Of a stretch of DNA of 62,593 nucleotides, positions 1-62,593 are shown in pieces. Both the position numbers and the translations under genes were made by a program. Below the pieces are notes generated by a model that saw only the letters and a program-made list of their open reading frames with translations, had not been told where the DNA came from and made no database searches. The stretch covers positions 1 through 62,593 of the forward strand of contig JAFVTL010000041.1 in the NCBI GenBank assembly GCA_017503235.1. The letters run 5' to 3'. The DNA is from Bacteroidaceae bacterium (GTDB taxonomy: Bacteria > Bacteroidota > Bacteroidia > Bacteroidales > Bacteroidaceae). The first letter of the stretch is position 1; each line of letters opens with the position of its first letter.

Positions 1-1348
1 GATAGAACCAATCCGATGAGAAGCGCATGATTTCATCGTTCATCCGATATTGTATCTTCAGCAAGGACACCGCTTCGGGCTTGTTGCGTACGATGTGTTG
101 CATCAGCGTTTGGTCGAGTCCTCCTCGCATGGCTTCGATGCATTTGATGGTAGGGGGCAACTGGCAATGGTCGCCTGCCAAAACCACACGGTCAGCCTTT
201 CGAATGGCTATCCAGCAGGCAGCTTCCAGGGCTTGAGCCGCTTCGTCGATGAAGAGAGTGCCGAACTTCATGCCCATCAAAATGCGGTTTGCCGAGCTTA
301 CCAGTGTGCAGGAGATGACCCTCGCTTCGCTGAACAACGCTTCGTTGATGCGTATCTCCAACTCCGTGGCGCGGTCTTTCAACGAATTGATTTTCTGTCG
401 GATATTCTCGCGCGAAGCACCTTTCCGGTTTTGTGAATGGAGGTCACGGATGGCCTTTCGGATGCTCCATAGTTGCGGATAGTCAGGATGGCTTTCAAAT
501 CGCCGTTCGTAGGTGAAGGACAGCATCTTGTCGTTCACTCGGGTGGGGTTTCCGATGCGTAGCACGGGCACTCCTCTGTCTACCAGCTTCTCGCTTATCC
601 AATCCACGGCCATATTGCTTTGTGCACATACCAGCACCTGATTCTCGCGATGGAGGGTTTCGTAGATGGCTTCTACCAATGTGGTGGTTTTCCCGGTGCC
701 GGGAGGACCATGTACGATGGCTACATCCTTGGCCAGCATCACCTTGTTTACCGCTTCTTCTTGAGTGGGGTTGAGCCAAGGGAATCGGGTAGGTGCGAAG
801 GTGAAGGACGATGTCTTTTGTGTGCCGTGGCAGATGTCGCGAAGTTCGGCCAACCGGTTTCCTTTAGCCTTGATGACCTCTCGCAGGGCCTCGAACATCA
901 ATCGGTAGGAAGTCTCGTCAAAGTAGAGTTGCACACCCAACCGTTCGGCATTCTGTATGTCCATCAGTGCCGAAGCTCCCGGCAGGATAACTACCATGCG
1001 GTCTTCGTCCACATAATTCACAGTGGCGGTAAAGTTGAAATAGTGCAACTTCTCGGAGGCGTCTTGCGTAAAGAAACACACGGGCTTCCCGAATTCAAAT
1101 ACATGCTCTATATCCTTGTCTTCGCGACGCTCTACTTCCACCGTCAGTTGGTTGAGTGAATTGTAGTAGCTCCTTCCTATCGAGAGGGGGAACCAGCACA
1201 TGCCCCGCTTGATTTTCCGTCCGATGCCCATGGCTTCCGTCTGTTGCTTGAAAGTTTCCTTTTCGTAGTCGTATTCCATGCGTAGAAGCAGCTCCTGGCG
1301 TTGGAGTTTGACTATGGGCGAGGTGGTATGTAGGCTGGTGTTGCTCAT
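1..1348 (-). CDS. UPF1-like superfamily 1 helicase, 3' part cut off by the window edge
   Basis: The frame is open from an ATG at 1348 to the first base of the window, giving 449 residues of a longer protein. It shows the motifs of the UPF1/IGHMBP2-type SF1 helicases: Walker A GPPGTGKT near residue 214, the DEAAQ Walker B box near 364, GDHCQLPPT near 391 and QYRMN near 432. Members unwind RNA or DNA using ATP in the cytoplasm; the substrate cannot be told from sequence. The start lies 3 bp after the stop of the upstream acyltransferase gene on the same strand, so the two are probably cotranscribed. The remaining helicase motifs lie outside the window. The family call is firm, the cellular role is not. 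Confidence 0.9.
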   Translation of the reverse strand, partial: MSNTSLHTTSPIVKLQRQELLLRMEYDYEKETFKQQTEAMGIGRKIKRGMCWFPLSIGRSYYNSLNQLTVEVERREDKDIEHVFEFGKPVCFFTQDASEKLHYFNFTATVNYVDEDRMVVILPGASALMDIQNAERLGVQLYFDETSYRLMFEALREVIKAKGNRLAELRDICHGTQKTSSFTFAPTRFPWLNPTQEEAVNKVMLAKDVAIVHGPPGTGKTTTLVEAIYETLHRENQVLVCAQSNMAVDWISEKLVDRGVPVLRIGNPTRVNDKMLSFTYERRFESHPDYPQLWSIRKAIRDLHSQNRKGASRENIRQKINSLKDRATELEIRINEALFSEARVISCTLVSSANRILMGMKFGTLFIDEAAQALEAACWIAIRKADRVVLAGDHCQLPPTIKCIEAMRGGLDQTLMQHIVRNKPEAVSLLKIQYRMNDEIMRFSSDWFY

Positions 1349-1351
1349 GAG

Positions 1352-2419
1352 TTATCCTAACCAATAATTTGATTTGGGCAAATAAGAAAGAATTTTCACC
1401 AATAGATAAGTCAGTAGGAAGATTACCGCCGACATTAAAGGTATTTCAATAAGAACAGTTCCAAATTGTCCGACGAACAGTTTGGATACTTCCATTAGTA
1501 TAATCATGTGAGCCAGATACATGCCGTATCCTTTCAACGACAAGTCGGTCACCCAGTGTGCAAACTTGCCTTCACCCTTCCATCGGAAAGAGTGGATAAA
1601 ACCGAAAACACCCAATACCATCAAGGCAACATTGCCCGAACATTGTTGCCAGCTGAGTTCCAATGAAGGAGTGTCTGGAGCTGTTTCGATGCGGCTGTTG
1701 AATATCAAGGCAGTCAAGGCATAGCCTATGGCCAACAGGAGCAATGAAGTCCATCGTCCTGGTGCTCCAAATTTGCGCAGGTAGAATCCTAGCACAAAAT
1801 AGCCAGCAAAGCCGGTAAAGTAATACAGCATAGGAGTAGGATTCCAGAAACATTCACCCCATACTGTCGGGAAAATCAGGTGGATGTAGGATATTAGGGT
1901 AGTGACTCCCCACAATCCCAAGTATCCTTGCAAAGTGCGCTTGTTCACAGATTGCAACCAGGGAGAGAGGACAGGAACCAACAGATAAAGTCCTATCAAC
2001 ATATAGACATACCACATGTGCCCGATTTCAGTGCCGAAGTTCACAAAAGTGTGGGCTATGTTTGTGAGGCATTGCATCCATGAATCGCCCCGACTGAATA
2101 CAAAGTAAACTGCATAGGCAATGCACCAGAAGAGGAATGGCCCGGCAATGCGCGAAGCACGGCGACGGAAGAAATCACCTGTCTCGCCACGCATGGGAAG
2201 GATGAAATACCCAGATGCCACTACAAACAGAGGCACTGAAGCCCGGCAAAGGCTGGTCAGAAAGCCCACCAAATAGGTGGACGATTCGCGTACAGGGAGT
2301 CCTTCGGGTGAGATATAATAGATTTCGCTTACATGTTGCCAAATTACTAAAAAGCAGGCAAATACACGCAAAAGGTCCATTGCATAGTTGCGGTTCGATT
2401 GAGGCTGTATCATATTCAA
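1352..2419 (-). CDS. acyltransferase 3 family membrane protein
   Basis: 355 residues, almost entirely hydrophobic, with about ten predicted membrane segments. The N-terminus has the typical acyltransferase-3 opening (NYAMDLLRVFACFLVIWQH), in which the conserved R and H lie in the first membrane helix. These inner-membrane enzymes transfer acetyl or other acyl groups to sugars of surface polysaccharide, lipopolysaccharide or related glycans; the substrate cannot be read here. Length is normal for the family. M1 or M3 could be the start. The gene ends just before the helicase ATG, suggesting a two-gene unit transcribed leftward, although there is no obvious functional link between them. Confidence 0.85.
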   Translation of the reverse strand: MNMIQPQSNRNYAMDLLRVFACFLVIWQHVSEIYYISPEGLPVRESSTYLVGFLTSLCRASVPLFVVASGYFILPMRGETGDFFRRRASRIAGPFLFWCIAYAVYFVFSRGDSWMQCLTNIAHTFVNFGTEIGHMWYVYMLIGLYLLVPVLSPWLQSVNKRTLQGYLGLWGVTTLISYIHLIFPTVWGECFWNPTPMLYYFTGFAGYFVLGFYLRKFGAPGRWTSLLLLAIGYALTALIFNSRIETAPDTPSLELSWQQCSGNVALMVLGVFGFIHSFRWKGEGKFAHWVTDLSLKGYGMYLAHMIILMEVSKLFVGQFGTVLIEIPLMSAVIFLLTYLLVKILSYLPKSNYWLG

Positions 2420-2475
2420 TCAATATTTATTTGATGACAAAGGTAACTAAAAAAATAACTTCTCTTTAATTTTTG

Positions 2476-2483
2476 TACCTTTG
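2476..2483 (+). promoter_or_regulatory. Bacteroides-type -7 box TACCTTTG
   Basis: TACCTTTG matches the TAnnTTTG consensus of the primary Bacteroidetes sigma factor and lies 22 bp ahead of the efflux permease ATG. No clear TTTG -33 element is seen. Confidence 0.5.
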
Positions 2484-2505
2484 CATTACAATATAAGAAA
2501 TAGCA

Positions 2506-3738
2506 ATGAAAGAAATATTCGATTTAATCAATAGCATGGCCCCTTATTTATTGTTGGGCTTTTTGTTGGCGGGCTTGATGCACGCATTCGTTCCCCAGAA
2601 CCTCTATCGCCGGTACTTGGGAGGCAATAGTTTCCGCTCGGTGTTGAATGCTGCCTTACTCGGCATCCCGTTGCCTTTGTGCTCGTGTGGGGTGATACCT
2701 ACCGCCATGTCCTTGCGCAAGGAAGGTGCATCGAAAGGGGCTACCGTGTCATTTCTCATCTCTACTCCGCAAACGGGAGTTGATTCTATCATAGCTACTT
2801 ATTCACTGATAGGTCTTCCCTTTGCCTTGCTTCGTCCGTTGGCCGCTTTGGTCACCTCCCTGTTTGGCGGATGCTTGGTGAACCGCTTCGACGACAAGGA
2901 TGTATGCTCCACCTCCTGTGCAGCTCCTTCTGAAAGTGTGGATGGGGGAGTGCGGGTGTCCTTCCGGCAACGCTTGCAATCGGCTTTCCGCTATGCGTTC
3001 GTCGAAATGATGCAGGACATCGGCAAGTGGTTGTTGCTGGGCTTGGTGGTGGCCGGTTTGATTACCGTCTTTGTGCCCGATTCATTCTTTGCCCTTTTTG
3101 CCGACAAGCCTTTGCTCAGCATGTTGTTGGTGCTGGCCTTTGCGGTGCCCATGTATCTTTGTGCTACAGGCTCCATCCCCATTGCCGTCGCATTGATGCT
3201 GAAGGGCCTCTCTCCGGGCACGGCACTTGTGTTGCTCATGGCAGGTCCTGCGGTGAATGTGGCCTCTATGCTGGTCATCAGCAAGGTGATGGGTAAGAAA
3301 ACATTGTTATTCTACCTGCTTTCCATTGTCAGCGGAGCCATTGCATTTGGCTTGGCCATCGATTATCTGTTGCCACGCGAGTGGTTCCTCACTTCGTTGG
3401 CGCATATTCATGATTGCCATGCGCAAGGTGTGTCGTGGTTTAATTTGGGATGTACCCTGCTGATGCTTCTGTTGCTTGTCAATGCCTTTGTCCTTCGCTA
3501 TCGGAAGCAGGATTCATGCGAGCTTCCTTCGGACAAGAATTGGGTGATGATGGTCAAGGGAATGACTTGCAATCATTGTAAGAACAACGTGGAAAAGGCT
3601 ATCATGAAGGTGGATGGGGTTGAGCAGGTGGATATCAACCTGGCCGATGGCCGTACGGTTGTCACGGGTAGCTTTGACCGGGAGGCAATCAAGAAGTCCG
3701 TTGAGGGGATTGGATTTGAAGTGGTGGAGGGTGATTGA
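2506..3738 (+). CDS. SO_0444-type Cu/Zn efflux permease with C-terminal HMA domain
   Basis: 410 residues. The first ~330 form two homologous halves of membrane helices of the DUF318 permease family. The half-repeat motifs are visible: PLPLCSCGVIPT at about 55-66 and PMYLCATGSIPI in the second half. A tail of about 65 residues is a heavy-metal-associated domain with the metal-binding GMTCNHC loop (C355, C358). Relatives are annotated as copper or zinc efflux transporters of the SO_0444 family and sit in the inner membrane. The HMA tail probably delivers or senses the metal ion. A good -7 box precedes it, and it is a single-gene unit convergent with the EamA gene. Metal specificity is inferred from family annotation only. 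Confidence 0.85.
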   Translation: MKEIFDLINSMAPYLLLGFLLAGLMHAFVPQNLYRRYLGGNSFRSVLNAALLGIPLPLCSCGVIPTAMSLRKEGASKGATVSFLISTPQTGVDSIIATYSLIGLPFALLRPLAALVTSLFGGCLVNRFDDKDVCSTSCAAPSESVDGGVRVSFRQRLQSAFRYAFVEMMQDIGKWLLLGLVVAGLITVFVPDSFFALFADKPLLSMLLVLAFAVPMYLCATGSIPIAVALMLKGLSPGTALVLLMAGPAVNVASMLVISKVMGKKTLLFYLLSIVSGAIAFGLAIDYLLPREWFLTSLAHIHDCHAQGVSWFNLGCTLLMLLLLVNAFVLRYRKQDSCELPSDKNWVMMVKGMTCNHCKNNVEKAIMKVDGVEQVDINLADGRTVVTGSFDREAIKKSVEGIGFEVVEGD

Positions 3739-3761
3739 TTAGGGTAGATAAAGAATATTCT

Positions 3762-4682
3762 TTACTTCTTCTCCGCTTTCTCAGCCAGGACTTGCTCGCG
3801 GCTCTTGCTCTGTGTAACAAAATAGACACCGACAAAGACCAGTACAACGGCGATGCCCTTCATTACTCCGAATGTGGCCATGCCCAAGGCGATGGACACC
3901 GCAGTGCCGGCAATGGGCTGCATATAGTTGTACATGCTCACCACTGTGGGACGCAAGGCCTTCTGTCCGATCATCATCAGAATGTAGGCCACAAATGTGC
4001 CTCCGAACACCACATACGCCACACTAAGCCATATCTTCGGTTCCACTTCGGCAAAGGGGATAGAGTTGATGTCGCTCAGAGCGAAGGGCAGGAAGACGAT
4101 GGCGGCATAGGTGAACATCCATTTCATCAGTGTGAAGATGTTGTAGCGGGCAATGACCTCCTTGAACAGGATGAGGTACAGACAGAAACAGAATTGCGAG
4201 ACAAGGCAAAGCAAGTCCCCCCAGATGTTGCCCTCCTTGGCGCTGTTGGCTACGCTACTGCTCAAAATCAGTGTCAGTGCACCGATGGACCCCAGTACCA
4301 CCCCTGTGAATTTCTTCCCCGTGATGGGTTCCTTCAGGTAGATGGCGGCTACTATCATGGTGATGATGGGTGCGGTGGTAGCCACGATGGGTGCGTTGAT
4401 GGGTGAGGTGAGCGATATTCCGAAGGTAAAGCATCCCTGGTTGCACACGATGCCCAGCAGGCTGGCGAAGAAAAGCAGTTTCAAATCGTGGGCACTGACT
4501 TTCTCGCGAGGGGCCAGAAACGAGGCCAACCAGAAGCAGACAGCTCCTCCCAACATGCGGAAATAGGCCATTGAAAGACCGGATATGGCGTCCTCCATGG
4601 CTATCTTGCCGATGGGCGACATCAACCCCCAGGCACAAGCGGCTCCCAAGAGTGAAAGATGGGCATATATTTTCTTATTCAT
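3762..4682 (-). CDS. EamA family (drug/metabolite) transporter
   Basis: 306 residues with ten predicted membrane helices arranged as two EamA repeats; the second repeat begins near residue 150. The sequence around WGLMSPIGKIAM at the start of the first repeat and the PIAGTAVSIALG segment in the second are typical of this fold. Such proteins move small metabolites such as amino acids or purines across the inner membrane; the substrate is not predictable. The last residues are charged and cytoplasmic. It is convergent with the permease gene and divergent from the ATPase gene. Its own -7 box (TACTTTTG on the minus strand, 4713-4706) lies about 24 bp upstream of the ATG. Confidence 0.85.
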   Translation of the reverse strand: MNKKIYAHLSLLGAACAWGLMSPIGKIAMEDAISGLSMAYFRMLGGAVCFWLASFLAPREKVSAHDLKLLFFASLLGIVCNQGCFTFGISLTSPINAPIVATTAPIITMIVAAIYLKEPITGKKFTGVVLGSIGALTLILSSSVANSAKEGNIWGDLLCLVSQFCFCLYLILFKEVIARYNIFTLMKWMFTYAAIVFLPFALSDINSIPFAEVEPKIWLSVAYVVFGGTFVAYILMMIGQKALRPTVVSMYNYMQPIAGTAVSIALGMATFGVMKGIAVVLVFVGVYFVTQSKSREQVLAEKAEKK

Positions 4683-4734
4683 GTTCTTTTTGTAAAAACT
4701 TTCTGCAAAAGTAGCGGTTTCTTTTTTATTTTTC

Positions 4735-4742
4735 TACCTTTG
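4735..4742 (+). promoter_or_regulatory. -7 box of the ATPase/DUF4435 pair
   Basis: TACCTTTG fits the TAnnTTTG consensus and lies 23 bp before the ATPase ATG at 4766. It would drive both genes of the pair. Confidence 0.5.
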
Positions 4743-4765
4743 CTCATGGATAAAAGAAGGTATTT

Positions 4766-5587
4766 ATGAAAAAACAGGCGGATTACATCAAACGTATCGA
4801 GATCAAGGGCCTCTGGGGCCGTAAGAACATTTCGTGGGAGCTCAATCCCGATGTAAACATTTTGAGCGGTGTGAACGGTATCGGAAAGAGTACCATCCTG
4901 AACCGCTCGGTTCATTCGCTCGATGGACTTGGAGGAGGTTCCCTTCCCAGCGAAGCATCCGATGGGGTGCGCCTTGTCTTCTCGCCCGAAGATGCCACTT
5001 ACATCCACTACGATGTCATCCGTAGCTTCGACCGTCCCCTCATCCATTCTGACTTGTTGGAGAAGATGGCCGACAAGAATGTGAAGACCGAACTCGACTG
5101 GCAGCTCTACCAGCTGCAGCGTCGTTATCTCGACTATCAGGTGAACATCGGCAACCGCATCATCGAGTGCCTCACTTCAGGCGATGCCGAAGGCCAGCAG
5201 AAGGCCGCCCAGCTTTCTTATCCCAAGACCAAGTTCCAGGACCTTGTTGACGAACTCTTCGGCGAAACGGGCAAGACCATCGTGCGCAAGAGCAATGAGA
5301 TTCGCTTTGAACAGGACGGCGACCTTCTCTATCCCTACCAGTTGTCGGCAGGCGAGAAGCAGATGCTTGTCATCCTCCTCACGACACTGGTGCAGGACAA
5401 CCGTAGCGGCGTGATGTTCATGGACGAACCCGAAGTGTCCCTCCACGTCGAGTGGCAACAACGCCTCATCGCCCTCATCCGCGAACTGAACCCCAATGTA
5501 CAGATTATCCTCACCACCCATTCCCCCGCCATGATTATGGACGGCTGGATGGATGCTGTGACCGAAGTGAGCGACATCACCGAATAA
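4766..5587 (+). CDS. ABC-type AAA ATPase paired with a DUF4435 gene
   Basis: 273 residues with all ABC/SMC-type ATPase motifs: Walker A GVNGIGKST at 35-43, the signature-like QLSAGEKQM near 191-199, Walker B VMFMDEPEVS near 216-225 and a switch histidine in LTTHSP near 250. It resembles the AAA_15/OLD group and has no membrane or DNA-binding extension. It is followed after 15 bp by a DUF4435 gene, the same order as AriA-AriB of the PARIS defence system. AriA homologues are, as I recall, longer, so this is a compact or diverged version. It could also be a housekeeping pair of unknown role. The ATPase call is secure, a defence role is inference. Confidence 0.8.
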   Translation: MKKQADYIKRIEIKGLWGRKNISWELNPDVNILSGVNGIGKSTILNRSVHSLDGLGGGSLPSEASDGVRLVFSPEDATYIHYDVIRSFDRPLIHSDLLEKMADKNVKTELDWQLYQLQRRYLDYQVNIGNRIIECLTSGDAEGQQKAAQLSYPKTKFQDLVDELFGETGKTIVRKSNEIRFEQDGDLLYPYQLSAGEKQMLVILLTTLVQDNRSGVMFMDEPEVSLHVEWQQRLIALIRELNPNVQIILTTHSPAMIMDGWMDAVTEVSDITE

Positions 5588-5602
5588 AACGGAGGAAGCA
5601 CG

Positions 5603-6598
5603 ATGGGAAAGCGGTTGTCGGACAATCTTTCATCCTTGTACCTCGGCGCGGCCAACCGGCTGAAGCCCAAGAAGGCGAAGAAGAAAATCGTGGCCTATGT
5701 AGAGAGCTACGATGACGTGGCCTTCTGGCGCTCTGTGTTCGACGACTTCGAGGACGACAACTATTATTTCGAAGTCATGCTCCCCTCCAAGAAGAGCCTT
5801 TGCAAGGGCAAGAAGTCCGTTTTGATGAACAACCTCGGCTCCCGTCTGGGTACGAATATGGTGGCGTGTGTGGATAGTGATTACGACTATTTGTTGCAAC
5901 AGACCACCTCCACATCGCGTCAAATCAACAACTCCCGCTACGTCTTCCAGACTTATGCCTATGCCATCGAAAACTTCCAGTGCTATGCCGGTGCCCTCCA
6001 CGAAGCCTGTGTGCTTGCCACGATGAACGACCGCAAGCTGGTGGATGTAGAGGCTTTCATGACCCTCTTTTCGCAGATAGCTTATCCGCTTTTCGTATGG
6101 TCCGTGTGGTTCTATCGTAAGGGAAACCTCAACGGCTTCCCTATGACGGAGTTCAACTCCTTCGTCCGCCTCGATCATGTCAAGGTCACCCATCCCGAAG
6201 AGGCTCTCATGCAGATGGACAGGCGTGTGAAGAACAAGCTGCGCCAACTGGAGAAAGCCTATCCCCATGCATTGGATGATATCGAATCGCTGAAGGCCGA
6301 GTTCACTTACCTCGGTGTCACCCCCGAAAATACCTACATGTTCATTCAGGGTCATCACATCATGGAGAGCGTCACCATCAAGCTCCTCACCCCCATCTGT
6401 AGCGCCCTCCGTCGCGAACGCGAGGAAGAAATCAAGCGTCTGGCTGTCCACCACCTCCAGTATCGCAACGAACTGGCCGGCTATGAGCGTCGTCTCCTCA
6501 GCATCGATGTCGTGCTCAGCAAGCATACCAGTTACAAGGATTCCCCCCTTTACAAGAAGATAGAGGACGACATCCGCGCTTTCCTCAAACGGTTGTAA
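5603..6598 (+). CDS. DUF4435 (Toprim-like) protein, possible PARIS-type effector
   Basis: 331 residues. The N-terminal third carries the Toprim-like pattern of DUF4435: a conserved glutamate in VAYVESYDD (E34) and an acidic DxD in ACVDSDYDY (D91, D93), the layout that binds metal in nucleases such as AriB of PARIS and OLD proteins. The C-terminal half is helical and charged without a recognised domain. It lies 15 bp downstream of the ATPase gene, clearly one operon. In PARIS the ATPase holds the Toprim nuclease inactive until an infection trigger frees it; whether this pair works that way is untested. The catalytic residues look intact. Confidence 0.75.
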   Translation: MGKRLSDNLSSLYLGAANRLKPKKAKKKIVAYVESYDDVAFWRSVFDDFEDDNYYFEVMLPSKKSLCKGKKSVLMNNLGSRLGTNMVACVDSDYDYLLQQTTSTSRQINNSRYVFQTYAYAIENFQCYAGALHEACVLATMNDRKLVDVEAFMTLFSQIAYPLFVWSVWFYRKGNLNGFPMTEFNSFVRLDHVKVTHPEEALMQMDRRVKNKLRQLEKAYPHALDDIESLKAEFTYLGVTPENTYMFIQGHHIMESVTIKLLTPICSALRREREEEIKRLAVHHLQYRNELAGYERRLLSIDVVLSKHTSYKDSPLYKKIEDDIRAFLKRL

Positions 6599-7007
6599 TC
6601 TAATCAAATATCTGTGCAATCTCTGGTGAATGGGAAAGCATTGCTTTGCGAGTCGTAAAACGATGCTTTATGCGCGCTAAAGCATTGCTTTCTTTCTCTT
6701 GTGGGTTACGTTGCGAAGATACCATTCTGCAAACTCGCTTGTCAAGTATTTCGGCATTTATCTTTCAATAAGAAGAAACTTCTTGGGGGTTTCAAAGGTT
6801 TCAGATTTCAGATTTCAGTTAGTTGAAAGTCCATATTCTTAAGATTGAAGCAATGTAAAAATATTTCATTATATATAATATATTATATATAATAATTTTG
6901 ATTCCACTATCTTATTTGCGGAAAAATCAAACTGAAATCTGAAATTACTGAAATCTGAAACCCTGAAAACGGGGGTGCCGGAAGTTCTTGAATTGATGCA
7001 GATACAC
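6599..7007. other. noncoding gap between the DUF4435 gene and the prophage
   Basis: No credible gene was found. The stretch holds two copies of the palindrome-like AAAGCATTGCTTT (near 6633 and 6681), an AT-rich self-complementary patch near 6874-6894 and the inverted repeat listed separately. It is chromosomal, lying outside the att repeat. Confidence 0.6.
6797..6963. repeat. inverted repeat element built of TTTCAGAT units
   Basis: The left arm (6797-6820) contains two tandem TTTCAGAT units and the right arm (6931-6963) contains their reverse complement, ATCTGAAA, also twice. About 110 bp of AT-rich DNA with a TATATAATATATTATATATA-like palindrome lies between. It could be a small non-autonomous repeat element or fold into a long hairpin. 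No target-site duplication was identified. Confidence 0.5.
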
Positions 7008-7037
7008 AAAAAAAAAGAGAAGCGATTGCTTCTCTTT
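7008..7037 (-). terminator. stranded original terminator of tRNA-fMet
   Basis: A perfect 10-bp stem (AAAGAGAAGC, loop gatt, GCTTCTCTTT) is followed on the minus strand by a run of nine T. It lies directly beyond the left att repeat, where the chromosome continued from the tRNA 3' end before integration, so it is probably the tRNA's original terminator. Confidence 0.75.
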
Positions 7038-7039
7038 CT

Positions 7040-7056
7040 GAGTTGCGGAGGCCCGA
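7040..7056. repeat. attL: 17-bp copy of the tRNA-fMet 3' end
   Basis: The sequence gagttgcggaggcccga is identical to 54929-54945. It corresponds to the last bases of the tRNA acceptor and T arm (minus strand). Identity ends sharply on both sides. Confidence 0.9.
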
Positions 7057-7201
7057 CCGGACAACTTTAATCTTCTTCTTGTAAATAGCTGATAATCAAA
7101 TACAATATTACTATATTTTATACTATTTTTCTTCATTTTTGGCACAACATTGTCTCGGGTTTCTTTAAAAATAAAAGCTTATGGATTAATACTTTAAATA
7201 A

Positions 7202-7612
7202 TCAGTGTTGAAGTGCTTTAGCTTTTAATTGAACATTCTCTACCATTAAATCTTCATTCTTGTGCATTAACTCAAGAATAGTTTCTCTCAGTTGTTTATT
7301 CTCTTTCCTTAAATCTTGATTGTCGGATTTAATTTCCTCGTAGATTTCTTTATAATTATTGTTAATTAACGGGCGCATACAAGTTTCGTGGGTCTCTAAA
7401 TGCATATCCTCGATAAACATTTCACCTTTGCCCAATACCAACCAATTGATATTAACATGTGGATAAGTGGTTAATATTTTAACCAATACATCACTCCCAA
7501 TGCTATGTTTGATTGTTCGGTTCCATGAATCAGATACACCAACGTTTTTGCAGAACTCCCTACCGCTTAAATTGAGAGCTTTTATTAAAGCCTGTATGCG
7601 TCCTTTTATCAT
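7202..7612 (-). CDS. phage repressor (CI-like helix-turn-helix protein)
   Basis: 136 residues. The first ~70 form an XRE-like helix-turn-helix domain ending in the motif NINWLVLGKGEMF, which is characteristic of Bacteroidetes phage repressors. The remaining part (about 85-135) is a charged coiled coil likely to mediate oligomerisation; there is no peptidase domain for RecA-stimulated cleavage. It is the only gene on the minus strand at this end and is divergent from the early operon across a 118-bp region with operator-like repeats, the layout of a lysogeny switch. How it would be inactivated on induction cannot be seen. Confidence 0.8.
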   Translation of the reverse strand: MIKGRIQALIKALNLSGREFCKNVGVSDSWNRTIKHSIGSDVLVKILTTYPHVNINWLVLGKGEMFIEDMHLETHETCMRPLINNNYKEIYEEIKSDNQDLRKENKQLRETILELMHKNEDLMVENVQLKAKALQH

Positions 7613-7730
7613 AAAGTTTTAGGTTGTGAGAAAAATATTTCGCAATAAATTTTGTAGTGCGATAAATTTATCTCATATTTGCAACTGTATTTAGATAATC
7701 ACGAAACAAAGTTAAGAAAAAACGTAAAAA
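7613..7730. promoter_or_regulatory. divergent operator/promoter region of the lysogeny switch
   Basis: AT-rich 118 bp between the repressor and the early genes. It contains the perfect palindrome GATAAATTTATC (7661-7672) and a direct repeat GCRATAAATTT at 7642-7652 and 7659-7669, 17 bp apart. CATATTTG (7674-7681) is a near-consensus -7 box for the rightward early operon. Repressor binding here is inferred. Confidence 0.55.
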
Positions 7731-7970
7731 ATGCCAATACCACATTTTCGTTATTCATTCGCTCCTGGCTTCCGGAAATTGACTGTTGAAGAGGGGGATG
7801 TCGTTAAGAAAGAACTATGGGACTTCTTTGGCTGTACAAGCAAGTCTGAATGGAGTCGCCGAAAGAATCAATCTCGAGATATGCCGAAGCATATCTACGA
7901 ACATGTTACATCTGTCTTCATTCGATATGGTGTTCCTGAAAATGATATATGGTCTATAACTCAAATATAA
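7731..7970 (+). CDS. first early protein, possible Cro-type regulator
   Basis: 79 residues, basic, starting about 50 bp after the early -7 box. The segment VVKKELWDFFGCTSKSEWSR reads like the recognition part of a small DNA-binding protein. The position opposite the repressor is that of a Cro-like factor. I do not recognise a named family, so the regulatory role rests on position and charge. Its stop codon is followed one base later by the next ATG, which indicates translational coupling. Confidence 0.55.
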   Translation: MPIPHFRYSFAPGFRKLTVEEGDVVKKELWDFFGCTSKSEWSRRKNQSRDMPKHIYEHVTSVFIRYGVPENDIWSITQI

Positions 7971-7971
7971 T

Positions 7972-8331
7972 ATGAACATTGATGCGAAGTTAGGTAAAAG
8001 ACAAATGGAGGTGGCCGAATATATAGCTTTCGGCTACTCCATTAAGGAGACGGCAGACAAATTGAATATGCCTGTCAATACCGTTAAGTCAACGCTCAAA
8101 GCGGTATATACCAAGTTAGGTATTCAAAAAGCTACGGAATTATCTACTTGGGTGTTCTGTAAACGGTTTGATATACCATTGTCTCTTTGTCAACCTATGC
8201 GAAAAATCGTCGCATCTGCTTTGCTCATATTATTTGTGAGTACCTTATTTGTCCGCGATGACTTCTGTCGATATCGTAGATCCACACAACGTGTTGAGAG
8301 AGTAGTTAGAGTTAGACGTTATTTTGATTAA
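7972..8331 (+). CDS. LuxR-type HTH protein with a C-terminal membrane segment
   Basis: 119 residues. Residues ~8-62 match the LuxR/GerE helix-turn-helix (KRQMEVAEYIAFGYSIKETA and VNTVKSTLKAVYTKLGI). A short linker leads to a hydrophobic stretch at about 84-98 (ASALLILFVSTLFV) and a strongly basic tail rich in arginine. It has no receiver or ligand domain, so it would be a membrane-tethered DNA binder. It belongs to the early operon, directly after the first early gene. Its target is unknown; one possibility is transcription control of early or late genes. Confidence 0.7.
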   Translation: MNIDAKLGKRQMEVAEYIAFGYSIKETADKLNMPVNTVKSTLKAVYTKLGIQKATELSTWVFCKRFDIPLSLCQPMRKIVASALLILFVSTLFVRDDFCRYRRSTQRVERVVRVRRYFD

Positions 8332-8333
8332 TT

Positions 8334-8735
8334 ATGGCTAAGAAGACGAATTGGAGACATGATGAAGATGAATTTCTTCGTGATAATATCGGCAGTATGA
8401 CTCTTGATGATATTGCCTTGAGATTAGGGCGCTCAGTTGATGCGGTTTATCTCTATTGTTATCGACATCATATTCCCGTCAAACCAAGGCTGAAGAACCC
8501 GATGATGCGTCGTCTTTTGGAGATTAAATTTGGCAATCCAGACTTCTTTCATCCAAGCAAAGACTTTTTCCGACAAGTCGGTATCAATCAAAAACGATGG
8601 ACAGAACTGGCATGGGGATATGTACAACCATCCCAGGACGAATTAAAACGTGCAGCAGTTATCCTTAATTTTTCTGTTGAAGAAACCTTCAAGCTGATGG
8701 AGGCTCGTCAGCTTGATTTATTATCTGAAATATGA
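8334..8735 (+). CDS. SANT/Myb-like DNA-binding early protein
   Basis: 133 residues. The start (WRHDEDEFLRDNIGSMTLDD followed by IALRLGRS) is a Myb/SANT-like three-helix unit of the kind found in phage and homing-nuclease-associated DNA binders. The rest has a second helix-turn-helix-like stretch (KRWTELAWGYVQPSQDELKR). It starts two bases after the LuxR-type gene and overlaps the primase start by four bases, so it is part of the replication operon. A DNA-binding role is likely; the target is not predictable. Confidence 0.6.
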   Translation: MAKKTNWRHDEDEFLRDNIGSMTLDDIALRLGRSVDAVYLYCYRHHIPVKPRLKNPMMRRLLEIKFGNPDFFHPSKDFFRQVGINQKRWTELAWGYVQPSQDELKRAAVILNFSVEETFKLMEARQLDLLSEI

Positions 8736-11700
8736 ATCAGATTCCGCAAGATATTATCGATAAGATCCTGGATGCCGTCAATATTGTTGATGTGATTGGC
8801 GAGGATATCACACTCAAGAAACAAGGTGTCAATTACATCGGTCTTTGCCCGTTCCACGATGATAAGACTCCATCAATGGTAGTATCCCCAGTGAAGGGTA
8901 TATACAAGTGCTTTGCTTGTGGCGCTGGGGGTAATGTTTTCAAATTCCTGATGGAACACCGGAATATGACTTACCCCGAAGCGATCAGAGAGATGGGGCG
9001 TAAGTATCATATCGACGTTCCTACGATAGAACTGACACCGGAACAACAACAAGCGGTTAGCGAACGGGAGTCTGCCATGGTGGTTATGACGGCTGCACAA
9101 GACTTGTTCCGGAAGAACCTGCAAACCGTACCCGAAGCAGCTACTTATCTGTCCAATCGTAGAATTAGCAGAGAAACTTCAGAATTGTATGGTTTAGGTT
9201 TTGCTTTTGATTTTGACGGGTTGACTCGCGCGTTGGTTTCACAAGGATTTAAGGCTGAGAATATCATTGCAGCTGGACTTGGTTACATGAACGAGGAGAA
9301 ACAAAAACTTAAAGATACATTCTGGCAACGCATCCTTTTCCCGTTCTACTCCAAGACAGGCCAAGTCATCGGCTATACTGGCCGAGCCATTAATGACCAG
9401 CCGGCTAAATATAAGAATACCGGCGATACCATCCTTTTCAATAAAGGATGTAATATCTTTGGTTTATACCAGGCACGACAAGCAATAGCCAAAGCGGATT
9501 GTGTCTATATCGTAGAAGGACAGTTTGATGTCCTTTCCATGGTAGAAGTCGGCATTCGAAACGTAGTAGGTGGTTCCGGTACCGCTTTCACCAAGGAACA
9601 GCGAAAACTTCTACACAACATCACTACTAACGTAGTCTTTATCTATGATGGTGATGCAGCCGGTATAGCAGCTGCAGAGAAGAACCTTCCGGCGTTCGTG
9701 GCCGATGCGTTCCAAGTGCGATGTGTGTTGCTGCCGGCATGCAAAGACCCTGATGACATGGCCAAAGATTTGGGTGATGGGTTTGGTGAGTGGCTAAATA
9801 AGGCCACCAAGCCATATGTTGATTTTATGGCTAAAGTTCTGTTTGATCCTACTGATGATGATTATACTCGTCTTGAGAAAACCAAAACCATCTTATCAGT
9901 CATTGCTAAAGAAAAAGAATCGATTATTCGTGATAAATTCCTCTCGATTCTTACAGAACCTTCGGGATATGACTTGCAAAGCCTACAGACTTTATTGGAT
10001 GAATCCCATGTTCCGGATACGCCTACTTCCGTCCCTGCAGGATTTTTCGGTTTTGAATTTATAGGTGACTACATTGATCCGGAGGATAAAGAAGTGAATA
10101 TCGTCAATGATTTCTCCCGATTCCAAAAGAATGTAGGCGAAAAATCACCATGGTTATATTATTCGGGTGTCCCGTCGATAGGGGATATACAACAATTGGC
10201 GCAGGTGGCCGAACGGGTGATAGTCCATTCTCCGGATTCGGATTGTGATGCGAGACGGGAGACTCCCGATATGCTGATGATGAAAGAACTGTATAAGTAT
10301 GGGCTTACAGTGGTCGTTGTCGCTGATGGGGCAGAGAAAGGATTTGTCTATTATTATGTCAACTACTATGGTGAACTGATACGTGAAGAACGGCCGACAC
10401 CCGAAGTGAAGAATGAATATCTGACACGTTGTGCTGAAGTGATATCGTATGCCAAGCAAGCTATCCAAACCGTGAATATGCCTAACTGGGCGGCATTACT
10501 GGATATGAAACCATCAACGCTGAAGGAGTTGGTTAAGCCATTCGCCAACGAACGCAAGTCCAAACGCAAGATGGACCAGGAGCGAGGCGATGTCTACGAT
10601 TCTTTATTGGAGGTTGACACTGACCGAATTCCGGATTATGTGGAGCAGAACGAAGAGTATTCCAAGATGTTGCGTCGATATGGCTTCTATCCTCTATTGA
10701 ATAAAGATGGCGTTCCTGTCTCTTACATGTTCAAGACAGATAGCAACAGTTATCGTCGTGTGGCCGACTTTTACATTGAGCCTTTATTCCACGTATATAG
10801 CCAGAAGAAAGAAGAGAACCGCCGAGTTATCCGTATCAATCGTTTGTATGTCAAGAACCCCACTTATGTAGAGTGGCCATCTTCGGTGTTTGTGAAGCTG
10901 ACCACCTTACAGGAGATGCTGATCAATGAGGGTGCATACAACTTTGAGAACGGTGAAGCGCGTGATTATGCGAAAATCTGGAACTGCATTTCTTACAATT
11001 TTCCCAAATGTTTGGAGATGAAGGTCTATGGCCAACAAGAAGAAGGCTGCTTTATCTTTGCCAATGGCATTTATCATCAGGTGGATGATGCCTGGCAATT
11101 CGATTATGCAGATGAACTCGGCCTGATGAAACATGATGAAACCATCTTTTACTCACCTTCATTCAGTAAGATTAATGTGGGTGCACGCAAGGATAATGAT
11201 AAGTATGAACAAGACAGATGGCTCGTCTATTCAGAGACACCCAAGTCCAAAAGAATCACTTTTGGCCAATGGGCTTCGCTGATGAACGAGGTGTATAAGA
11301 TAAATGATAATGGCAAGTGGGCGTTGCTATATGCCATTATGTGTGCTTTCCGTTCCGAGATACACCCGATAAACCGCCATTTCACGGCCATATTCTTTAT
11401 CGGGCCTACCATGTCCGGAAAGACACAGATAGCGGTCAGCATCCGTAGCCTGTTCGTCAAGCCCGAAGCACCATCCTTCAATCTTAACTCCGGTACCGAT
11501 GCAGCATTTTTCTCCATATTGGAAAGATTCAGAGACGTTCCTCAGATTTTCGAAGAGTACAATGACGATATGATTTCCGATGTCAAGTTCCAAGGCTTGA
11601 AGCAGACTTGTTACGATGGTGAAGGTAAGCAGAAGCGCAAGGCGGCCACCGGCAACGATATCGAAACATCCAAGGTGAATGCACCGGCAGTTATTTTGGG

Positions 11701-12646
11701 ACAGGAAGCCCCACAGAAAGATGATAATGCCTTGTCTAATCGTGTGGTTCTGTGTGAGGTTCCCAAACGGGAGTCCATCAACGAAGACCATGCCCAACAG
11801 ATCTTTCAAGAACTAAAGGAGGCCGAAAAAGCGGGCTTGTCTTACTTGCTGCTCGATATCCTGGCACTACGGCCGATTGTCCGTGCTCAGTTTCCGGCAC
11901 TACTCAAACAATGCAGTAAAGAACTGCAAGGACTTGTTGAATCATCCGGCAGCCGTAGCGGTGACCAGACACGTGTGATAAACACCGTATCGATGTTCCT
12001 CACCATGTGCAAGCTGCTGACTGCTTACGCTCCACATCTACAATTGCCTTTCACCTACGAAGAGTTCCTGCAATTGGCTGTCAACAAGGTACGCAGTCAG
12101 GTCGATATGTTGGTGAAGACCGACAAGCTTGCCATGTTCTTTAATGCCATCGATTACTTGATAGATAAGGGCAGCATCAAGTATGGCCGCGATTACAAGA
12201 TAGAACGTCCTATCCGCTTGAAACTGAAGGGTGGTGTAGAGAAGGTGATGCAGCCTTCGGATACGGCCGTACTCTATATGAACCTCTCCAACATACACAA
12301 GATGTATGTTTCCGCCATGAGTAATGGCGATAAGCCGTTGTCCTTACAGACACTCGAGATAAACCTGAATTCACATCCATCTTACATTGGCCAGGTATCT
12401 AATACAAGATTCCGTTGGGATGAAGTCAAGGAGGTTCCGGTGGGTGGTGAGATTGTGGATCCTGTTACCGGTGCTAAGAAACCGAACATGCTTATGACTC
12501 GCGTCATCGAGCGCAAGGAGAAGATGACAAGCGCGGTGGTATTGAATTATGATGTCTTGGCCAAACTGATGGGCATCGACTTTGAACGTACCGTTCGACA
12601 AGAGGACCCACCCAAAGAACCGCAACAAGGTGATTTACCATTTTAA
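8732..12646 (+). CDS. phage DNA primase fused to a helicase-like ATPase
   Basis: 1304 residues. It opens with a CHC2 zinc finger (C39, H42, C60, C63), followed by a Toprim catalytic domain with YIVEGQFD near 258-265 and IYDGDAAG near 302-309. These make RNA primers at the fork. A long middle section (about 400-850) is unassigned. A C-terminal P-loop ATPase follows with Walker A IGPTMSGKT near 888-896, probably the replicative helicase activity, as in other phage primase-helicase proteins. The ATPase has the GPTMSGKT variant rather than GxxGxGKT. It is the largest early gene and the only recognised replication enzyme, so the phage depends on the host polymerase. The primase call is firm, helicase activity inferred. 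Confidence 0.9.
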   Translation: MNQIPQDIIDKILDAVNIVDVIGEDITLKKQGVNYIGLCPFHDDKTPSMVVSPVKGIYKCFACGAGGNVFKFLMEHRNMTYPEAIREMGRKYHIDVPTIELTPEQQQAVSERESAMVVMTAAQDLFRKNLQTVPEAATYLSNRRISRETSELYGLGFAFDFDGLTRALVSQGFKAENIIAAGLGYMNEEKQKLKDTFWQRILFPFYSKTGQVIGYTGRAINDQPAKYKNTGDTILFNKGCNIFGLYQARQAIAKADCVYIVEGQFDVLSMVEVGIRNVVGGSGTAFTKEQRKLLHNITTNVVFIYDGDAAGIAAAEKNLPAFVADAFQVRCVLLPACKDPDDMAKDLGDGFGEWLNKATKPYVDFMAKVLFDPTDDDYTRLEKTKTILSVIAKEKESIIRDKFLSILTEPSGYDLQSLQTLLDESHVPDTPTSVPAGFFGFEFIGDYIDPEDKEVNIVNDFSRFQKNVGEKSPWLYYSGVPSIGDIQQLAQVAERVIVHSPDSDCDARRETPDMLMMKELYKYGLTVVVVADGAEKGFVYYYVNYYGELIREERPTPEVKNEYLTRCAEVISYAKQAIQTVNMPNWAALLDMKPSTLKELVKPFANERKSKRKMDQERGDVYDSLLEVDTDRIPDYVEQNEEYSKMLRRYGFYPLLNKDGVPVSYMFKTDSNSYRRVADFYIEPLFHVYSQKKEENRRVIRINRLYVKNPTYVEWPSSVFVKLTTLQEMLINEGAYNFENGEARDYAKIWNCISYNFPKCLEMKVYGQQEEGCFIFANGIYHQVDDAWQFDYADELGLMKHDETIFYSPSFSKINVGARKDNDKYEQDRWLVYSETPKSKRITFGQWASLMNEVYKINDNGKWALLYAIMCAFRSEIHPINRHFTAIFFIGPTMSGKTQIAVSIRSLFVKPEAPSFNLNSGTDAAFFSILERFRDVPQIFEEYNDDMISDVKFQGLKQTCYDGEGKQKRKAATGNDIETSKVNAPAVILGQEAPQKDDNALSNRVVLCEVPKRESINEDHAQQIFQELKEAEKAGLSYLLLDILALRPIVRAQFPALLKQCSKELQGLVESSGSRSGDQTRVINTVSMFLTMCKLLTAYAPHLQLPFTYEEFLQLAVNKVRSQVDMLVKTDKLAMFFNAIDYLIDKGSIKYGRDYKIERPIRLKLKGGVEKVMQPSDTAVLYMNLSNIHKMYVSAMSNGDKPLSLQTLEINLNSHPSYIGQVSNTRFRWDEVKEVPVGGEIVDPVTGAKKPNMLMTRVIERKEKMTSAVVLNYDVLAKLMGIDFERTVRQEDPPKEPQQGDLPF

Positions 12647-12657
12647 ATTTTAGAGAT

Positions 12658-12908
12658 ATGATTAAGAAGTTATGTGAAATGAATTGTGTCTTGGCCAACA
12701 TATTCGTTGGCTTGATACACGAGAATGATTTGCCTGTGACGATTACGGTAGCAAATCGTATGTAGATGCCAATAGTACCCGGATGGTATCAGTCGATTAT
12801 TCCTATCCTAAAGAGGATGAAGGTATTGTCGAGAGAGTATTGGGATGGGCCATAGAAAAGGCCGTGGACCGTATTTGTAGTAGTAACTATAAAATGAATG
12901 TCATATGA
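12658..12908 (+). pseudogene. small early gene, apparently frameshifted
   Basis: An ATG at 12658 opens a frame of 36 codons that stops at about 12768. A different frame then reads smoothly from about 12738 (DDYGSKSYVDAN, then MVSVDYSYPKEDEG) to a TGA at 12906-12908 that overlaps the next ATG. Spliced together the two pieces make one protein of roughly 80 residues of phage type. The break lies between about 12735 and 12768. It may be a real frameshift mutation, a sequencing error or programmed frameshifting. Function unknown. Confidence 0.5.
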
Positions 12909-13222
12909 GCGATATTTTAACAAAGGGTGTTTGCCGAGTCTGCGGTTGTACAGAGGATGACCCTTGTCACAATCCTAATGTCGGCAATTGCTGGTGGGCA
13001 GATGAATCCCAAACTATCTGTAGTCATTGTTCAGACAAAACCATTGCAGAAGATCCGGAAACCAAACATTGCATCAACTCCAACTCTGATGATGACCTTG
13101 CAGACCAAATGCAAGAAGAATATGATGAACTATACAATAAGATTCTTGATGGGGTTGATTGGGAGATTGAAGATTTGGATAGACTATTGAAATTACACTT
13201 GGATTTAAACATGAGATTATGA
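12905..13222 (+). CDS. small cysteine-rich protein with zinc-binding pattern
   Basis: 105 residues. The first 45 contain seven cysteines in a zinc-ribbon-like order (CRVCGCTEDDPC, then C, then CSHC), a pattern seen in several phage hypothetical proteins. The C-terminal half is acidic and helical. It overlaps the following gene by four bases and belongs to the block of short early genes. I do not know its function; metal binding is likely, nucleic-acid or protein binding possible. Confidence 0.65.
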   Translation: MSDILTKGVCRVCGCTEDDPCHNPNVGNCWWADESQTICSHCSDKTIAEDPETKHCINSNSDDDLADQMQEEYDELYNKILDGVDWEIEDLDRLLKLHLDLNMRL

Positions 13223-13455
13223 GGGCTAAGGCTGTTTTAAGCAACGGTAAAGAAGTCGATGCATTTCTTCCTGAAGAACTACATTCGGCCGATAAATCAA
13301 AAGAAATCTGTTTTTTCTTTGATACAGGACAAACCTATTACGGATTTTTGAGAGATATTGATGAATATGATAATGTTCATATAACGAGACCTGATGCTAA
13401 GTTTGATTTAGGATTAACGTTTAGTCGTCTATTGTTTTGGTTTTATAAAGAATGA
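13219..13455 (+). CDS. small phage protein of unknown function
   Basis: 78 residues, not recognised. It is rich in aspartate and aromatic residues and looks like a compact beta fold (KAVLSNGKEVDAFLPEE at the start). It overlaps both its upstream and downstream neighbours by four bases, the coupling typical of phage early operons, and this is the main support that it is real. Confidence 0.6.
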   Translation: MRAKAVLSNGKEVDAFLPEELHSADKSKEICFFFDTGQTYYGFLRDIDEYDNVHITRPDAKFDLGLTFSRLLFWFYKE

Positions 13456-13844
13456 AAGATATGAAAAAAGGACAAAAAGTGAGAGTGCTGGCCAACAACC
13501 GTGTCGGTACCATAATAGATAGTCATGTAATTAATCATGGCGGCAGAAGATATGTGGCATATCAAGTACGCTTTCTGAAGGATAAAGGAGAAGCCCCTTG
13601 GTTCCCGGCAGAGAAACTTTCAGCGGATTTCATTGAGAAAGCATCAGTGGTGATTACAGGCGAAGAAGGCTCATTGTTTTTTACGTATTCCGTAAACCAC
13701 CTCACACAACAAACTACAGTTGAATTGACTGGCAAGCCGGACGATCTTAAAGAGCATCACGGCTTGGATGCCTACTTGGCCGCTGCTCTTTTAAAAGGTC
13801 TGAGTTCCGATGCCAAACAACCTCTTCAAATGACAATTGAATGA
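13452..13844 (+). CDS. small phage protein with an SH3-like beta start
   Basis: 130 residues. The first ~50 (KKGQKVRVLANNRVGTIIDS, then a strand-rich run) resemble an SH3-like or KOW-like barrel, a fold often used for nucleic-acid or protein contact. The C-terminal part is soluble and unremarkable. It is flanked by four-base overlaps on both sides. No named family is recognised. Confidence 0.6.
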   Translation: MKDMKKGQKVRVLANNRVGTIIDSHVINHGGRRYVAYQVRFLKDKGEAPWFPAEKLSADFIEKASVVITGEEGSLFFTYSVNHLTQQTTVELTGKPDDLKEHHGLDAYLAAALLKGLSSDAKQPLQMTIE

Positions 13845-14110
13845 TGAAGTCTTTATTTACCACCCAACAATGGGAGACAGCCAAACCGGCTGACGTGGTT
13901 TACGACCACTTCTTCTATTCAGAGAGAGAACCCGGCAAAGTCCTGTTTGTACATGGGTTTATCAAGACAAGCAAACGTGTACAACTGTCCAATGGCCGCT
14001 CATCACGTAAGCCTTGTTATCGCAAGGCTATTTGGAATGGTTCCGGACTTTGCCGTATTGGTTCGTACCATGTTCGAGAACATAAGTATGACATTCCTTT
14101 GAGGGGTTAA
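13841..14110 (+). CDS. last gene of the early operon, unknown function
   Basis: 89 residues, basic at the C-terminus, no recognised domain. It ends the run of tightly overlapped small genes and is followed by two imperfect direct repeats and a terminator. The TAA stop lies inside the first of those repeats (14105-14127). Confidence 0.6.
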   Translation: MMKSLFTTQQWETAKPADVVYDHFFYSEREPGKVLFVHGFIKTSKRVQLSNGRSSRKPCYRKAIWNGSGLCRIGSYHVREHKYDIPLRG

Positions 14111-14153
14111 CCGTAGTCGAAGCATTTTAAAGGTTAACATAATCGAAGCATTT
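14105..14153 (+). repeat. imperfect tandem repeat at the end of the early operon
   Basis: Two copies, 14105-14127 and 14132-14153, share GGTTAAC and TCGAAGCATTT around a variable 4-5 bp. They immediately precede the terminator. Confidence 0.55.
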
Positions 14154-14158
14154 CAATC

Positions 14159-14190
14159 AAGCATCATCGTTTTTCGGTGGTGCTTTTTTT
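14159..14190 (+). terminator. early operon terminator
   Basis: Stem AAGCATCATC with GGTGGTGCTT (G-U pairs), a six-base loop and a run of seven T. It closes the early operon. Confidence 0.75.
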
Positions 14191-14272
14191 ATTCGTTCAA
14201 TCCCCCGAATACCCCCTTATAAAAGAAAAAAGGATTAATCGAGAGTTTTGAAAAATCCGAGCGAAAACCCCG

Positions 14273-14561
14273 ACCAACAAACCAACAAACCAACAGCAGA
14301 CGAAATTTTTCAATACTATAATAAGATAATTTTTTAATAAAGAGTAATATAGAAGTAGTTGTTGGTCGTTGGTTTTCGTTGGTCGGATTCGATTTCTTGT
14401 TGGTTTTTGTTGGTTTTAGATTTCCAACGTTTTCAGGCGGTTTTTCCTTAAAACCAACAGAATACCCCGTTGTTGGTCGCGTTGGTCAAAGATTTTTATG
14501 CATAAAATTTGCTTAATTCTTTAATAATGAGTAACTTTAAATGATTTGTTGGTTTGTTGGT
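14273..14561. repeat. cluster of 13 GTTGGT/ACCAAC hexamers in a noncoding stretch
   Basis: The gap 14191-14597 carries no gene. ACCAAC occurs at 14273, 14281, 14289 and 14453; GTTGGT at 14361, 14368, 14378, 14399, 14409, 14472, 14481, 14548 and 14556. Many lie in runs of two or three, 7-10 bp apart, and the left ACCAAC triplet can pair with the GTTGGT clusters. An iteron-type origin, a protein-binding array or a structured RNA are possible. Confidence 0.65.
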
Positions 14562-14597
14562 CGGTTTGACGCTTAAATAGGCATTTATTTTTCGATA

Positions 14598-15194
14598 ATG
14601 AGAAAAAGGGATAGATTCGTATGTTGGATATGGGTTTCTCCATACGTCAAGCAATACCTCTTGACTAATTTTAAAGTGGATGATCCTGATTGGCCGGAAC
14701 TGGTGAACATCAGTACCGACAAGACACTTGATGTACTTTTCCGTTCACGCCTGGTTAAACAATCACATCGGTACGACCGCCGCATCCAATCGGGCAACTA
14801 CAAATACCGAAATTGCAAAATAGCATTGGAAATTACCAAATCGGACTTCTATCAATACGGCTGGTCCTTGACCCCCACAGACGAAGCTGCGCTGTCAACG
14901 GCCATGGAGATTAGATGTCGGACGATGCTGATGACCTACTTGAGTGTGGCGTATATGGTGACTCCTGTATTGAGTACCTGCATTCGCCAGTTCTATGAGA
15001 AATTTCACTTTGATGAATTCACATGGCCATCGGATTCAATACGTAGGATTTGGAATAGAGATAAAACGGTGGATAAATCCACATTAAAAACGAACTTGAG
15101 TGAAAAAATAAATGAAATAATTCTTGTGCAATTGTTCAAAAATGGGACAATTACACAGCAAGGTAAAGAAAGGTATGAAAACACTGATTTTTGA
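14598..15194 (+). CDS. phage protein of unknown function
   Basis: 198 residues, basic, soluble, with several tryptophan- and tyrosine-rich patches (WIWVSPYVKQYLLTNF at about 10-25). A short hydrophobic stretch near 110-125 could be a buried helix. No family recognised. It sits alone after the hexamer cluster, between the early and structural blocks, and overlaps the next gene by about 20 bases. Candidates would be an origin-binding or regulatory protein because of its place, but nothing in the sequence shows this. Confidence 0.6.
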   Translation: MRKRDRFVCWIWVSPYVKQYLLTNFKVDDPDWPELVNISTDKTLDVLFRSRLVKQSHRYDRRIQSGNYKYRNCKIALEITKSDFYQYGWSLTPTDEAALSTAMEIRCRTMLMTYLSVAYMVTPVLSTCIRQFYEKFHFDEFTWPSDSIRRIWNRDKTVDKSTLKTNLSEKINEIILVQLFKNGTITQQGKERYENTDF

Positions 15195-15657
15195 TTTTGA
15201 CAATGTACATGGCATAGCCAATATGTATGCTGTTCCAGCAGCTGCGGTTTCTAAATGTGAGCGGAATCCGATGACTGGTGATGTTATCTTGAGGTTGACA
15301 GGCTCGGATGATGTTATTGAAATACCGACATACCAAGGAGACCACTTTAAAACTGAAGAAGTCCATCAATTGACAGATGGTGGCGATTGTTGGGATGTGA
15401 AAGTTTCGGGCATTATCCCGAAAAGAAGTGCAGTGAATGAGACTGTCATTCAAAAACTGGAGTGTGGTGAATGGATTGTTCTTACTCAAGATTCCAATGG
15501 AGAGATTGTCATCTATGGCACAACCGATGTTCCATTGAAGTTCACTCATTCCCGTTCTTCCGGTTCAAATGGTGAATTGAACGGTTCCGCTTTTACATTT
15601 TCCGCTAAGGAACCCGCACCATCTATGGTACTCTCAACATTGCCTACTATAATCTAA
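15175..15657 (+). CDS. phage protein of unknown function
   Basis: 160 residues from an ATG at 15175, preceded by the purine-rich stretch AAAGAAAGGT. A further upstream start at 15124 would run deep into the previous gene and is less likely. The sequence is beta-rich and acidic, ending in a serine-rich low-complexity tail. No family is recognised; a minor structural or regulatory protein is possible. It is followed by a strong terminator that separates it from the capsid block. Confidence 0.6.
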   Translation: MKTLIFDFDNVHGIANMYAVPAAAVSKCERNPMTGDVILRLTGSDDVIEIPTYQGDHFKTEEVHQLTDGGDCWDVKVSGIIPKRSAVNETVIQKLECGEWIVLTQDSNGEIVIYGTTDVPLKFTHSRSSGSNGELNGSAFTFSAKEPAPSMVLSTLPTII

Positions 15658-15674
15658 AATAGCTGTTTTTTGGC

Positions 15675-15710
15675 AAAATCCCGTGCTAAGTGTCCTTAGT
15701 GCGGGATTTT
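15675..15710 (+). terminator. terminator before the capsid block
   Basis: A 16-bp stem with two mismatches (AAAATCCCG...CTAAG against CTTAG...CGGGATTTT), a four-base loop and eight T. The GTGTCC box of the downstream promoter overlaps its loop and right arm. Confidence 0.85.
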
Positions 15711-15727
15711 TTTTGGCTGTAACTTTG
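15690..15727 (+). promoter_or_regulatory. predicted late promoter A (GTGTCC-N24-TAACTTTG)
   Basis: GTGTCC at 15690-15695, 24 bp, then TAACTTTG at 15720-15727, 23 bp before the protease ATG. It is one of four copies of the same arrangement. The usual -33 TTTG is absent. Confidence 0.7.
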
Positions 15728-15750
15728 GTTTGCTTTTAAAATAATAATGT

Positions 15751-16845
15751 ATGAATGAAGTAGTTCTTGAAGTCAATGGTATGATAGACCATTGGGGTTG
15801 GCAACGGACCAACATCAAACATTTCTTGCAGAAGAATAAAGGGAACGCCATTCGCTGTAAGATAAATAGCTGGGGCGGTTCAGTCAACGAAGCTTTGGCA
15901 ATATCAAAAATGTTCGAGGAACATGGCAATGTGACAGTTGAGTTCATTGGTTTTTGTGCATCGGCGGTTACATGGATGGCTTTCGGCGCAAAGACTCGTG
16001 AAATGCACGAAGACAGTCTTTGGCTCTGCCACAAAGCATCCATACGCGTAGATGTTTATGGACAAATGAATGCTGATCAGCTCGAACAGACTATCAAACA
16101 ACTCGAAAATGAAAAGAAAAATCAAGAGGCTGTCGATTTGATTATCGCCAAGAAATACTTGGATATGTGCAGCTCCAAGGAGAAAACCGTCAATGACATT
16201 TTCGAGCTTATGAAACAGGAACGATGGCTGACTGCTGATGAAGTCAAGGAATGGGGGTTCATCGATAAGGTCATTCCGGGCATCAATAAGGTGACCAATG
16301 AATATCGAAAATTGATGGTAGAGAATTGTGCTGCTTTAGAATTCCCGGTACCAGTATTCGAAGATGCCGCAGAAGAATCACCTATAGAGGTGCAGCCATC
16401 TAATGACATCGTTGAACGTATTGTCAATTCTATAAAGGCCATCTTCAGAACAAAAGAAAAAGAAGAACCAAGTACTAACTCTAATATTAATGCAATCATG
16501 AACAAGACTTTCGTGATGGTTAACGCCTTACTCGGAGTAGAAGGGTTGACCGAAAACAATGGTAAGGTTGAACTGACCATTGACCAGATCCAAACAATTT
16601 GCAATGCCTTGAAAGAGGCTGGTGAGAACAAAAAGACTGTCGAAGAAGCCACCAAGGCTATTGACAGTATTTCTGAAAACGTGAAAGCAATCTCTGGCTT
16701 GAGTAACAAGATTCAGGCAGTAGCTGCTGTTATCAACATGGTACCAAGCGGTGTTCCGGCAGGTAATGGTGTTCCTGCAAAGGAGAAAGAAGATTACAGT
16801 GAAATCGCAAAGGATCCTGTTAACGAATTTATCAACGAACGCTAA
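15751..16845 (+). CDS. ClpP-like head maturation protease with C-terminal scaffold region
   Basis: 364 residues. Residues 1-200 form a ClpP/S14 serine protease: INSWGGSVNEA at 39-49 supplies the oxyanion loop, S71 in GFCASAVTWMA is the nucleophile and H94 in LWLCHKAS the histidine. The last ~110 residues, starting at an internal MNKTFVMVNALLG, are helical and charged, like a scaffold. In such phages the protease cleaves scaffold and capsid N-termini during prohead assembly. An internal start at 16498 could give free scaffold. The gene directly precedes the major capsid gene by 19 bp and is the first gene after late promoter A. Confidence 0.9.
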   Translation: MNEVVLEVNGMIDHWGWQRTNIKHFLQKNKGNAIRCKINSWGGSVNEALAISKMFEEHGNVTVEFIGFCASAVTWMAFGAKTREMHEDSLWLCHKASIRVDVYGQMNADQLEQTIKQLENEKKNQEAVDLIIAKKYLDMCSSKEKTVNDIFELMKQERWLTADEVKEWGFIDKVIPGINKVTNEYRKLMVENCAALEFPVPVFEDAAEESPIEVQPSNDIVERIVNSIKAIFRTKEKEEPSTNSNINAIMNKTFVMVNALLGVEGLTENNGKVELTIDQIQTICNALKEAGENKKTVEEATKAIDSISENVKAISGLSNKIQAVAAVINMVPSGVPAGNGVPAKEKEDYSEIAKDPVNEFINER

Positions 16846-16864
16846 CTTTTAATTTTTATAGATT

Positions 16865-17851
16865 ATGGATTTGACAACTCCTATTGACATTCAGGCGGTC
16901 ATTGGTGCAGTTAAGAAGCACAAAGATCTGTTGACAACCTTGAGAGCTGAAGAAGCTGGAGATATCCTTCAGCATTTTACAGCCATCTCAGGTGTGAAGG
17001 ACTCAATCACTTTGGGTCGTACAACTCTCGGCCAAATTTCCCACAAGTACACGGGTAAGTTTATTGGCCAAGTTACAAATGGTAAGGTCGTTCCTCGTAC
17101 ACTCAAGGTATATCCTTGCGTGATGGAAATGTCGGATGAACCGGAACGTTACCGCCGTACCTATATTACCGAAGTGGATGGTGGCTTGGACCCGAAGAAA
17201 CATCCTTTCGAAATTTGGCTCATCAACTACGGTATCAAGTGCGCTTCCAAGGAATTGCACGATATCCTGTTGGTTGCTAAGTACGATTCTGATACCGCAA
17301 AGACAGCTTTGAACACTTCTTTCGATGGTATCTTGACAATCGTTGAGACCGAAAAAACTGCCGGTAATATCAGTACCTCTTTGGGCAATATGCATGCTAC
17401 AGGTGCATTTACCCGTGCAGATATTGGTGAGAAGCTTCTTGCCATGTGGCGCAAGATGCCACAGACTTTCCGCAAGAGTGGTGGCAAGATGTACATGTCT
17501 GAAGACCTTGCACAAATGTACGATGATTGGTTGGACGACCAAGGTACATTGGTTACTGGCACAGGTGCTGAGACTGCAGGTCAGAAGTTCTTGCGTCAGA
17601 CCAACGGCAAGTGTGAAATCGTTCGTCTCTCTGGTATGCCTGAGAACTCACAGTTCGTCATGATTACTACCAAGGAGAATATTGTCTATGGTTATGACAA
17701 ACCAAGCGACTTCAGCTCTCTTCGTCCGTTCATGTCCGGTAACCCGTACTTGTACACCGCTGCAGGTAAGTATGTGTTGGGATTCCAGTTTGTCACAATC
17801 GACAAATCTGAATTCTTGTGTAATGATCAGCCTGTCACTCCGACAGCTTAA
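16865..17851 (+). CDS. major capsid protein
   Basis: 328 residues, well-balanced composition and no signal or membrane segment. It follows the protease-scaffold gene, the standard place of the capsid gene. The sequence layout (N-terminal helix of about 30 residues, then beta-rich core, with a long stretch around TRADIGEKLLAMWRKMP typical of HK97-like P-domain spine helices in Bacteroidetes phages) agrees. It would form the icosahedral shell. The fold assignment is from context and general pattern rather than a diagnostic motif. Confidence 0.8.
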   Translation: MDLTTPIDIQAVIGAVKKHKDLLTTLRAEEAGDILQHFTAISGVKDSITLGRTTLGQISHKYTGKFIGQVTNGKVVPRTLKVYPCVMEMSDEPERYRRTYITEVDGGLDPKKHPFEIWLINYGIKCASKELHDILLVAKYDSDTAKTALNTSFDGILTIVETEKTAGNISTSLGNMHATGAFTRADIGEKLLAMWRKMPQTFRKSGGKMYMSEDLAQMYDDWLDDQGTLVTGTGAETAGQKFLRQTNGKCEIVRLSGMPENSQFVMITTKENIVYGYDKPSDFSSLRPFMSGNPYLYTAAGKYVLGFQFVTIDKSEFLCNDQPVTPTA

Positions 17852-17875
17852 TAATAACCTCTAAAAGATTAGGCT

Positions 17876-18469
17876 ATGAATAAGACTTGTATTCAATTGG
17901 CGGATATCGACGAAGCAGTTAACTGCTCCGAACTCGATAACTTGGCGGGTGTCGTTACTTCACTCATTTACTTCTATTGGAATGATGTGGCTACATGGCC
18001 GGATATGCCGGCTCCTGCTTCTGAAGAGGGTACCATGACGTTCGAAGAAGCTGGTGCCTGGGAGGGTGATGTCGTGATGAAAGAAGGCTGCCGTGCATAT
18101 CAGCTGGTATTTACTGACGATAGTGGTGAACTGACTATCACTGACCAAGGTGAAACCGGTGGTGAATCATGTTTGTATGAATTGAATGTCACTCGTGCCA
18201 AGATGTCACAAGTGATTTTCGGTTTCGAAAATGCAACTCGTGGTCGTCGTCTCGGTTTGATTGTGACAGACAAGAATGGTAATCGTTACCTCTTGGGAGA
18301 CAAGCTCAATGCTGCACGTCGTGTTGCAGCTGATGCATCGACTACTGGTAAGGTCGGTACAGACTTGAACAAGGCTCCTTTGAAGTTTACCTATGGCTGT
18401 CCACGTAAATTGATGTACACCGGTGATGTGGAGAACATCCTCAAAATCGCTGGTGCGGCTGCTGGATAA
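17876..18469 (+). CDS. virion structural protein, possibly tail tube or head decoration
   Basis: 197 residues, acidic, beta-rich, without membrane segments. It lies 24 bp after the capsid gene and before a strong terminator, so it belongs to the capsid transcription unit and is likely made in large amounts. The last half (MSQVIFGFENATRGRRLGLI, then a beta-rich end) looks like a beta-barrel subunit. I cannot decide between a major tail protein and a decoration protein. Confidence 0.6.
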   Translation: MNKTCIQLADIDEAVNCSELDNLAGVVTSLIYFYWNDVATWPDMPAPASEEGTMTFEEAGAWEGDVVMKEGCRAYQLVFTDDSGELTITDQGETGGESCLYELNVTRAKMSQVIFGFENATRGRRLGLIVTDKNGNRYLLGDKLNAARRVAADASTTGKVGTDLNKAPLKFTYGCPRKLMYTGDVENILKIAGAAAG

Positions 18470-18498
18470 GCAACTTCTGAATAAATCATATCTGACTG

Positions 18499-18533
18499 AA
18501 AGGGCTCTCTGCGTGACGCAGCGGGCTCTTTTT
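18499..18533 (+). terminator. terminator of the capsid unit
   Basis: Stem AAAGGGCTC / GGGCTCTTT (with G-U pairs) extended by CTGCG-tga-CGCAG and followed by T5. It abuts late promoter B. Confidence 0.75.
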
Positions 18534-18537
18534 GTTT

Positions 18538-18575
18538 GTGTCCGATTTCCGCACCAATATCCGCACTTATATTTG
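18538..18575 (+). promoter_or_regulatory. predicted late promoter B (GTGTCC-N24-TATATTTG)
   Basis: GTGTCC at 18538-18543 and TATATTTG at 18568-18575, 20 bp before the ATG at 18596. It shares GTGTCCGATT and ATTTGTRTAG with promoter C. Confidence 0.7.
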
Positions 18576-18595
18576 TATAGCTAAATTTAATCTTT

Positions 18596-19465
18596 ATGAC
18601 GAACAATTTTATCCAACATCGCCAAAAGGCCATAGACTGGTTGAATGGCAAACGTGATTTTGATGCCGGGATTAAAGTACTGGAGGATTCCAAGTTCAAG
18701 CCTGGTGTAGTAGCTAAACTCAAGAGAGTGGGCATCAAGGCTCCAGAAGCCAAATCAAGATTAGTGTATCTCATGCGTTCACTGGTTCAGGCATGGGCTA
18801 TGAATGATGAAGAGGTTGTGGACAATACGGATCCTGCAACAGGACTGGATGAAGATTCTGCAACCATCGTTACTGACAGCTCGGCTGCATATATTCAAAT
18901 GGCTGCCGAAAAATTGGAATCAGAACCCAATGCTTTTCCGGAGAGAATCTCGTCTGTTATCCGCGAGTATGCATCAGCATACAAAACACGAGATAAACTA
19001 CACAAACAGTTGGCTGAACTCCCCGAGAACAATGAACCTGATGTGATGGAGAAACGTCAGGAGCTGACAAAACTGATTGCAGAGAAAACGGATTTGATGG
19101 AAAAACTTTATCCGTTGTACGAAAAATATTTGTCGCTCAATGAGGACATATCTGAAGAAGAACTAAAGCAGCTTGAACATGATGACGATAACTCAACTAA
19201 TGCGGATGCTTCGGAAAATGAGGGTGGAGTTGAATCTGATAATTCATATGTGGGTAAATCAAAACAAGAATTGCAGAAGCTCCGTAAATCTATATCAACG
19301 AAGATTGGTCGAGCAAAGAATATGCTCGAGTATCAACAGGAGACGAAGAAGGACACACCAGATCCGATGCCGGAATCTCCCAAAAGAGTGAAGTATGAGA
19401 CCAAAATAGCCAATCTTACCGCTGAACTGGAACAGATTGACTACGCCATTGCTAAGTTAGCATAA
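18596..19465 (+). CDS. coiled-coil phage protein of the packaging block
   Basis: 289 residues. After a short globular start (about 1-60) the protein is very acidic and mostly helical, with coiled-coil heptads around 120-190 and 220-289. No enzymatic motif. It opens the unit that contains the terminase genes, directly after late promoter B. A scaffold-like or DNA-packaging accessory role would fit, but is not shown. Confidence 0.65.
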   Translation: MTNNFIQHRQKAIDWLNGKRDFDAGIKVLEDSKFKPGVVAKLKRVGIKAPEAKSRLVYLMRSLVQAWAMNDEEVVDNTDPATGLDEDSATIVTDSSAAYIQMAAEKLESEPNAFPERISSVIREYASAYKTRDKLHKQLAELPENNEPDVMEKRQELTKLIAEKTDLMEKLYPLYEKYLSLNEDISEEELKQLEHDDDNSTNADASENEGGVESDNSYVGKSKQELQKLRKSISTKIGRAKNMLEYQQETKKDTPDPMPESPKRVKYETKIANLTAELEQIDYAIAKLA

Positions 19466-19478
19466 ACTTGTTTGTGAG

Positions 19479-20081
19479 ATGCTTGTAGGTTTTCATGATA
19501 GAAGTTTTAAGGTTAATGATGATGAACAGGCGGCCACTCCAAAAGTGAGGGGAGTGGCCTGCCTTGATGTTGGGCAGAACGCTGATAACGACATCGTGGT
19601 ACCCCTCCTTAGTCAACCTTCCGCTTTAGGCAAAATACACATGGGGCAGGACAAGCATTTCTATTCCAATGGCTCTTTCAATTTAGTGCAGCTCGTTCTG
19701 TACTTACTAAAGCAGACTGGACCGGCTCATGTGTTCATCTCCAGCTATTCGATTGCTGAAGATTCATTGGCTACATTAAAAAAACTACAGGACAAAGGAG
19801 ATATATGGGATATCGCTTTTCTCATTGATAACCGTGTACGTACCATTTCGCCCAAACCGTTCGATTTCCTGGTTACTGCTTTCCCGGATAGATATAGGTG
19901 CTGCGCTTTACATGCTAAAGTGGCGCTGATTTGGAATGATAATTGGCATCTGTCTGTTGTGGGTAGTCAGAATGCCACCCACAATCCAAAGCTGGAGAGA
20001 GGTATCATCCATACTTCACAGGATATTTTTTACTTTGACTTTAAAACCTTGACCCATGAATTTGAACGAGGAACAACTTGA
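19479..20081 (+). CDS. phospholipase D-like (single HKD) protein
   Basis: 200 residues. The C-terminal part carries one PLD-type motif: CALHAKVALIWND (H and K of HxK) followed by VGSQNATHNPKLERG. A single HKD copy means it would act as a dimer, as PLD-family nucleases do. The N-terminal half contains a strand-helix pattern with VFISSYSIAED, also usual in PLD nucleases. Lying in the packaging block, it could process DNA ends, be a structural remnant or act against host or rival DNA. Catalytic H and K are present; activity is inferred. Confidence 0.7.
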   Translation: MLVGFHDRSFKVNDDEQAATPKVRGVACLDVGQNADNDIVVPLLSQPSALGKIHMGQDKHFYSNGSFNLVQLVLYLLKQTGPAHVFISSYSIAEDSLATLKKLQDKGDIWDIAFLIDNRVRTISPKPFDFLVTAFPDRYRCCALHAKVALIWNDNWHLSVVGSQNATHNPKLERGIIHTSQDIFYFDFKTLTHEFERGTT

Positions 20082-20340
20082 CTCCATAACCAACGCGGGT
20101 AGATTGCTTATACCTCCTTCATTGGTAGCCATTGACCTTGAAGTGGATGAGATGGATTTCATTACAGAAATCCGTACTCCAGGGACTCCTGTACACAAAG
20201 CATATTACTCAGGTTATCTGGAGCAGTTGATGGAGACAAGAGTAGCCATCATCAAGGCGGCTCGCAATGGTAGCAACCCAGCATTGGTCGAAGTTCTGAA
20301 ACTTATTCAAGAAGTTAACCTACAATTGAAATATGAGTAG
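20056..20340 (+). CDS. small packaging-block protein
   Basis: 94 residues, acidic, helical, unrecognised. It overlaps the PLD-like gene by 26 bases and the next gene by eight, so translation is coupled. Probably a partner of the packaging proteins. Confidence 0.55.
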   Translation: MNLNEEQLDSITNAGRLLIPPSLVAIDLEVDEMDFITEIRTPGTPVHKAYYSGYLEQLMETRVAIIKAARNGSNPALVEVLKLIQEVNLQLKYE

Positions 20341-20920
20341 AAAAGGATTGCCTTCATTGGCCGAACAACGGTATGAATTGATACAGCAGCACATCATAGA
20401 TCCGGAGAAGTCTCCTTTGCCGGCTGAGCTGAAGGAACAGTTCAATCGTGTGCTGCAGGTGGCACGTCTGTTGGATGACTACCCCAACGATACGCACATC
20501 ATCAATATCATGCTGGCCAAATATCGGATATCCACAACGCAGATCCGAAAGGATATCGCTTTGGCACGTGAGATGTTCAAGACCAATCATACTTTCGATT
20601 GGGACTTTTGGCATGCATGGCAAATTAAGGATCAATTGGAACTGATACGTGAATGTCGGCTGAAGGGTGACCTCAAGCAATGGAACAATGCCAAAAAAAC
20701 ATTGGCTATGCTTATTGGTGAGAAACCCGAAGCTATTGAGGACCCAAGGAGAATGGAGAAGAATGTATTCTATATTCAGGTCAACAATGGTACTGGAGAG
20801 AAACTGAACATCAATCTGGATACTTTGCGGTCGTTGTCACACCAGGACCGAAAAACCATCATTGATACATTGTATCAACCGGTTGATGATGCACAAGTAG
20901 AAGAGATAATGAATTCTTAA
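20333..20920 (+). CDS. probable small terminase subunit
   Basis: 195 residues. The first two-thirds is helical with a DNA-binding-like stretch (ISTTQIRKDIALAREMF at about 71-87) and the C-terminus is an acidic tail, the usual layout of a small terminase. It precedes the large subunit by two genes. Small terminases bind the pac or cos site and load the motor. Identification rests on position and general features, not on a family motif. Confidence 0.6.
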   Translation: MSRKGLPSLAEQRYELIQQHIIDPEKSPLPAELKEQFNRVLQVARLLDDYPNDTHIINIMLAKYRISTTQIRKDIALAREMFKTNHTFDWDFWHAWQIKDQLELIRECRLKGDLKQWNNAKKTLAMLIGEKPEAIEDPRRMEKNVFYIQVNNGTGEKLNINLDTLRSLSHQDRKTIIDTLYQPVDDAQVEEIMNS

Positions 20921-20926
20921 ATCAAT

Positions 20927-21145
20927 ATGGAAAAAAGAGTTGTCAATAAAAAATTAGTCGCAAGACTGATGGATACTAAAGGTATCGAAATGATTTCTGT
21001 TACCAGTCAGAACGTAATCGCACAGGTTAGTGCTAAATTTACCCCTAAAATGGCTGATGACTTGGTTCGCGAACTCGGCCATGAGAAAGATGCTAAAGCT
21101 GCTTCTAAAGCAGGGGATAATTACATCGTCTTTTCACGGTTCTGA
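20927..21145 (+). CDS. small protein directly upstream of terminase
   Basis: 72 residues, basic, unrecognised. Its TGA overlaps the terminase ATG (ATGA-type overlap), showing translational coupling to it. Confidence 0.55.
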   Translation: MEKRVVNKKLVARLMDTKGIEMISVTSQNVIAQVSAKFTPKMADDLVRELGHEKDAKAASKAGDNYIVFSRF

Positions 21146-22872
21146 TGGATACGAATGTTTGGGAAGAAGAGATTGTTCTGAATCCGGCGCAGATGGCTTA
21201 TCTGCTGATGCAGGCCAAGAACAAGTATGTGATTTATTCACGCGGTACCGGTAAATCTTTTATTGTCGGTGCTGAAGTGGATGAAAACGTACGTATCATG
21301 CCGCGTGGAGTGACAACCCTTGCCCAAGCTACCTATGGCCAAGCCTTGACCAAGACGTTGCCATCCACCTTTAAGCTGCTGGAGCAATTAGGATATAAAA
21401 GATATGATACCAAAACAAAAACGGGTGATTATGTAGTGTGTAGGACTCCTCCGGATGGTTGGTACCGTCCTTATGAACATCTGATGAGTTACGAACATTG
21501 TATCACCTTCAGTAATGGCCATTGTCTCTATATCCTTACTCAAGATGGTAATTCTCGTGGACCGAATGCGGACTTTAACATCACTGATGAAGCCTTGACA
21601 TTGGATAAAGAACAGTTCGACCAGGAAGTAGCACCTACCAACCGAGGCAATGAACACATCTTCGGACACAAGAGCAAAAGCCCTATCCATAAGCACCATG
21701 GTAACGCCTTCTTCAGCTCCATGCCCTACGAACCGGAGCAGAAATGGCTGTTAGAGCCGGCCAAGTATTACGAAGAGGAGCGGGATATCCATCTGTTTGA
21801 TGTCTGGAATCGTATCGTAAAACTGCAACTGCAGCTTATCGATGCGAAACTGAATGAGGATGCCGTCCTTTTCAAAGAAATATGGAATGAAACCGTGCGC
21901 TTGAGACGCACCATTACACCTTTCGTCTCAAAAGACGGCACATTGTTTATATTGGCTTCCATCTTCGATAACTTGGCCAATGTAGGTTTGTCCTATGTCA
22001 TGAACCAGTTTAAGGTGATGGACAAACTTTCATTTATGATAGAAATCCTCAATTTTATCGTTGATAAGATTGACCATTGCTATTATAGTCTGGATGAACG
22101 GCACAAGTATTACAGGGCTTCCAATGACAGCTATATCCGTGACTTTGCCGAGAATACCGATTTTGACTGGAGACAATTGGCCGAGACGGACAGCCGCATG
22201 GATGCCGACTGCAACCCGAACCAACCAATCGAAGTATGTTTCGACTGGGGTTCCAGTGCTTCGTTTATGGAGGTGGCCCAATGTGGTCACTTTGATTTTG
22301 TGACCAAACAGATGCATCCGAATCGTATTGTGGATAATACCATCAATGAATTCTTTGTGCATAGTTCTGATGTAGAGGATACCATGGTGAATGTATTGGT
22401 GGATAAGTTCTGCCATTATTATCGGTTTCATCCACATAAGATGGTGCATGTCTATCGGGACAGATATGGTGATATCCGTCTCGCTAATTCCAAGAAAACA
22501 TACAATGAAACGGCGATAGACCGTTTAATCAAACATGGTTGGACTGTCAAGCAGTTCACCCATCGTGGTATTGAACCGCCACAGCACGATAAATATCTGC
22601 TGTGGTCATCCATTACTGCAGAGACCGATGAGCGATATCCGCTCAAGCGGTTCAATGCTTCGAAGTGTAAGTACATCCTCATTTCAATGAACAATACTCG
22701 TGTCCGCACCAACTCATCGGGCAAATGGGAGAAGGACAAGCGCAGCGAGCGCAATGACTCAATCCTACCTGAAGAAGCTACTCACTTCGGAGATTGTATC
22801 GATAAACGTGTGTGGACAAAGTATGGTGATATTCTCACCAAGCGAACATCGTTCGTTGATATCCGCGTTTAA
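21145..22872 (+). CDS. terminase large subunit
   Basis: 575 residues. A Walker A-like P-loop SRGTGKS at 32-38 opens the ATPase domain, and a stretch around NADFNITDEALTLDKE near 141-156 fits a Walker B with following acidic residue. The C-terminal half has VCFDWGSSASF near 365-375, an acidic-aromatic motif like the start of the RNase H-like nuclease. The enzyme packages DNA into proheads through the portal and cuts the concatemer. The portal gene is 7 kb downstream because cargo genes lie between. Call based on motif pattern, size and neighbours. Confidence 0.85.
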   Translation: MDTNVWEEEIVLNPAQMAYLLMQAKNKYVIYSRGTGKSFIVGAEVDENVRIMPRGVTTLAQATYGQALTKTLPSTFKLLEQLGYKRYDTKTKTGDYVVCRTPPDGWYRPYEHLMSYEHCITFSNGHCLYILTQDGNSRGPNADFNITDEALTLDKEQFDQEVAPTNRGNEHIFGHKSKSPIHKHHGNAFFSSMPYEPEQKWLLEPAKYYEEERDIHLFDVWNRIVKLQLQLIDAKLNEDAVLFKEIWNETVRLRRTITPFVSKDGTLFILASIFDNLANVGLSYVMNQFKVMDKLSFMIEILNFIVDKIDHCYYSLDERHKYYRASNDSYIRDFAENTDFDWRQLAETDSRMDADCNPNQPIEVCFDWGSSASFMEVAQCGHFDFVTKQMHPNRIVDNTINEFFVHSSDVEDTMVNVLVDKFCHYYRFHPHKMVHVYRDRYGDIRLANSKKTYNETAIDRLIKHGWTVKQFTHRGIEPPQHDKYLLWSSITAETDERYPLKRFNASKCKYILISMNNTRVRTNSSGKWEKDKRSERNDSILPEEATHFGDCIDKRVWTKYGDILTKRTSFVDIRV

Positions 22873-23565
22873 TTTCTCACTCATAGGACTGCTGTCTGCC
22901 TCTTAGGACTGAGGCGGTGGGGTGGGGACTGCCATCATATTTCCTTTTTGGGTGCGGAAAAGGGCGCAGTCGAGTTTAGGGCGCGTTAGGGTCAACTCCG
23001 TGACTTTTCTTTGCATCGGCAAAGAAACAAAACTCTTTCCTTTATTTTTCAATCGTTTACGATTCTTTTGGCTTTCGTTAACACTCATCCCTCGTCGTTT
23101 CCGCTGTAACTTACTCGGTCACTCATAACTGACTAAGTTACGAATCCGGAAACGACGATTTTATACCCTTTCAGGAGAGCGGTTGGTTGTGCATCAGGTT
23201 TCAGTTGATGCATAACCTTACGTTGTTCATTGCTCTACTGTTCTGCTCTTCGCCTTGGCCCTTTCCCTATCAGCTTCGATGTGTCGCTTTTGACAGATGC
23301 AAAGGTATTTGTGCCGCTCCATCTGTCAAGTACTGGCGGAGTCCGCTTAAAAAATCTCCATCCCGTTGGGTAGTATTCTGTGCCGTTGGTTTTAGGCGGA
23401 TACTTGTCTTGATGTCCCTGCACACCTTTTGAAGCATCGTAAAAAGGCGAAACATACCGAAGCGATAGTGACGGAATAAAAAAAAGCTCAGAGCAGGTAG
23501 AGCAAAAATTAAAAAGGCTCACACCCTCGGCTTCAAGTTCAAGAATAAATTAAAAATCAAGAGTT
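22873..23565. other. noncoding leader region with strong hairpins
   Basis: 693 bp without a credible gene: the open frames here overlap each other on both strands and look non-coding. It holds a 9-bp hairpin TTTCTTTGC-atcg-GCAAAGAAA (23006-23027) and a long imperfect hairpin at 23092-23158 whose outer arms TCGTCGTTTCCG and CGGAAACGACGA pair perfectly. The last ~150 bp form the leader of the phosphoribosyltransferase gene. The style recalls leaders in Bacteroides conjugative elements, suggesting imported cargo. Confidence 0.55.
23092..23158. repeat. long hairpin (12-bp outer stem)
   Basis: Outer arms TCGTCGTTTCCG / CGGAAACGACGA pair fully, and inner arms GTAACTTA...GTCA / TGAC...AAGTTAC pair with small bulges around a short loop. 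It could be a structured RNA leader, a transfer or recombination site, or an element boundary. Confidence 0.6.
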
Positions 23566-24120
23566 ATGGCACAGAAAATCAATGAACAATTCCAAAGTCA
23601 ATGGCAAAAGCCAATGTTTTCATTTTTCGACTATTTACCTACCAAGTACGATGCAAGCAAAGAAGAATGGAAAGTACGCAAACTAATATGGGACTTCAAG
23701 CAAGGCAAACGAAGTTCCAAAGTCGCAAAATTGGTGGCATCACAACTCCGCAAGCAATTTGGTAGCATATGCGACACGCTGACCTTTGCTTGTATCCCTG
23801 CAAGCAGCGCAGAAGCAAACGCCTTGAGATATGAAGAATTTGCGGAAGAGGTATGCCGTTTGACAGGTGCACAGAACGCATACAAGGCTATCAAAGTAGA
23901 AGGTGAACGATTGGCTATCCATGAAACCAAGTGCGGAAAGTCCATTACCACAGTAAACACCATTAGTTTTGATAAGGAATTTTTCAACGGCAAACGAGTA
24001 GTTTTGTTCGATGATGTGATAACACGAGGTTTCAGCTATGCCCGTTTTGCTTGTGAATTGGAGTACTTCGGAGCCGAAGTGTTGGGAGGTTATTTCTTGG
24101 GTAGAACGATTAATAATTGA
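23566..24120 (+). CDS. phosphoribosyltransferase-like protein
   Basis: 184 residues. The motif VVLFDDVITRG near 145-155 is the phosphoribosylpyrophosphate-binding loop of type I phosphoribosyltransferases (ComF-like), and an upstream FACIPASSAEAN segment fits the pyrophosphate loop. Such proteins salvage bases or, in ComF relatives, assist DNA uptake. It is paired with a RadC-like gene 4 bp downstream, a pairing seen in mobile elements of Bacteroidetes. It is not a usual virion gene, so this looks like cargo. The domain is clear, the substrate unknown. Confidence 0.8.
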   Translation: MAQKINEQFQSQWQKPMFSFFDYLPTKYDASKEEWKVRKLIWDFKQGKRSSKVAKLVASQLRKQFGSICDTLTFACIPASSAEANALRYEEFAEEVCRLTGAQNAYKAIKVEGERLAIHETKCGKSITTVNTISFDKEFFNGKRVVLFDDVITRGFSYARFACELEYFGAEVLGGYFLGRTINN

Positions 24121-24124
24121 GGAC

Positions 24125-24694
24125 ATGACAAGGTTTGAACTACATGAAGACTACAGAACCGCAACGAATGAAGCTTTGCAAGTCTTGGAGTTGAATAGGA
24201 ACGACATCGATACGGCAACCAATTATCACGAACTCTTTAACCGCCTGACACCAGCGAAAAAACGTTTGGCACTTGCGGCCGTAGAAGCCTATAAAATGTA
24301 CAGCTACCGGGAACGAAAGGAGCAGATATTTTGCAGTAAGGATATTTTTGAGACGATGAAACCTTGTTTGTCTGATTTGTCGGTAGAGGAATGTTGGGTG
24401 ATTTTGTTGAACCAAGCAAGCCGAATGATTAAGAAAATACGCATATCGATAGGGGGTATCAGCGGAACCGCCGTAGATGTTAGGGTGATACTCAAGGAAG
24501 CTTTGACCGCATCGGCTTCGGCTTTTGCTTTGATACATAACCACCCGAGCGGAAGTCTAAGACCAAGTAGAGAGGATGACAGGCTGACAAAACAGGTTCA
24601 GCAAGCTTCGGAGATAATGAATATCCGATTTATTGACCATCTGATTTTTACGAATGACAATTTTTATAGTTACAACGATGAAGGACGTTTGTAA
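24125..24694 (+). CDS. RadC-like JAB/MPN domain protein
   Basis: 189 residues from the ATG at 24125 (a start at 24038 would overlap the previous gene by more than 80 bases). The C-terminal 120 residues are a RadC/MPN domain with the metal-binding pattern: ALIHNHPSGSLRPSREDD (HxH...S...D). The N-terminal ~70 residues are helical and lack the usual helix-hairpin-helix of full RadC. RadC proteins are common on mobile elements; the biochemical role is unsettled. Forms a unit with the phosphoribosyltransferase gene. Confidence 0.85.
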   Translation: MTRFELHEDYRTATNEALQVLELNRNDIDTATNYHELFNRLTPAKKRLALAAVEAYKMYSYRERKEQIFCSKDIFETMKPCLSDLSVEECWVILLNQASRMIKKIRISIGGISGTAVDVRVILKEALTASASAFALIHNHPSGSLRPSREDDRLTKQVQQASEIMNIRFIDHLIFTNDNFYSYNDEGRL

Positions 24695-24700
24695 GGGAGT

Positions 24701-24754
24701 GGGCGATAAAGTCGCCCATTCCGCTGTTTTCACAAGCGAAAACAGCGGAATGGG
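24701..24754 (+). terminator. two overlapping hairpins, one with a perfect 17-bp stem
   Basis: CCCATTCCGCTGTTTTC (24715-24731) pairs perfectly with 24738-24754. An upstream hairpin, GGGCGA...TCGCCC (24701-24717), shares the CCC with it, so the two compete. There is no T tract directly after. It probably ends the RadC transcript or acts as an attenuator-like switch. Confidence 0.6.
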
Positions 24755-24817
24755 GCCCGGTTTATAATGTTTCTTGAGATTTTTTCCGTTCCTTCAACCA
24801 CGGAGGAGATAATTCAT

Positions 24818-24825
24818 TATATTTG
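24818..24825 (+). promoter_or_regulatory. -7 box of the lipoprotein gene
   Basis: TATATTTG, a perfect TAnnTTTG match, lies 26 bp before the lipoprotein ATG. No good -33 TTTG is visible. Confidence 0.5.
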
Positions 24826-24851
24826 CACAGTTGTTAAAATATAATGTTGTT

Positions 24852-25496
24852 ATGAAAAAGTATTTATTATTGATGCTGATGGCGATAGGATTGGCATCTT
24901 GTGTGACTGTTGAGCAAGTGACGCATACAAACATCATTGATTATTCAAGATTTACAAAGAACGGTATTTTTGTTACAGAATCGAATACTGTTAATTTTGA
25001 TTATGAGCCTTTAGGTTCTGTTGTTGCAACTTCTAGAGGTCCGGTTGCTTCATATCTTGTTGCCATGACGGTGGATATGGATAAGGCTTTCTCTGATATA
25101 GGGAAGAAGTTGAAAGAAATAAATGCGGATGGTCTTATCAACTTGAAAATTACCAATTATGCAGATAAATATTACTATTTTACAACCGTTTCAGGTATGG
25201 CCATTCGTCGAAACCCTATTGATAAGTCCGTTGTTACTACATATCAAGAAGTGTTGGGGTATATTGACCTCATTAAACTGGAAGTGGTCGAAGCTTATGA
25301 GAGCGGTACAAAAATATTGACTTCTGCTCAAATGTCTATTGAACAGATAAATAAAGCCAAGAAGAAGTTTTTTGCCACTCAGAATCAAGTGTTCTTTTAT
25401 ACGAATGATGGTCTGAAGACTAATACTCCTTACATGGCCATTCAGGATAATCATATCATTAATTATGCGACAAATGAGTTTATTCCATTGAAATAA
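24852..25496 (+). CDS. prophage-encoded lipoprotein
   Basis: 214 residues. The start MKKYLLLMLMAIGLASCV is a lipoprotein signal peptide with lipobox LASC (C17), so the mature protein is anchored in a membrane, probably the outer membrane or periplasmic side. The remainder is soluble, without a named family. It has its own promoter box and is flanked by hairpins, the structure of a moron gene expressed in the lysogen. Candidates are superinfection exclusion or another surface change of the host. Start at 24852 chosen because only it gives the signal peptide at the N-terminus. Confidence 0.75.
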   Translation: MKKYLLLMLMAIGLASCVTVEQVTHTNIIDYSRFTKNGIFVTESNTVNFDYEPLGSVVATSRGPVASYLVAMTVDMDKAFSDIGKKLKEINADGLINLKITNYADKYYYFTTVSGMAIRRNPIDKSVVTTYQEVLGYIDLIKLEVVEAYESGTKILTSAQMSIEQINKAKKKFFATQNQVFFYTNDGLKTNTPYMAIQDNHIINYATNEFIPLK

Positions 25497-25501
25497 TTCA
25501 C

Positions 25502-25587
25502 TACCTTTGCAAAGTAGAAGTATTTCGCTTTTGATTAATAAATGCACTATTTAAGGGGTTCCGGCTAAGGCTGGAGCCCTTTTTTTT
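25502..25587 (+). terminator. terminator (25554-25587), possibly ending a short transcript from a -7 box at 25502
   Basis: The stem AGGGGTTCCGGC-taag-GCTGGAGCCCT with T8 is a clear terminator for the lipoprotein gene. TACCTTTG at 25502-25509 with TTTA 19 bp upstream could start a small RNA of about 75 nt ending there; that part is weak. Confidence 0.6.
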
Positions 25588-25628
25588 GTATTGATTTTCC
25601 TTTTTGCTGAAAATATTCACTATAAATG

Positions 25629-25659
25629 TTGTGGATTTGGTACATATATTATATTTTTG
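25629..25659 (+). promoter_or_regulatory. promoter TTG-N20-TATTTTTG
   Basis: TTG at 25629-25631, 20 bp, then TATTTTTG at 25652-25659, a good Bacteroides-type promoter. The predicted start of transcription falls on GCCAAAACACT (25664-25674), which recurs inside and after the following gene. Confidence 0.6.
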
Positions 25660-25709
25660 TAGTGCCAAAACACTGATGATGTTAATCATTCCGTCGAGCA
25701 CCCGGATAG

Positions 25710-25952
25710 ATGCTCAATACGAAATTGGGCTTTTTTTATGTCCATCGGTCAACCATCTCGGCCAATGTCCGAAATGGAACCTTATACGAAATTGTAGAAG
25801 TGGCGCGAAAGCGTAACAATCTACGGCTGTCTTTCCCAAACTTTATAGCTCGAAAGGGATGTATTGTTAGTGTTTTGGCGAACCGGGAAATGGCAGCCGT
25901 TCTTGCATCCGAAAGGGTGCAGGAGAACTTGCCTAAAATGCCAAAACACTAA
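25710..25952 (+). CDS. small basic prophage protein
   Basis: 80 residues from the ATG at 25710, basic, no recognised family. The middle (LYEIVEVARKRNNLRLSFPN) is helical and charged. Its 3' end contains both arms of an 18-bp inverted repeat, an unusual constraint on coding sequence. It has its own promoter and is followed by a small membrane protein gene five bases later. Role unknown; a lysogen-expressed or regulatory gene is possible. Confidence 0.55.
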   Translation: MLNTKLGFFYVHRSTISANVRNGTLYEIVEVARKRNNLRLSFPNFIARKGCIVSVLANREMAAVLASERVQENLPKMPKH

Positions 25953-25957
25953 CAATA
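25862..25957. repeat. perfect 18-bp inverted repeat inside the small gene
   Basis: TATTGTTAGTGTTTTGGC (25862-25879) pairs perfectly with 25940-25957, with 60 bp between. A third, shorter copy of the same sequence (GCCAAAACACT) lies at the predicted transcription start (25664-25674). Could be operators, a recombination site or an RNA hairpin. Confidence 0.7.
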
Positions 25958-26211
25958 TGATTCATTCAAATCCCGCGATGCAATCTGCATCGTCTTCAGC
26001 CATCACTTCATGGCTGAACAGTGAGAATTCCTTGTTCTCCTCTGTACTGGAGAGCGCAGTTTCTAACCTTCAGGTATTGCTCATCGGCCATGCCGTCCTC
26101 GCTTTCTCGGCATTGGTGTGTGCCAGTTCCTTGTCCGCCATGGCCGCAGTTGTCATGCTTCTTTGGTTCGCCTGGTCTTTGTCTCTTTGCAAGAAAGGAG
26201 GTATCAAATGA
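25957..26211 (+). CDS. small membrane protein
   Basis: 84 residues. A polar N-terminus of about 38 residues is followed by two membrane helices (LQVLLIGHAVLAFSALV and LSAMAAVVMLLWFAWSLSL) and a short basic tail. Holin, antiholin or exclusion protein are all possible; no motif decides. The ATG at 25957 overlaps the right arm of the inverted repeat. The stop codon overlaps the next gene's start. Confidence 0.6.
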   Translation: MIHSNPAMQSASSSAITSWLNSENSLFSSVLESAVSNLQVLLIGHAVLAFSALVCASSLSAMAAVVMLLWFAWSLSLCKKGGIK

Positions 26212-26816
26212 GCAAACAATCTGCTATATCCCGCTTTATTAGCCGAATATTGGTTACTTCTTCCCTTACACGGGAAGAGGTTGCCGATATTTTCCATGAA
26301 TTAGATCGATGTAACGAAACGACATTGGCCGAGATAATTCTTGATATCAATCGGAGAGAAGCTGCAGAAGTTGGCTCATTTGATGACCAAATGGCCAAAC
26401 TCTTGATTGATTATGATAAGAACCTGGAGTATCATCATCAAGAGTATAAGAACAAACTTTTGAGTGTCGAGAAGCATATTTCTACAATGATAGCTCAACG
26501 TAATGTAGCATTAAAAAGAGCGGTCGATGCTGATGAATTGGAATCAATTTATGCTATGTATGACAATAATATCTCTCAATCAAAACAATCTCGAGATGAG
26601 TTGACAGCCAATTTTAAGCAATTGAAAAATATGCTTCATCAAAAGATGTTAGAGGATAAGCGTGCTTTACAGGCAGAACAACGTGAGACTAAGTTTATGT
26701 ACGAACAAAAACGTATTAAAGCACGACGTGATATTTCCAATCATAAACGAGAAGTGATTGAAAAATGGATGACTGTCATATCTGAACGCGAAATGATGAA
26801 GGGAGGTGCAGCATGA
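26208..26816 (+). CDS. coiled-coil phage protein of unknown function
   Basis: 202 residues, nearly all alpha-helical and highly charged, with a coiled coil over about 80-190. The start at 26208 is fixed by a strong Shine-Dalgarno-like aaggagg (26195-26201), unusual for this organism, and by the ATGA overlap with the upstream gene. It forms a translationally coupled cluster with the genes on each side. Function unknown. Confidence 0.65.
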   Translation: MSKQSAISRFISRILVTSSLTREEVADIFHELDRCNETTLAEIILDINRREAAEVGSFDDQMAKLLIDYDKNLEYHHQEYKNKLLSVEKHISTMIAQRNVALKRAVDADELESIYAMYDNNISQSKQSRDELTANFKQLKNMLHQKMLEDKRALQAEQRETKFMYEQKRIKARRDISNHKREVIEKWMTVISEREMMKGGAA

Positions 26817-27040
26817 GCAATCCCGGTATTCGTCTAAGCGATAAACTTCAAGAAACTATCGCTTCCCATCAAGAGAGTAATTGTCAATCTGCTAAAGAGA
26901 GAGTGGCCATCATTGACGTTTGGATGACAACCTTGCTCAATGGTCATTATATCCAGGGTGATACTGCAGAAGAGAAACTGAAGCTCCTGCAGATACTCAA
27001 TGACATGAAACAAGATTATCAATCATTAATCGTAGAATAA
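26813..27040 (+). CDS. small helical phage protein
   Basis: 75 residues, helical, acidic, unrecognised. It overlaps the previous gene by four bases and precedes the next by two. It is part of the same coupled cluster. Confidence 0.55.
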   Translation: MSNPGIRLSDKLQETIASHQESNCQSAKERVAIIDVWMTTLLNGHYIQGDTAEEKLKLLQILNDMKQDYQSLIVE

Positions 27041-27042
27041 TT

Positions 27043-27369
27043 ATGGGTAAAATAGGTTTTCGTAGTTACGATAAAGATGATAAATCACCATCAAATGGTG
27101 AACAATCATCACAAAAAGAGGATAAACAGGAGGCAATCTCTGATAAAGATATATTCCGTCAGTTCATCCTTGACAAATACAATACGACAGGTGATGTATC
27201 GGCCAAAGTGTTCAAAACCTCACGCGATTTGGCCTATGATGCTCGTGATATGTGTAGCCCATCGTTGCCCGATATCGCTGCAGTGATGAAAGAGCTCGGC
27301 TTTACTTACGATGGCTTTATGTTATATTATGCATGGGTTCTTTATGAGAAAGAACCATTGAGGTATTAA
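27043..27369 (+). CDS. phage protein of unknown function
   Basis: 108 residues. An acidic, lysine-rich disordered start (about 1-35) leads to a compact helical domain (DIFRQFILDKYNTTGDVSAK). Not recognised. It is the last gene before a terminator and late promoter C, so it closes the cluster begun at 25710. Confidence 0.55.
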   Translation: MGKIGFRSYDKDDKSPSNGEQSSQKEDKQEAISDKDIFRQFILDKYNTTGDVSAKVFKTSRDLAYDARDMCSPSLPDIAAVMKELGFTYDGFMLYYAWVLYEKEPLRY

Positions 27370-27444
27370 TTTCAGATTGGTTAGGATTGTTATTCAGGAT
27401 AACTTTTCTTTCAACATTATATACAACGTTTTTTTTACATGTGT

Positions 27445-27478
27445 GGGTGTCCGGCTGTGAAGCTCGACACCCTTTTTT
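27445..27478 (+). terminator. terminator before the lysis and tail block
   Basis: GGGTGTC pairs with GACACCC, extended by an inner GCT/AGC stem, and is followed by T6. It abuts late promoter C. Confidence 0.75.
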
Positions 27479-27515
27479 GTGTCCGATTCGATTTGATGAT
27501 AAGCAGCTACATTTG
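27479..27515 (+). promoter_or_regulatory. predicted late promoter C (GTGTCC-N23-TACATTTG)
   Basis: GTGTCC at 27479-27484 and TACATTTG at 27508-27515, 21 bp before the holin ATG. GTGTCC begins directly at the end of the terminator T tract. Confidence 0.7.
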
Positions 27516-27536
27516 TGTAGTTAATGACAGACAAAT

Positions 27537-28073
27537 ATGATCAATCGATTTCTTGAGACATACGGATTTGACGGCATCAAAGGATTTCTCCTTTCATTGT
27601 TCCCGTCCTTCAAGTATGGTGTTGCCGGGCAAACCATATCAATCAGTGCAGTTTTGGCAGTAGTCAGCGAATGGTTGGGTATATCGCCATTCTTGGTGTT
27701 GGTGATGTTCTTGGCCGTCGTGGTTGAGACATGGACGGGCTATAAGGCCAGTAAAAAGCAGGGCGGCCACTTCGAAAGTATGAAGTTCTCACGTTGTGTC
27801 ATCAAGGTTTTCATTTGGGTTACATTGTTTTTCATTTTTCATTCGTTTGCCATGGATATGCAAACACACGAAGGCAACTGGATATATATGTGCGGTGTAT
27901 ATGTTTTCGAGGTGCTGCATGTGACTACAATGCTATACTTCGTTATGGAGTATACCACTTCCATACTCGAGAACTTTGCAGTGCTCGATGGCAAACCTAA
28001 AGAAACGCTTGTGGTGGCCATTGGTAATATGTTCGAACGATTCTTCGATAGACTGAAAGGGGGTCGCAAATGA
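27537..28073 (+). CDS. phage holin
   Basis: 178 residues with three membrane segments, at about 55-75 (FLVLVMFLAVVVETWTGY), 85-105 and 115-135, and a charged cytoplasmic tail, the layout of the phage holin-4/toxin-secretion family. It makes the inner-membrane hole that releases the muramidase and times lysis. The muramidase gene is 19 kb away, but a spanin-like gene follows immediately with a four-base overlap. It is the first gene after late promoter C. Confidence 0.8.
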   Translation: MINRFLETYGFDGIKGFLLSLFPSFKYGVAGQTISISAVLAVVSEWLGISPFLVLVMFLAVVVETWTGYKASKKQGGHFESMKFSRCVIKVFIWVTLFFIFHSFAMDMQTHEGNWIYMCGVYVFEVLHVTTMLYFVMEYTTSILENFAVLDGKPKETLVVAIGNMFERFFDRLKGGRK

Positions 28074-28561
28074 AACAAGTTTTGTGGTTGATGGTCATAT
28101 TAAGCCTGGTATCGTTCTTTGGCTTCGGCTTTTTAGTTGGCCGACGAACCGTTCGACCGTCGGTACCGGATACCTTGGTGGTGACAGATACAATGTATCT
28201 TCCTGGTCCGGTCATCACAAAAGAGATTCCTGTTCCCGTTCCTGCAGACGTAGATACGGCAGCCATATTGGCGTCTTTTCATACGCAGCGAATTTACAGC
28301 GATAGTCTGGTATCTACTCCGGAAGTGCAAGTGGTGGTAGTTGATACGGTGTATAAAAATCAGTTGCTGGGGCGACAAGTATCATGGAGGGTCAGTACTC
28401 CCATGCGTAATAGGGCTTTTTCGATTGGAGCTACTGTAGCACCACAAGGCATATACATGTCTGTGGGCTATCGTGCTCATCGATGGAGTTTCAGTAGCGG
28501 TTATGATGTGTATAACAAAGCGGTCATGGTGTCCGCACATTACGATATTTTTAAATGGTGA
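28070..28561 (+). CDS. membrane-anchored protein next to the holin, possible spanin
   Basis: 163 residues. One N-terminal membrane helix (LWLMVILSLVSFFGFGFLVG, about 5-24) is followed by a proline- and valine-rich periplasmic stretch (PGPVITKEIPVPVP) and a beta-rich C-terminal part. The anchor and proline-rich region resemble inner-membrane spanins, and the gene overlaps the holin gene. Bacteroidetes phages often carry such DUF6808-like proteins after the holin. A spanin role is inference. Confidence 0.55.
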   Translation: MKQVLWLMVILSLVSFFGFGFLVGRRTVRPSVPDTLVVTDTMYLPGPVITKEIPVPVPADVDTAAILASFHTQRIYSDSLVSTPEVQVVVVDTVYKNQLLGRQVSWRVSTPMRNRAFSIGATVAPQGIYMSVGYRAHRWSFSSGYDVYNKAVMVSAHYDIFKW

Positions 28562-29667
28562 TAAGTGGTACAAATAGTGGCTGTTTTTGCCGGGATTTCG
28601 GTTCTGTAGTTCTAAGTGATATTACAGGTAAGATTTCGGTTAGCTATCTCTTTTATTTGCCTGACAATACACAGACATCAATAACTGAGTATTATACACC
28701 AGACAATAACGGAGATGTACATATCAATGATTTGGGTACATTGATATTATCGTATTTCAGTTCCATGCCCATCAATTTGTCGGATGCTTGTGTGTATGAT
28801 TTGTCCATCCTGATGGAAGCACAAATTTTTGATGAAAGCGGTGAGAGATTGAATGGATTTTCACAAAGGTTCTATTATTCGAATTGTCATACATCAATCT
28901 CTGCTCCATATAAATACCGCGGATTCCTGTCCCGTCATCGTCGTCGTAAGATACTGCCCAATCAAGCCCATTTTATTGGTTTCTTCCAGAAAGCTCAACA
29001 ATTGGGCATAGGTGTCTCTTATCGATCGGGCACAGAATCCAAGTGGACGGAGTTTGTACAGGATGTCGCGGATACAGGTTATCTGTATTATCGTAACTTG
29101 TCACTCGATACAGTTGTATCCTTGTTGCAGTCTAATACTGACATAATTGTATCCCCGGAAGATGTATTCTATTTCATTGTCTACCTAAAAGCAGATGGCC
29201 AAGTGGTTGATGCTATGCAGTTGGATATAGACAGAACACATTATCCTGCAGTATCTCATTTCGTCTATCGAAATTGTTTCGGTGTTCCGGATACACTCCA
29301 ATTCGTCGGCAAGGATAACCGTACTTCTGAAATGGAAGCTACTTATGTCAATATCCAAAGACAATACCGCAAAATCAATACTAAATATAATGTCTATCAT
29401 GATATTAATTCAGGCTATATCAATGATACGCTCCGCGATTGTATAGAAGACCTTGTAAACAGTGACGTGTTCCTGTATGACAATACGACGTTAGGCGAGA
29501 GAGTGACAATCACAGAGACCGCTTTTGACGAATCACGTCCAAGAACGGAGCCGATAAACGTGAGACTGAAGTATCGGTTGGCTCGAGAATGCCAGCGGAC
29601 AATTGACCGTGATATGACATTAGATTATCGAATTTTTGACCACACATTTGGAGATACTTTTGAATGA
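28555..29667 (+). CDS. large phage protein of unknown function, probably structural
   Basis: 370 residues, acidic, beta-rich, tyrosine-rich, with no signal peptide or enzymatic motif. It lies between the lysis genes and the portal with overlaps on both ends, so a virion component such as a head-tail joining or tail protein is likely. I do not recognise a family. Confidence 0.55.
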   Translation: MVISGTNSGCFCRDFGSVVLSDITGKISVSYLFYLPDNTQTSITEYYTPDNNGDVHINDLGTLILSYFSSMPINLSDACVYDLSILMEAQIFDESGERLNGFSQRFYYSNCHTSISAPYKYRGFLSRHRRRKILPNQAHFIGFFQKAQQLGIGVSYRSGTESKWTEFVQDVADTGYLYYRNLSLDTVVSLLQSNTDIIVSPEDVFYFIVYLKADGQVVDAMQLDIDRTHYPAVSHFVYRNCFGVPDTLQFVGKDNRTSEMEATYVNIQRQYRKINTKYNVYHDINSGYINDTLRDCIEDLVNSDVFLYDNTTLGERVTITETAFDESRPRTEPINVRLKYRLARECQRTIDRDMTLDYRIFDHTFGDTFE

Positions 29668-29954
29668 TGGATACGATTAAAAGAAACCAGGTACTTGATG
29701 AATTGGACATCCGTACTCTTCCCGATGGACGTAAACGGATATTCTCCATCAAATTTGTAACCAAAGAGGGTAAACTGATATTCCTCCCTCAAGCATATGC
29801 TTGTGGGGCAGGGCGTATGAATAACAAACGATTCCGTGTACGTGGTATACAACCGTGTGATTGCAAAGGCAATCCTGAATATCATCCGTATCCGGTATGT
29901 ATTGACAACATCTTGCAATACAATGGCAAAAAAGTGGTTTTCATCCAAGATTGA
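29664..29954 (+). CDS. small phage protein upstream of the portal
   Basis: 96 residues, beta-rich, with a conserved-looking CDCKGNPEYHPYPVC segment near 64-78 that could hold a metal ion. It overlaps the previous gene by four bases and lies six bases before the portal. Function unknown. Confidence 0.6.
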   Translation: MMDTIKRNQVLDELDIRTLPDGRKRIFSIKFVTKEGKLIFLPQAYACGAGRMNNKRFRVRGIQPCDCKGNPEYHPYPVCIDNILQYNGKKVVFIQD

Positions 29955-29960
29955 TTGATT

Positions 29961-31328
29961 ATGGAAATATTGTTTAACGAGAAGGGGATACCCCTCATGA
30001 TGACCAGCTCCAGTGCTTTTCTGGAGACAACAGGCAAACCGGAGAATTACATTCAGGAGAAATTAAAGATTCTTTCTCCTTATGCTTCTACCCTTGAAGA
30101 TATCGTAAAATATAAAGATTACCAAGTTATCAGCTGGGGCAAAAATAACCATTTCCCTCATGCGGCCAACAAACAGATTACCACAACTTCAGTGTTGAAC
30201 ACGGGGTTGAAGTTCTTGCGTAGCTTGACCATCGGCCAAGGTATTTATCCATGCAAGGTACTTGGCTATGATGATAAAGGTAATGAAGTGCTTGAAGCGG
30301 TTAAAGACCCTAAAATACATCAGTTCGTCAACAGCCGGATGGTTCGTCGCTGTTTGGAGAAAGTATCTCGCGACTATTTCAAGTATGGTAATGGGGCCGT
30401 TCAGATGATTCCGGACAAGGCTGGTAGTTCCATTGTTGGACTGAATCCTTTGAATGCCTTGTACTATCGTTATACGGTGCCCGATGCATGGGGCGCTTGC
30501 AAGTGCATCGTTTCCAGTGATTGGCCGGATAAACCGGGTACTCATCAGACAGACAAACCGCAGATTCTGGATTGTTTGATGGATTACGATCCGGATTTAC
30601 ACATGGAATGGATGAAGGTCGCGGGCAAAATGAAAAATTCATTTGTATTCCCCATTCGGGATAGCTGGTCAAACAATGACTATTACGGTGAACCGATATG
30701 GCTGCCATCTTATATCCTTGGATGGGTGGACATCGCACACATGGTACCGATGTTCCTGAAGAAGGCATATAAGAACCAAATCACATGGAAGTGGCACGTA
30801 CAGATACCATATTCGTATTGGGATAAGAAATTCCCTGAAGACCAATACAAGGATCCTAACGCACGCAAGGACGCTATTACCAAACACATGGATAAGGTGG
30901 AGACGAACTTGTGCGGGCTCGAGAATGCCGAAAAGCCACTCTTCACGAACTATGCTGTTAACGAAGCCAACGGCAAAGTCGAAGAAGAATGGAAGATTAC
31001 GGCTCTCGATAACAAATACAAGGGTGGCGAGAACTTGGTGACTTCTGCAGCTGCCAACTCCGAAATCCTCTTCTCCTTGATGGTGAACCCGAATGTATTC
31101 GGTGCGGGTATGCCTGGCGGTTCGTATGCCGGCAACCAAGGTGGCAGCAACATCCGCGAAGCTTTCTTGGTGAACATAGCCAATGCTTGGATTGACCGTC
31201 AGAACTTGCTCGACCCCATCACCATGGTACTGCGTGCCAATGGCGTTAAAGATGTCGAACTGCGATTCCGTAACACAATTCTTACAACCTTGGATACCGG
31301 TGCCGGTACCCAGAAAACTTTGAGCTAA
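29961..31328 (+). CDS. portal protein
   Basis: 455 residues from the ATG at 29961. The protein is the right size for a portal and is followed by connector-like genes. The central sequence (TSVLNTGLKFLRSLTIGQG, then SRDYFKYGNGAVQMIP) resembles the helix-rich wing/stem region of portals in Bacteroidetes phages. The portal ring forms the DNA gate at the capsid vertex and docks the terminase. Distance from terminase (7 kb) is due to intervening cargo and lysis genes. Identification is by pattern and context. Confidence 0.7.
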   Translation: MEILFNEKGIPLMMTSSSAFLETTGKPENYIQEKLKILSPYASTLEDIVKYKDYQVISWGKNNHFPHAANKQITTTSVLNTGLKFLRSLTIGQGIYPCKVLGYDDKGNEVLEAVKDPKIHQFVNSRMVRRCLEKVSRDYFKYGNGAVQMIPDKAGSSIVGLNPLNALYYRYTVPDAWGACKCIVSSDWPDKPGTHQTDKPQILDCLMDYDPDLHMEWMKVAGKMKNSFVFPIRDSWSNNDYYGEPIWLPSYILGWVDIAHMVPMFLKKAYKNQITWKWHVQIPYSYWDKKFPEDQYKDPNARKDAITKHMDKVETNLCGLENAEKPLFTNYAVNEANGKVEEEWKITALDNKYKGGENLVTSAAANSEILFSLMVNPNVFGAGMPGGSYAGNQGGSNIREAFLVNIANAWIDRQNLLDPITMVLRANGVKDVELRFRNTILTTLDTGAGTQKTLS

Positions 31329-31329
31329 T

Positions 31330-32310
31330 ATGATATTCTCCAAAAGCAAATGGTCAGATTCTGAAGAACTGAATAAATTTATTCCGGTGAGCGCAGCACT
31401 TTCATTCGAAAGAGTGGAGTCCTCACTGGAGAATGCTTGGCGGTTGTTCGTCCTTCCGTTGTTAGGCCAAGAACTCGCCAAGGAAGTTGATTCATACTAT
31501 ACAAGTGAGAACCCTTCAGATCTTCAGAGAGAAATTCTTCAGGAGTGCCAACGTGCCGTCGCAAACTTGGCTTTCTGGTACAACTTTACAGAGTTGAACA
31601 TCCGCATTACTGACCAAGGTATGCAACGTCAAGAGTCTGAAGGTTCATTCAAACAGACGTATAAGTACCAAGAAGATTTGCTTCGCCATTCGTTCAAGAA
31701 CAAAGGATTCAATGCCTTGGATAGGTTGATTGAACTCTTCGATAAGAACCAGGCTGATTTTAGCGCGTATGAACAATCGCCAGCTTATGCTTCGCGTAAG
31801 AATGCGATAGTTCGTAATACTGCAGAGGTGGATGCCATTTATTTCATCAACAAATCGCATCTGATATTCCTTCGCTTGGTCCCTATCTTTAAGATGATGG
31901 AAGAGACTTCGCTTCAATCGGCTTTAGGCCAAAACTTATTCAAGGCATTGAAACAGAATCTCAAGGAGAATCTCCCAATTATTGGGGATACCACTACTGA
32001 AGAACTTCGTCTACAGTGTGTCCCGTTTATCGTGTACAAAGCTTTGGCCGAATTGGTTCGTACTACAGGGTCCATTACTGACCGAGGACTTTATTATCTT
32101 CAGCTTCATGAAGGGGATGGTAACATGTCCATGTCACCATCTGATCATGATACGGCAGTATTATTGGCAAATCATTTGGAGAAAAATGCAGCTAATTATC
32201 TGTCAGTACTGACCAACTTTATTGAGGCAAATCTACCGGATTTCTTCGGTGGACGGAAGTCTGATGTATTTGATAGAGACAACGACCATAAACGTACCGT
32301 ATGGCTATGA
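31330..32310 (+). CDS. head-tail connector-type protein (DUF6712-like)
   Basis: 326 residues, helical. The segment FERVESSLENAWRLFVLPLLG near 26-46 and the following pattern recall the DUF6712 proteins that follow portals in Bacteroides phages. It is probably part of the neck. It starts one base after the portal stop. Confidence 0.55.
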   Translation: MIFSKSKWSDSEELNKFIPVSAALSFERVESSLENAWRLFVLPLLGQELAKEVDSYYTSENPSDLQREILQECQRAVANLAFWYNFTELNIRITDQGMQRQESEGSFKQTYKYQEDLLRHSFKNKGFNALDRLIELFDKNQADFSAYEQSPAYASRKNAIVRNTAEVDAIYFINKSHLIFLRLVPIFKMMEETSLQSALGQNLFKALKQNLKENLPIIGDTTTEELRLQCVPFIVYKALAELVRTTGSITDRGLYYLQLHEGDGNMSMSPSDHDTAVLLANHLEKNAANYLSVLTNFIEANLPDFFGGRKSDVFDRDNDHKRTVWL

Positions 32311-33071
32311 GAGAAGTTATTTTCAAATATAAAAAGCTATGGATGCGCTCCATCAAGCGGACGTTGCCTACAAATTATGCAGAAATGACTCCTGCACAGT
32401 TCTTGGCAACCGTACGTTTGACCAAAGGTTGGATTGATGAACGTCAGTTCTTCCTTCAGTTCTATGGACTGAAAAACAGCCAGCTTGCCAGATTGGATGC
32501 TTTTCAAATCTATATGTTGACCGATTCATTAGGTTTCCTGAAGAATCTTCGTTCTTCATGCAGAACTTTCATCTTTAAATCTTTGCCAGGTAAACTATTG
32601 GCTCCGGCTGATAACTTGAGAGATGTGTCATTCCAACAGTTCATGACGGTCGATACATTTTTCTCGTGGTACCTGTCCACAGAGAAAGAGAAATACTTGA
32701 ACCAATTTATCGCAGCTCTTTATCTGAAGCAGGGTGAATCATATCATCCATATAGGAACGAGAAGCCCCTGGACCTTGCGGCTAATAATCTATTGGCTCA
32801 AAAGATTCCTGATGATTTGAAATATGCAGTCATGCTGAATTGGGCGCTGATTAAAACATGGCTTTCAGATACATATAAATATCTGTTCCCTCAAGGTGAA
32901 CCATCTGCCAATGCTAAAGGCGATAAAATTAAGTCTAAACCAGTAGAATGGTTGGCTATATTCGATGCCTTTGTAGGGGATAATATCCCGCAGATTGACG
33001 CTTATAAAGTCTTACCTTGTTTGGATGCATTCCGCTTGTTAAACCGTAGAATTAAGGAGGCACAGAAATGA
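32307..33071 (+). CDS. phage structural-block protein of unknown function
   Basis: 254 residues from the ATG at 32307 (an in-frame ATG at 32301 is also possible). Basic and helical with frequent aromatic residues; no family recognised. It overlaps the connector gene by four bases and the next gene by four. Likely a neck or tail assembly protein. Confidence 0.55.
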   Translation: MREVIFKYKKLWMRSIKRTLPTNYAEMTPAQFLATVRLTKGWIDERQFFLQFYGLKNSQLARLDAFQIYMLTDSLGFLKNLRSSCRTFIFKSLPGKLLAPADNLRDVSFQQFMTVDTFFSWYLSTEKEKYLNQFIAALYLKQGESYHPYRNEKPLDLAANNLLAQKIPDDLKYAVMLNWALIKTWLSDTYKYLFPQGEPSANAKGDKIKSKPVEWLAIFDAFVGDNIPQIDAYKVLPCLDAFRLLNRRIKEAQK

Positions 33072-33553
33072 TTCTTGAAGATTATATCGAAGAATTGGCC
33101 ACAAAGCATCCGGCGATACAGCATGAAGTGGATGACAAGTGTCATTTCTCTTGCTTGGCCGACGACAGCCAAACCAAATTTGCCCGTTCGATGCATTACC
33201 CATGTGTCGTATTGGATACCGGTGACTTTACAATCACTGGACAAACGGGTAATGAACTGCTGACCATGGAGACATCAATCATGTTCCTGGATCATGTTCG
33301 CGATACGGGCAACTCTAAAGAAATCCGTCAAGCATTCTCGTCCATGAGAAAGGTGGCTTTGGATTTCCTCAAGAAAATCCTTCGCGATAAGAATAAAAAG
33401 GAGCTTCTTGGTATCATCGGCCGATTCACAGCTATCGGTAGTGATGGCCATCGAATATACCTTAAAGATGCAGGCCTATATGGTTATGTGCTATTCCTGA
33501 ACACAGATGAGAGTTTTTCCAAAGCGGATTGTGAACATGTTTTTGAAGATTGA
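33068..33553 (+). CDS. probable tail completion or terminator protein
   Basis: 161 residues, mixed alpha-beta, with size and position suitable for a tail terminator between the neck genes and baseplate genes. No diagnostic motif. The assignment is by position. Confidence 0.5.
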   Translation: MILEDYIEELATKHPAIQHEVDDKCHFSCLADDSQTKFARSMHYPCVVLDTGDFTITGQTGNELLTMETSIMFLDHVRDTGNSKEIRQAFSSMRKVALDFLKKILRDKNKKELLGIIGRFTAIGSDGHRIYLKDAGLYGYVLFLNTDESFSKADCEHVFED

Positions 33554-33555
33554 TT

Positions 33556-36054
33556 ATGGCAGACTCTAAAGAATACTTGAGACAACAGGCACAGCTCATT
33601 CGGGACGAATACCGCAAGGGGGCAAACACGGCAAATCGTGTAGGCTCACTGTTGTTGGCCATGATTGAAGCTTTTTCAGATTCTGATATTGAGGAGCTCG
33701 CTAAAATCTTTCTCCGGAAAGATCAAGATGACACCGCTCATGGTGTAATCACCTTCCTGAACGGCGTCCTTTTCGGGAACCAGCGGCAAGGGGTGACTGT
33801 CAGTGAGGATGGCAACGCCTCGGCATATCTTGACACTGTCACCGCCTTGCGCAGATTGCTGATAGGCGACAACGGCCATGGTATCGTAACCTTGGAGGAC
33901 GGAACGACACAAGCGGTCGTCGACAGACTTTACGTCAAAATCAAGGCGTATTTCGACGCCTTGGAGGTCAAGAAGAAGACCTACGTCGGCGGTGAGCAGA
34001 TTCTGTCACCTGCCGGAATGAAATGTATCAGAGTGGAAGATCTTGAATCTGTCTACCGTTGCTATTTTCGAGCCTCGGAAGATGGCATGGAGATAGAGAA
34101 CACATTCGTTGCAGGACAGTTGGCCATCTGTCAGGAGTGTAACATCAAAGTGGGTGTGTCCCAACATGTGGGTAACCGGTTCTATTGGCGTAAGGTCGAT
34201 GCGGTTGGTAGCGATTATATCGACTTGTCAAAAACGGAGTGTGCTGCGGATTCTGACGTTCCTGCAGCCGGTGATGATATCGTTGCACTCGGCCACAAGG
34301 ATGATATCGTCCGTCAGTCAGCCATCATCATGTCAAGTGTGGCCGCTACATCACCTTCGATAATCTTCTATCAAGGTATCAAAGATTTCAGCCTTGACGG
34401 GCATGAAGTCATCGTGCTTGAGTACGACCGCACATCCGGCCATGCACGCATGAAGGTGTATGGAGAAACATATATCGGCGACAAGAACAGGGATTCCTAC
34501 ATATCCTATGACCCTGTCAACGGTCTGCAAATCCGTGCTAAGAAAATCATGCTGTCTGCCGGCAACAACCTCGACGACAAGCTGTCGGCTCTGGACAATA
34601 CCTTGAAGGATATGGATGACTCTCTGTCTGGCATGGACTCTTCCATCTCGGAAATGGGAGGAAAAGTGGATGGAATGGGGGACACGGTGAATGAAATTGA
34701 TGGCACAGTCGATGAATTGTCCAATCAAGTCGGTAACCTCGACAAGGAAGTGACCAATCTTGGGCTGTCCGTTGAATCCACCAACAAGGTTGTTGACACC
34801 ATCAACCGAAATATGGCGGACATATCCGGCCAGCTTGACGGCAGCATCAAGATTTGGCAAGGTGACTATTCCTCCTTGGAGGATATACTGATAGCGAACA
34901 AAGTGCCGCCGTCATCCGATTGGACTACCGACGCACTGATGAACGAGCACCTCGGAGATTACCTTGTCCTCGAGAACGGCATGTGCTATGAACTGGAATA
35001 TGACATGGAGAACTACCGGTATATATGGAAGACCGTATCGGACAAATACCTCATAGCCTATCTCCGCTCACTCGACAAGAAGAAGGCTATCTTCAAGATA
35101 ACGGATGACAGCCTGCCGATGACCTTCTTCTCTAAGAAAGAGTATGCCATCGGAGATTTATGGGTGAATGCTACATATCCGGAATCGGGAGAGGTGTATA
35201 ACGATGAGACACTTGTCTGCATCACCCCGAAATCAGAAACCGAGCAGTTCGACATCACCCATTGGGTCCCGGCCGACGGCACCAAAAAGAAACTGCTTGA
35301 TGCAGGTATCAATATCGAGAACCGGGAAATCCAGTTCACGGCTGAGCAGTTCAAGTTCCGCAATCTGCTTGGGGAAATCTTCACTGTATTGGAAGAGGTG
35401 GACGGCGTTCCTACCATACGTGCGGAACTGCTCCAGATAACCGGTGCGCTGATAGCCGAAAAGATTATGGCTTCGGGACTGGATATCGGAGGTAAATTCA
35501 TTGTCACCATCGATGATGGTGAAGCTACCGTTCGTGCCAATGACGCAATCCTTGAAGCTATCCGTGTGTTGAGTGCCGTTATCGAAGGTGACTTGACTTT
35601 GGGCGATACCAACAAGATGATCATAACGCCCTCAGACGATGGAGGCTACCCTGCTATATCGTGGGGTGACTTGATGAAGATAGGTTTGGAGCTGTTGAGT
35701 GGCAATGTGTCAGCCTTTTTACAGCTTGGCGACCTGTACAGGAAGAACACAAGCATTCGACCCAACAAGATTGAAGTAGCGGATACTCCCGTTTCGGCCG
35801 ACAACTTGAACCGGAACAGGGTAGTGGTAGAAGGTGGCGTAATCTACATCTATAACAAGAACTACTCCTCACCCATGATCATCAAGGTATCAGACGATGG
35901 AAAGATGAATATAAGTGACGGGGTTAGCAGTCTGGACTTGTCATTCTCAGGTGGGAAGCCGATTATCTATTCGTCTGCATGGCCATCGCAGAGTGACGTG
36001 CCGAGTGGAGGTGTGTTTATGGACGGAAGCGGATACCTCAAAATTAAGGGATAA
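33556..36054 (+). CDS. large tail/baseplate structural protein
   Basis: 832 residues from the ATG at 33556. Its start, with FLRKDQDDTAHGVITFLNG near 54-72, is a repeat unit typical of Bacteroides phage tail-fibre or distal-tail proteins. A coiled-coil-like array rich in the pattern MD..LS.MDSSI.EMGGKVDG lies near 350-420. The C-terminal half is beta-rich. It precedes the fibre gene and probably connects the fibre to the baseplate. GC content rises here compared with upstream genes. Confidence 0.75.
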   Translation: MADSKEYLRQQAQLIRDEYRKGANTANRVGSLLLAMIEAFSDSDIEELAKIFLRKDQDDTAHGVITFLNGVLFGNQRQGVTVSEDGNASAYLDTVTALRRLLIGDNGHGIVTLEDGTTQAVVDRLYVKIKAYFDALEVKKKTYVGGEQILSPAGMKCIRVEDLESVYRCYFRASEDGMEIENTFVAGQLAICQECNIKVGVSQHVGNRFYWRKVDAVGSDYIDLSKTECAADSDVPAAGDDIVALGHKDDIVRQSAIIMSSVAATSPSIIFYQGIKDFSLDGHEVIVLEYDRTSGHARMKVYGETYIGDKNRDSYISYDPVNGLQIRAKKIMLSAGNNLDDKLSALDNTLKDMDDSLSGMDSSISEMGGKVDGMGDTVNEIDGTVDELSNQVGNLDKEVTNLGLSVESTNKVVDTINRNMADISGQLDGSIKIWQGDYSSLEDILIANKVPPSSDWTTDALMNEHLGDYLVLENGMCYELEYDMENYRYIWKTVSDKYLIAYLRSLDKKKAIFKITDDSLPMTFFSKKEYAIGDLWVNATYPESGEVYNDETLVCITPKSETEQFDITHWVPADGTKKKLLDAGINIENREIQFTAEQFKFRNLLGEIFTVLEEVDGVPTIRAELLQITGALIAEKIMASGLDIGGKFIVTIDDGEATVRANDAILEAIRVLSAVIEGDLTLGDTNKMIITPSDDGGYPAISWGDLMKIGLELLSGNVSAFLQLGDLYRKNTSIRPNKIEVADTPVSADNLNRNRVVVEGGVIYIYNKNYSSPMIIKVSDDGKMNISDGVSSLDLSFSGGKPIIYSSAWPSQSDVPSGGVFMDGSGYLKIKG

Positions 36055-36257
36055 TGAAACACATCCAAATATCTTTCAAGCGGACAGAGAGTGACGGGCA
36101 GTTCCGGATAGCCGCCATCACGTATCCCGACGGTGGCCAGAACACCGAAGAGAACGACCTTGTCACCATCATGAACATTCTCCGCATAAGGGAGAAGCCG
36201 GTAGTGAGGACCGAAGAGAACAACGAATTTGCATACACGTTTGCAGCAGACTTTTAA
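36054..36257 (+). CDS. small protein between two tail genes
   Basis: 67 residues, beta-rich, unrecognised. Overlaps the preceding stop and ends 10 bp before the tail fibre ATG. Could be a fibre assembly or attachment factor. Confidence 0.55.
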   Translation: MKHIQISFKRTESDGQFRIAAITYPDGGQNTEENDLVTIMNILRIREKPVVRTEENNEFAYTFAADF

Positions 36258-36267
36258 AATAAAAACT

Positions 36268-39200
36268 ATGGACATATCAGAAATCGGACATAAGGCGAAC
36301 AGCCGACCCGTAACCAACAGACTATACCAGCTCGACGCGGAGGAATTCAACGCCATGCTGGACGAACTCATCAACCTGCGTACCTTGGTAGGTAATTCGG
36401 GGGTGGTCTACTCCGTGCGGATGCAGAACGACCTTGACAGCCGGAACATCGCCGCTTCCATCGGCTCCAAGTGCGAACTGAAGTTCACATTCGTCTCACG
36501 TATGCGTGACGGACTCGCCGATTGGGAATCCACCGGCGAATCGGCCACATTGAAGGTATCGCTGAAGAACATCAGCCACTCGGATTTCACCGTCATGCAG
36601 ACCATCAAGGTTGCGGACGGGCAGGCCATGACACTTGATGTGTCCGAATGGCTGGCGTCAGGTGCCAATCAGATCATGTTGGAGGCTACGGGCGAAATCT
36701 CCAAGAAGACAACCTCCGCGCTGGTGTACACCGTGCAGCTTACTTCCTTGGCTATCTCGGCGGAAGGCTTCCAGTGGTGGCGTGCCTTCGCCAACAACAT
36801 CGAGGTGCCTTACCGCATCAGCGGCAACATCAACAAGACACTGGTTGTCACCATATCGGGTTCCGGATACTCCAAGACCTACGAGCAGAACCTGGGTGAT
36901 GCAGTCTTCACCGAGTCACCTTACCCGTTCACCGTTCCCCATCCGGCACGTACCGGTGTGTTCAAGATTTCCGCTTACCTCCGCAACTCGGACGGTACCA
37001 TCCGTACGTCACCCTCCGAATATAACGTCATCTGTTATCTGAAGGGCAGCACAGCGAAACTGATGGCAGTCAACAATGTGGCGGAAGCGGCTACCAACTG
37101 GAACGAAACGGCCGTGTTCGACTTCTGTATCTACGAAGGGGATGCCGCCACATCATCCACTACCTTCAAGGTGACGAAGGACAAACTGACGGTGTTCCAG
37201 CGCGAAGACTCCAACCTCGCCACGAACACCAAGCATACACTTATCCTTCCGCTTGAAATCGAAACGGTGGACGACCTCGACTTCAATATCACCATCAATG
37301 CGTACAATGGCGAATACACCATGACGAATCCGGTGACGATGAAAGTAAACAACTCTACGGGCTATTCACCTTCCGCCGGTGCATCTGTCTATATCAATCC
37401 GAAGACAAGATCAAATGCGGCAGCCAATCGTCTGAAGCTCATCAACGAGGTGACGGGCGAAGAGATTACGCCGAAATGGAAGAACATGAACTGGTACAAC
37501 GACGGGCATACGGTGGACGAGAACGGCAACTCCGTCATGAGGCTGATTGCCGGCTCCTCGTGCGACACCGGTATCACACCTCTGAAACCCGAATCAGCCC
37601 GGACTGGTAAGCTGTTCGAGATGGAATACCGCATCTCCAACACGACCGACTTCAATGTTCCGGTCATCCAGTGCGCGAAAGAAACGGCAGGGGGATGGGT
37701 AGGCATCAAGGTCTATCCGGACAGAGTGGTGACCCATACGGCTGCACTCAAGATTGACGATGACCAGTCCTTCAAGTTCAACACCGAAGACCGCATCCAT
37801 CTGGCTATGGCCGTCATGCCGGATATCTACGGAACGAAGGACTACAACGTCTGTATTCTTTACGTGAACGGGGTGAAGAACCGTGAGTTCTCCTACGAAA
37901 GCAATGACTACTTCCTGGTGGATGATACGTTGAAGATAGGTTCTGACTATGCCGACGTGGACATCTACGGCATCCGCGTGTATAACCTTGCCGTAGGTTC
38001 TGATGGCCTTGTCAAGAACTTCATGTCGTGGCGTTCCTCCAACGACGAGAAAGCGGCCATCAAGAGCCGTAACGACCTGTACGATGCCGCCGGCACCAAG
38101 ATTGACATCGAGAAGGTGAAGAAATTGTGCAACGTGGTGGAATTTGAAGGGGAGATTCCTTCCTATACCAATCCGAACAAGTTCCGTAACAATGGCGCAA
38201 TCTATTGGAGAGACCATCCGTCCTGGAACATCAAGCTGACCAACGTGCCGCAGGACGGACAGGGTACATCTTCCAAGTTCTACTATCTGTGGAACCAGCG
38301 GTGGAAGACGGATGACGATACCATTATTACCTATGCGGACGGGACAACCGACAGGAAGAAGTTTACTTTCATTCCCGGCATGCCGAAGATTTCCAAATTC
38401 ACATGGAAGCTGAACTGGGCGTCATCGTGCCAGTGCAACAAGATGGGTTCCGTCAACTCCATCAACGACCTTGCCACTCTGCTTGACGTTCTGGATGAAA
38501 TCAAGAGTCGCCCGTCCATCTATCAGGAACCGTTCGTCGGTTTCCATAAGACATACAACGAAGAAGGCAAGCCGGTATATACCTTGCTCGGCCTTTACAC
38601 CGGTGGTCCTGACAAGAGCGATTCGGGTACCATGGGGCTGGATACCGACACTTATCCCGACCTGCTGTTCGTGGAAGGAGCGGACAACGGTTCCAAGTGT
38701 GCGCTCTTCAAGGTGCCATGGAACAAGAACAAGCCTTACATCAAATACAATGCCGATGAAGAATCTCTCCAGTATAACGGAGAGAACGCGTGGGACTACG
38801 ACGGCGGTGCTCCAGAAACGCAGGCCGCTGTACAGGCATTGTACGAAAAGTGCTGGATGCCACGATACAACTTCGTCTATCAGTGTTCTCCCAACCTGAC
38901 GTATTGGTCGGGTACGGTCGATTCGTTGAACTCGGCGGCCAACATAGCCGCCCATCGTGACGATGACACTGAGTTTTGGGTAGATGGTGGTAATGTGTAT
39001 TACTACGAAGCGGCGGAAGGAAAGTTCGTGCCGTCTGACATCGGTTCGGGTACCATCAACCTCTACACGCAGCTGGTTGATAAGGGCTATGGGCTGACCT
39101 CCTCCATGACATCGGGTAAGACAGGAACGCAACTGAACGAACTGTTCCGTGCCGCCCGTATCCTGAAGTTCGACAAGGAAGCTACTTCTTATTTCGGCAA

Positions 39201-41799
39201 GCGCAACCTTATCTTCACCCGTAACTGGATAGAATTTGACGGCGGTTCGGACAACCGCACGAAGAATACCTACTTCTTCATGCTGGGCGCACCGTCATCG
39301 GGATACCTCTGCTACTGCAAGCATGACGATACCGATACCATCGGACCATGGACGAACCAGGGACAGGACAAGAAGGGCTATTGGGTGGAAGTCGGTGACA
39401 AGTACGACAACGGCAACCCCGTCTGGAACGGCGAGCAGAACCGGTTGTTCAACCTTGTCGAACTGGCATGGCAGACAGACATCAAGGAGGAGATGGCCAA
39501 GTTCATGAACGGGATGATTGAATTGTCCGGCTCGAATACGGGTACCAATGCTGACAAGCTCTATGCCTTCTTCCATAAGTATTATTTCAGCAAGGCGCAG
39601 GAATACTTCCCTCAGACGCTGTACAACTCTACGGCTCAGATTCTCTATGAATCGGCCAAGCTCGCGCTGAAGCAGGGACGATATGAGAACGATACCGACC
39701 CGTTGTCACAGTCCATGGGTGACTACTACAGCGGATGGAAGCGTTGGGTCACTTACCGCATCCAGTACATGCAGTCCAAATATGCCTTCGGTGACTATTC
39801 GGCCAAGGGTACCGGACACATCATCGTTCGTGCCGCCGGTAACGACATCACTTACGAACTGACACCGGCCATTTGGATGTACCCGTGTGTCGCTACAGGT
39901 ACCTCCATCATCCGTGGGGTGCGCACGGCAGCCGGGCAGACTAGTTCCGTTACCATATCCCTGGCTGGCTCGGCCGACCAGCAGAACCAGATCAAGGGGG
40001 CGCATTACCTACAGTCCATCGGTTACTGGCACAACAAGCACGTGACCGGTCAGTTGACCATCGTAGGTAGGATGTTGCGTGAGCTGCACATCGGACACCC
40101 GACAGAGGACATCACTATATCCATTACCACGTTGTCGATATCCGAAACCCCATCCTTGCAGTTGGTGGATGTGCGTAGGGTGACTACCCTCGGAGGGGTG
40201 CTTGACCTTACATCCTGCACGCACCTCCAGAAAGTCTATGCGTCCGGTTCGTCCGTCGCTCAGGTGAAGTTGCCGTCAGGAGGGCCTCTTAACCATGTGG
40301 AATACGCTGCGGCCAACCAATACCTCATACTCCGTAACTTCCCGTTGCTGGCGTCTTCGGGGGTTGTCATCGACACCTGTCTGCTGTCCCTTACGGACGT
40401 ACTGGTGGAGAACTGCGCACAGCTCAACTCCATCGACATACTCCGTACCATCATGTCTGCACAACAGGCACAAGGGGACGCCCATGCACTCCAGCATGTG
40501 CGTGCGGTCGGCTTCGATGCGTACTATGAAGGGGTGGACGGTACGGAGGTCATGGATTTGCTGGCACAGCTGGCCGACGGCTCATACTCCGGGCTTGACT
40601 CCAACGGCCTTGCCGGTTCGGAACCTGTACCGGTGCTCGATGGTACACTGACCATCAACTCATCCATCTACAAGGATTCGGAGGATGCGTTGAAAGCATA
40701 CTTCAATCGTCTTGTTCTGAACATTACGGGTGAGTATTACATCCGCTTTGCCGACAAGGTGGTTCAGCAGCTCTGTGCAACGAATTGGGGTGACGGCGTA
40801 GGATTGACCGAATCGAAGGCTGCCACCGTCACATCTTTGGGCAGCGTGTTCGGCTCGAACACCGAGATTACGTCGTTTGATGAGTTGGAATACTTTACAA
40901 AAATAGAAGTGCTTAATGGTCGGGTTTTTCTAAATTGTGTCAATTTAAAGAGAGTTATAATGCCGGAGCGGATTGATAAAATAGAATCCATGGCTTTTGA
41001 TGGTTCTGGAATAGAAAGTATCAATTTGAATTACATCAAATCACTTGAAACATATTCTTTCAGAAATTGCTCTAACTTAAAAGTAATTGATATGCCAAAT
41101 TTGAGATATTGGGGAGTTAGTGAAACTGGCTATGGTCAATTTAGTTCATCGGGAATTGTCAAAATAATCAATTTGGGTATGATTACCACCATTCCAAATT
41201 ACTTCGCCTCTTCTTCAACTTCTTTGGAACAAGTGATATTACCTGAAGGAACAATATCCATTGGACAAGAAGCGTTTCAAAGGTGCTCTGCACTAAGGGA
41301 CGTCTATCTGCCTAAATCAATTACAACTCTCAATGGCAGTTGTTTTTATGGGGCGGCTGTACAGAATGATATAGACCTTCCAAATCTAACATATATGGGT
41401 GGTGCTGTTTTTGCATATTGTGACATGAAAAGAATAATATCTTTGGGGTCTATTACAGATACAGGTAATAGTGCATTTGGTGATACGTTGGTTGAAGAAG
41501 TAAATCTGCCTACAACACTGGTGAGAATAGGCACAAACGCATTTGTTAATTGTAAAGAGCTCCGCCAAATAGAGATACCCGTGAATGTGACAGAGATAGG
41601 ACAATCAGCATTTCAGAATTGCACAAAACTTGAAACGGTTGTTCTCCGCCCGACCACACCGCCGACATTGGGTAATTACAATCATTACGGTAATCAAGCA
41701 AGATGGTATGTCCCTGATGAATCACTTTCAGCTTACCAAGCCGCTACTAACTGGAGTGCGTTTGCATCAAGAATAAAAGGTATAAGCGAATTACCATAG
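36268..41799 (+). CDS. giant tail fibre with an exchangeable leucine-rich-repeat tip (cassette A)
   Basis: 1843 residues from the ATG at 36268. Residues 1-1527 are constant: an N-terminal attachment region, a concanavalin/LamG-like domain at about 370-575 and a long beta-rich shaft. Residues 1528-1843 are BspA-type leucine-rich repeats (LRR_5) that start exactly at the recombination site (VFGSNTEITSFDELE) and end in a conserved cap YQAATNWSAFASRIKGISEL. The tip is visibly more AT-rich than the shaft. Two inverted silent cassettes with the same start and end lie downstream, so the tip is probably swapped by DNA inversion. The tip should contact the host surface. Confidence 0.9.
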   Translation: MDISEIGHKANSRPVTNRLYQLDAEEFNAMLDELINLRTLVGNSGVVYSVRMQNDLDSRNIAASIGSKCELKFTFVSRMRDGLADWESTGESATLKVSLKNISHSDFTVMQTIKVADGQAMTLDVSEWLASGANQIMLEATGEISKKTTSALVYTVQLTSLAISAEGFQWWRAFANNIEVPYRISGNINKTLVVTISGSGYSKTYEQNLGDAVFTESPYPFTVPHPARTGVFKISAYLRNSDGTIRTSPSEYNVICYLKGSTAKLMAVNNVAEAATNWNETAVFDFCIYEGDAATSSTTFKVTKDKLTVFQREDSNLATNTKHTLILPLEIETVDDLDFNITINAYNGEYTMTNPVTMKVNNSTGYSPSAGASVYINPKTRSNAAANRLKLINEVTGEEITPKWKNMNWYNDGHTVDENGNSVMRLIAGSSCDTGITPLKPESARTGKLFEMEYRISNTTDFNVPVIQCAKETAGGWVGIKVYPDRVVTHTAALKIDDDQSFKFNTEDRIHLAMAVMPDIYGTKDYNVCILYVNGVKNREFSYESNDYFLVDDTLKIGSDYADVDIYGIRVYNLAVGSDGLVKNFMSWRSSNDEKAAIKSRNDLYDAAGTKIDIEKVKKLCNVVEFEGEIPSYTNPNKFRNNGAIYWRDHPSWNIKLTNVPQDGQGTSSKFYYLWNQRWKTDDDTIITYADGTTDRKKFTFIPGMPKISKFTWKLNWASSCQCNKMGSVNSINDLATLLDVLDEIKSRPSIYQEPFVGFHKTYNEEGKPVYTLLGLYTGGPDKSDSGTMGLDTDTYPDLLFVEGADNGSKCALFKVPWNKNKPYIKYNADEESLQYNGENAWDYDGGAPETQAAVQALYEKCWMPRYNFVYQCSPNLTYWSGTVDSLNSAANIAAHRDDDTEFWVDGGNVYYYEAAEGKFVPSDIGSGTINLYTQLVDKGYGLTSSMTSGKTGTQLNELFRAARILKFDKEATSYFGKRNLIFTRNWIEFDGGSDNRTKNTYFFMLGAPSSGYLCYCKHDDTDTIGPWTNQGQDKKGYWVEVGDKYDNGNPVWNGEQNRLFNLVELAWQTDIKEEMAKFMNGMIELSGSNTGTNADKLYAFFHKYYFSKAQEYFPQTLYNSTAQILYESAKLALKQGRYENDTDPLSQSMGDYYSGWKRWVTYRIQYMQSKYAFGDYSAKGTGHIIVRAAGNDITYELTPAIWMYPCVATGTSIIRGVRTAAGQTSSVTISLAGSADQQNQIKGAHYLQSIGYWHNKHVTGQLTIVGRMLRELHIGHPTEDITISITTLSISETPSLQLVDVRRVTTLGGVLDLTSCTHLQKVYASGSSVAQVKLPSGGPLNHVEYAAANQYLILRNFPLLASSGVVIDTCLLSLTDVLVENCAQLNSIDILRTIMSAQQAQGDAHALQHVRAVGFDAYYEGVDGTEVMDLLAQLADGSYSGLDSNGLAGSEPVPVLDGTLTINSSIYKDSEDALKAYFNRLVLNITGEYYIRFADKVVQQLCATNWGDGVGLTESKAATVTSLGSVFGSNTEITSFDELEYFTKIEVLNGRVFLNCVNLKRVIMPERIDKIESMAFDGSGIESINLNYIKSLETYSFRNCSNLKVIDMPNLRYWGVSETGYGQFSSSGIVKIINLGMITTIPNYFASSSTSLEQVILPEGTISIGQEAFQRCSALRDVYLPKSITTLNGSCFYGAAVQNDIDLPNLTYMGGAVFAYCDMKRIISLGSITDTGNSAFGDTLVEEVNLPTTLVRIGTNAFVNCKELRQIEIPVNVTEIGQSAFQNCTKLETVVLRPTTPPTLGNYNHYGNQARWYVPDESLSAYQAATNWSAFASRIKGISELP
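40848..40899 (+). repeat. inversion site 1 (expressed)
   Basis: A 52-bp site. The 13-bp core GTTCGGCTCGAAC is an inverted repeat GTTCG-nnn-CGAAC. It encodes the junction FGSNTEITSFDELE in the fibre. Confidence 0.85.
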
Positions 41800-41833
41800 A
41801 AACAAATTCTTACAAACCGAATATACATATTCA

Positions 41834-41888
41834 TATCGGGTAGAAATTGGGTAGAGCATATTGTCATCTACCGGTTTTCTACCCGATA
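41834..41888. terminator. shared bidirectional terminator between cassettes A and B
   Basis: The arms TATCGGGTAGAAA and TTTCTACCCGATA pair perfectly over 13 bp, with a second nested stem GGTAGA...TCTACC inside. It sits between convergent cassettes A and B and would end transcripts in either orientation. Confidence 0.7.
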
Positions 41889-41914
41889 ATTATGATACGG
41901 AGAGTATGTAAGGA

Positions 41915-42811
41915 TTATTGTAGCTCACTTATCCCTTTAATTCTGCTTGCGTACCCTACCCATCCAGTCGCCGCTTTATAAGCATCCACAGAATCATCTG
42001 GGACATATATCGTCATTTTATCGCACCCCCAAAAAGTTGCATGACCCAATGTTGGAGGCGTGGTTGCATTAACAATAAGTGTTTCAAGATTCGAACAACC
42101 ATTAAATACATTATAACCAACCGTTGTTGTCGTTGAAGGCAAATTGACGTAAGTAAGATTTTTGCAGTCTTTAAACATATTGTTTTGATAGATAGAGGTT
42201 GCACCAAGGTTCAATACTTTGGTAATACCCGAATTCGCAAAACAGGACTCTCCATCTTTATCTAACGTGCTAAGGTTCGGTAAATCAATTTCTATTTGCA
42301 GATTTGTGCAGTTTAAGAATACACTAGAAGAAAGAAGAATGATGTTCTCTTGTTTAAGAACTAAAGTACGCAAATTAGAGCAACCTGAAAAAACACCTCC
42401 GGATAGTTTGGTTAAGGTATCTGGCAATATGCACATCTCAAGCAACTTATTGCCACCAAATGTTTCTTTCATACTTGTGATGCTTCCGAGGCTTGTAACC
42501 TTTCTGATTTGCGCTCCGAGCCCGAATTGACCACCATCAAGATTACCAGTAAGATTTGGTAAATACAATTCATCCATAACTAAAGACGGACATGAACGAA
42601 ACGCACCCCATCCTAATGATGTAACACTCGGTGGAATGTTTATGGATTCCAAACTGCTTTGATAAAATGCGCTTCCTTCTATTTTTGTCACATTATTGCT
42701 CAATCTCACAGATTTAATGGATGAACTTACAAACGCTTCTTTATTGATGGTCTTCAATCCTGTAAACAATTCCAACTCGTTAAAAGAGGTAATCTCCGGG
42801 TTCGAGCCGAA
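41915..42811 (-). CDS. silent tail-fibre tip cassette B (headless)
   Basis: 298 residues in frame with the fibre, starting at inversion site 2 (FGSNPEITSFNELELFTGL) and made of BspA-type leucine-rich repeats up to the conserved cap AYKAATGWVGYASRIKGISEL. It lacks a start codon suited to expression and any N-terminal domain, so it is silent until inversion joins it to the fibre. The repeats differ strongly from cassette A apart from the two ends, as expected for alternative receptor-binding tips. Convergent with cassette A. Confidence 0.85.
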   Translation of the reverse strand, partial: FGSNPEITSFNELELFTGLKTINKEAFVSSSIKSVRLSNNVTKIEGSAFYQSSLESINIPPSVTSLGWGAFRSCPSLVMDELYLPNLTGNLDGGQFGLGAQIRKVTSLGSITSMKETFGGNKLLEMCILPDTLTKLSGGVFSGCSNLRTLVLKQENIILLSSSVFLNCTNLQIEIDLPNLSTLDKDGESCFANSGITKVLNLGATSIYQNNMFKDCKNLTYVNLPSTTTTVGYNVFNGCSNLETLIVNATTPPTLGHATFWGCDKMTIYVPDDSVDAYKAATGWVGYASRIKGISELQ

Positions 42812-42812
42812 C
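42761..42812 (-). repeat. inversion site 2
   Basis: Inverted copy of site 1 with the core GTTCGGCTCGAAC at 42812-42800 and several differences after it (CCGGAGATTACCTCTTTTAA). The sequence before the core is not shared with the other sites. Confidence 0.85.
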
Positions 42813-42857
42813 TGGGAATTAAATTTTTACTATAATATTTGAATCAAAAACAATTCC

Positions 42858-42865
42858 TATATTTG
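42858..42865 (+). promoter_or_regulatory. -7 box ahead of the 75-residue gene
   Basis: TATATTTG, a perfect TAnnTTTG, lies 15 bp before the ATG at 42881, which argues for that start. TTTG occurs 16 bp upstream, a little close for a -33 box. Confidence 0.5.
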
Positions 42866-42880
42866 CAAAAAACATATCTT

Positions 42881-43108
42881 ATGAAAGCTATTAAAGACAA
42901 AAAAGGAACTCATAATCGTGGGTATGTAGGTCCGATTTACGAGTACTATACCAAAGAAGAACGAAAGGAAAGAAGAAAAATGTTCAAATCTGTCCGCCAT
43001 AAGTTAAAGATGCAAATACCTCTTACAGCGGAGGAGGAAGAATATAGAATAGCTCATAGCATAAATAGCGATTCAAAAATGACATACGATGGATACAGAA
43101 GTCTTTAA
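42881..43108 (+). CDS. small basic protein inside the invertible region
   Basis: 75 residues from the ATG at 42881; an earlier ATG at 42839 lies upstream of the -7 box. Very basic, with KEERKERRKMFKSVRHKLKM near 25-44, so it probably binds nucleic acid. No family recognised. It has its own promoter, so it is expressed in either orientation. Being between sites 2 and 3, it might affect switching, but nothing shows this. Confidence 0.55.
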   Translation: MKAIKDKKGTHNRGYVGPIYEYYTKEERKERRKMFKSVRHKLKMQIPLTAEEEEYRIAHSINSDSKMTYDGYRSL

Positions 43109-43112
43109 TGAT

Positions 43113-43137
43113 AAAAGCCCCTATAATTGGGGCTTTT
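43113..43137. terminator. bidirectional terminator
   Basis: A perfect stem AAAAGCCCC-tataatt-GGGGCTTTT between two convergent small genes, with A and T runs on the two sides. Confidence 0.8.
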
Positions 43138-43139
43138 CT

Positions 43140-43400
43140 TTATCCATCCATCGAATCCCAAGGAATGTATAAAATAAGAGACACGAACATGCCAAGAGCT
43201 GCAGAAACAATGTCTCCCCAATCGAATTTTTCATCTAACAAAGCCTCCTTAATTACAGACAACAACATTACACACACAAACACAATAGCCATCCACTTAA
43301 ATCCGTAAGCACTTGCAGCACTAACCAACCATCCAGCTATTGCAAAGTGGGCCACTTTGTCATAGCCCACCTTACTAATCAGATTATTCAGCACTTTCAT
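43140..43400 (-). CDS. small membrane protein (YfiM/DUF2279-like motif)
   Basis: 86 residues with two membrane segments (IAGWLVSAASAYGF and MAIVFVCVMLLSVI) and a third hydrophobic end. The pattern VGYDKVAHF...KEALLDEKFDWGD resembles the DKxxH...KE..D motif of YfiM-like proteins. It overlaps the upstream 94-residue gene by 17 bases. It follows cassette C in the same direction, so it would lie downstream of the fibre if C were switched on. Function unknown. Confidence 0.6.
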   Translation of the reverse strand: MKVLNNLISKVGYDKVAHFAIAGWLVSAASAYGFKWMAIVFVCVMLLSVIKEALLDEKFDWGDIVSAALGMFVSLILYIPWDSMDG

Positions 43401-43668
43401 CCTTGGCGATGTATTTGTCCATTACTTCCTCAGCTGTCGGCTGGGTTTTGTAAATACGATAACCATCTTCGTCATAAGTGTACGGGTCGTCAATCTCTTC
43501 GTAGTGTTCGGGCAGTTCGTCGATGGGTTCATCCAGCTTCTGACCGCCGAGGTACCAAGTCTTGCCAAGGTAAATTTCCTTACCTGCTTCAAATCCATCC
43601 GAGATACGTCTGAGTATCTTCCCCTCAGAGGCTTTCAATACTGTTGTTTCGATAGTTTTTATTTCCAT
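43384..43668 (-). CDS. phage protein associated with the fibre cassette
   Basis: 94 residues, acidic, soluble, beta start followed by an acidic tyrosine-rich tail. Proteins of this kind commonly follow fibre genes in Bacteroides phages; a chaperone or fibre-associated role is possible but unproven. It lies 43 bp after cassette C in the same direction and has its own promoter overlapping the end of C. Confidence 0.6.
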   Translation of the reverse strand: MEIKTIETTVLKASEGKILRRISDGFEAGKEIYLGKTWYLGGQKLDEPIDELPEHYEEIDDPYTYDEDGYRIYKTQPTAEEVMDKYIAKDESAE

Positions 43669-43692
43669 TTCTAAAAGGGTTTAAGTTCAATA

Positions 43693-43723
43693 CAAATATA
43701 ACAAATTTCTGTTACTCAGGCAA
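43693..43723 (-). promoter_or_regulatory. promoter TTG-N20-TATATTTG for the 94/86-residue pair
   Basis: On the minus strand TTG (43723-43721), 20 bp, then TATATTTG (43700-43693). The -33 part lies inside the last codons of cassette C, so the pair can be transcribed when C is silent. Confidence 0.6.
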
Positions 43724-45064
43724 TTCTGACAAAGGTTTTATTCGGCTTGCATACTTGCTCCAGTTTGTCGCTGATTTGTATGCCGAAACCGAGGCATCGG
43801 GAACGTATATAAGGAATGAATCGCTTGTGTTTATAAATATATCCTGTATTGTAGGCGGCGTTATTGCTTCGCATATAATTGTCTGCAATGAATAACAATT
43901 TCTGAAAGCGGCATACGTAATTTCTGTAATGCTGCTTGGTAATTTCATATAATACAATCTCTTACACCCATCGAATGCGTATGACAATGTAGTTATCTTT
44001 CCAAGACTTTCTACTCGCTCTATGTTTGTATTGAGAAACGCATTCGCACCGATTGATTCTAAGTTTGGCAAGTCTACAACCATGTTCACTATTGTTCCTT
44101 GAAACGCACTATCCATCACTTTAATGCTCTTTGGCAGGTTAATGTCAACAAGGTTGGTACAATTACCAAAACAAGATTTCCCTAATTCAGTAATTGTTTC
44201 TGGTAATACAACAGATGTTAAGTTTGGATTACCACTGAAACAATATTCGGGGATAGAGGTAATCGTACCCAAATTAGTAATTTTACCAATCTTTACATCT
44301 TGAAATGCGTATAACCCTATTGATGTCAATTTAGGAAGGCTCAATTCGTCAATCACTAATGTTGAACATAATCGAAAAGCATAATTTCCAATGCTTGTAA
44401 ATCCATCATTAAAAGGAACTGATTCAAGATTAGAACATTTGTCAAAACAGTTATTTCCAATAGTAGTTATTTTGCCCCAATTAACTACCGAAACGACTCC
44501 TGATGTGGAAAACGCTACATTGCCAAGACTTACGAGATTAGGCAAATCAACTACCATTGGAGCTGGTACTTTGTTGAAAGACGAACCTCCAATAGTATTT
44601 ATTGATTTTGGTAGGTTTATTTCAGCAAGTGCAGTACAACCTTGAAATACTTCTGCATCAATAGTAGTGACCGTATCGGGTATAACAACAGAAGTTAGTT
44701 TTTTACAACCATAGCAACTTCTATAACTAAGAATTGTAATTTTACCTAAAGAATGAATTTTAGTTACACCAGATTCATAAAAAGCATGGCTGCCAAAACT
44801 TGTCAAGTTGGGAAAATTGACTTCTATTTCAAGAGGAGTGCCGTTTATTATAAAAGCACCTATCTTTGTTAAAGATTCAGGTAAATTTACCGAGGTTAGG
44901 CTTGTGCAATTTTGAAATAATCGTTCGCCTATTTCTGTTAGTCCTTCGGGCAATCTCGCACTTACCAAATTAGTACAATCTCTAAAGGCATGGGCAGCTG
45001 TTCTCTTCAATCCTGTAAATAATTCCAACTCATCAAACGACGTTATCTCCGTGTTCGAGCCGAA
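43712..45064 (-). CDS. silent tail-fibre tip cassette C (headless)
   Basis: 450 residues in frame from inversion site 3 (FGSNTEITSFDELELFTGL). It consists of BspA-type leucine-rich repeats and ends in AYKSATNWSKYASRIKPLSEL, the same cap as A and B. It is the longest of the three tips. An open frame extends upstream to 45181, but that part is antisense to the recombinase gene and not part of the cassette. It has no expression signals of its own. Confidence 0.85.
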   Translation of the reverse strand, partial: FGSNTEITSFDELELFTGLKRTAAHAFRDCTNLVSARLPEGLTEIGERLFQNCTSLTSVNLPESLTKIGAFIINGTPLEIEVNFPNLTSFGSHAFYESGVTKIHSLGKITILSYRSCYGCKKLTSVVIPDTVTTIDAEVFQGCTALAEINLPKSINTIGGSSFNKVPAPMVVDLPNLVSLGNVAFSTSGVVSVVNWGKITTIGNNCFDKCSNLESVPFNDGFTSIGNYAFRLCSTLVIDELSLPKLTSIGLYAFQDVKIGKITNLGTITSIPEYCFSGNPNLTSVVLPETITELGKSCFGNCTNLVDINLPKSIKVMDSAFQGTIVNMVVDLPNLESIGANAFLNTNIERVESLGKITTLSYAFDGCKRLYYMKLPSSITEITYAAFRNCYSLQTIICEAITPPTIQDIFINTSDSFLIYVPDASVSAYKSATNWSKYASRIKPLSELPE

Positions 45065-45065
45065 C
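45014..45065 (-). repeat. inversion site 3
   Basis: Inverted copy of site 1 with the core at 45065-45053, matching site 1 closely over 52 bp (GTCGTTTGATGAGTTGGAA). It ends 22 bp from the recombinase ATG. Confidence 0.85.
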
Positions 45066-45087
45066 TTTTTGTATCTTCGACTAAAAA

Positions 45088-46248
45088 ATGAAAAAGATTC
45101 GTTACCGCTACGTCTACAACCGGAAAAAGAAATTGAACGCTCAAGGTACGGCACTCGTACAGATTGAAGCCTCTCTTCCATACCGAAAAATCTATATCAG
45201 CACAAGGGTGTACGTCCGACCGGAAGAATGGGACAACAACACCGCCATGATAATCAATCATCCAAACGCCATGCAACTGAATGCCTATATCGGGAAGTTG
45301 CGAATCAAGTTGGAACAGACAGAAATGTCCTTGTGGCAACGAGGTATTATCCCAACTTTGCTACAACTGAAGCAAGTGTCATGTGACGATAGAAGCGTTA
45401 CCTCTTCATTCTGCCAGTTCGCGACATCGGCCATAAAACTTTCACAACGTAAGCCGGAAACGAAACGCAGTCTGCTCGGAACACTGGCAATTCTTGCCAA
45501 CTTCATGCCGGGATATGACTGGGGCGACCTGAATTACTCTTTCCTCAAGAACCTCGAACAATACCTGTTGGCCAAGGGCTCCGCAGTCAATACCATCGCC
45601 AAGCACCTCCGCAATGTCCGCACACTGATAGGAGAGGCCATGTCGCAAGGGTACATATCCTCCGACGAGAATCCTTTCCGTTCCTTCAAGATACACTACG
45701 AGAACCGGCCGCACCGATTTCTGAATCCCGACGAACTGAGAAGAATGGAGAATGTACGTGTGACTGGTAAGCTCGCCCATGTACGCGATGCGTTCCTGTT
45801 TTGCTGTTACACAGGCTTGCGGTACTCAGATTTCCGCCTACTTCGTGAAGACAGCTTTCTGAAGATAAAGGGTAACATGTGGCTGCACATCAAGACGGAG
45901 AAGACCGGATACGACCTTAAAATACCTCTGCATCTCGTGTTTGGCGGTAAGGCATTGGAAATCCTTTCCCGTTATCCGTCCGTAGAAACATTCTCCGACA
46001 TCCGCTCCAACGCAGAAACCAACCGCCGGCTACGTGAACTGCAACAGATGGCCAAGATAAAGACCAGGGTGACATTCCACACCGCCCGGCATACCTGTGC
46101 CACCCTCCTTTGTCACCAAGGGGTACCGATAACTACAGTGCAGCGCATCTTAGGACATACGAAACTGACCACCACACAGCTCTACTCCGAAGTGATGGCA
46201 GACACGATCGTGAAGGACTTGAAGAATGTTAAGAAGAATTACCGATAA
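45088..46248 (+). CDS. tyrosine recombinase, probable fibre invertase
   Basis: 386 residues. An N-terminal arm-binding domain (about 1-90) and SAM-like core-binding domain (100-200) precede a catalytic domain with all active residues: R245 (TGLRYSDF), K269 region, H331 and R334 (FHTARHTC), H357 (LGHTKL) and Y366. It starts 22 bp outside inversion site 3, the place of the enzyme in shufflons. The prophage has a second, different recombinase at its end for integration, so this one is free to serve inversion. No room exists for a full promoter between site 3 and the start, so transcription must come from inside the invertible region. Confidence 0.85.
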   Translation: MKKIRYRYVYNRKKKLNAQGTALVQIEASLPYRKIYISTRVYVRPEEWDNNTAMIINHPNAMQLNAYIGKLRIKLEQTEMSLWQRGIIPTLLQLKQVSCDDRSVTSSFCQFATSAIKLSQRKPETKRSLLGTLAILANFMPGYDWGDLNYSFLKNLEQYLLAKGSAVNTIAKHLRNVRTLIGEAMSQGYISSDENPFRSFKIHYENRPHRFLNPDELRRMENVRVTGKLAHVRDAFLFCCYTGLRYSDFRLLREDSFLKIKGNMWLHIKTEKTGYDLKIPLHLVFGGKALEILSRYPSVETFSDIRSNAETNRRLRELQQMAKIKTRVTFHTARHTCATLLCHQGVPITTVQRILGHTKLTTTQLYSEVMADTIVKDLKNVKKNYR

Positions 46249-46263
46249 ATTAAACGACTGATG

Positions 46264-46285
46264 ACGGCGCTGTTTCGCTGTTTTT
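46264..46285 (+). terminator. terminator after the recombinase gene
   Basis: ACGGCG-ctgttt-CGCTGT with T4, a short stem with one G-U pair, directly followed by late promoter D. Confidence 0.55.
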
Positions 46286-46322
46286 GTGTCCTACGGCAAT
46301 CCTCATTTTAAACGTAAGTTTG
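46286..46322 (+). promoter_or_regulatory. predicted late promoter D (GTGTCC-N23-TAAGTTTG)
   Basis: GTGTCC at 46286-46291 and TAAGTTTG at 46315-46322, 19 bp before the muramidase ATG. Follows a terminator T tract as in promoters B and C. Confidence 0.7.
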
Positions 46323-46341
46323 TGTTATAAAATCAAAATTT

Positions 46342-46872
46342 ATGGCACAAGCAGATCTTCTTATTCCTTTTGTCCTTTCATGGGAGGGTGGTTATGTGAA
46401 TAATCCTGATGATAAAGGTGGACCCACTAATATGGGTGTTACTTTATCAACGTATTCACGATATTGCCGATATAAGGCTTATCCTCGTCCTACAATAGAG
46501 AGGCTTCAGAACTTACCCATGGATACATGGCGCGAAATCTTCAAAATATTCTATTGGAATGTTTGTCGTGCTGATGAAATCGAGAACCAGGCAATCGCTA
46601 ATCTGGTCGTCGATTGGTTTTGGTGCTCCGGCAAGTGGGCGATAAAATATACTCAGCAAGTATTAGGCGTTGAACCCGATGGTATAGTTGGTCCTATCAC
46701 ATTGGATGCTCTGAACTCCATGAGTTCGTTGGATCTATTCGCCAGCTTATGGAAGAAACGAGAACTTCACTTCATAGCTTTGGCTCATCGTAAGGGGCAA
46801 GGACAATTCTTAAAAGGGTGGTTGAACCGACTGCATTCGATAAGATATTACGGACTGATCAATAATGAGTGA
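46342..46872 (+). CDS. endolysin, GH108-type muramidase
   Basis: 176 residues. FVLSWEGGYVNNPDDKGGPT near 10-29 is the catalytic start of glycoside hydrolase family 108, with E15 as catalytic acid. A C-terminal part (VLGVEPDGIVGPITLDAL) is a short peptidoglycan-binding motif of the usual family form. It cleaves glycan strands of peptidoglycan for lysis after the holin opens the membrane. No signal peptide, so it depends on the holin. First gene of the late unit D. Confidence 0.9.
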   Translation: MAQADLLIPFVLSWEGGYVNNPDDKGGPTNMGVTLSTYSRYCRYKAYPRPTIERLQNLPMDTWREIFKIFYWNVCRADEIENQAIANLVVDWFWCSGKWAIKYTQQVLGVEPDGIVGPITLDALNSMSSLDLFASLWKKRELHFIALAHRKGQGQFLKGWLNRLHSIRYYGLINNE

Positions 46873-47410
46873 GGAGAAATTACTATCGGTCGAGGAGTTT
46901 AATAACCAAGTAACCAAATGGGCATTGGTTATTAAAAGTAAGTCAAGACGTACTCTTGCTTCTAATACTCGTTCTTCCGGCCGATTGGCTACCAATATTG
47001 ATAAATTCGTTGACAAACTGTCTGACCATGACCCTGCATATAAAGTCAAGTTTAACTTCCTTCGATATGGGGTATATCGAAGTTATGGTGCCGGACGTGG
47101 ATATGTCATAGTCAATGGTAGGCCGGTTCGTGGATATCGTGTACGCTCAGATAAAGAAATTCGAAATAAAGTGTTTGGTTTGGCGGCTGGAGAGATGTTG
47201 AAGAAGGGTTATTCTGTCCGTGATATCAATACAGCCAAATATGTAGATAAGAATGATTTGCGTGTAGCGCGTAAACCTTTGGATTGGATAGACCAACATA
47301 TCAATTCCGATATGGATACGTTGGCCGATTTGGTTCAAGAGTTTTATGGTGATGAAGCATTGAGACAAATGCTGCAGGATTTTGATAAACTTAAAATCAA
47401 AAAGAAATGA
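46865..47410 (+). CDS. virion assembly protein between lysin and tape measure
   Basis: 181 residues, basic. The segment RYGVYRSYGAGRGYVIVNG near 62-80 is typical of small tail or neck proteins preceding tape measure genes in Bacteroidetes phages. It overlaps the lysin stop by eight bases and the tape measure start by four. Its exact part is uncertain; a tail assembly chaperone or HK97 gp10-like joining protein are options. Confidence 0.55.
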   Translation: MSEEKLLSVEEFNNQVTKWALVIKSKSRRTLASNTRSSGRLATNIDKFVDKLSDHDPAYKVKFNFLRYGVYRSYGAGRGYVIVNGRPVRGYRVRSDKEIRNKVFGLAAGEMLKKGYSVRDINTAKYVDKNDLRVARKPLDWIDQHINSDMDTLADLVQEFYGDEALRQMLQDFDKLKIKKK

Positions 47411-50400
47411 GTAATAACAAGGACGTTAAAAGGGGCATTGTTCTCTATATAGATGGCAAGGCCGTTAAGAATGATGTTACAGCCATCAAGGCTGAACTCA
47501 AGAAACTGACCAAGGAGTTGGACCATATGGCTATCGGTTCGCGTGAGTATAACGAACAGATGGCCAAAATCCGAGATTTGAATGCAATCATTAAACAGCA
47601 TAAAGCAGAAATTAGAGCTGTCAATGAAGAGCAGCATCTTTCTCTCTCTAAGGGTGTCGATTTGTTCAATAAATATGCTGCATCTGTTACGGCTGTTGTC
47701 GCTGCTTTGACTGGAGTGGTTCTGAAGTTAAATTCATTCCGCAAAATGTTGCACGAGAGAGAGGATGCTAAGGCTAATTTGATGGCACTTACTGGTCTCG
47801 ATGATGATTCTATCGGTTGGCTTGAACAACAAGCGGTAGAGTTATCCACGACAATGGATAAGAGTGGCCTTCGTATCAGACAAAGCGCATCTAAAATTCT
47901 GGAAGCGTATATGCTCGTTGGTTCCAATAAACCGGAACTACTTGCAGATAAAGAGGCTTTGAATGCAGTTACTATTGAGGCTATGCGCTTGTCCTCTGCT
48001 TCCGGAATGGATTTGAAGCAATCTGTTAATGCCGTTACGACTGCTCTGAATCAGTATGGTGCAGGTGCTGATAAGGCTGCTAAATATGTGAATGTGCTGG
48101 CTGCAGGTTCAAAAGTTGGTGCTTCTGCTGTAGATGCACAAACTTCTGCCATCTTAAAGGCTGGTACAATTGCAGCTACTAGTAACATCCCTCTTGAGCA
48201 GCTTGTAGGTACCATTGAAATGCTCGGTGAAAAGGGTATCAAAAATGAAATTGCCGGTACGGGATTGAAAACCTTCTTCACTCGATTAGCCACTGGAGCC
48301 GCTGATACGAACCCGAAGGTCGTGGGGCTTTATACAGCTTTGGATAACCTTAATCAAAAAGTGAAAGAGGCCGAGATGCAACAAGTCGGTGGCGGTACTA
48401 CTTTGCTTAAAAAATTGTTTGGTGATGAAGGGATGCAGACTGCAATGATTCTAACCCAAAATGCGGATAAGGTTCGATATTATACAGAAGCGGTTACGGA
48501 TACCAATATTGCGATGGAGCAAGCAGCTATCAATTCCGATACTGCTGCAGCGAAGCTTGAGCAGGTTAAAAATGAGTTGAATGAGCAGGGTATTGTCCTG
48601 ATGAAAGAGTTGAACCCTGCAATAACATCTTTCTTGAATCGTTTGGTGAACTGGTCAAGATATACCGTTTCCCTTGTTAAATTCATTGCGGACAATCGAA
48701 CAGCTTTGAGCCTATTGACTACAAGTGTAGTCCTCTATACTACATGGGTCAATAGGAAGAACATTGCAGATAAAATGCAATTGTTCTGGAATCAGAAATT
48801 GTTGGTATCGTTCAGGGCTTTGAATACAACAATGAAGGCTAATCCTTATGTGTTGTTGGCTGCTGGTGTTATTACTGCAGTAGGTGTACTCGCGGATCTT
48901 AAGCGTAAGCAAGATGCGGTTACACAATCAATGCGGTCAATGGATTCTATCAATAAAAAATCTACAGAGGACTTTGATAAGCAGGCTTCGAGGGTTGAGT
49001 TGTTGACCAAGATAGTTCATAATAATAACATGTCGCTGAATACTCGCAGAGAGCGGTTAGAAGAATTGAAGTCTATAGTTCCTGGTTATAATGCTCAGTT
49101 AACAGAAGAAGGTAAGATTATTCAGGATAACACCGATGCAATAAAGGATTATCTCGTTCAATTGGAGAAGCAGATAAAATTGAAGTCTGCTGAAGATGAA
49201 TTGACAGAGTTGCTTGGTAAACAGCGAAAAGTAGAGAACCGCTTGAGAAGCGAGGAAGAAGCGGCCTTAAAGGCTAAGAACAATTTATTGGCGGCTCAAA
49301 CATCAGCATCGCTTCAAGCGTCTAGACTTGGTACTTCGGGTATGAAAACGATGTATGGTGCTTTGGCTCAAGCCCCTAAAACCATGCAAGCTGAATACAG
49401 CAAAGCTGCAGCAGCAGTTTCGGCGACAAAGACGGAGTTGGATGGTTTGGCAAAAGCCATTGGTGTTATCCAAAAAGAAGTGAGTGACCGTAAACTTGAT
49501 TTGACAGGCTCAAATGATTCCGGTGACGATGATGATAAATGTCCAAAGTGTGGCAATAATCCTTGTACTTGTTTGAAGGTTGTTGAGAACGAAGGTGCCG
49601 TAAAAAAGCAGCTTCAGCAGTTGGAGATAGAGCATGGCCGACGAATAGCAGAGATAAAGATTGAGTATCTTGAAGACGATAACATGACGCAATCTGAGTA
49701 CAACAAACGTATTCAAGATGCTGAATTGCAATTACTCAATGAGAAATTGAAAGTAATGGGATTGGAAGAATCACAACGTCAGCAGTTGTATGAAAGGTTG
49801 TTGGATATGCAAATCAAGCAGAGAGATACTTCTAGGAAGCAGGCGTTGGATGAGACAAAAGAAACTCTTTCCGCTAATCAAAAGAAGTTCCAGTTAGAGG
49901 CTGAACAATTGGGAAAAGACTATAAGAACCGTTTGATTACCCGTGAGGACTTCTTGAAAAAATTACTTGAGCTTCAAAAAATCTATGAGATTGCCGGCAA
50001 TACACCAGAGGTGTTGACACCGGAGCAACAAAAGGTGATTGACGAGTATTTGGATAAACTGGATGAAGTGATTGATAGATATAAAGGTGCTGCCGAACTA
50101 ACGGAGAAATGGAGAGAGATTACTATAAGAGCATGGAATGACGCAGAAGCATGGGCGGAAATGTCATTCGATGATATGGAGGTGTTATTGAGAGAATTGA
50201 CAAAGAGTTTGTTTAATTTGGCTGATGGATTTGACACAAATCAAGATAAATTGGCTGCATTGGCGACATTCGGGAGCGCCTATATGATTCAATTAGGAGC
50301 TGCTGTCGGTCAAACTCTTGGTGGGGCGAAGGAGTCTTTGGGTGATTTCTTAAAGTCCTCTTTGCAAATGGTTCTTGAAGTCATTAAACAACAACTCATC

Positions 50401-50958
50401 GCAGAACAGGCCGCTGCTATCGCTTCAGTTACGATGAAAGAAATCACTTCGAAAGGCTTCATCGGTATTGCGACTGCTGCAGCTAAAATCGCTCTCATTA
50501 CAGCATCCTTTGAAGCGGCAAAAACAGCTATCGGCAATTTCTACACAGGTGGCTACACTGGTTCCGGTGATTGGGATGAACCCCAAGGTATTGTTCACTC
50601 CAACGAATTCGTGGCGAACCGCTATGCAGTGGCAAACCCTGCAGTTCGTCCGGTACTTGACTTGATTGATCAGGCGCAGCGTTCCGGTACTATTGCCAAT
50701 CTGACGGGTAATGATATCGCTGCAGTGGCGGGTTCTCGGTCGATGCCTGTGACGCAAACACCGGTGGTTGTGAACTCAACTTCACAACCAAATGACAGAG
50801 AACTAATACAAACCATCCGTGATTTGCGCCAGGTTATTTCTCGCTTGTCCGGTCGTCTTGATGAACCGATAGAGGCTGTAGGTGTCATCAGTGGCCGACA
50901 TGGTTGGAGAGCTAAACTCGATGAATACGACCAGTTGTTGAACAATAAATCAAGATAA
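47407..50958 (+). CDS. tail tape measure protein (TP901 type)
   Basis: 1183 residues. An N-terminal coiled coil (1-90) is followed by the TP901 core at about 120-330, with GLRIRQSASKILEAYML and NIPLEQLVGTIEMLGEKGIK. Hydrophobic segments occur near 435-450 and 475-490. Long helices fill the rest. A short zinc ribbon, CPKCGNNPCTC, lies near 712-722, unusual for the family. The protein sets tail length and is ejected with the DNA. At roughly 1.5 angstrom per residue it predicts a tail near 175 nm, a rule-of-thumb estimate. Confidence 0.9.
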   Translation: MSNNKDVKRGIVLYIDGKAVKNDVTAIKAELKKLTKELDHMAIGSREYNEQMAKIRDLNAIIKQHKAEIRAVNEEQHLSLSKGVDLFNKYAASVTAVVAALTGVVLKLNSFRKMLHEREDAKANLMALTGLDDDSIGWLEQQAVELSTTMDKSGLRIRQSASKILEAYMLVGSNKPELLADKEALNAVTIEAMRLSSASGMDLKQSVNAVTTALNQYGAGADKAAKYVNVLAAGSKVGASAVDAQTSAILKAGTIAATSNIPLEQLVGTIEMLGEKGIKNEIAGTGLKTFFTRLATGAADTNPKVVGLYTALDNLNQKVKEAEMQQVGGGTTLLKKLFGDEGMQTAMILTQNADKVRYYTEAVTDTNIAMEQAAINSDTAAAKLEQVKNELNEQGIVLMKELNPAITSFLNRLVNWSRYTVSLVKFIADNRTALSLLTTSVVLYTTWVNRKNIADKMQLFWNQKLLVSFRALNTTMKANPYVLLAAGVITAVGVLADLKRKQDAVTQSMRSMDSINKKSTEDFDKQASRVELLTKIVHNNNMSLNTRRERLEELKSIVPGYNAQLTEEGKIIQDNTDAIKDYLVQLEKQIKLKSAEDELTELLGKQRKVENRLRSEEEAALKAKNNLLAAQTSASLQASRLGTSGMKTMYGALAQAPKTMQAEYSKAAAAVSATKTELDGLAKAIGVIQKEVSDRKLDLTGSNDSGDDDDKCPKCGNNPCTCLKVVENEGAVKKQLQQLEIEHGRRIAEIKIEYLEDDNMTQSEYNKRIQDAELQLLNEKLKVMGLEESQRQQLYERLLDMQIKQRDTSRKQALDETKETLSANQKKFQLEAEQLGKDYKNRLITREDFLKKLLELQKIYEIAGNTPEVLTPEQQKVIDEYLDKLDEVIDRYKGAAELTEKWREITIRAWNDAEAWAEMSFDDMEVLLRELTKSLFNLADGFDTNQDKLAALATFGSAYMIQLGAAVGQTLGGAKESLGDFLKSSLQMVLEVIKQQLIAEQAAAIASVTMKEITSKGFIGIATAAAKIALITASFEAAKTAIGNFYTGGYTGSGDWDEPQGIVHSNEFVANRYAVANPAVRPVLDLIDQAQRSGTIANLTGNDIAAVAGSRSMPVTQTPVVVNSTSQPNDRELIQTIRDLRQVISRLSGRLDEPIEAVGVISGRHGWRAKLDEYDQLLNNKSR

Positions 50959-50960
50959 TT

Positions 50961-52823
50961 ATGATTGAATTACTTATAAATGGTCAGCCGGTGGATTTGC
51001 CGGCAGACTTCTCCTTCAGCATGGAGTATGAGAATGAATTCTTTACTAAAGCTTCGGAATATAGCCTGGATATTTCATTACCATTAGAGGGCAGCCCGAA
51101 CAATCAGAAGATATTCGGCCAAATTCATCGGGCAACTACTCCCAAAGAGAATGCCCGTTTGGAGTCGGCCGCTTATGTCAATGGTCGTTGCGTTTCCCAT
51201 GGTTATGCTATCATCTTATCGGTTACGGATAAAGATATCAAGATACAGTTGGTGGGCAATACAAGTTATGTTAATTATGCTGGAGCAGACACATATATCG
51301 ATAAAATGGATTTAGGTATGGCCTGCATCAGAAAACCTGATGGATTTAGTTGGACGGGTAATGGTTATGCATATGTTCCCCAATCTGAATATCATAAAAC
51401 TTTTGGCTCTGTCGATGATACGGATATGGTGCTCTTCTGGGCATATTACAAGGACCCTAAAGATATTGTATACGATAATTTACACAATCAGCGTTTCCCC
51501 AATAGCCCTTGGCCGACTCTAAGCCCTGCTGGTGATAGCGAATTGGACATTATGGATTTGGCTCATTATAGCTGTCAACCTTACTTGCTGAAGGTGATTG
51601 ACCGGATTGTAAGAGCAATGGGTTATACTCTTCGCCGGAATGACTTGAATCACTCATGGTTACGCAACCTTTACATCGTCAACTATAAAAGCAATAAGAG
51701 CTTTGGTGATTGGTGGAAGCCTGATGGTAGTGATGAGATTGGTCTACCGATGGCCAGTGCTTTACCTCATTGGACAGTCAGTAAGTTTTTGGACGAAGTG
51801 GAGAAATTATGTGCTTGTGTGTTTGTGTTTAATTCATATAACAACACGGTGGATATCCTTCAGCTGGATAAGTTCTATGGGGATACTGCCGAAATATATA
51901 ATGTGGCAGATAACAATATCCTCGATGAGTATGAATTTGAATTTACTGATTCTTCTGAGGACAAGGATATAGCATCGTGCAATATCTCATTTAAAAAGGG
52001 GTATACAGACAAACGGCTGAAGGTGGACAAGGAGGTGTTGGATGCTATTGAGAGTCACGAACATTATGGCAGCTATAACGAGTTGGTTGCAGCTTATGAA
52101 GCCAAAACGACAGTTGAAAAACAGAGAGTACTCTTCATCGATGATGCCACAGGACGCGAGTACATTTGTAATACAGATGATAAGGGCAACAAAACGTTGG
52201 TCGAGGTGAATGTTTTTGGGGATTTCATACGGGATGCAGAGGTTAGTTCTGTAGAGTTAAATATTGTTCCGGCCAATACCCGTAAATTTGCAGTGGGGTG
52301 GTGGATTGATCCTGGATTTATCATGGACCCATCAGCTGGCTTGGATTTAAATGTTCCTTTCACCGAACAACAACAAGCCGATAGCCCAGAATATACGACA
52401 GCACAAGATATCATTGACAATAGCTATTCTGACGAACAGATAGATGAAAGTAGTGATGTGATGGAAGTCATGCTTTCTACTGGCCAGTGGTTTGGATTGG
52501 CATCGTATAAAGATGTTACTTATAATTATCCTGCTCCATTTACAGATTTCAATATGCCTGGTGCTACACAAGGAGTAGTGCCTGAAATGTCATTGTCATT
52601 AAAAGATGTTTGTGAACAGAGTCTTGGACACATGTACCGTAATATCCCGCGTTTCAGAACAAATAATACGTTTATCAAAAAGTTCTTGGCCAAGACGGTA
52701 CCTGATGTCCGGCAACCGTTCATGTTCCATAATCAGATGTACGTCTGTCGCAAAATGAATTCGGATTTTGAATCGGGTACCGAAGATTTGATTTTCGAAG
52801 GTGAATTCTATCGGATAGAATAA
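50961..52823 (+). CDS. distal tail/baseplate protein
   Basis: 620 residues, directly after the tape measure gene, the standard place of distal tail or baseplate hub genes. The start (MIELLINGQPVDLPADFSFS) is a beta-sandwich motif seen in such Bacteroides phage proteins; the rest is beta-rich with several tryptophans. No enzymatic domain recognised. It ends the rightward late genes before a strong terminator. Confidence 0.7.
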   Translation: MIELLINGQPVDLPADFSFSMEYENEFFTKASEYSLDISLPLEGSPNNQKIFGQIHRATTPKENARLESAAYVNGRCVSHGYAIILSVTDKDIKIQLVGNTSYVNYAGADTYIDKMDLGMACIRKPDGFSWTGNGYAYVPQSEYHKTFGSVDDTDMVLFWAYYKDPKDIVYDNLHNQRFPNSPWPTLSPAGDSELDIMDLAHYSCQPYLLKVIDRIVRAMGYTLRRNDLNHSWLRNLYIVNYKSNKSFGDWWKPDGSDEIGLPMASALPHWTVSKFLDEVEKLCACVFVFNSYNNTVDILQLDKFYGDTAEIYNVADNNILDEYEFEFTDSSEDKDIASCNISFKKGYTDKRLKVDKEVLDAIESHEHYGSYNELVAAYEAKTTVEKQRVLFIDDATGREYICNTDDKGNKTLVEVNVFGDFIRDAEVSSVELNIVPANTRKFAVGWWIDPGFIMDPSAGLDLNVPFTEQQQADSPEYTTAQDIIDNSYSDEQIDESSDVMEVMLSTGQWFGLASYKDVTYNYPAPFTDFNMPGATQGVVPEMSLSLKDVCEQSLGHMYRNIPRFRTNNTFIKKFLAKTVPDVRQPFMFHNQMYVCRKMNSDFESGTEDLIFEGEFYRIE

Positions 52824-52826
52824 AAT

Positions 52827-52858
52827 AATCCCCGTAAGCGGCTCAACTTACGGGGATT
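52827..52858. terminator. bidirectional terminator at the end of the late genes
   Basis: Perfect 12-bp stem AATCCCCGTAAG / CTTACGGGGATT with an eight-base loop, between convergent late and minus-strand genes. Confidence 0.75.
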
Positions 52859-52877
52859 GGTGTCAAAAGTCAAACTA

Positions 52878-53288
52878 TCAACTGATAGAAAGAGAGCCTA
52901 ATTTCTTTCCGATATCATTGATGGCATAGTTCAGCGTAGCCAATTCTTCCTCTTTCAAAGTATAGATTTTTCCACGTACAGGACAACCATTGATGCGTTG
53001 GCTTAGCCAAGCGGTTGATTTGCCAAAATAATGCTCGGCAATATATTTCAAGGATATTATTTCACTGACTTCCTTGATTTGTTGCTTGATGCTTAGCATC
53101 TTGTCTAATTTGGCATCAAGTTCGTCAATGTCTTTCCCTATTTCATCCAATGTGCCGGACAAATAATTCTTGATGAATTCTCTTTCTTCATCTGATTGGT
53201 ATTTGGCGGCAATTTCTTTCATTTTTTCTGTACTTGCTGTGTCGTCAAGACGACTCATAAGCTGCAATTCTTTCAATAATTCTTCCAT
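52878..53288 (-). CDS. DUF5053 phage protein
   Basis: 136 residues. The C-terminal half (KYIAEHYFGKSTAWLSQRIN, then VRGKIYTLKEEELATLN) fits DUF5053, a small family in Bacteroidetes phages with a helix-turn-helix-like part. The N-terminal half is helical. It lies beside the integrase on the minus strand in the block expected to be expressed in the lysogen; a regulatory or excision function is possible. Confidence 0.75.
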   Translation of the reverse strand: MEELLKELQLMSRLDDTASTEKMKEIAAKYQSDEEREFIKNYLSGTLDEIGKDIDELDAKLDKMLSIKQQIKEVSEIISLKYIAEHYFGKSTAWLSQRINGCPVRGKIYTLKEEELATLNYAINDIGKKLGSLSIS

Positions 53289-53328
53289 ATGCTTGTTTTT
53301 TAATCCCCTCCCGAAGGAGGGGCTTTGT

Positions 53329-53511
53329 TTAATTTTTCGTTATTTCGTCTCTCTTTTTCATCAGTTTCCAGATCTTTTCGAGATATTCATCTGTTCGGGG
53401 CTCGGGGTCTATCCCGATGATTTCGCATCTTTCTCTGTACTTCTTGATTTCGTACTGAAGTCGGTAAATCTGAAAATTGACTTCATCAAGTTCATCTTTT
53501 TCTTTCTTCAT
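53329..53511 (-). CDS. small coiled-coil protein upstream of DUF5053
   Basis: 60 residues from the ATG at 53511, lysine- and glutamate-rich, one long helix. It is first in a two-gene unit with DUF5053, behind a promoter overlapped by two palindromes. Too small to assign; a helper or antitoxin-like role is possible. Confidence 0.55.
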   Translation of the reverse strand: MKKEKDELDEVNFQIYRLQYEIKKYRERCEIIGIDPEPRTDEYLEKIWKLMKKRDEITKN

Positions 53512-53536
53512 GATTTTGTTTTTTAGTTGATAATTT

Positions 53537-53608
53537 GTTTTCCTTTTGACATTGCAAATATACATAAAATATTTTTATGCAAAAGGAAAACATAAAATAT
53601 TTTTTATG
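53537..53608 (-). promoter_or_regulatory. promoter with palindromic operators ahead of the DUF5053 unit
   Basis: On the minus strand TTTG (53583-53580), then a 17-bp spacer, then TATATTTG (53562-53555). The spacer is exactly the palindrome CATAAAATATTTTTATG (53563-53579). A second, nearly identical palindrome is at 53591-53608, and a 12-bp inverted repeat GTTTTCCTTTTG (53537-53548 with 53580-53591) surrounds the promoter. This is a typical repressor-controlled promoter; the regulator is not known. Confidence 0.65.
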
Positions 53609-53611
53609 TGA

Positions 53612-54796
53612 TTACAAATTTCCTTCATAATTCTTTAGCTCGGGATGCGCTTTCAATTGTTCTTTCCGTACGTACTTGTTGGTGGTTACTACTGATGAAT
53701 GGCGTGCCTGGTCTTTGGCGATGGTCAATCCCACACGATCGATGGCATCAGTGATACCCGTATCTTTCAAACTGTAGAATTGATAACAGTCCGGCCATTG
53801 TAGAGCTTCACGAACTTTCGCCCATTCTTCTCTGAAGATTCGGGCATCAGACTTGTGTTCGCTTGGAGTGAACTGTCGGCCGAACAGATAGAAGTTCCCG
53901 GGGTAACTGAATACTTTCTTGTCTAACATCATATGAATGACTTTGGCGGGCAAGGTCACCTTGGCATCTTTACGGTTCTTGCTGATGTCCTTACTCACGA
54001 ATATGGTTTGTTCGGCCAGATTGATGTCATCAATCCGGATGCTGCACATCTCGCAAGGTCGAATAAGGGTGTAATAATGTACGAGACAGGCCAACAAGAA
54101 ATCTGAATTTCGTATTTCCAAATACTCTTTCAGTTTCTTGAGGTCTTGTTGGGTCAGAGTTTTCCGTTTCTTGTCATCCTCACGGAGTAGGGGTATCCGT
54201 TCTGCTGAATTCGCTGTAATGTATCCGTTATTATATAGGTAAGTACATAATGAACTGACCCAACGTAGGTAGTTGTTCCTGGTTCGGGGACTGGTGTCTT
54301 TATCAACATAAACCCATTCCAGAAAACCTTCGATGTAATTTCGGTCGAATTGGTAAGCATAGACAATTTTTTGCTCCAGCTGTTCATTGTAAGCTGACAA
54401 TGTTCTGAGACGGGACATATAGTCTGTTACCGTTTTGGGTTTCATTACATTGTCCTTAAGCAGTTTCTTTATATAATGTTCGTATCTGTCTAAGACCGTT
54501 GTTATTATGGTGAAACCTTTCTTACCGCTCTCTTGAATCAACGGATTCCAACCTTGCTTCAACTTGATGGCCACTTCATCACGGAACCGAAGAGCAGCTT
54601 CGTCCCGTTCCTTTTTATTATGTATGTAATTGAATTTTTTCCGGACTCGACGTAAACGGGGACTCCCGTCCATGACAGACTCCGGGTCCAGTACGTAGAA
54701 ATAGACGTATTTCTCTTTCCCTTTCCGACAATATATCGGTAAACGGTATTTCTCAATTTCAGAGAAGTTTAATTTTCGCTTGGGTTCAGAAAACAT
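53612..54796 (-). CDS. prophage integrase (tyrosine recombinase)
   Basis: 394 residues, next to the right att site, so it is the enzyme for integration into tRNA-fMet. Arm-binding (1-90) and core-binding (100-200) domains precede a catalytic domain with R246 (LIRPCEM), H366 (QARHSSV) and Y375 (NKYV). The usual HxxR box II is replaced by YSLKD (341-345, Y and K in place of H and R), a variant known in Bacteroidetes integrases. It differs strongly from the invertase. No excisionase was recognised. Start at 54796 agrees with the inverted repeat upstream. Confidence 0.9.
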   Translation of the reverse strand: MFSEPKRKLNFSEIEKYRLPIYCRKGKEKYVYFYVLDPESVMDGSPRLRRVRKKFNYIHNKKERDEAALRFRDEVAIKLKQGWNPLIQESGKKGFTIITTVLDRYEHYIKKLLKDNVMKPKTVTDYMSRLRTLSAYNEQLEQKIVYAYQFDRNYIEGFLEWVYVDKDTSPRTRNNYLRWVSSLCTYLYNNGYITANSAERIPLLREDDKKRKTLTQQDLKKLKEYLEIRNSDFLLACLVHYYTLIRPCEMCSIRIDDINLAEQTIFVSKDISKNRKDAKVTLPAKVIHMMLDKKVFSYPGNFYLFGRQFTPSEHKSDARIFREEWAKVREALQWPDCYQFYSLKDTGITDAIDRVGLTIAKDQARHSSVVTTNKYVRKEQLKAHPELKNYEGNL

Positions 54797-54802
54797 TTTT
54801 TT

Positions 54803-54831
54803 TACATTGTTTCGTTATCCGTAACAATGTA
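54803..54831. promoter_or_regulatory. 9-bp inverted repeat upstream of integrase
   Basis: TACATTGTT / AACAATGTA with 11 bp between, 7 bp before the integrase start codon. Likely an operator or an arm-type binding site. Confidence 0.5.
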
Positions 54832-54884
54832 TCTGATTATTCATTCAATTTGTTCTGGCTCGTTTTTGTCCCGCTTGAAAAACG

Positions 54885-54926
54885 AAAAAGGGTTTAAATA
54901 ATTGAACTTCAACTATTTAAACCCTT
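54885..54926 (-). terminator. phage-supplied terminator for tRNA-fMet
   Basis: A perfect 13-bp stem (AAGGGTTTAAATA with TATTTAAACCCTT) with a nested TTGAA/TTCAA pair, followed on the minus strand by TTTTTCG. It lies within the prophage a few bases after the restored tRNA 3' end and replaces the terminator lost by integration. Confidence 0.75.
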
Positions 54927-54931
54927 AAGAG

Positions 54932-55003
<72 letters not shown>

Positions 55004-55165
55004 ATGTTTTCTTGATTTCGAATGCAAAGGTACGGCTTTTATTTGTAAAACCAAATATTTTCCGAATAATTTTTCATTGAATAAATCTGTGCAATGTATA
55101 ATCGGTTGAAATGTAGTGCGTTAGGAGTGGTTAAAAAAATAGTGTGCAATTTTTTCTCTCTTGAG

Positions 55166-55197
55166 TTGTGCTATATTCAGAAAAAGATGTACTTTTG
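55166..55197 (+). promoter_or_regulatory. promoter TTG-N21-TACTTTTG of the TetR gene
   Basis: TTG at 55166-55168, 21 bp, TACTTTTG at 55190-55197, 16 bp before the first ATG. A good Bacteroides-type promoter. Confidence 0.6.
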
Positions 55198-55213
55198 CAC
55201 ACATATACATTAA

Positions 55214-55834
55214 ATGTGCAACCAAATACCTATGACTGTATCCAAGACTAGAGCGAAATTAGTGGACGTAGCACGCCAGCTGTTTGCCAAGAACGGCGTG
55301 GACGAAACGACGATGAACGACATTGCGTTGGCATCGAAAAAAGGAAGGCGTACGCTGTATACCTACTTCAAGAGCAAGGAGGAGGTATATATGGCAGTGG
55401 TCGAATCGGAGCTGGAAATCCTCTCCAGTTCGCTGGAAAAGGTGGTGGCTGAAAAGATGTCGCCCGACCAGACCATCCTGAAGATGATTGAGACTCACTT
55501 GGATGCCATCAAGATGGTGGTGCTGAGAAACGGAACCATGCGTGCGGGGTTCTTCCGCGACATCTGGCGCGTGGAGCGGGTGCGCCGCAACTTTGACGTG
55601 CGCGAGATCAGACTCTTCCGCCAGATTCTGACGGAGGGCAAGGAGCAGGGCCTGTTCGAGATAGACAACATCGACATCATGGCCGACATCCTGCACTATT
55701 GCATCAAGGGTATTGAAGTGCCCTACATACGAGGCCAGATAGGCGAGGAGCTGGAGGAAAACAAGGGCTGGGAATATGTGGCCAAGATTGTGTACGGAGT
55801 GTTGGGACGCAAGGGCGTGCCCGGACAGAAGTAG
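55214..55834 (+). CDS. TetR/AcrR family regulator
   Basis: 206 residues. The N-terminal helix-turn-helix (about 22-65: TTMNDIALASKKGRRTLYTYF) is typical TetR; the rest is the helical ligand and dimer domain. An alternative ATG at 55232 (MTVSKTRAK) is equally plausible and matches the family start better. It precedes fabG by 39 bp, so it may control fatty-acid synthesis in the manner of FabR/FapR-like regulators, an inference from position. The operon continues with a pseudouridine synthase. Confidence 0.85.
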   Translation: MCNQIPMTVSKTRAKLVDVARQLFAKNGVDETTMNDIALASKKGRRTLYTYFKSKEEVYMAVVESELEILSSSLEKVVAEKMSPDQTILKMIETHLDAIKMVVLRNGTMRAGFFRDIWRVERVRRNFDVREIRLFRQILTEGKEQGLFEIDNIDIMADILHYCIKGIEVPYIRGQIGEELEENKGWEYVAKIVYGVLGRKGVPGQK

Positions 55835-55873
55835 AAAGAGACTAATTTTTAATCATAACGTAAAAAGAAAACT

Positions 55874-56620
55874 ATGGGATTATTAACAGGTAAGACTGCC
55901 ATCGTGACCGGTGCCGCTCGTGGCATTGGCAAGGCAATTGCTTTGAAGTTTGCCTCAGAAGGTGCAAACATTGCTTTTACAGACTTGGTCATCGACGAAA
56001 ACGGATTGAATACAGAAAAGGAAATTGCTGCTTTCGGCGTGAAAGCGAAAGGATATGCTTCGAATGCCGCTTCTTTTGAAGATACAGAAAAGGTGGTGAA
56101 CCAGATTAAGGAAGAATTTGGCTCGGTAGACATTCTGGTGAACAATGCAGGTATCACCAAGGATGGTCTGATGATGCGTATGAGCGAAGCTCAATGGGAT
56201 GCTGTGATTGCCGTGAACTTGAAGTCGGCTTTCAACTTCATCCACGCCTGTACTCCAATCATGATGCGCCAACGCGGTGGCAGCATCATCAACATGGCCT
56301 CTGTGGTAGGTGTTCATGGTAACGCCGGCCAGTGCAACTACTCGGCTTCCAAGGCAGGTATGATTGGTTTGGCCAAGTCTATCGCTCAGGAATTGGGCTC
56401 TCGTGGCGTACGTGCCAATGCCATCGCTCCGGGCTTTATCATCACTGACATGACCAACCAGTTGAGCGAAGAAGTGAAGGCTGAATGGGCAAAGCGCATT
56501 CCGTTGCGTCGTGGCGGTACTCCGGAAGACGTGGCAAACATCGCTACATTCCTGGCTTCTGACATGTCGTCTTATGTGACTGGTCAGGTGATTCAGGTAG
56601 ACGGTGGTATGAATATGTAA
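55874..56620 (+). CDS. fabG: 3-oxoacyl-[acyl-carrier-protein] reductase
   Basis: 248 residues, full length. Short-chain dehydrogenase with the NADP-binding TGAARGIG (12-19), the NNAG at 90-93 and the catalytic S143, Y156 and K160 (YSASK). It reduces 3-oxoacyl-ACP to 3-hydroxyacyl-ACP in the fatty acid elongation cycle in the cytoplasm. The C-terminal VTGQVIQVDGGMNM is the usual FabG end. It follows a TetR regulator gene. Among the many related dehydrogenases FabG is the best fit. Confidence 0.9.
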   Translation: MGLLTGKTAIVTGAARGIGKAIALKFASEGANIAFTDLVIDENGLNTEKEIAAFGVKAKGYASNAASFEDTEKVVNQIKEEFGSVDILVNNAGITKDGLMMRMSEAQWDAVIAVNLKSAFNFIHACTPIMMRQRGGSIINMASVVGVHGNAGQCNYSASKAGMIGLAKSIAQELGSRGVRANAIAPGFIITDMTNQLSEEVKAEWAKRIPLRRGGTPEDVANIATFLASDMSSYVTGQVIQVDGGMNM

Positions 56621-56628
56621 TTCGTTGG

Positions 56629-57300
56629 ATGAAAGTCGTTTACGAAGATAATCACATCATAGTCGTCAACAAGACTGCTTCGGAAATCGTGCAGGGCGAC
56701 AAGACCGGCGACACTCCTTTGTCGGAAACGGTGAAGGAGTATCTGAAGGTGAAATACAACAAGCCGGGCAATGTCTTCATCGGTGTGACACACCGGTTGG
56801 ACCGCCCCGTGAGTGGGCTGGTGGTATTTGCTAAGACCAGCAAGGCACTTAGCCGACTGAACGAAATGTTCTGTCAGGGTCAGGTGAAGAAGACCTATTG
56901 GGCCATTGTGAAGGAGCGTCCCAAGGAAGTGGAGGGCGAACTGACGCACTGGCTGGTGCGCAACGAGAAGCAGAACAAGTCGTATGCATACGACAAGGAA
57001 CGTCCGAACAGCAAGAAAGCGATACTCCGTTACAAGCTGATTGCCCATTCGGTGAACTATCACTTGTTGGAAGTGGACTTGCAGACAGGGCGACATCACC
57101 AGATACGATGTCAGCTGGCGAAGATGGGATGTCCCATCAAGGGGGATTTGAAATATGGTTCGCCCCGTTCGAATCCCGATGGAAGTATCTGCCTCCATGC
57201 ACGAAGGGTGACATTCGTCCATCCCGTGTCGAAGGAAGTGATTGACCTGACAGCACCGGTTCCCGAAGGGAATCTGTGGGGCGGATTTGATGTGGAATAA
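56629..57300 (+). CDS. RluA-family pseudouridine synthase
   Basis: 223 residues. The catalytic motif HRLDRPVSGLVVFAKTS (about 56-72) contains the essential aspartate. The protein lacks an N-terminal S4 domain, as in the shorter members of the family. It converts uridine to pseudouridine in rRNA or tRNA; the target base cannot be told. It starts eight bases after fabG and is probably cotranscribed with it. The end of the unit is marked by a strong terminator. Confidence 0.9.
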   Translation: MKVVYEDNHIIVVNKTASEIVQGDKTGDTPLSETVKEYLKVKYNKPGNVFIGVTHRLDRPVSGLVVFAKTSKALSRLNEMFCQGQVKKTYWAIVKERPKEVEGELTHWLVRNEKQNKSYAYDKERPNSKKAILRYKLIAHSVNYHLLEVDLQTGRHHQIRCQLAKMGCPIKGDLKYGSPRSNPDGSICLHARRVTFVHPVSKEVIDLTAPVPEGNLWGGFDVE

Positions 57301-57343
57301 AAGAATTCAGGAACTCTCGTTTGTAGAAAGTGTGAAGAAAGTA

Positions 57344-57376
57344 GTGGATGTGTCTCGGCACATCCACCTTTTTTTT
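57344..57376 (+). terminator. terminator after the pseudouridine synthase gene
   Basis: Perfect 9-bp stem GTGGATGTG-tctcgg-CACATCCAC followed by a T8 run. Confidence 0.85.
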
Positions 57377-57391
57377 GTGAGAAGTTCCTCC

Positions 57392-57682
57392 TTATTGGGC
57401 GGCTTCTTCCTTCACCGGTTCACCCTTTTCGTTGAAAAGTAGGATGGTTTCTTGCTGGTCGGCATCCACAAGAATCAGTTTGTAGGTCTTTGTACCGTCT
57501 TCGGCAGTCTCAACGTGTGCCTCCTTGATGGTGGAACCTTCACAATTCTTGGCTGCGGCGTCCTGTACGGCTTGCGGAACATCCTTCAATTCAATGACAA
57601 CATATTCATCGGCTGCATTTGCAAAAGCAACGGAGGTGCCCAAACCCATAATCAAAGCCAATGCTACAAAAATCTTTTTCAT
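57392..57682 (-). CDS. secreted PepSY-like small protein
   Basis: 96 residues. A signal peptide (MKKIFVALALIMGLGTSVAFA, cut near 21-23) leads to one PepSY-like domain (DUF2874) of about 70 residues: VPQAVQDAAAKNCEGSTIKE is the helix and the rest the beta sheet. Such proteins are periplasmic or surface exposed and bind or inhibit proteases or unknown ligands. Single gene, function unknown. Confidence 0.75.
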   Translation of the reverse strand: MKKIFVALALIMGLGTSVAFANAADEYVVIELKDVPQAVQDAAAKNCEGSTIKEAHVETAEDGTKTYKLILVDADQQETILLFNEKGEPVKEEAAQ

Positions 57683-57781
57683 AAATCGATGTTTAATTTG
57701 TTAAGTTATAATTCGTTGTGTTCTAGAACTTGAATCTATTAACACCGATTCATTGAAAAAGGTTCGGTCGAGGGACAGATT

Positions 57782-59101
57782 TCATCGTGTCTGACTCCGG
57801 AAACGCCACCAGAACATCAGTCCGGCGCTGGTCAATCCGAAGGGGAAGGAGAGCCAGATGCCTGTCAGACCGCCATCGAGTACGAATCCGAACAGATAGC
57901 CCGCAGGCAGGGAGATGAGGAAATAGGCGATGAAGGCAATGTACATCACTGGTTTGACATCGGCTATTCCGCGCAGGGCGTTGGAATAATTGCACTGCAG
58001 GCCATCGCCAAACTGGTAGATGATGAACGGAAGGACGAGGCCTGCCACCATGAGTGTCACTTCATCGTTCTCGGTAAACCATCCGCCCACTTGGTGGCGG
58101 AGAAGGAAAAGTGGAATGGATACGGTCAAACCCATCAACAGAATGATGTGGAAGCCGGCACGGGCTGAATGACGCACAGATGGAAGGTCATTCTGGCCGT
58201 GGAAATTGCTGACTCGTACGGCTACAGCGGCGGCCATGCCATAATACATCATGTATCCCAACTGGCCGATGGTGAGCATCACCTGATGGGCGGCCAGTGC
58301 CAAGGTGCCCAACCATCCCACCATGATGGTGGAAAGACTGAACGAAGCGGTCTCCATTCCCATTTGCAGGCCTACCGGCCAGCCCAGCTTGTTCAGTTGG
58401 AGGAAGTCAGATTTGTTTAGTTTCCCTGTCAGGAACCCTTCCTTGTAGGGTTGGTATCGCTTGCCGGTAAAGAAGAGGGCAACGAAAATCAGAAGCATTA
58501 GGATGCGCGATGCCAAGGTGGCGATGCCTGCTCCCAACAAGCCCATTTCGGGGAATCCGAAGTGTCCGTAGATCAATATCCAATTGCCGAAGATATTCAG
58601 AAAGTTTCCTCCGATGAGGATCCACATGGGTGTTTGTGTATCCGTGATGCCGTCGGCAAACTGCTTGAAAGCATTGAAAAGCATGACGAACATCAGCGAG
58701 ATGAGCAACACCATATAATAAGGCCGCATCAAGGGAAGCAATTCTTCCGGTTGGCCCAATCGGTGGATGTTGAGGTAGAGTGCTCCCATGACGCTGGTGA
58801 GCAAGATACCTATCAGCCCATTGACGAGGAGGGCATTCTTCAGAGTGCGTCCCACGGCCTTTTGTTCGCCTTGTCCGAAGAGGCTTCCCACAATCGGGGT
58901 AAGTCCATAGGAGAAACCCGTGGCGAAGATAATGGCCAAGTTGAAAATGTTGTTCACGAAACTGGCTCCGGCAAGATCTTCGGTGCTGTGATGGCCTATC
59001 ATCAGTGTGTCGGCAAAGCCGAGAACGATCATGCCTAATTGGCCGATGACGATGGGGATGCCGAGCTTGAACAGGGCCTTGTAGTGAGTGGAGCTGATCA
59101 T
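57782..59101 (-). CDS. MATE family efflux transporter
   Basis: 439 residues with twelve membrane helices. It begins with the family pattern LGIPIVIGQLGMIVLGFADT and carries internal repeats of MATE proteins (about 1-220 and 230-439). It exports drugs or metabolites in exchange for sodium or protons across the inner membrane. Its start is five bases after the stop of the M16 peptidase gene on the same strand; both are probably in one unit. The substrate is unknown. Confidence 0.9.
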   Translation of the reverse strand: MISSTHYKALFKLGIPIVIGQLGMIVLGFADTLMIGHHSTEDLAGASFVNNIFNLAIIFATGFSYGLTPIVGSLFGQGEQKAVGRTLKNALLVNGLIGILLTSVMGALYLNIHRLGQPEELLPLMRPYYMVLLISLMFVMLFNAFKQFADGITDTQTPMWILIGGNFLNIFGNWILIYGHFGFPEMGLLGAGIATLASRILMLLIFVALFFTGKRYQPYKEGFLTGKLNKSDFLQLNKLGWPVGLQMGMETASFSLSTIMVGWLGTLALAAHQVMLTIGQLGYMMYYGMAAAVAVRVSNFHGQNDLPSVRHSARAGFHIILLMGLTVSIPLFLLRHQVGGWFTENDEVTLMVAGLVLPFIIYQFGDGLQCNYSNALRGIADVKPVMYIAFIAYFLISLPAGYLFGFVLDGGLTGIWLSFPFGLTSAGLMFWWRFRSQTR

Positions 59102-59106
59102 GGAGA

Positions 59107-60354
59107 TTAATTGTCTGATTCCTTATGCCGGTAATACAATACGGAACAATTTTCGTGGATGAAGGTTTCGCTGGCCACTCGTCGGATGTCTGATGAGGTG
59201 ACGGAACGGTACTTCCTTACCTCGTCATTGATGTCTTCCGCCTGGCTTATCAATTCGAAAAAAGCCAGATTGGTGGCTACATTCAGGTAGTTGATGTTGC
59301 TGAATATCTGTTCGCTCTCGTAGCGATTCTTGACTTTCTCCAGTTCTTCGTCGCTGACGGTTTCAGCCTTCATGGCTTCCAGCTCTTCCCAGATGGCCGC
59401 TTCGGCTTCTTCCAGACTGATGCCCAAGGCGGGTTTGCCTGTGATGTGGAACAACCCTGCATCGATACTTCCTGAAATGTAGGCGTCGATGTGGCTGAAC
59501 ACTTGTCTTTTCTTGACCAGGTGCTGCACGAACCGGCTGGACTGTCCGTTGCTCAGCAAGTCGCTCAGCATGTCGTAGGTGTAGTAGTTGGGGTGTAGGC
59601 GGTCACACATATGGAATACCATGTACAAGGCGTCTACGGGCACGTTGCGCGTCACATCCAGCCTTCTTTCTTTTGTCTGACGAGGCTCTTGGGGGAGTTG
59701 GCGTTGCGGCACATCCCTTCGGGGGATTCCGCCGAACCATTTCTCGGCCAGTGTCTTGACATCTTCAAAGGAGATGTTTCCCGTGACAGACAAGATGGCA
59801 TTGTTCGGGGCATAGAAACGGAAGAAGAAGTTCTTGACATCTTCGAGTGTGGCCTGTTCGATGTGGCTGATGTCCTTTCCGATGGTAGGCCATTGGTAGG
59901 GGTGTGTCTGATAGGCCATGCCACGAACCAAGTGGCCTGTATCGCCATAAGGCTGGTTCAAATGGCGTTGCTTGAACTCTTCAATGACGACATGGCGTTG
60001 CACGTCGAGGCTCTTTTCGTTGAAGTCGAGCGACAGCATACGGTCACTTTCCAGCCAGAATCCCGTTTCGATGTTTTGACGGGGTAGGGTGAGGTAATAA
60101 TTGGTGATGTCATTGTTCGTCCACGCATTGTTCTCACCTCCTGCATATTGCACGGGGATGTCATAGTCGGGGATGTGGATGGAACCTCCGAACATCAGGT
60201 GTTCGAACAGGTGGGCAAATCCTGTGTGGTCCTCTTCTTCATCACGTGCTCCTACGTTGTAGAGCACGTTCAGGGCTACCATCTGTGTGCTCTTGTCTTC
60301 GCTATGTACGATGCGGAGGCCGTTGGCCAGGGTGTGCTTGTTGACTATAATCAT
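59107..60354 (-). CDS. M16 family zinc peptidase
   Basis: 415 residues from the ATG at 60354 (a start at 60396 adds a non-conserved extension). The inverted zinc motif HLFEH (H48, E51, H52) and the downstream glutamate in HVVIEEF (121-127) are intact, so it is a catalytic M16 subunit. Such enzymes degrade peptides or process proteins; no signal peptide is seen, so it should be cytoplasmic, unless it is secreted in another way. It lies 76 bp downstream of the cyclophilin gene and ends six bases before the MATE gene. Confidence 0.9.
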   Translation of the reverse strand: MIIVNKHTLANGLRIVHSEDKSTQMVALNVLYNVGARDEEEDHTGFAHLFEHLMFGGSIHIPDYDIPVQYAGGENNAWTNNDITNYYLTLPRQNIETGFWLESDRMLSLDFNEKSLDVQRHVVIEEFKQRHLNQPYGDTGHLVRGMAYQTHPYQWPTIGKDISHIEQATLEDVKNFFFRFYAPNNAILSVTGNISFEDVKTLAEKWFGGIPRRDVPQRQLPQEPRQTKERRLDVTRNVPVDALYMVFHMCDRLHPNYYTYDMLSDLLSNGQSSRFVQHLVKKRQVFSHIDAYISGSIDAGLFHITGKPALGISLEEAEAAIWEELEAMKAETVSDEELEKVKNRYESEQIFSNINYLNVATNLAFFELISQAEDINDEVRKYRSVTSSDIRRVASETFIHENCSVLYYRHKESDN

Positions 60355-60430
60355 ATCGTCTTGAATATAGAAACACAGAGACATGGAGCCAGCCAAGTCC
60401 CTGTGTATCTGTGCGATTCTGTTTTGAAAT

Positions 60431-61255
60431 TTATTCTACTATTGAAGCCTTGAGGATGCGGATGTCCATGACGGGTCGGTCGGCGCGTCCGGTCTTGGCT
60501 GCTTCAATCTTTTCAACGGTTTCCATGCCTTCAGTCACTTCGCCGAAGATGGTGTATTCACCATCCAGATGAGGAGCTCCTCCGATGGTGGTGTAGGCTG
60601 CTATCTGTTGGGGAGTGAACTTGAAGGGCTCTTCCTGCTTGAACAATTCACGCGCCTTGGCTTCGAGGGTGTCCTGGAGTTCCAGCAATCCTTCATTGTC
60701 GTTTTCCTTGCGCATCTTGTAGATTTCCTTCATGTGTTGGCGTGCCAAGTCGTTGAAGATGCTTTCCACACGCTGTTCGTTACGGCTGGCTTCCATGTCG
60801 AGCAGTTGGGCTTCGCGGAACTTGCGTCCGGTGACGATGTAGAACTGGCATCCGGAAGAAGCCTTTTCAGGGTTCACTTGGTCGCCTTGACGGGCTGCAG
60901 CCAGCACACCTCTCTTGTGGAAGAACTTGTCGTTGAATTCGGCCGGGATGGTATAGCCAACATCTCCGCCTCCCAACATGGCTGTGTCCGATGCGGTCTT
61001 GCTTTCAGGATCGCCTGCCTGAATCATGAACTGCTTGATGACGCGATGGAACAAGGTGCTGTCATAGACGCCTTCCTTCACCAGCTTGATGAAGTTGTCG
61101 CGGTGCTGGGGTGTTTCGTTGTATAGAACGACGGTAATGTCGCCTTGAGTCGTTTCAAACTTGATGTGTGTGTTCATATTGTTTCGTTTTGAGCAGCCGC
61201 AAGTGGCCAATAGGACCAGCAGGGCTGCAAGGGTTAGAATTCGATTGGTTTTCAT
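60431..61255 (-). CDS. peptidyl-prolyl cis-trans isomerase, cyclophilin-type lipoprotein
   Basis: 274 residues. The signal peptide ends in a lipobox with C21 (TCGC), so the protein is a lipoprotein facing the periplasm. The cyclophilin domain has FHRVIKQFMIQAGD near 73-86 and QFYIVTG near 129-135, the catalytic and binding parts. An insertion of about 75 helical residues (about 140-215) splits the domain, common in Bacteroidetes members. It helps fold exported proteins. Start chosen for the signal peptide. Confidence 0.9.
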   Translation of the reverse strand: MKTNRILTLAALLVLLATCGCSKRNNMNTHIKFETTQGDITVVLYNETPQHRDNFIKLVKEGVYDSTLFHRVIKQFMIQAGDPESKTASDTAMLGGGDVGYTIPAEFNDKFFHKRGVLAAARQGDQVNPEKASSGCQFYIVTGRKFREAQLLDMEASRNEQRVESIFNDLARQHMKEIYKMRKENDNEGLLELQDTLEAKARELFKQEEPFKFTPQQIAAYTTIGGAPHLDGEYTIFGEVTEGMETVEKIEAAKTGRADRPVMDIRILKASIVE

Positions 61256-61267
61256 GGGGCTGTGGGG

Positions 61268-62593
61268 TTATTTGATTTTTGCCAACAACTCTTCAGGAGT
61301 CACCAACGATTGCTCGCCGGTGGTCATATCCTTCAGCATGAGTTTGCCTTCGTTCATTTCGTTTTCGCCCACGATGGCCACAAACGGAATGTTCTTGTCG
61401 TTGGCATAGCTCATCTGCTTCTTCATCTTGGTGCTATCCGGATAGATTTCGGCACGGATACCGGCATCGCGGGCAGCCGACAATACGGGCAAGCAATAAG
61501 CCGCTTCCTTTTCACCAAAGTTCACGAACAAGAGTTGGGTAGCGTTTACGGCTTCCTTCGGATAGAGGTCGAGTTGGTTGAGTACGTCATAGATACGGTC
61601 GGCACCGAACGAGATACCGACACCACTCATGCCACTCATGCCAAACACACCTGTCAAGTTGTCATAGCGTCCACCGCCGCTGATGCTGCCAATCTGCACA
61701 TCAAGTGCCTTCACTTCAAAGATGGCACCGGTATAGTAGTTCAAACCACGAGCCAGAGTCAGGTCGAGTTCCACTTCGCTCTTCACACCCAGAGATGCGA
61801 CGGTCTTGAGAATGAATTCGCTTTCTTCCACACCCTTCAAACCGGTTTCGCTGGCCGAGAGAACGGTCTTTAAGGTTTCGAGCTTTTCTTCGTTGGTACC
61901 ACTCAACATGATAATCGGTTGGAGCTTTTCGATGGCTTCCTGTGGAATACCCTTCGATGCGAGTTCCGCATTGACATTGTCCAAACCAATCTTGTCGAGC
62001 TTGTCGATGGCTACGGTGATATCTACAATCTTATCCGCTTCACCAATGATTTCGGCAATACCGGTCAAAATCTTACGGTTGTTGATTTTGATGGAAACTC
62101 GGATGCCGAACTTGCCATACACGCGGTCAATCATCTGTACCAATTCCACTTCGTTGAGGAGCGAATTGCTGCCTACCACGTCGGCATCGCACTGATAGAA
62201 TTCGCGATAGCGGCCTTTCTGAGGACGGTCAGCACGCCATACCGGCTGGATTTGATAACGCTTGAACGGGAAGCTGATTTCATCGCGATGCATCACCACG
62301 TAACGGGCGAACGGTACGGTCAGGTCATAGCGCAAGCCCTTTTCGCAGAACTTGCTGGCTAACTTGGCGGCATTACGGCTCAAGAGCTCTTCATCGGTCA
62401 AGCCTGAGAAATAATCGCCTGAGTTCTGAATCTTGAACAGGAGCTTGTCGCCCTCGTCGCCATACTTGCCCATCAAGGTCGAAAGGTTTTCCATCGACGG
62501 AGTTTCAATCTGCTGATAGCCGAAGAGGTGGAACACCTCGCGGATGGTGTTGAATATATAGTTACGCTTCGCCATTTCTACGGGCGAAAAATC
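61268..62593 (-). CDS. hisS: histidine--tRNA ligase, N-terminus cut off by the window end
   Basis: The frame runs on through the window's last base ([14 protein letters not shown] precede the first internal methionine), so the N-terminal dozen or so residues are missing. Class II motif 2 is at [15 protein letters not shown], and the HisRS-specific [13 protein letters not shown] and motif 3 region [15 protein letters not shown] are present. It charges tRNA-His with histidine. The C-terminal anticodon-binding domain is complete. Twelve bases separate it from the cyclophilin gene. Confidence 0.95.

Follow-up and report, generated by a model that had tools for sequence, protein, structure and literature searches.

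A predicted tail-tip shufflon with leucine-rich repeat cassettes in a Bacteroidales prophage

Fibre gene, silent cassettes and recombinase

The stretch of DNA analysed here (the window, 62,593 nucleotides) is contig C32 of an assembly of 2,600,028 bases in 145 contigs with a completeness of 83.66%. It carries a prophage with genes for primase, head protease, tail, endolysin and integrase. The features relevant to this work are the following:

36268..40847, + strand: constant stem of the tail-fibre gene, 1526 codons before the core (ORF 36229-41799)
40848..40860, + strand: site A, 13-bp core within the fibre gene
40848..41799, + strand: tip A, the leucine-rich repeat (LRR) tip currently fused to the stem (ORF, Pfam, in silico joining)
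41834..41888, no strand: inverted repeat, presumably terminator-like, in the gap where the ends of tip A and cassette B converge
41915..42812, - strand: silent headless LRR cassette B
42800..42812, - strand: site B, 13-bp core heading cassette B
42839..43108, + strand: small passenger gene of unknown function within the A-C segment (no Pfam, PHROG or NCBIfam match)
43140..43400, - strand: passenger gene for a small membrane protein resembling a holin in appearance alone, unmatched in Pfam, PHROG and NCBIfam
43384..43668, - strand: passenger gene 'meik', with homologues in fibre relatives
43693..43723, - strand: promoter-like TTG-N20-TATATTTG that precedes gene 43384-43668 and overlaps cassette C at its end
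43712..45065, - strand: silent LRR cassette C, without stem
45053..45065, - strand: site C, 13-bp core 22 bp ahead of the recombinase start codon
45088..46248, + strand: tyrosine recombinase of 386 aa, candidate invertase (Pfam, conserved residues, tail-tip invertase clade)
46342..46872, + strand: endolysin (Glyco_hydro_108, PG_binding_3), the gene right after the candidate invertase
53612..54796, - strand: separate prophage integrase, adjoining tRNA-Met 54931-55003

The fibre stem matched PHROG 24896 and 14959, both of unknown function, and stem homologues were present in other Bacteroidales loci. Tips A, B and C all matched LRR_5 (PF13306) and finished in the same kind of cap, while their pairwise protein identity was 34-39% in the longer alignments. 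The silent frames B and C are open for 298 and 450 codons. Cassette B displayed in-frame stops shortly 5' of its core and no start codon ahead of it. The sole in-frame ATG of cassette C is a formal one, located 39 codons 5' of the core and within the antisense of the recombinase gene. Joining the stem (start 36268) in silico to tips A, B and C yielded open proteins of 1843, 1825 and 1977 aa, respectively. Searched against a phage collection, tips B and C gave distant LRR matches only, all below 60% identity.

The core GTTCGGCTCGAAC occurs three times in the window, at sites A (+), B (-) and C (-), with no fourth copy. The same three copies were the only ones in the whole assembly, in which a reversed-pattern control gave none, and the core is one of eight 13-mers with at least three copies in the window when both strands are counted. 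Inverted repeats of 52 nt begin at the core, with identities of 92% between A and C and 85% between A and B. DNA similarity among the three sites starts at the core and extends for just about 50-60 bp, and the sequences 5' of it appear by eye to be unrelated. All three cores are identical whereas their flanks differ. The locus displays three cores, two of them inverted, each heading an alternative C-terminus, which is the layout of a shufflon.

The recombinase comprises Arm-DNA-bind_5 (residues 9-91, E 5e-16), Phage_int_SAM_5 and Phage_integrase domains. Its reading frame is uninterrupted, starts 22 bp past position 45065 (the end of site C), and includes R245, K272, H331, R334, H357 and Y366, which we take to be the catalytic residues. 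We infer that this complete enzyme acts on the three cores. Its domains ruled out a serine invertase of the Gin/Cin type, and a main role as a second integrase was rejected because a separate integrase sits at the tRNA end of the prophage. The initial annotation had described an identical 13-bp core at the fibre tip and at two cassette heads, a conserved end cap, differing leucine-rich repeats between core and cap, inverted silent cassettes in frame with the fibre, three predicted alternative fibres of 1843, 1825 and 1977 residues, and, beginning 22 bp after the last site, a complete tyrosine recombinase. Each of these elements was recovered in our analysis.

We propose, with a probability of about 0.9, that the locus is a tail-tip shufflon of a Bacteroidales prophage with four arrangements and three fibres. 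The recombinase would join any two opposed cores and invert the DNA between them. Inversion between A and B would place cassette B behind the constant stem, and inversion between A and C would do the same for cassette C. Enumeration of the inversions between opposed cores gave four reachable arrangements. As derived from the map rather than computed, tip A belongs to the present arrangement, tip B to a single other one and tip C to the remaining two, and the four would yield three fibres with different LRR tips, a common stem and a common end cap. Only the stem-fused tip would be made as fibre, hence one tip per genome. The LRR tip is presumably the receptor-binding end of the fibre, so that a phage population would hold several host ranges and tip switching would change the host range. 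Sites B and C are direct repeats of each other, and thus a deletion between them is also conceivable.

Relatives of the recombinase and of the fibre

Matches to the enzyme were detected in 26 of 201 family genomes at E 1e-60 and in 25 of 61 genus genomes at 1e-100, own genome included in both counts. The recombinase of the window and the enzymes of nine loci, with identities of 47-67%, formed one clade (100/100 in two trees). L032, a long branch that is not a known tail-tip locus, fell inside this clade in the first tree and was left out of the second. In seven of the nine relatives, an 11-bp core, (G/C)TGG(G/A)(A/G)G(G/A)A(C/T)T, occurs on both strands within the 3.2 kb scanned upstream of the enzyme (1.1 kb for L039), together with cassettes. 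The number of copies was two in L039, four in L137 and L138, five in L139 and BS-TP2, six in L040, and eight in L141. This core was absent from the 271 bp upstream of the enzyme of L136 (the 67% relative), where the contig ends, and from the region upstream of that of L140, whose neighbours look lipoprotein-like by eye. It was also absent from the 4.3 kb before the enzyme of the window, which has its own 13-bp core. At least 6 of the 61 same-genus genomes, counting the best-matching loci that were opened, contain related tail-tip loci.

These seven loci resemble the window in their same-clade enzyme and in the cores on both strands upstream of it. They differ from it in the tail protein, in having short cassettes of no LRR-like appearance by eye, and in the sequence of the core. 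Downstream of the enzyme, a holin and an endolysin are annotated in BS-TP2, and similar-looking frames were seen by eye in L039, L137 and L138. L040 has an integrase-like gene there instead.

BS-TP2 (PQ571275.1) is a named phage of Bacteroides salyersiae BG8 with a complete genome record. Its gp3, annotated as 'integrase', is 53% identical to the enzyme of the window and sits between tail and lysis genes when the linear record is read across its ends, and the phage has another integrase, gp12. The virome contig MT837885.1 matched BS-TP2 with 99.7% identity over 3878 bp as far as the core. Past the core came a silent BS-TP2 cassette in inverted orientation (309 bp at 98.4%), then a second core and, headless, the former tip of BS-TP2 (786 bp at 91.7%). 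The matching segments share 12 and 14 bp, which fall at the cores. In translation the contig displayed the same stem as BS-TP2, in frame with the other tip. No part of MT837885.1 matched the enzyme gene of BS-TP2. The contig is marked as an UNVERIFIED virome scaffold, thus misassembly is possible; a genuine product of inversion is nevertheless favoured by breakpoints that coincide with the cores and by a frame that stays open.

Relatives of the stem comprised 63 loci in 47 groups. LRR stretches on both strands were present in seven of these groups (L067, L072, L079, L105, L118, L124 and L126), a count in which the queries may miss distant tips and several contigs end at the relevant position. 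In an eighth group, L112, all the LRR cassettes lie on the strand opposing the stem. The repeats of these loci are of at least three kinds: GTTC-N5-GAAC in L067, CTATCAGGACTCTGT in L112 and L118, and AGTCCCGATGGGATTAAAA in L072, L124 and L126. A recombinase beside the cassettes was found only in L124 and L126, and is about 31% identical to the enzyme of the window. The expressed tip of L126 has an 80% identical counterpart in the silent cassette s3 of L124, and that of L072 has an 81% identical one in the silent cassette s4 of L126. Another two cassette pairs, with identities of 79% and 86%, sit on opposite strands. These pairs indicate that cassettes of fibre relatives have changed places, being silent in one prophage and the expressed tip in another.

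Collectively, the anatomy of the locus and its relatives support the original proposal that the fibre tip is invertible in three ways and served by a tyrosine recombinase of its own. The supporting observations in relatives are the swap between BS-TP2 and MT837885.1, the cassette exchange among fibre relatives, and the orientation of a passenger gene described below.

Resemblance to SusC-type invertases and alternative explanations

We examined 17 SusC-type loci (L041-L057). Inverted repeats flank the enzyme in 16 of them, all but L057, which lies near a contig end. One large neighbour gene from each of nine of the 17 was run against Pfam, and all nine were TonB-dependent receptors. The enzyme of the window is 38-46% identical to the enzymes of these loci. 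The host assembly itself carries one such locus, L049. A reading of it as a pseudogene ('1 TAG') was discarded, since no internal stop interrupts its frame of 385 aa.

Between SusC-type repeats, homology stops at a core such as AAAGTTCCGGCCGAACT, with a more divergent core in L053. When the core of the window is read as GTTCGAGCCGAAC, 2 of its 13 positions disagree with GTTCCGGCCGAAC, the most similar SusC-type core, and homology ends at GAAC in both. A matrix built from 16 SusC-type sites, 13 of them distinct, placed the three cores of the window at ranks 25-27 among about 125,000 positions. None of 30 column-permuted matrices ranked them as well, the best rank being 303rd. The window cores are not on top of this ranking, hence they are not cleanly identified as SusC-type sites. 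The site specificity of the enzyme looks related to that of the SusC-type enzymes, and not the same. The locus also departs from a SusC-locus invertase in that its target is a phage fibre and its enzyme lies outside the repeats. The first tree nests the phage tail-tip enzymes within the SusC-type enzymes (forks 95/89 and 98/94). In an AU test, SusC-type enzymes as a clade of their own were not rejected (p 0.53), with the constrained tree 1.03 log units better. We therefore treat descent of the phage enzymes from the SusC-type group as a possibility and not as a conclusion.

The assembly holds one copy of the locus, and no second arrangement was found in it. Searches of viral_contigs with the recombinase revealed no near relative of the locus and with the extended core gave no match, and 10 kb of the locus had no megablast match among phages. 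Such a single arrangement with no close sequenced relative would also be seen if the switch had worked in an ancestor and were now frozen or decaying, with the cassettes as relics, and the holin-like gene now opposes the strand of the fibre and endolysin. We nevertheless consider a frozen switch unlikely given the uninterrupted recombinase frame with its conserved residues, the silent frames still open for hundreds of codons, and the identity of the three cores despite their differing flanks. It is slightly less probable still that the inversion is real and driven in trans by a host SusC-type invertase, alone or as a partner. The degree of identity between the enzymes, the resemblance of the cores with homology ending at the same GAAC, and the SusC-type locus of the host assembly are all compatible with this explanation. 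So is the fibre relative L067, in which a core similar to that of the window lies in a 62-nt inverted repeat with no relative of the window's enzyme nearby. Against it stand the complete local enzyme, which begins 22 bp from site C, and a SusC-type matrix that does not rank the window cores top. Meanwhile, three related LRR blocks standing together could serve as a reservoir for homologous recombination or gene conversion, with the recombinase otherwise employed, for instance as a second integrase. This is very improbable: DNA similarity starts at the core and is short, the prophage has a separate integrase at the tRNA end, and in BS-TP2 and MT837885.1 the breakpoints fall in the core beside a related enzyme.

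Judged from anatomy and kinship, the tail-tip shufflon is very likely functional. Some observations fit it less readily. Besides the single arrangement and the lack of near relatives in the viral and phage collections, the core differs from the 11-bp core of the nearest enzyme relatives, and the direct repeats B and C require that deletion be avoided or tolerated. To these are added the rank of the cores in the SusC-type matrix, the absence of cores in L136 and L140, and the possible misassembly of MT837885.1.

Known inversion systems and the passenger genes

Two papers (PMC6109161, PMC8778435) describe Rin systems, phage receptor-binding shufflons with a tyrosine recombinase in prophages of Bifidobacterium and Eggerthella lenta. 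As in the window, the recombinase is distinct from the prophage integrase, a constant receptor-binding stem is served by silent inverted C-terminal cassettes that provide several C-termini per stem, and the core is short (the rix site of Bifidobacterium is 11 bp; PMC6109161). According to these papers, the Bifidobacterium Rin enzyme has no N-terminal arm-binding domain, rix is an asymmetric 11-mer, and the tips have 95-100 residues or, in E. lenta, are small H-type lectin proteins. By contrast, the enzyme of the window has an arm domain, its core is a near-palindromic 13-mer, its LRR tips have 298-450 residues, and its segment carries other genes inside. The arm domain is the reason why we describe the window as working like Rin without filing it as Rin. 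In Mu, P1 and p15B, alternative tail-fibre ends are inverted by Gin, Cin and Min (PMC6109161), which are serine recombinases, while that of the window is a tyrosine recombinase.

Among Bacteroidales invertases, Tsr0667 of Bacteroides fragilis acts on SusC/SusD genes in shufflon fashion (Nakayama-Imaohji 2009, as cited in PMC4747536 and PMC11852207). The likeness to the window rests on this description, the sequences compared being those of L041-L057, which share with the window GTTC/GAAC-like half sites and homology that ends at the core. The Tsr0667 system acts on host outer-membrane receptor genes, whereas the target in the window is a phage tail fibre. In the SusC-type loci examined the enzyme lies between the repeats, whereas in the window it lies outside the segment.

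Searches of open-licence literature, including passages of PMC8042965, PMC7511551, PMC12386605, PMC10939037, PMC5903667, PMC5729914, PMC11852207 and PMC4747536, revealed no Bacteroidales phage tail shufflon. LRR tips combined with this enzyme class were likewise not found in these searches. The suggestion that the system may be new is overstated as regards the principle, since the Rin tip shufflons with a tyrosine recombinase are published, and may hold for the LRR tips with an enzyme of this class. Unusual in the window are the LRR tips, the arm-domain enzyme akin to SusC-locus invertases, and the passenger genes within the segment.

Homologues of the passenger gene 43384-43668 were detected in 11 fibre-relative loci, or eight groups once near-identical loci were merged. 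In all eight, the gene follows the fibre and shares its strand. In the window it opposes the fibre strand and lies 43 bp beyond cassette C, so that a fossil inversion of the A-C segment is the simplest reading. In L075, the fibre, the 43384-43668 homologue, a holin-like gene and a lysozyme follow one another on one strand, the holin-like gene being a weak match to 43140-43400 (E 8e-5). Reversing the A-C segment of the window brings back the gene order common in relatives. We conclude that this segment was probably inverted at some time in the history of the prophage.

Phase variation of the host surface is well known in gut Bacteroidales, and the window looks like a matching strategy on the side of the phage. 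Such a switch would account for the continued infection of phase-variable hosts by these phages. The similarity between the phage enzymes and the receptor-shuffling enzymes of the host raises the question of common origin and cross-talk. As derived from the map, genes 43140-43668 lie on the fibre strand solely in the two tip-C arrangements. A tentative and rather doubtful extension is that gut Bacteroidales phages possess an entire clade of tail-tip invertases that belong to one family with the host SusC shufflers, both diversifying surfaces and perhaps sharing sites. The switch described here might then also turn a putative lysis gene, on the late strand only with tip C, and so couple receptor choice to lysis.

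The three passenger genes of the A-C segment, and the direct-repeat relation of sites B and C, were absent from the description given in the initial annotation. The promoter-like pattern before the 43384-43668 gene, matched with the -7 consensus TAnnTTTG (PMC4747536), is one of 10 such matches in the window.

LRR tip arrays beyond the window enzyme's clade

The following loci come from other genomes or contigs:
L124, 12000-16200: LRR tip array with tyrosine recombinase
L126, 12000-16200: LRR tip array with tyrosine recombinase
L112 and L118 12259-14780: inverted LRR cassettes (Bacteroides oleiciplenus and B. timonensis)
L067, MT835639.1, 15204-16382: fibre tip and inverted cassette
L140, genome G206, contig C1, 2469500-2489000: enzyme locus

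L124 and L126 each carry six LRR tips, one fused and five silent, with the silent ones on both strands. Their tyrosine recombinase is distant (about 31% to the window's enzyme) and falls outside the clade of the latter. This is a larger LRR tip shufflon, accompanied by an enzyme that is not of the window's clade.

Loci with no enzyme recognised nearby, and an enzyme with no core found

The LRR cassettes of L112 and L118 are inverted at a core differing from that of the window, CTATCAGGACTCTGT, and no recombinase was recognised downstream of them. The stretch at present behind the stem in L112 does not resemble an LRR tip in appearance. In L067, the fibre tip and inverted cassette carry a perfect 62-nt inverted repeat. 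Nothing related to the window's enzyme was found in the neighbourhood, and this locus may depend on an enzyme acting in trans.

The L140 enzyme groups with the invertase of phage BS-TP2 (52% to the window's enzyme), and a search upstream of it revealed no core. Its surroundings hold genes judged by eye to be lipoprotein-like, in place of tail cassettes.

Other matches in the window and host assembly

Further LRR_5 (BspA-type) matches occurred outside the window in the host assembly (contigs C8, C28, C37, and C138); C33 fell under the cut-off. The matrix of host SusC-type inversion sites ranked window position 7541-7557 first (AACGTTTTTGCAGAACT), possibly a chance match. Four copies of CTGAAATCTGAAA were counted within the window.
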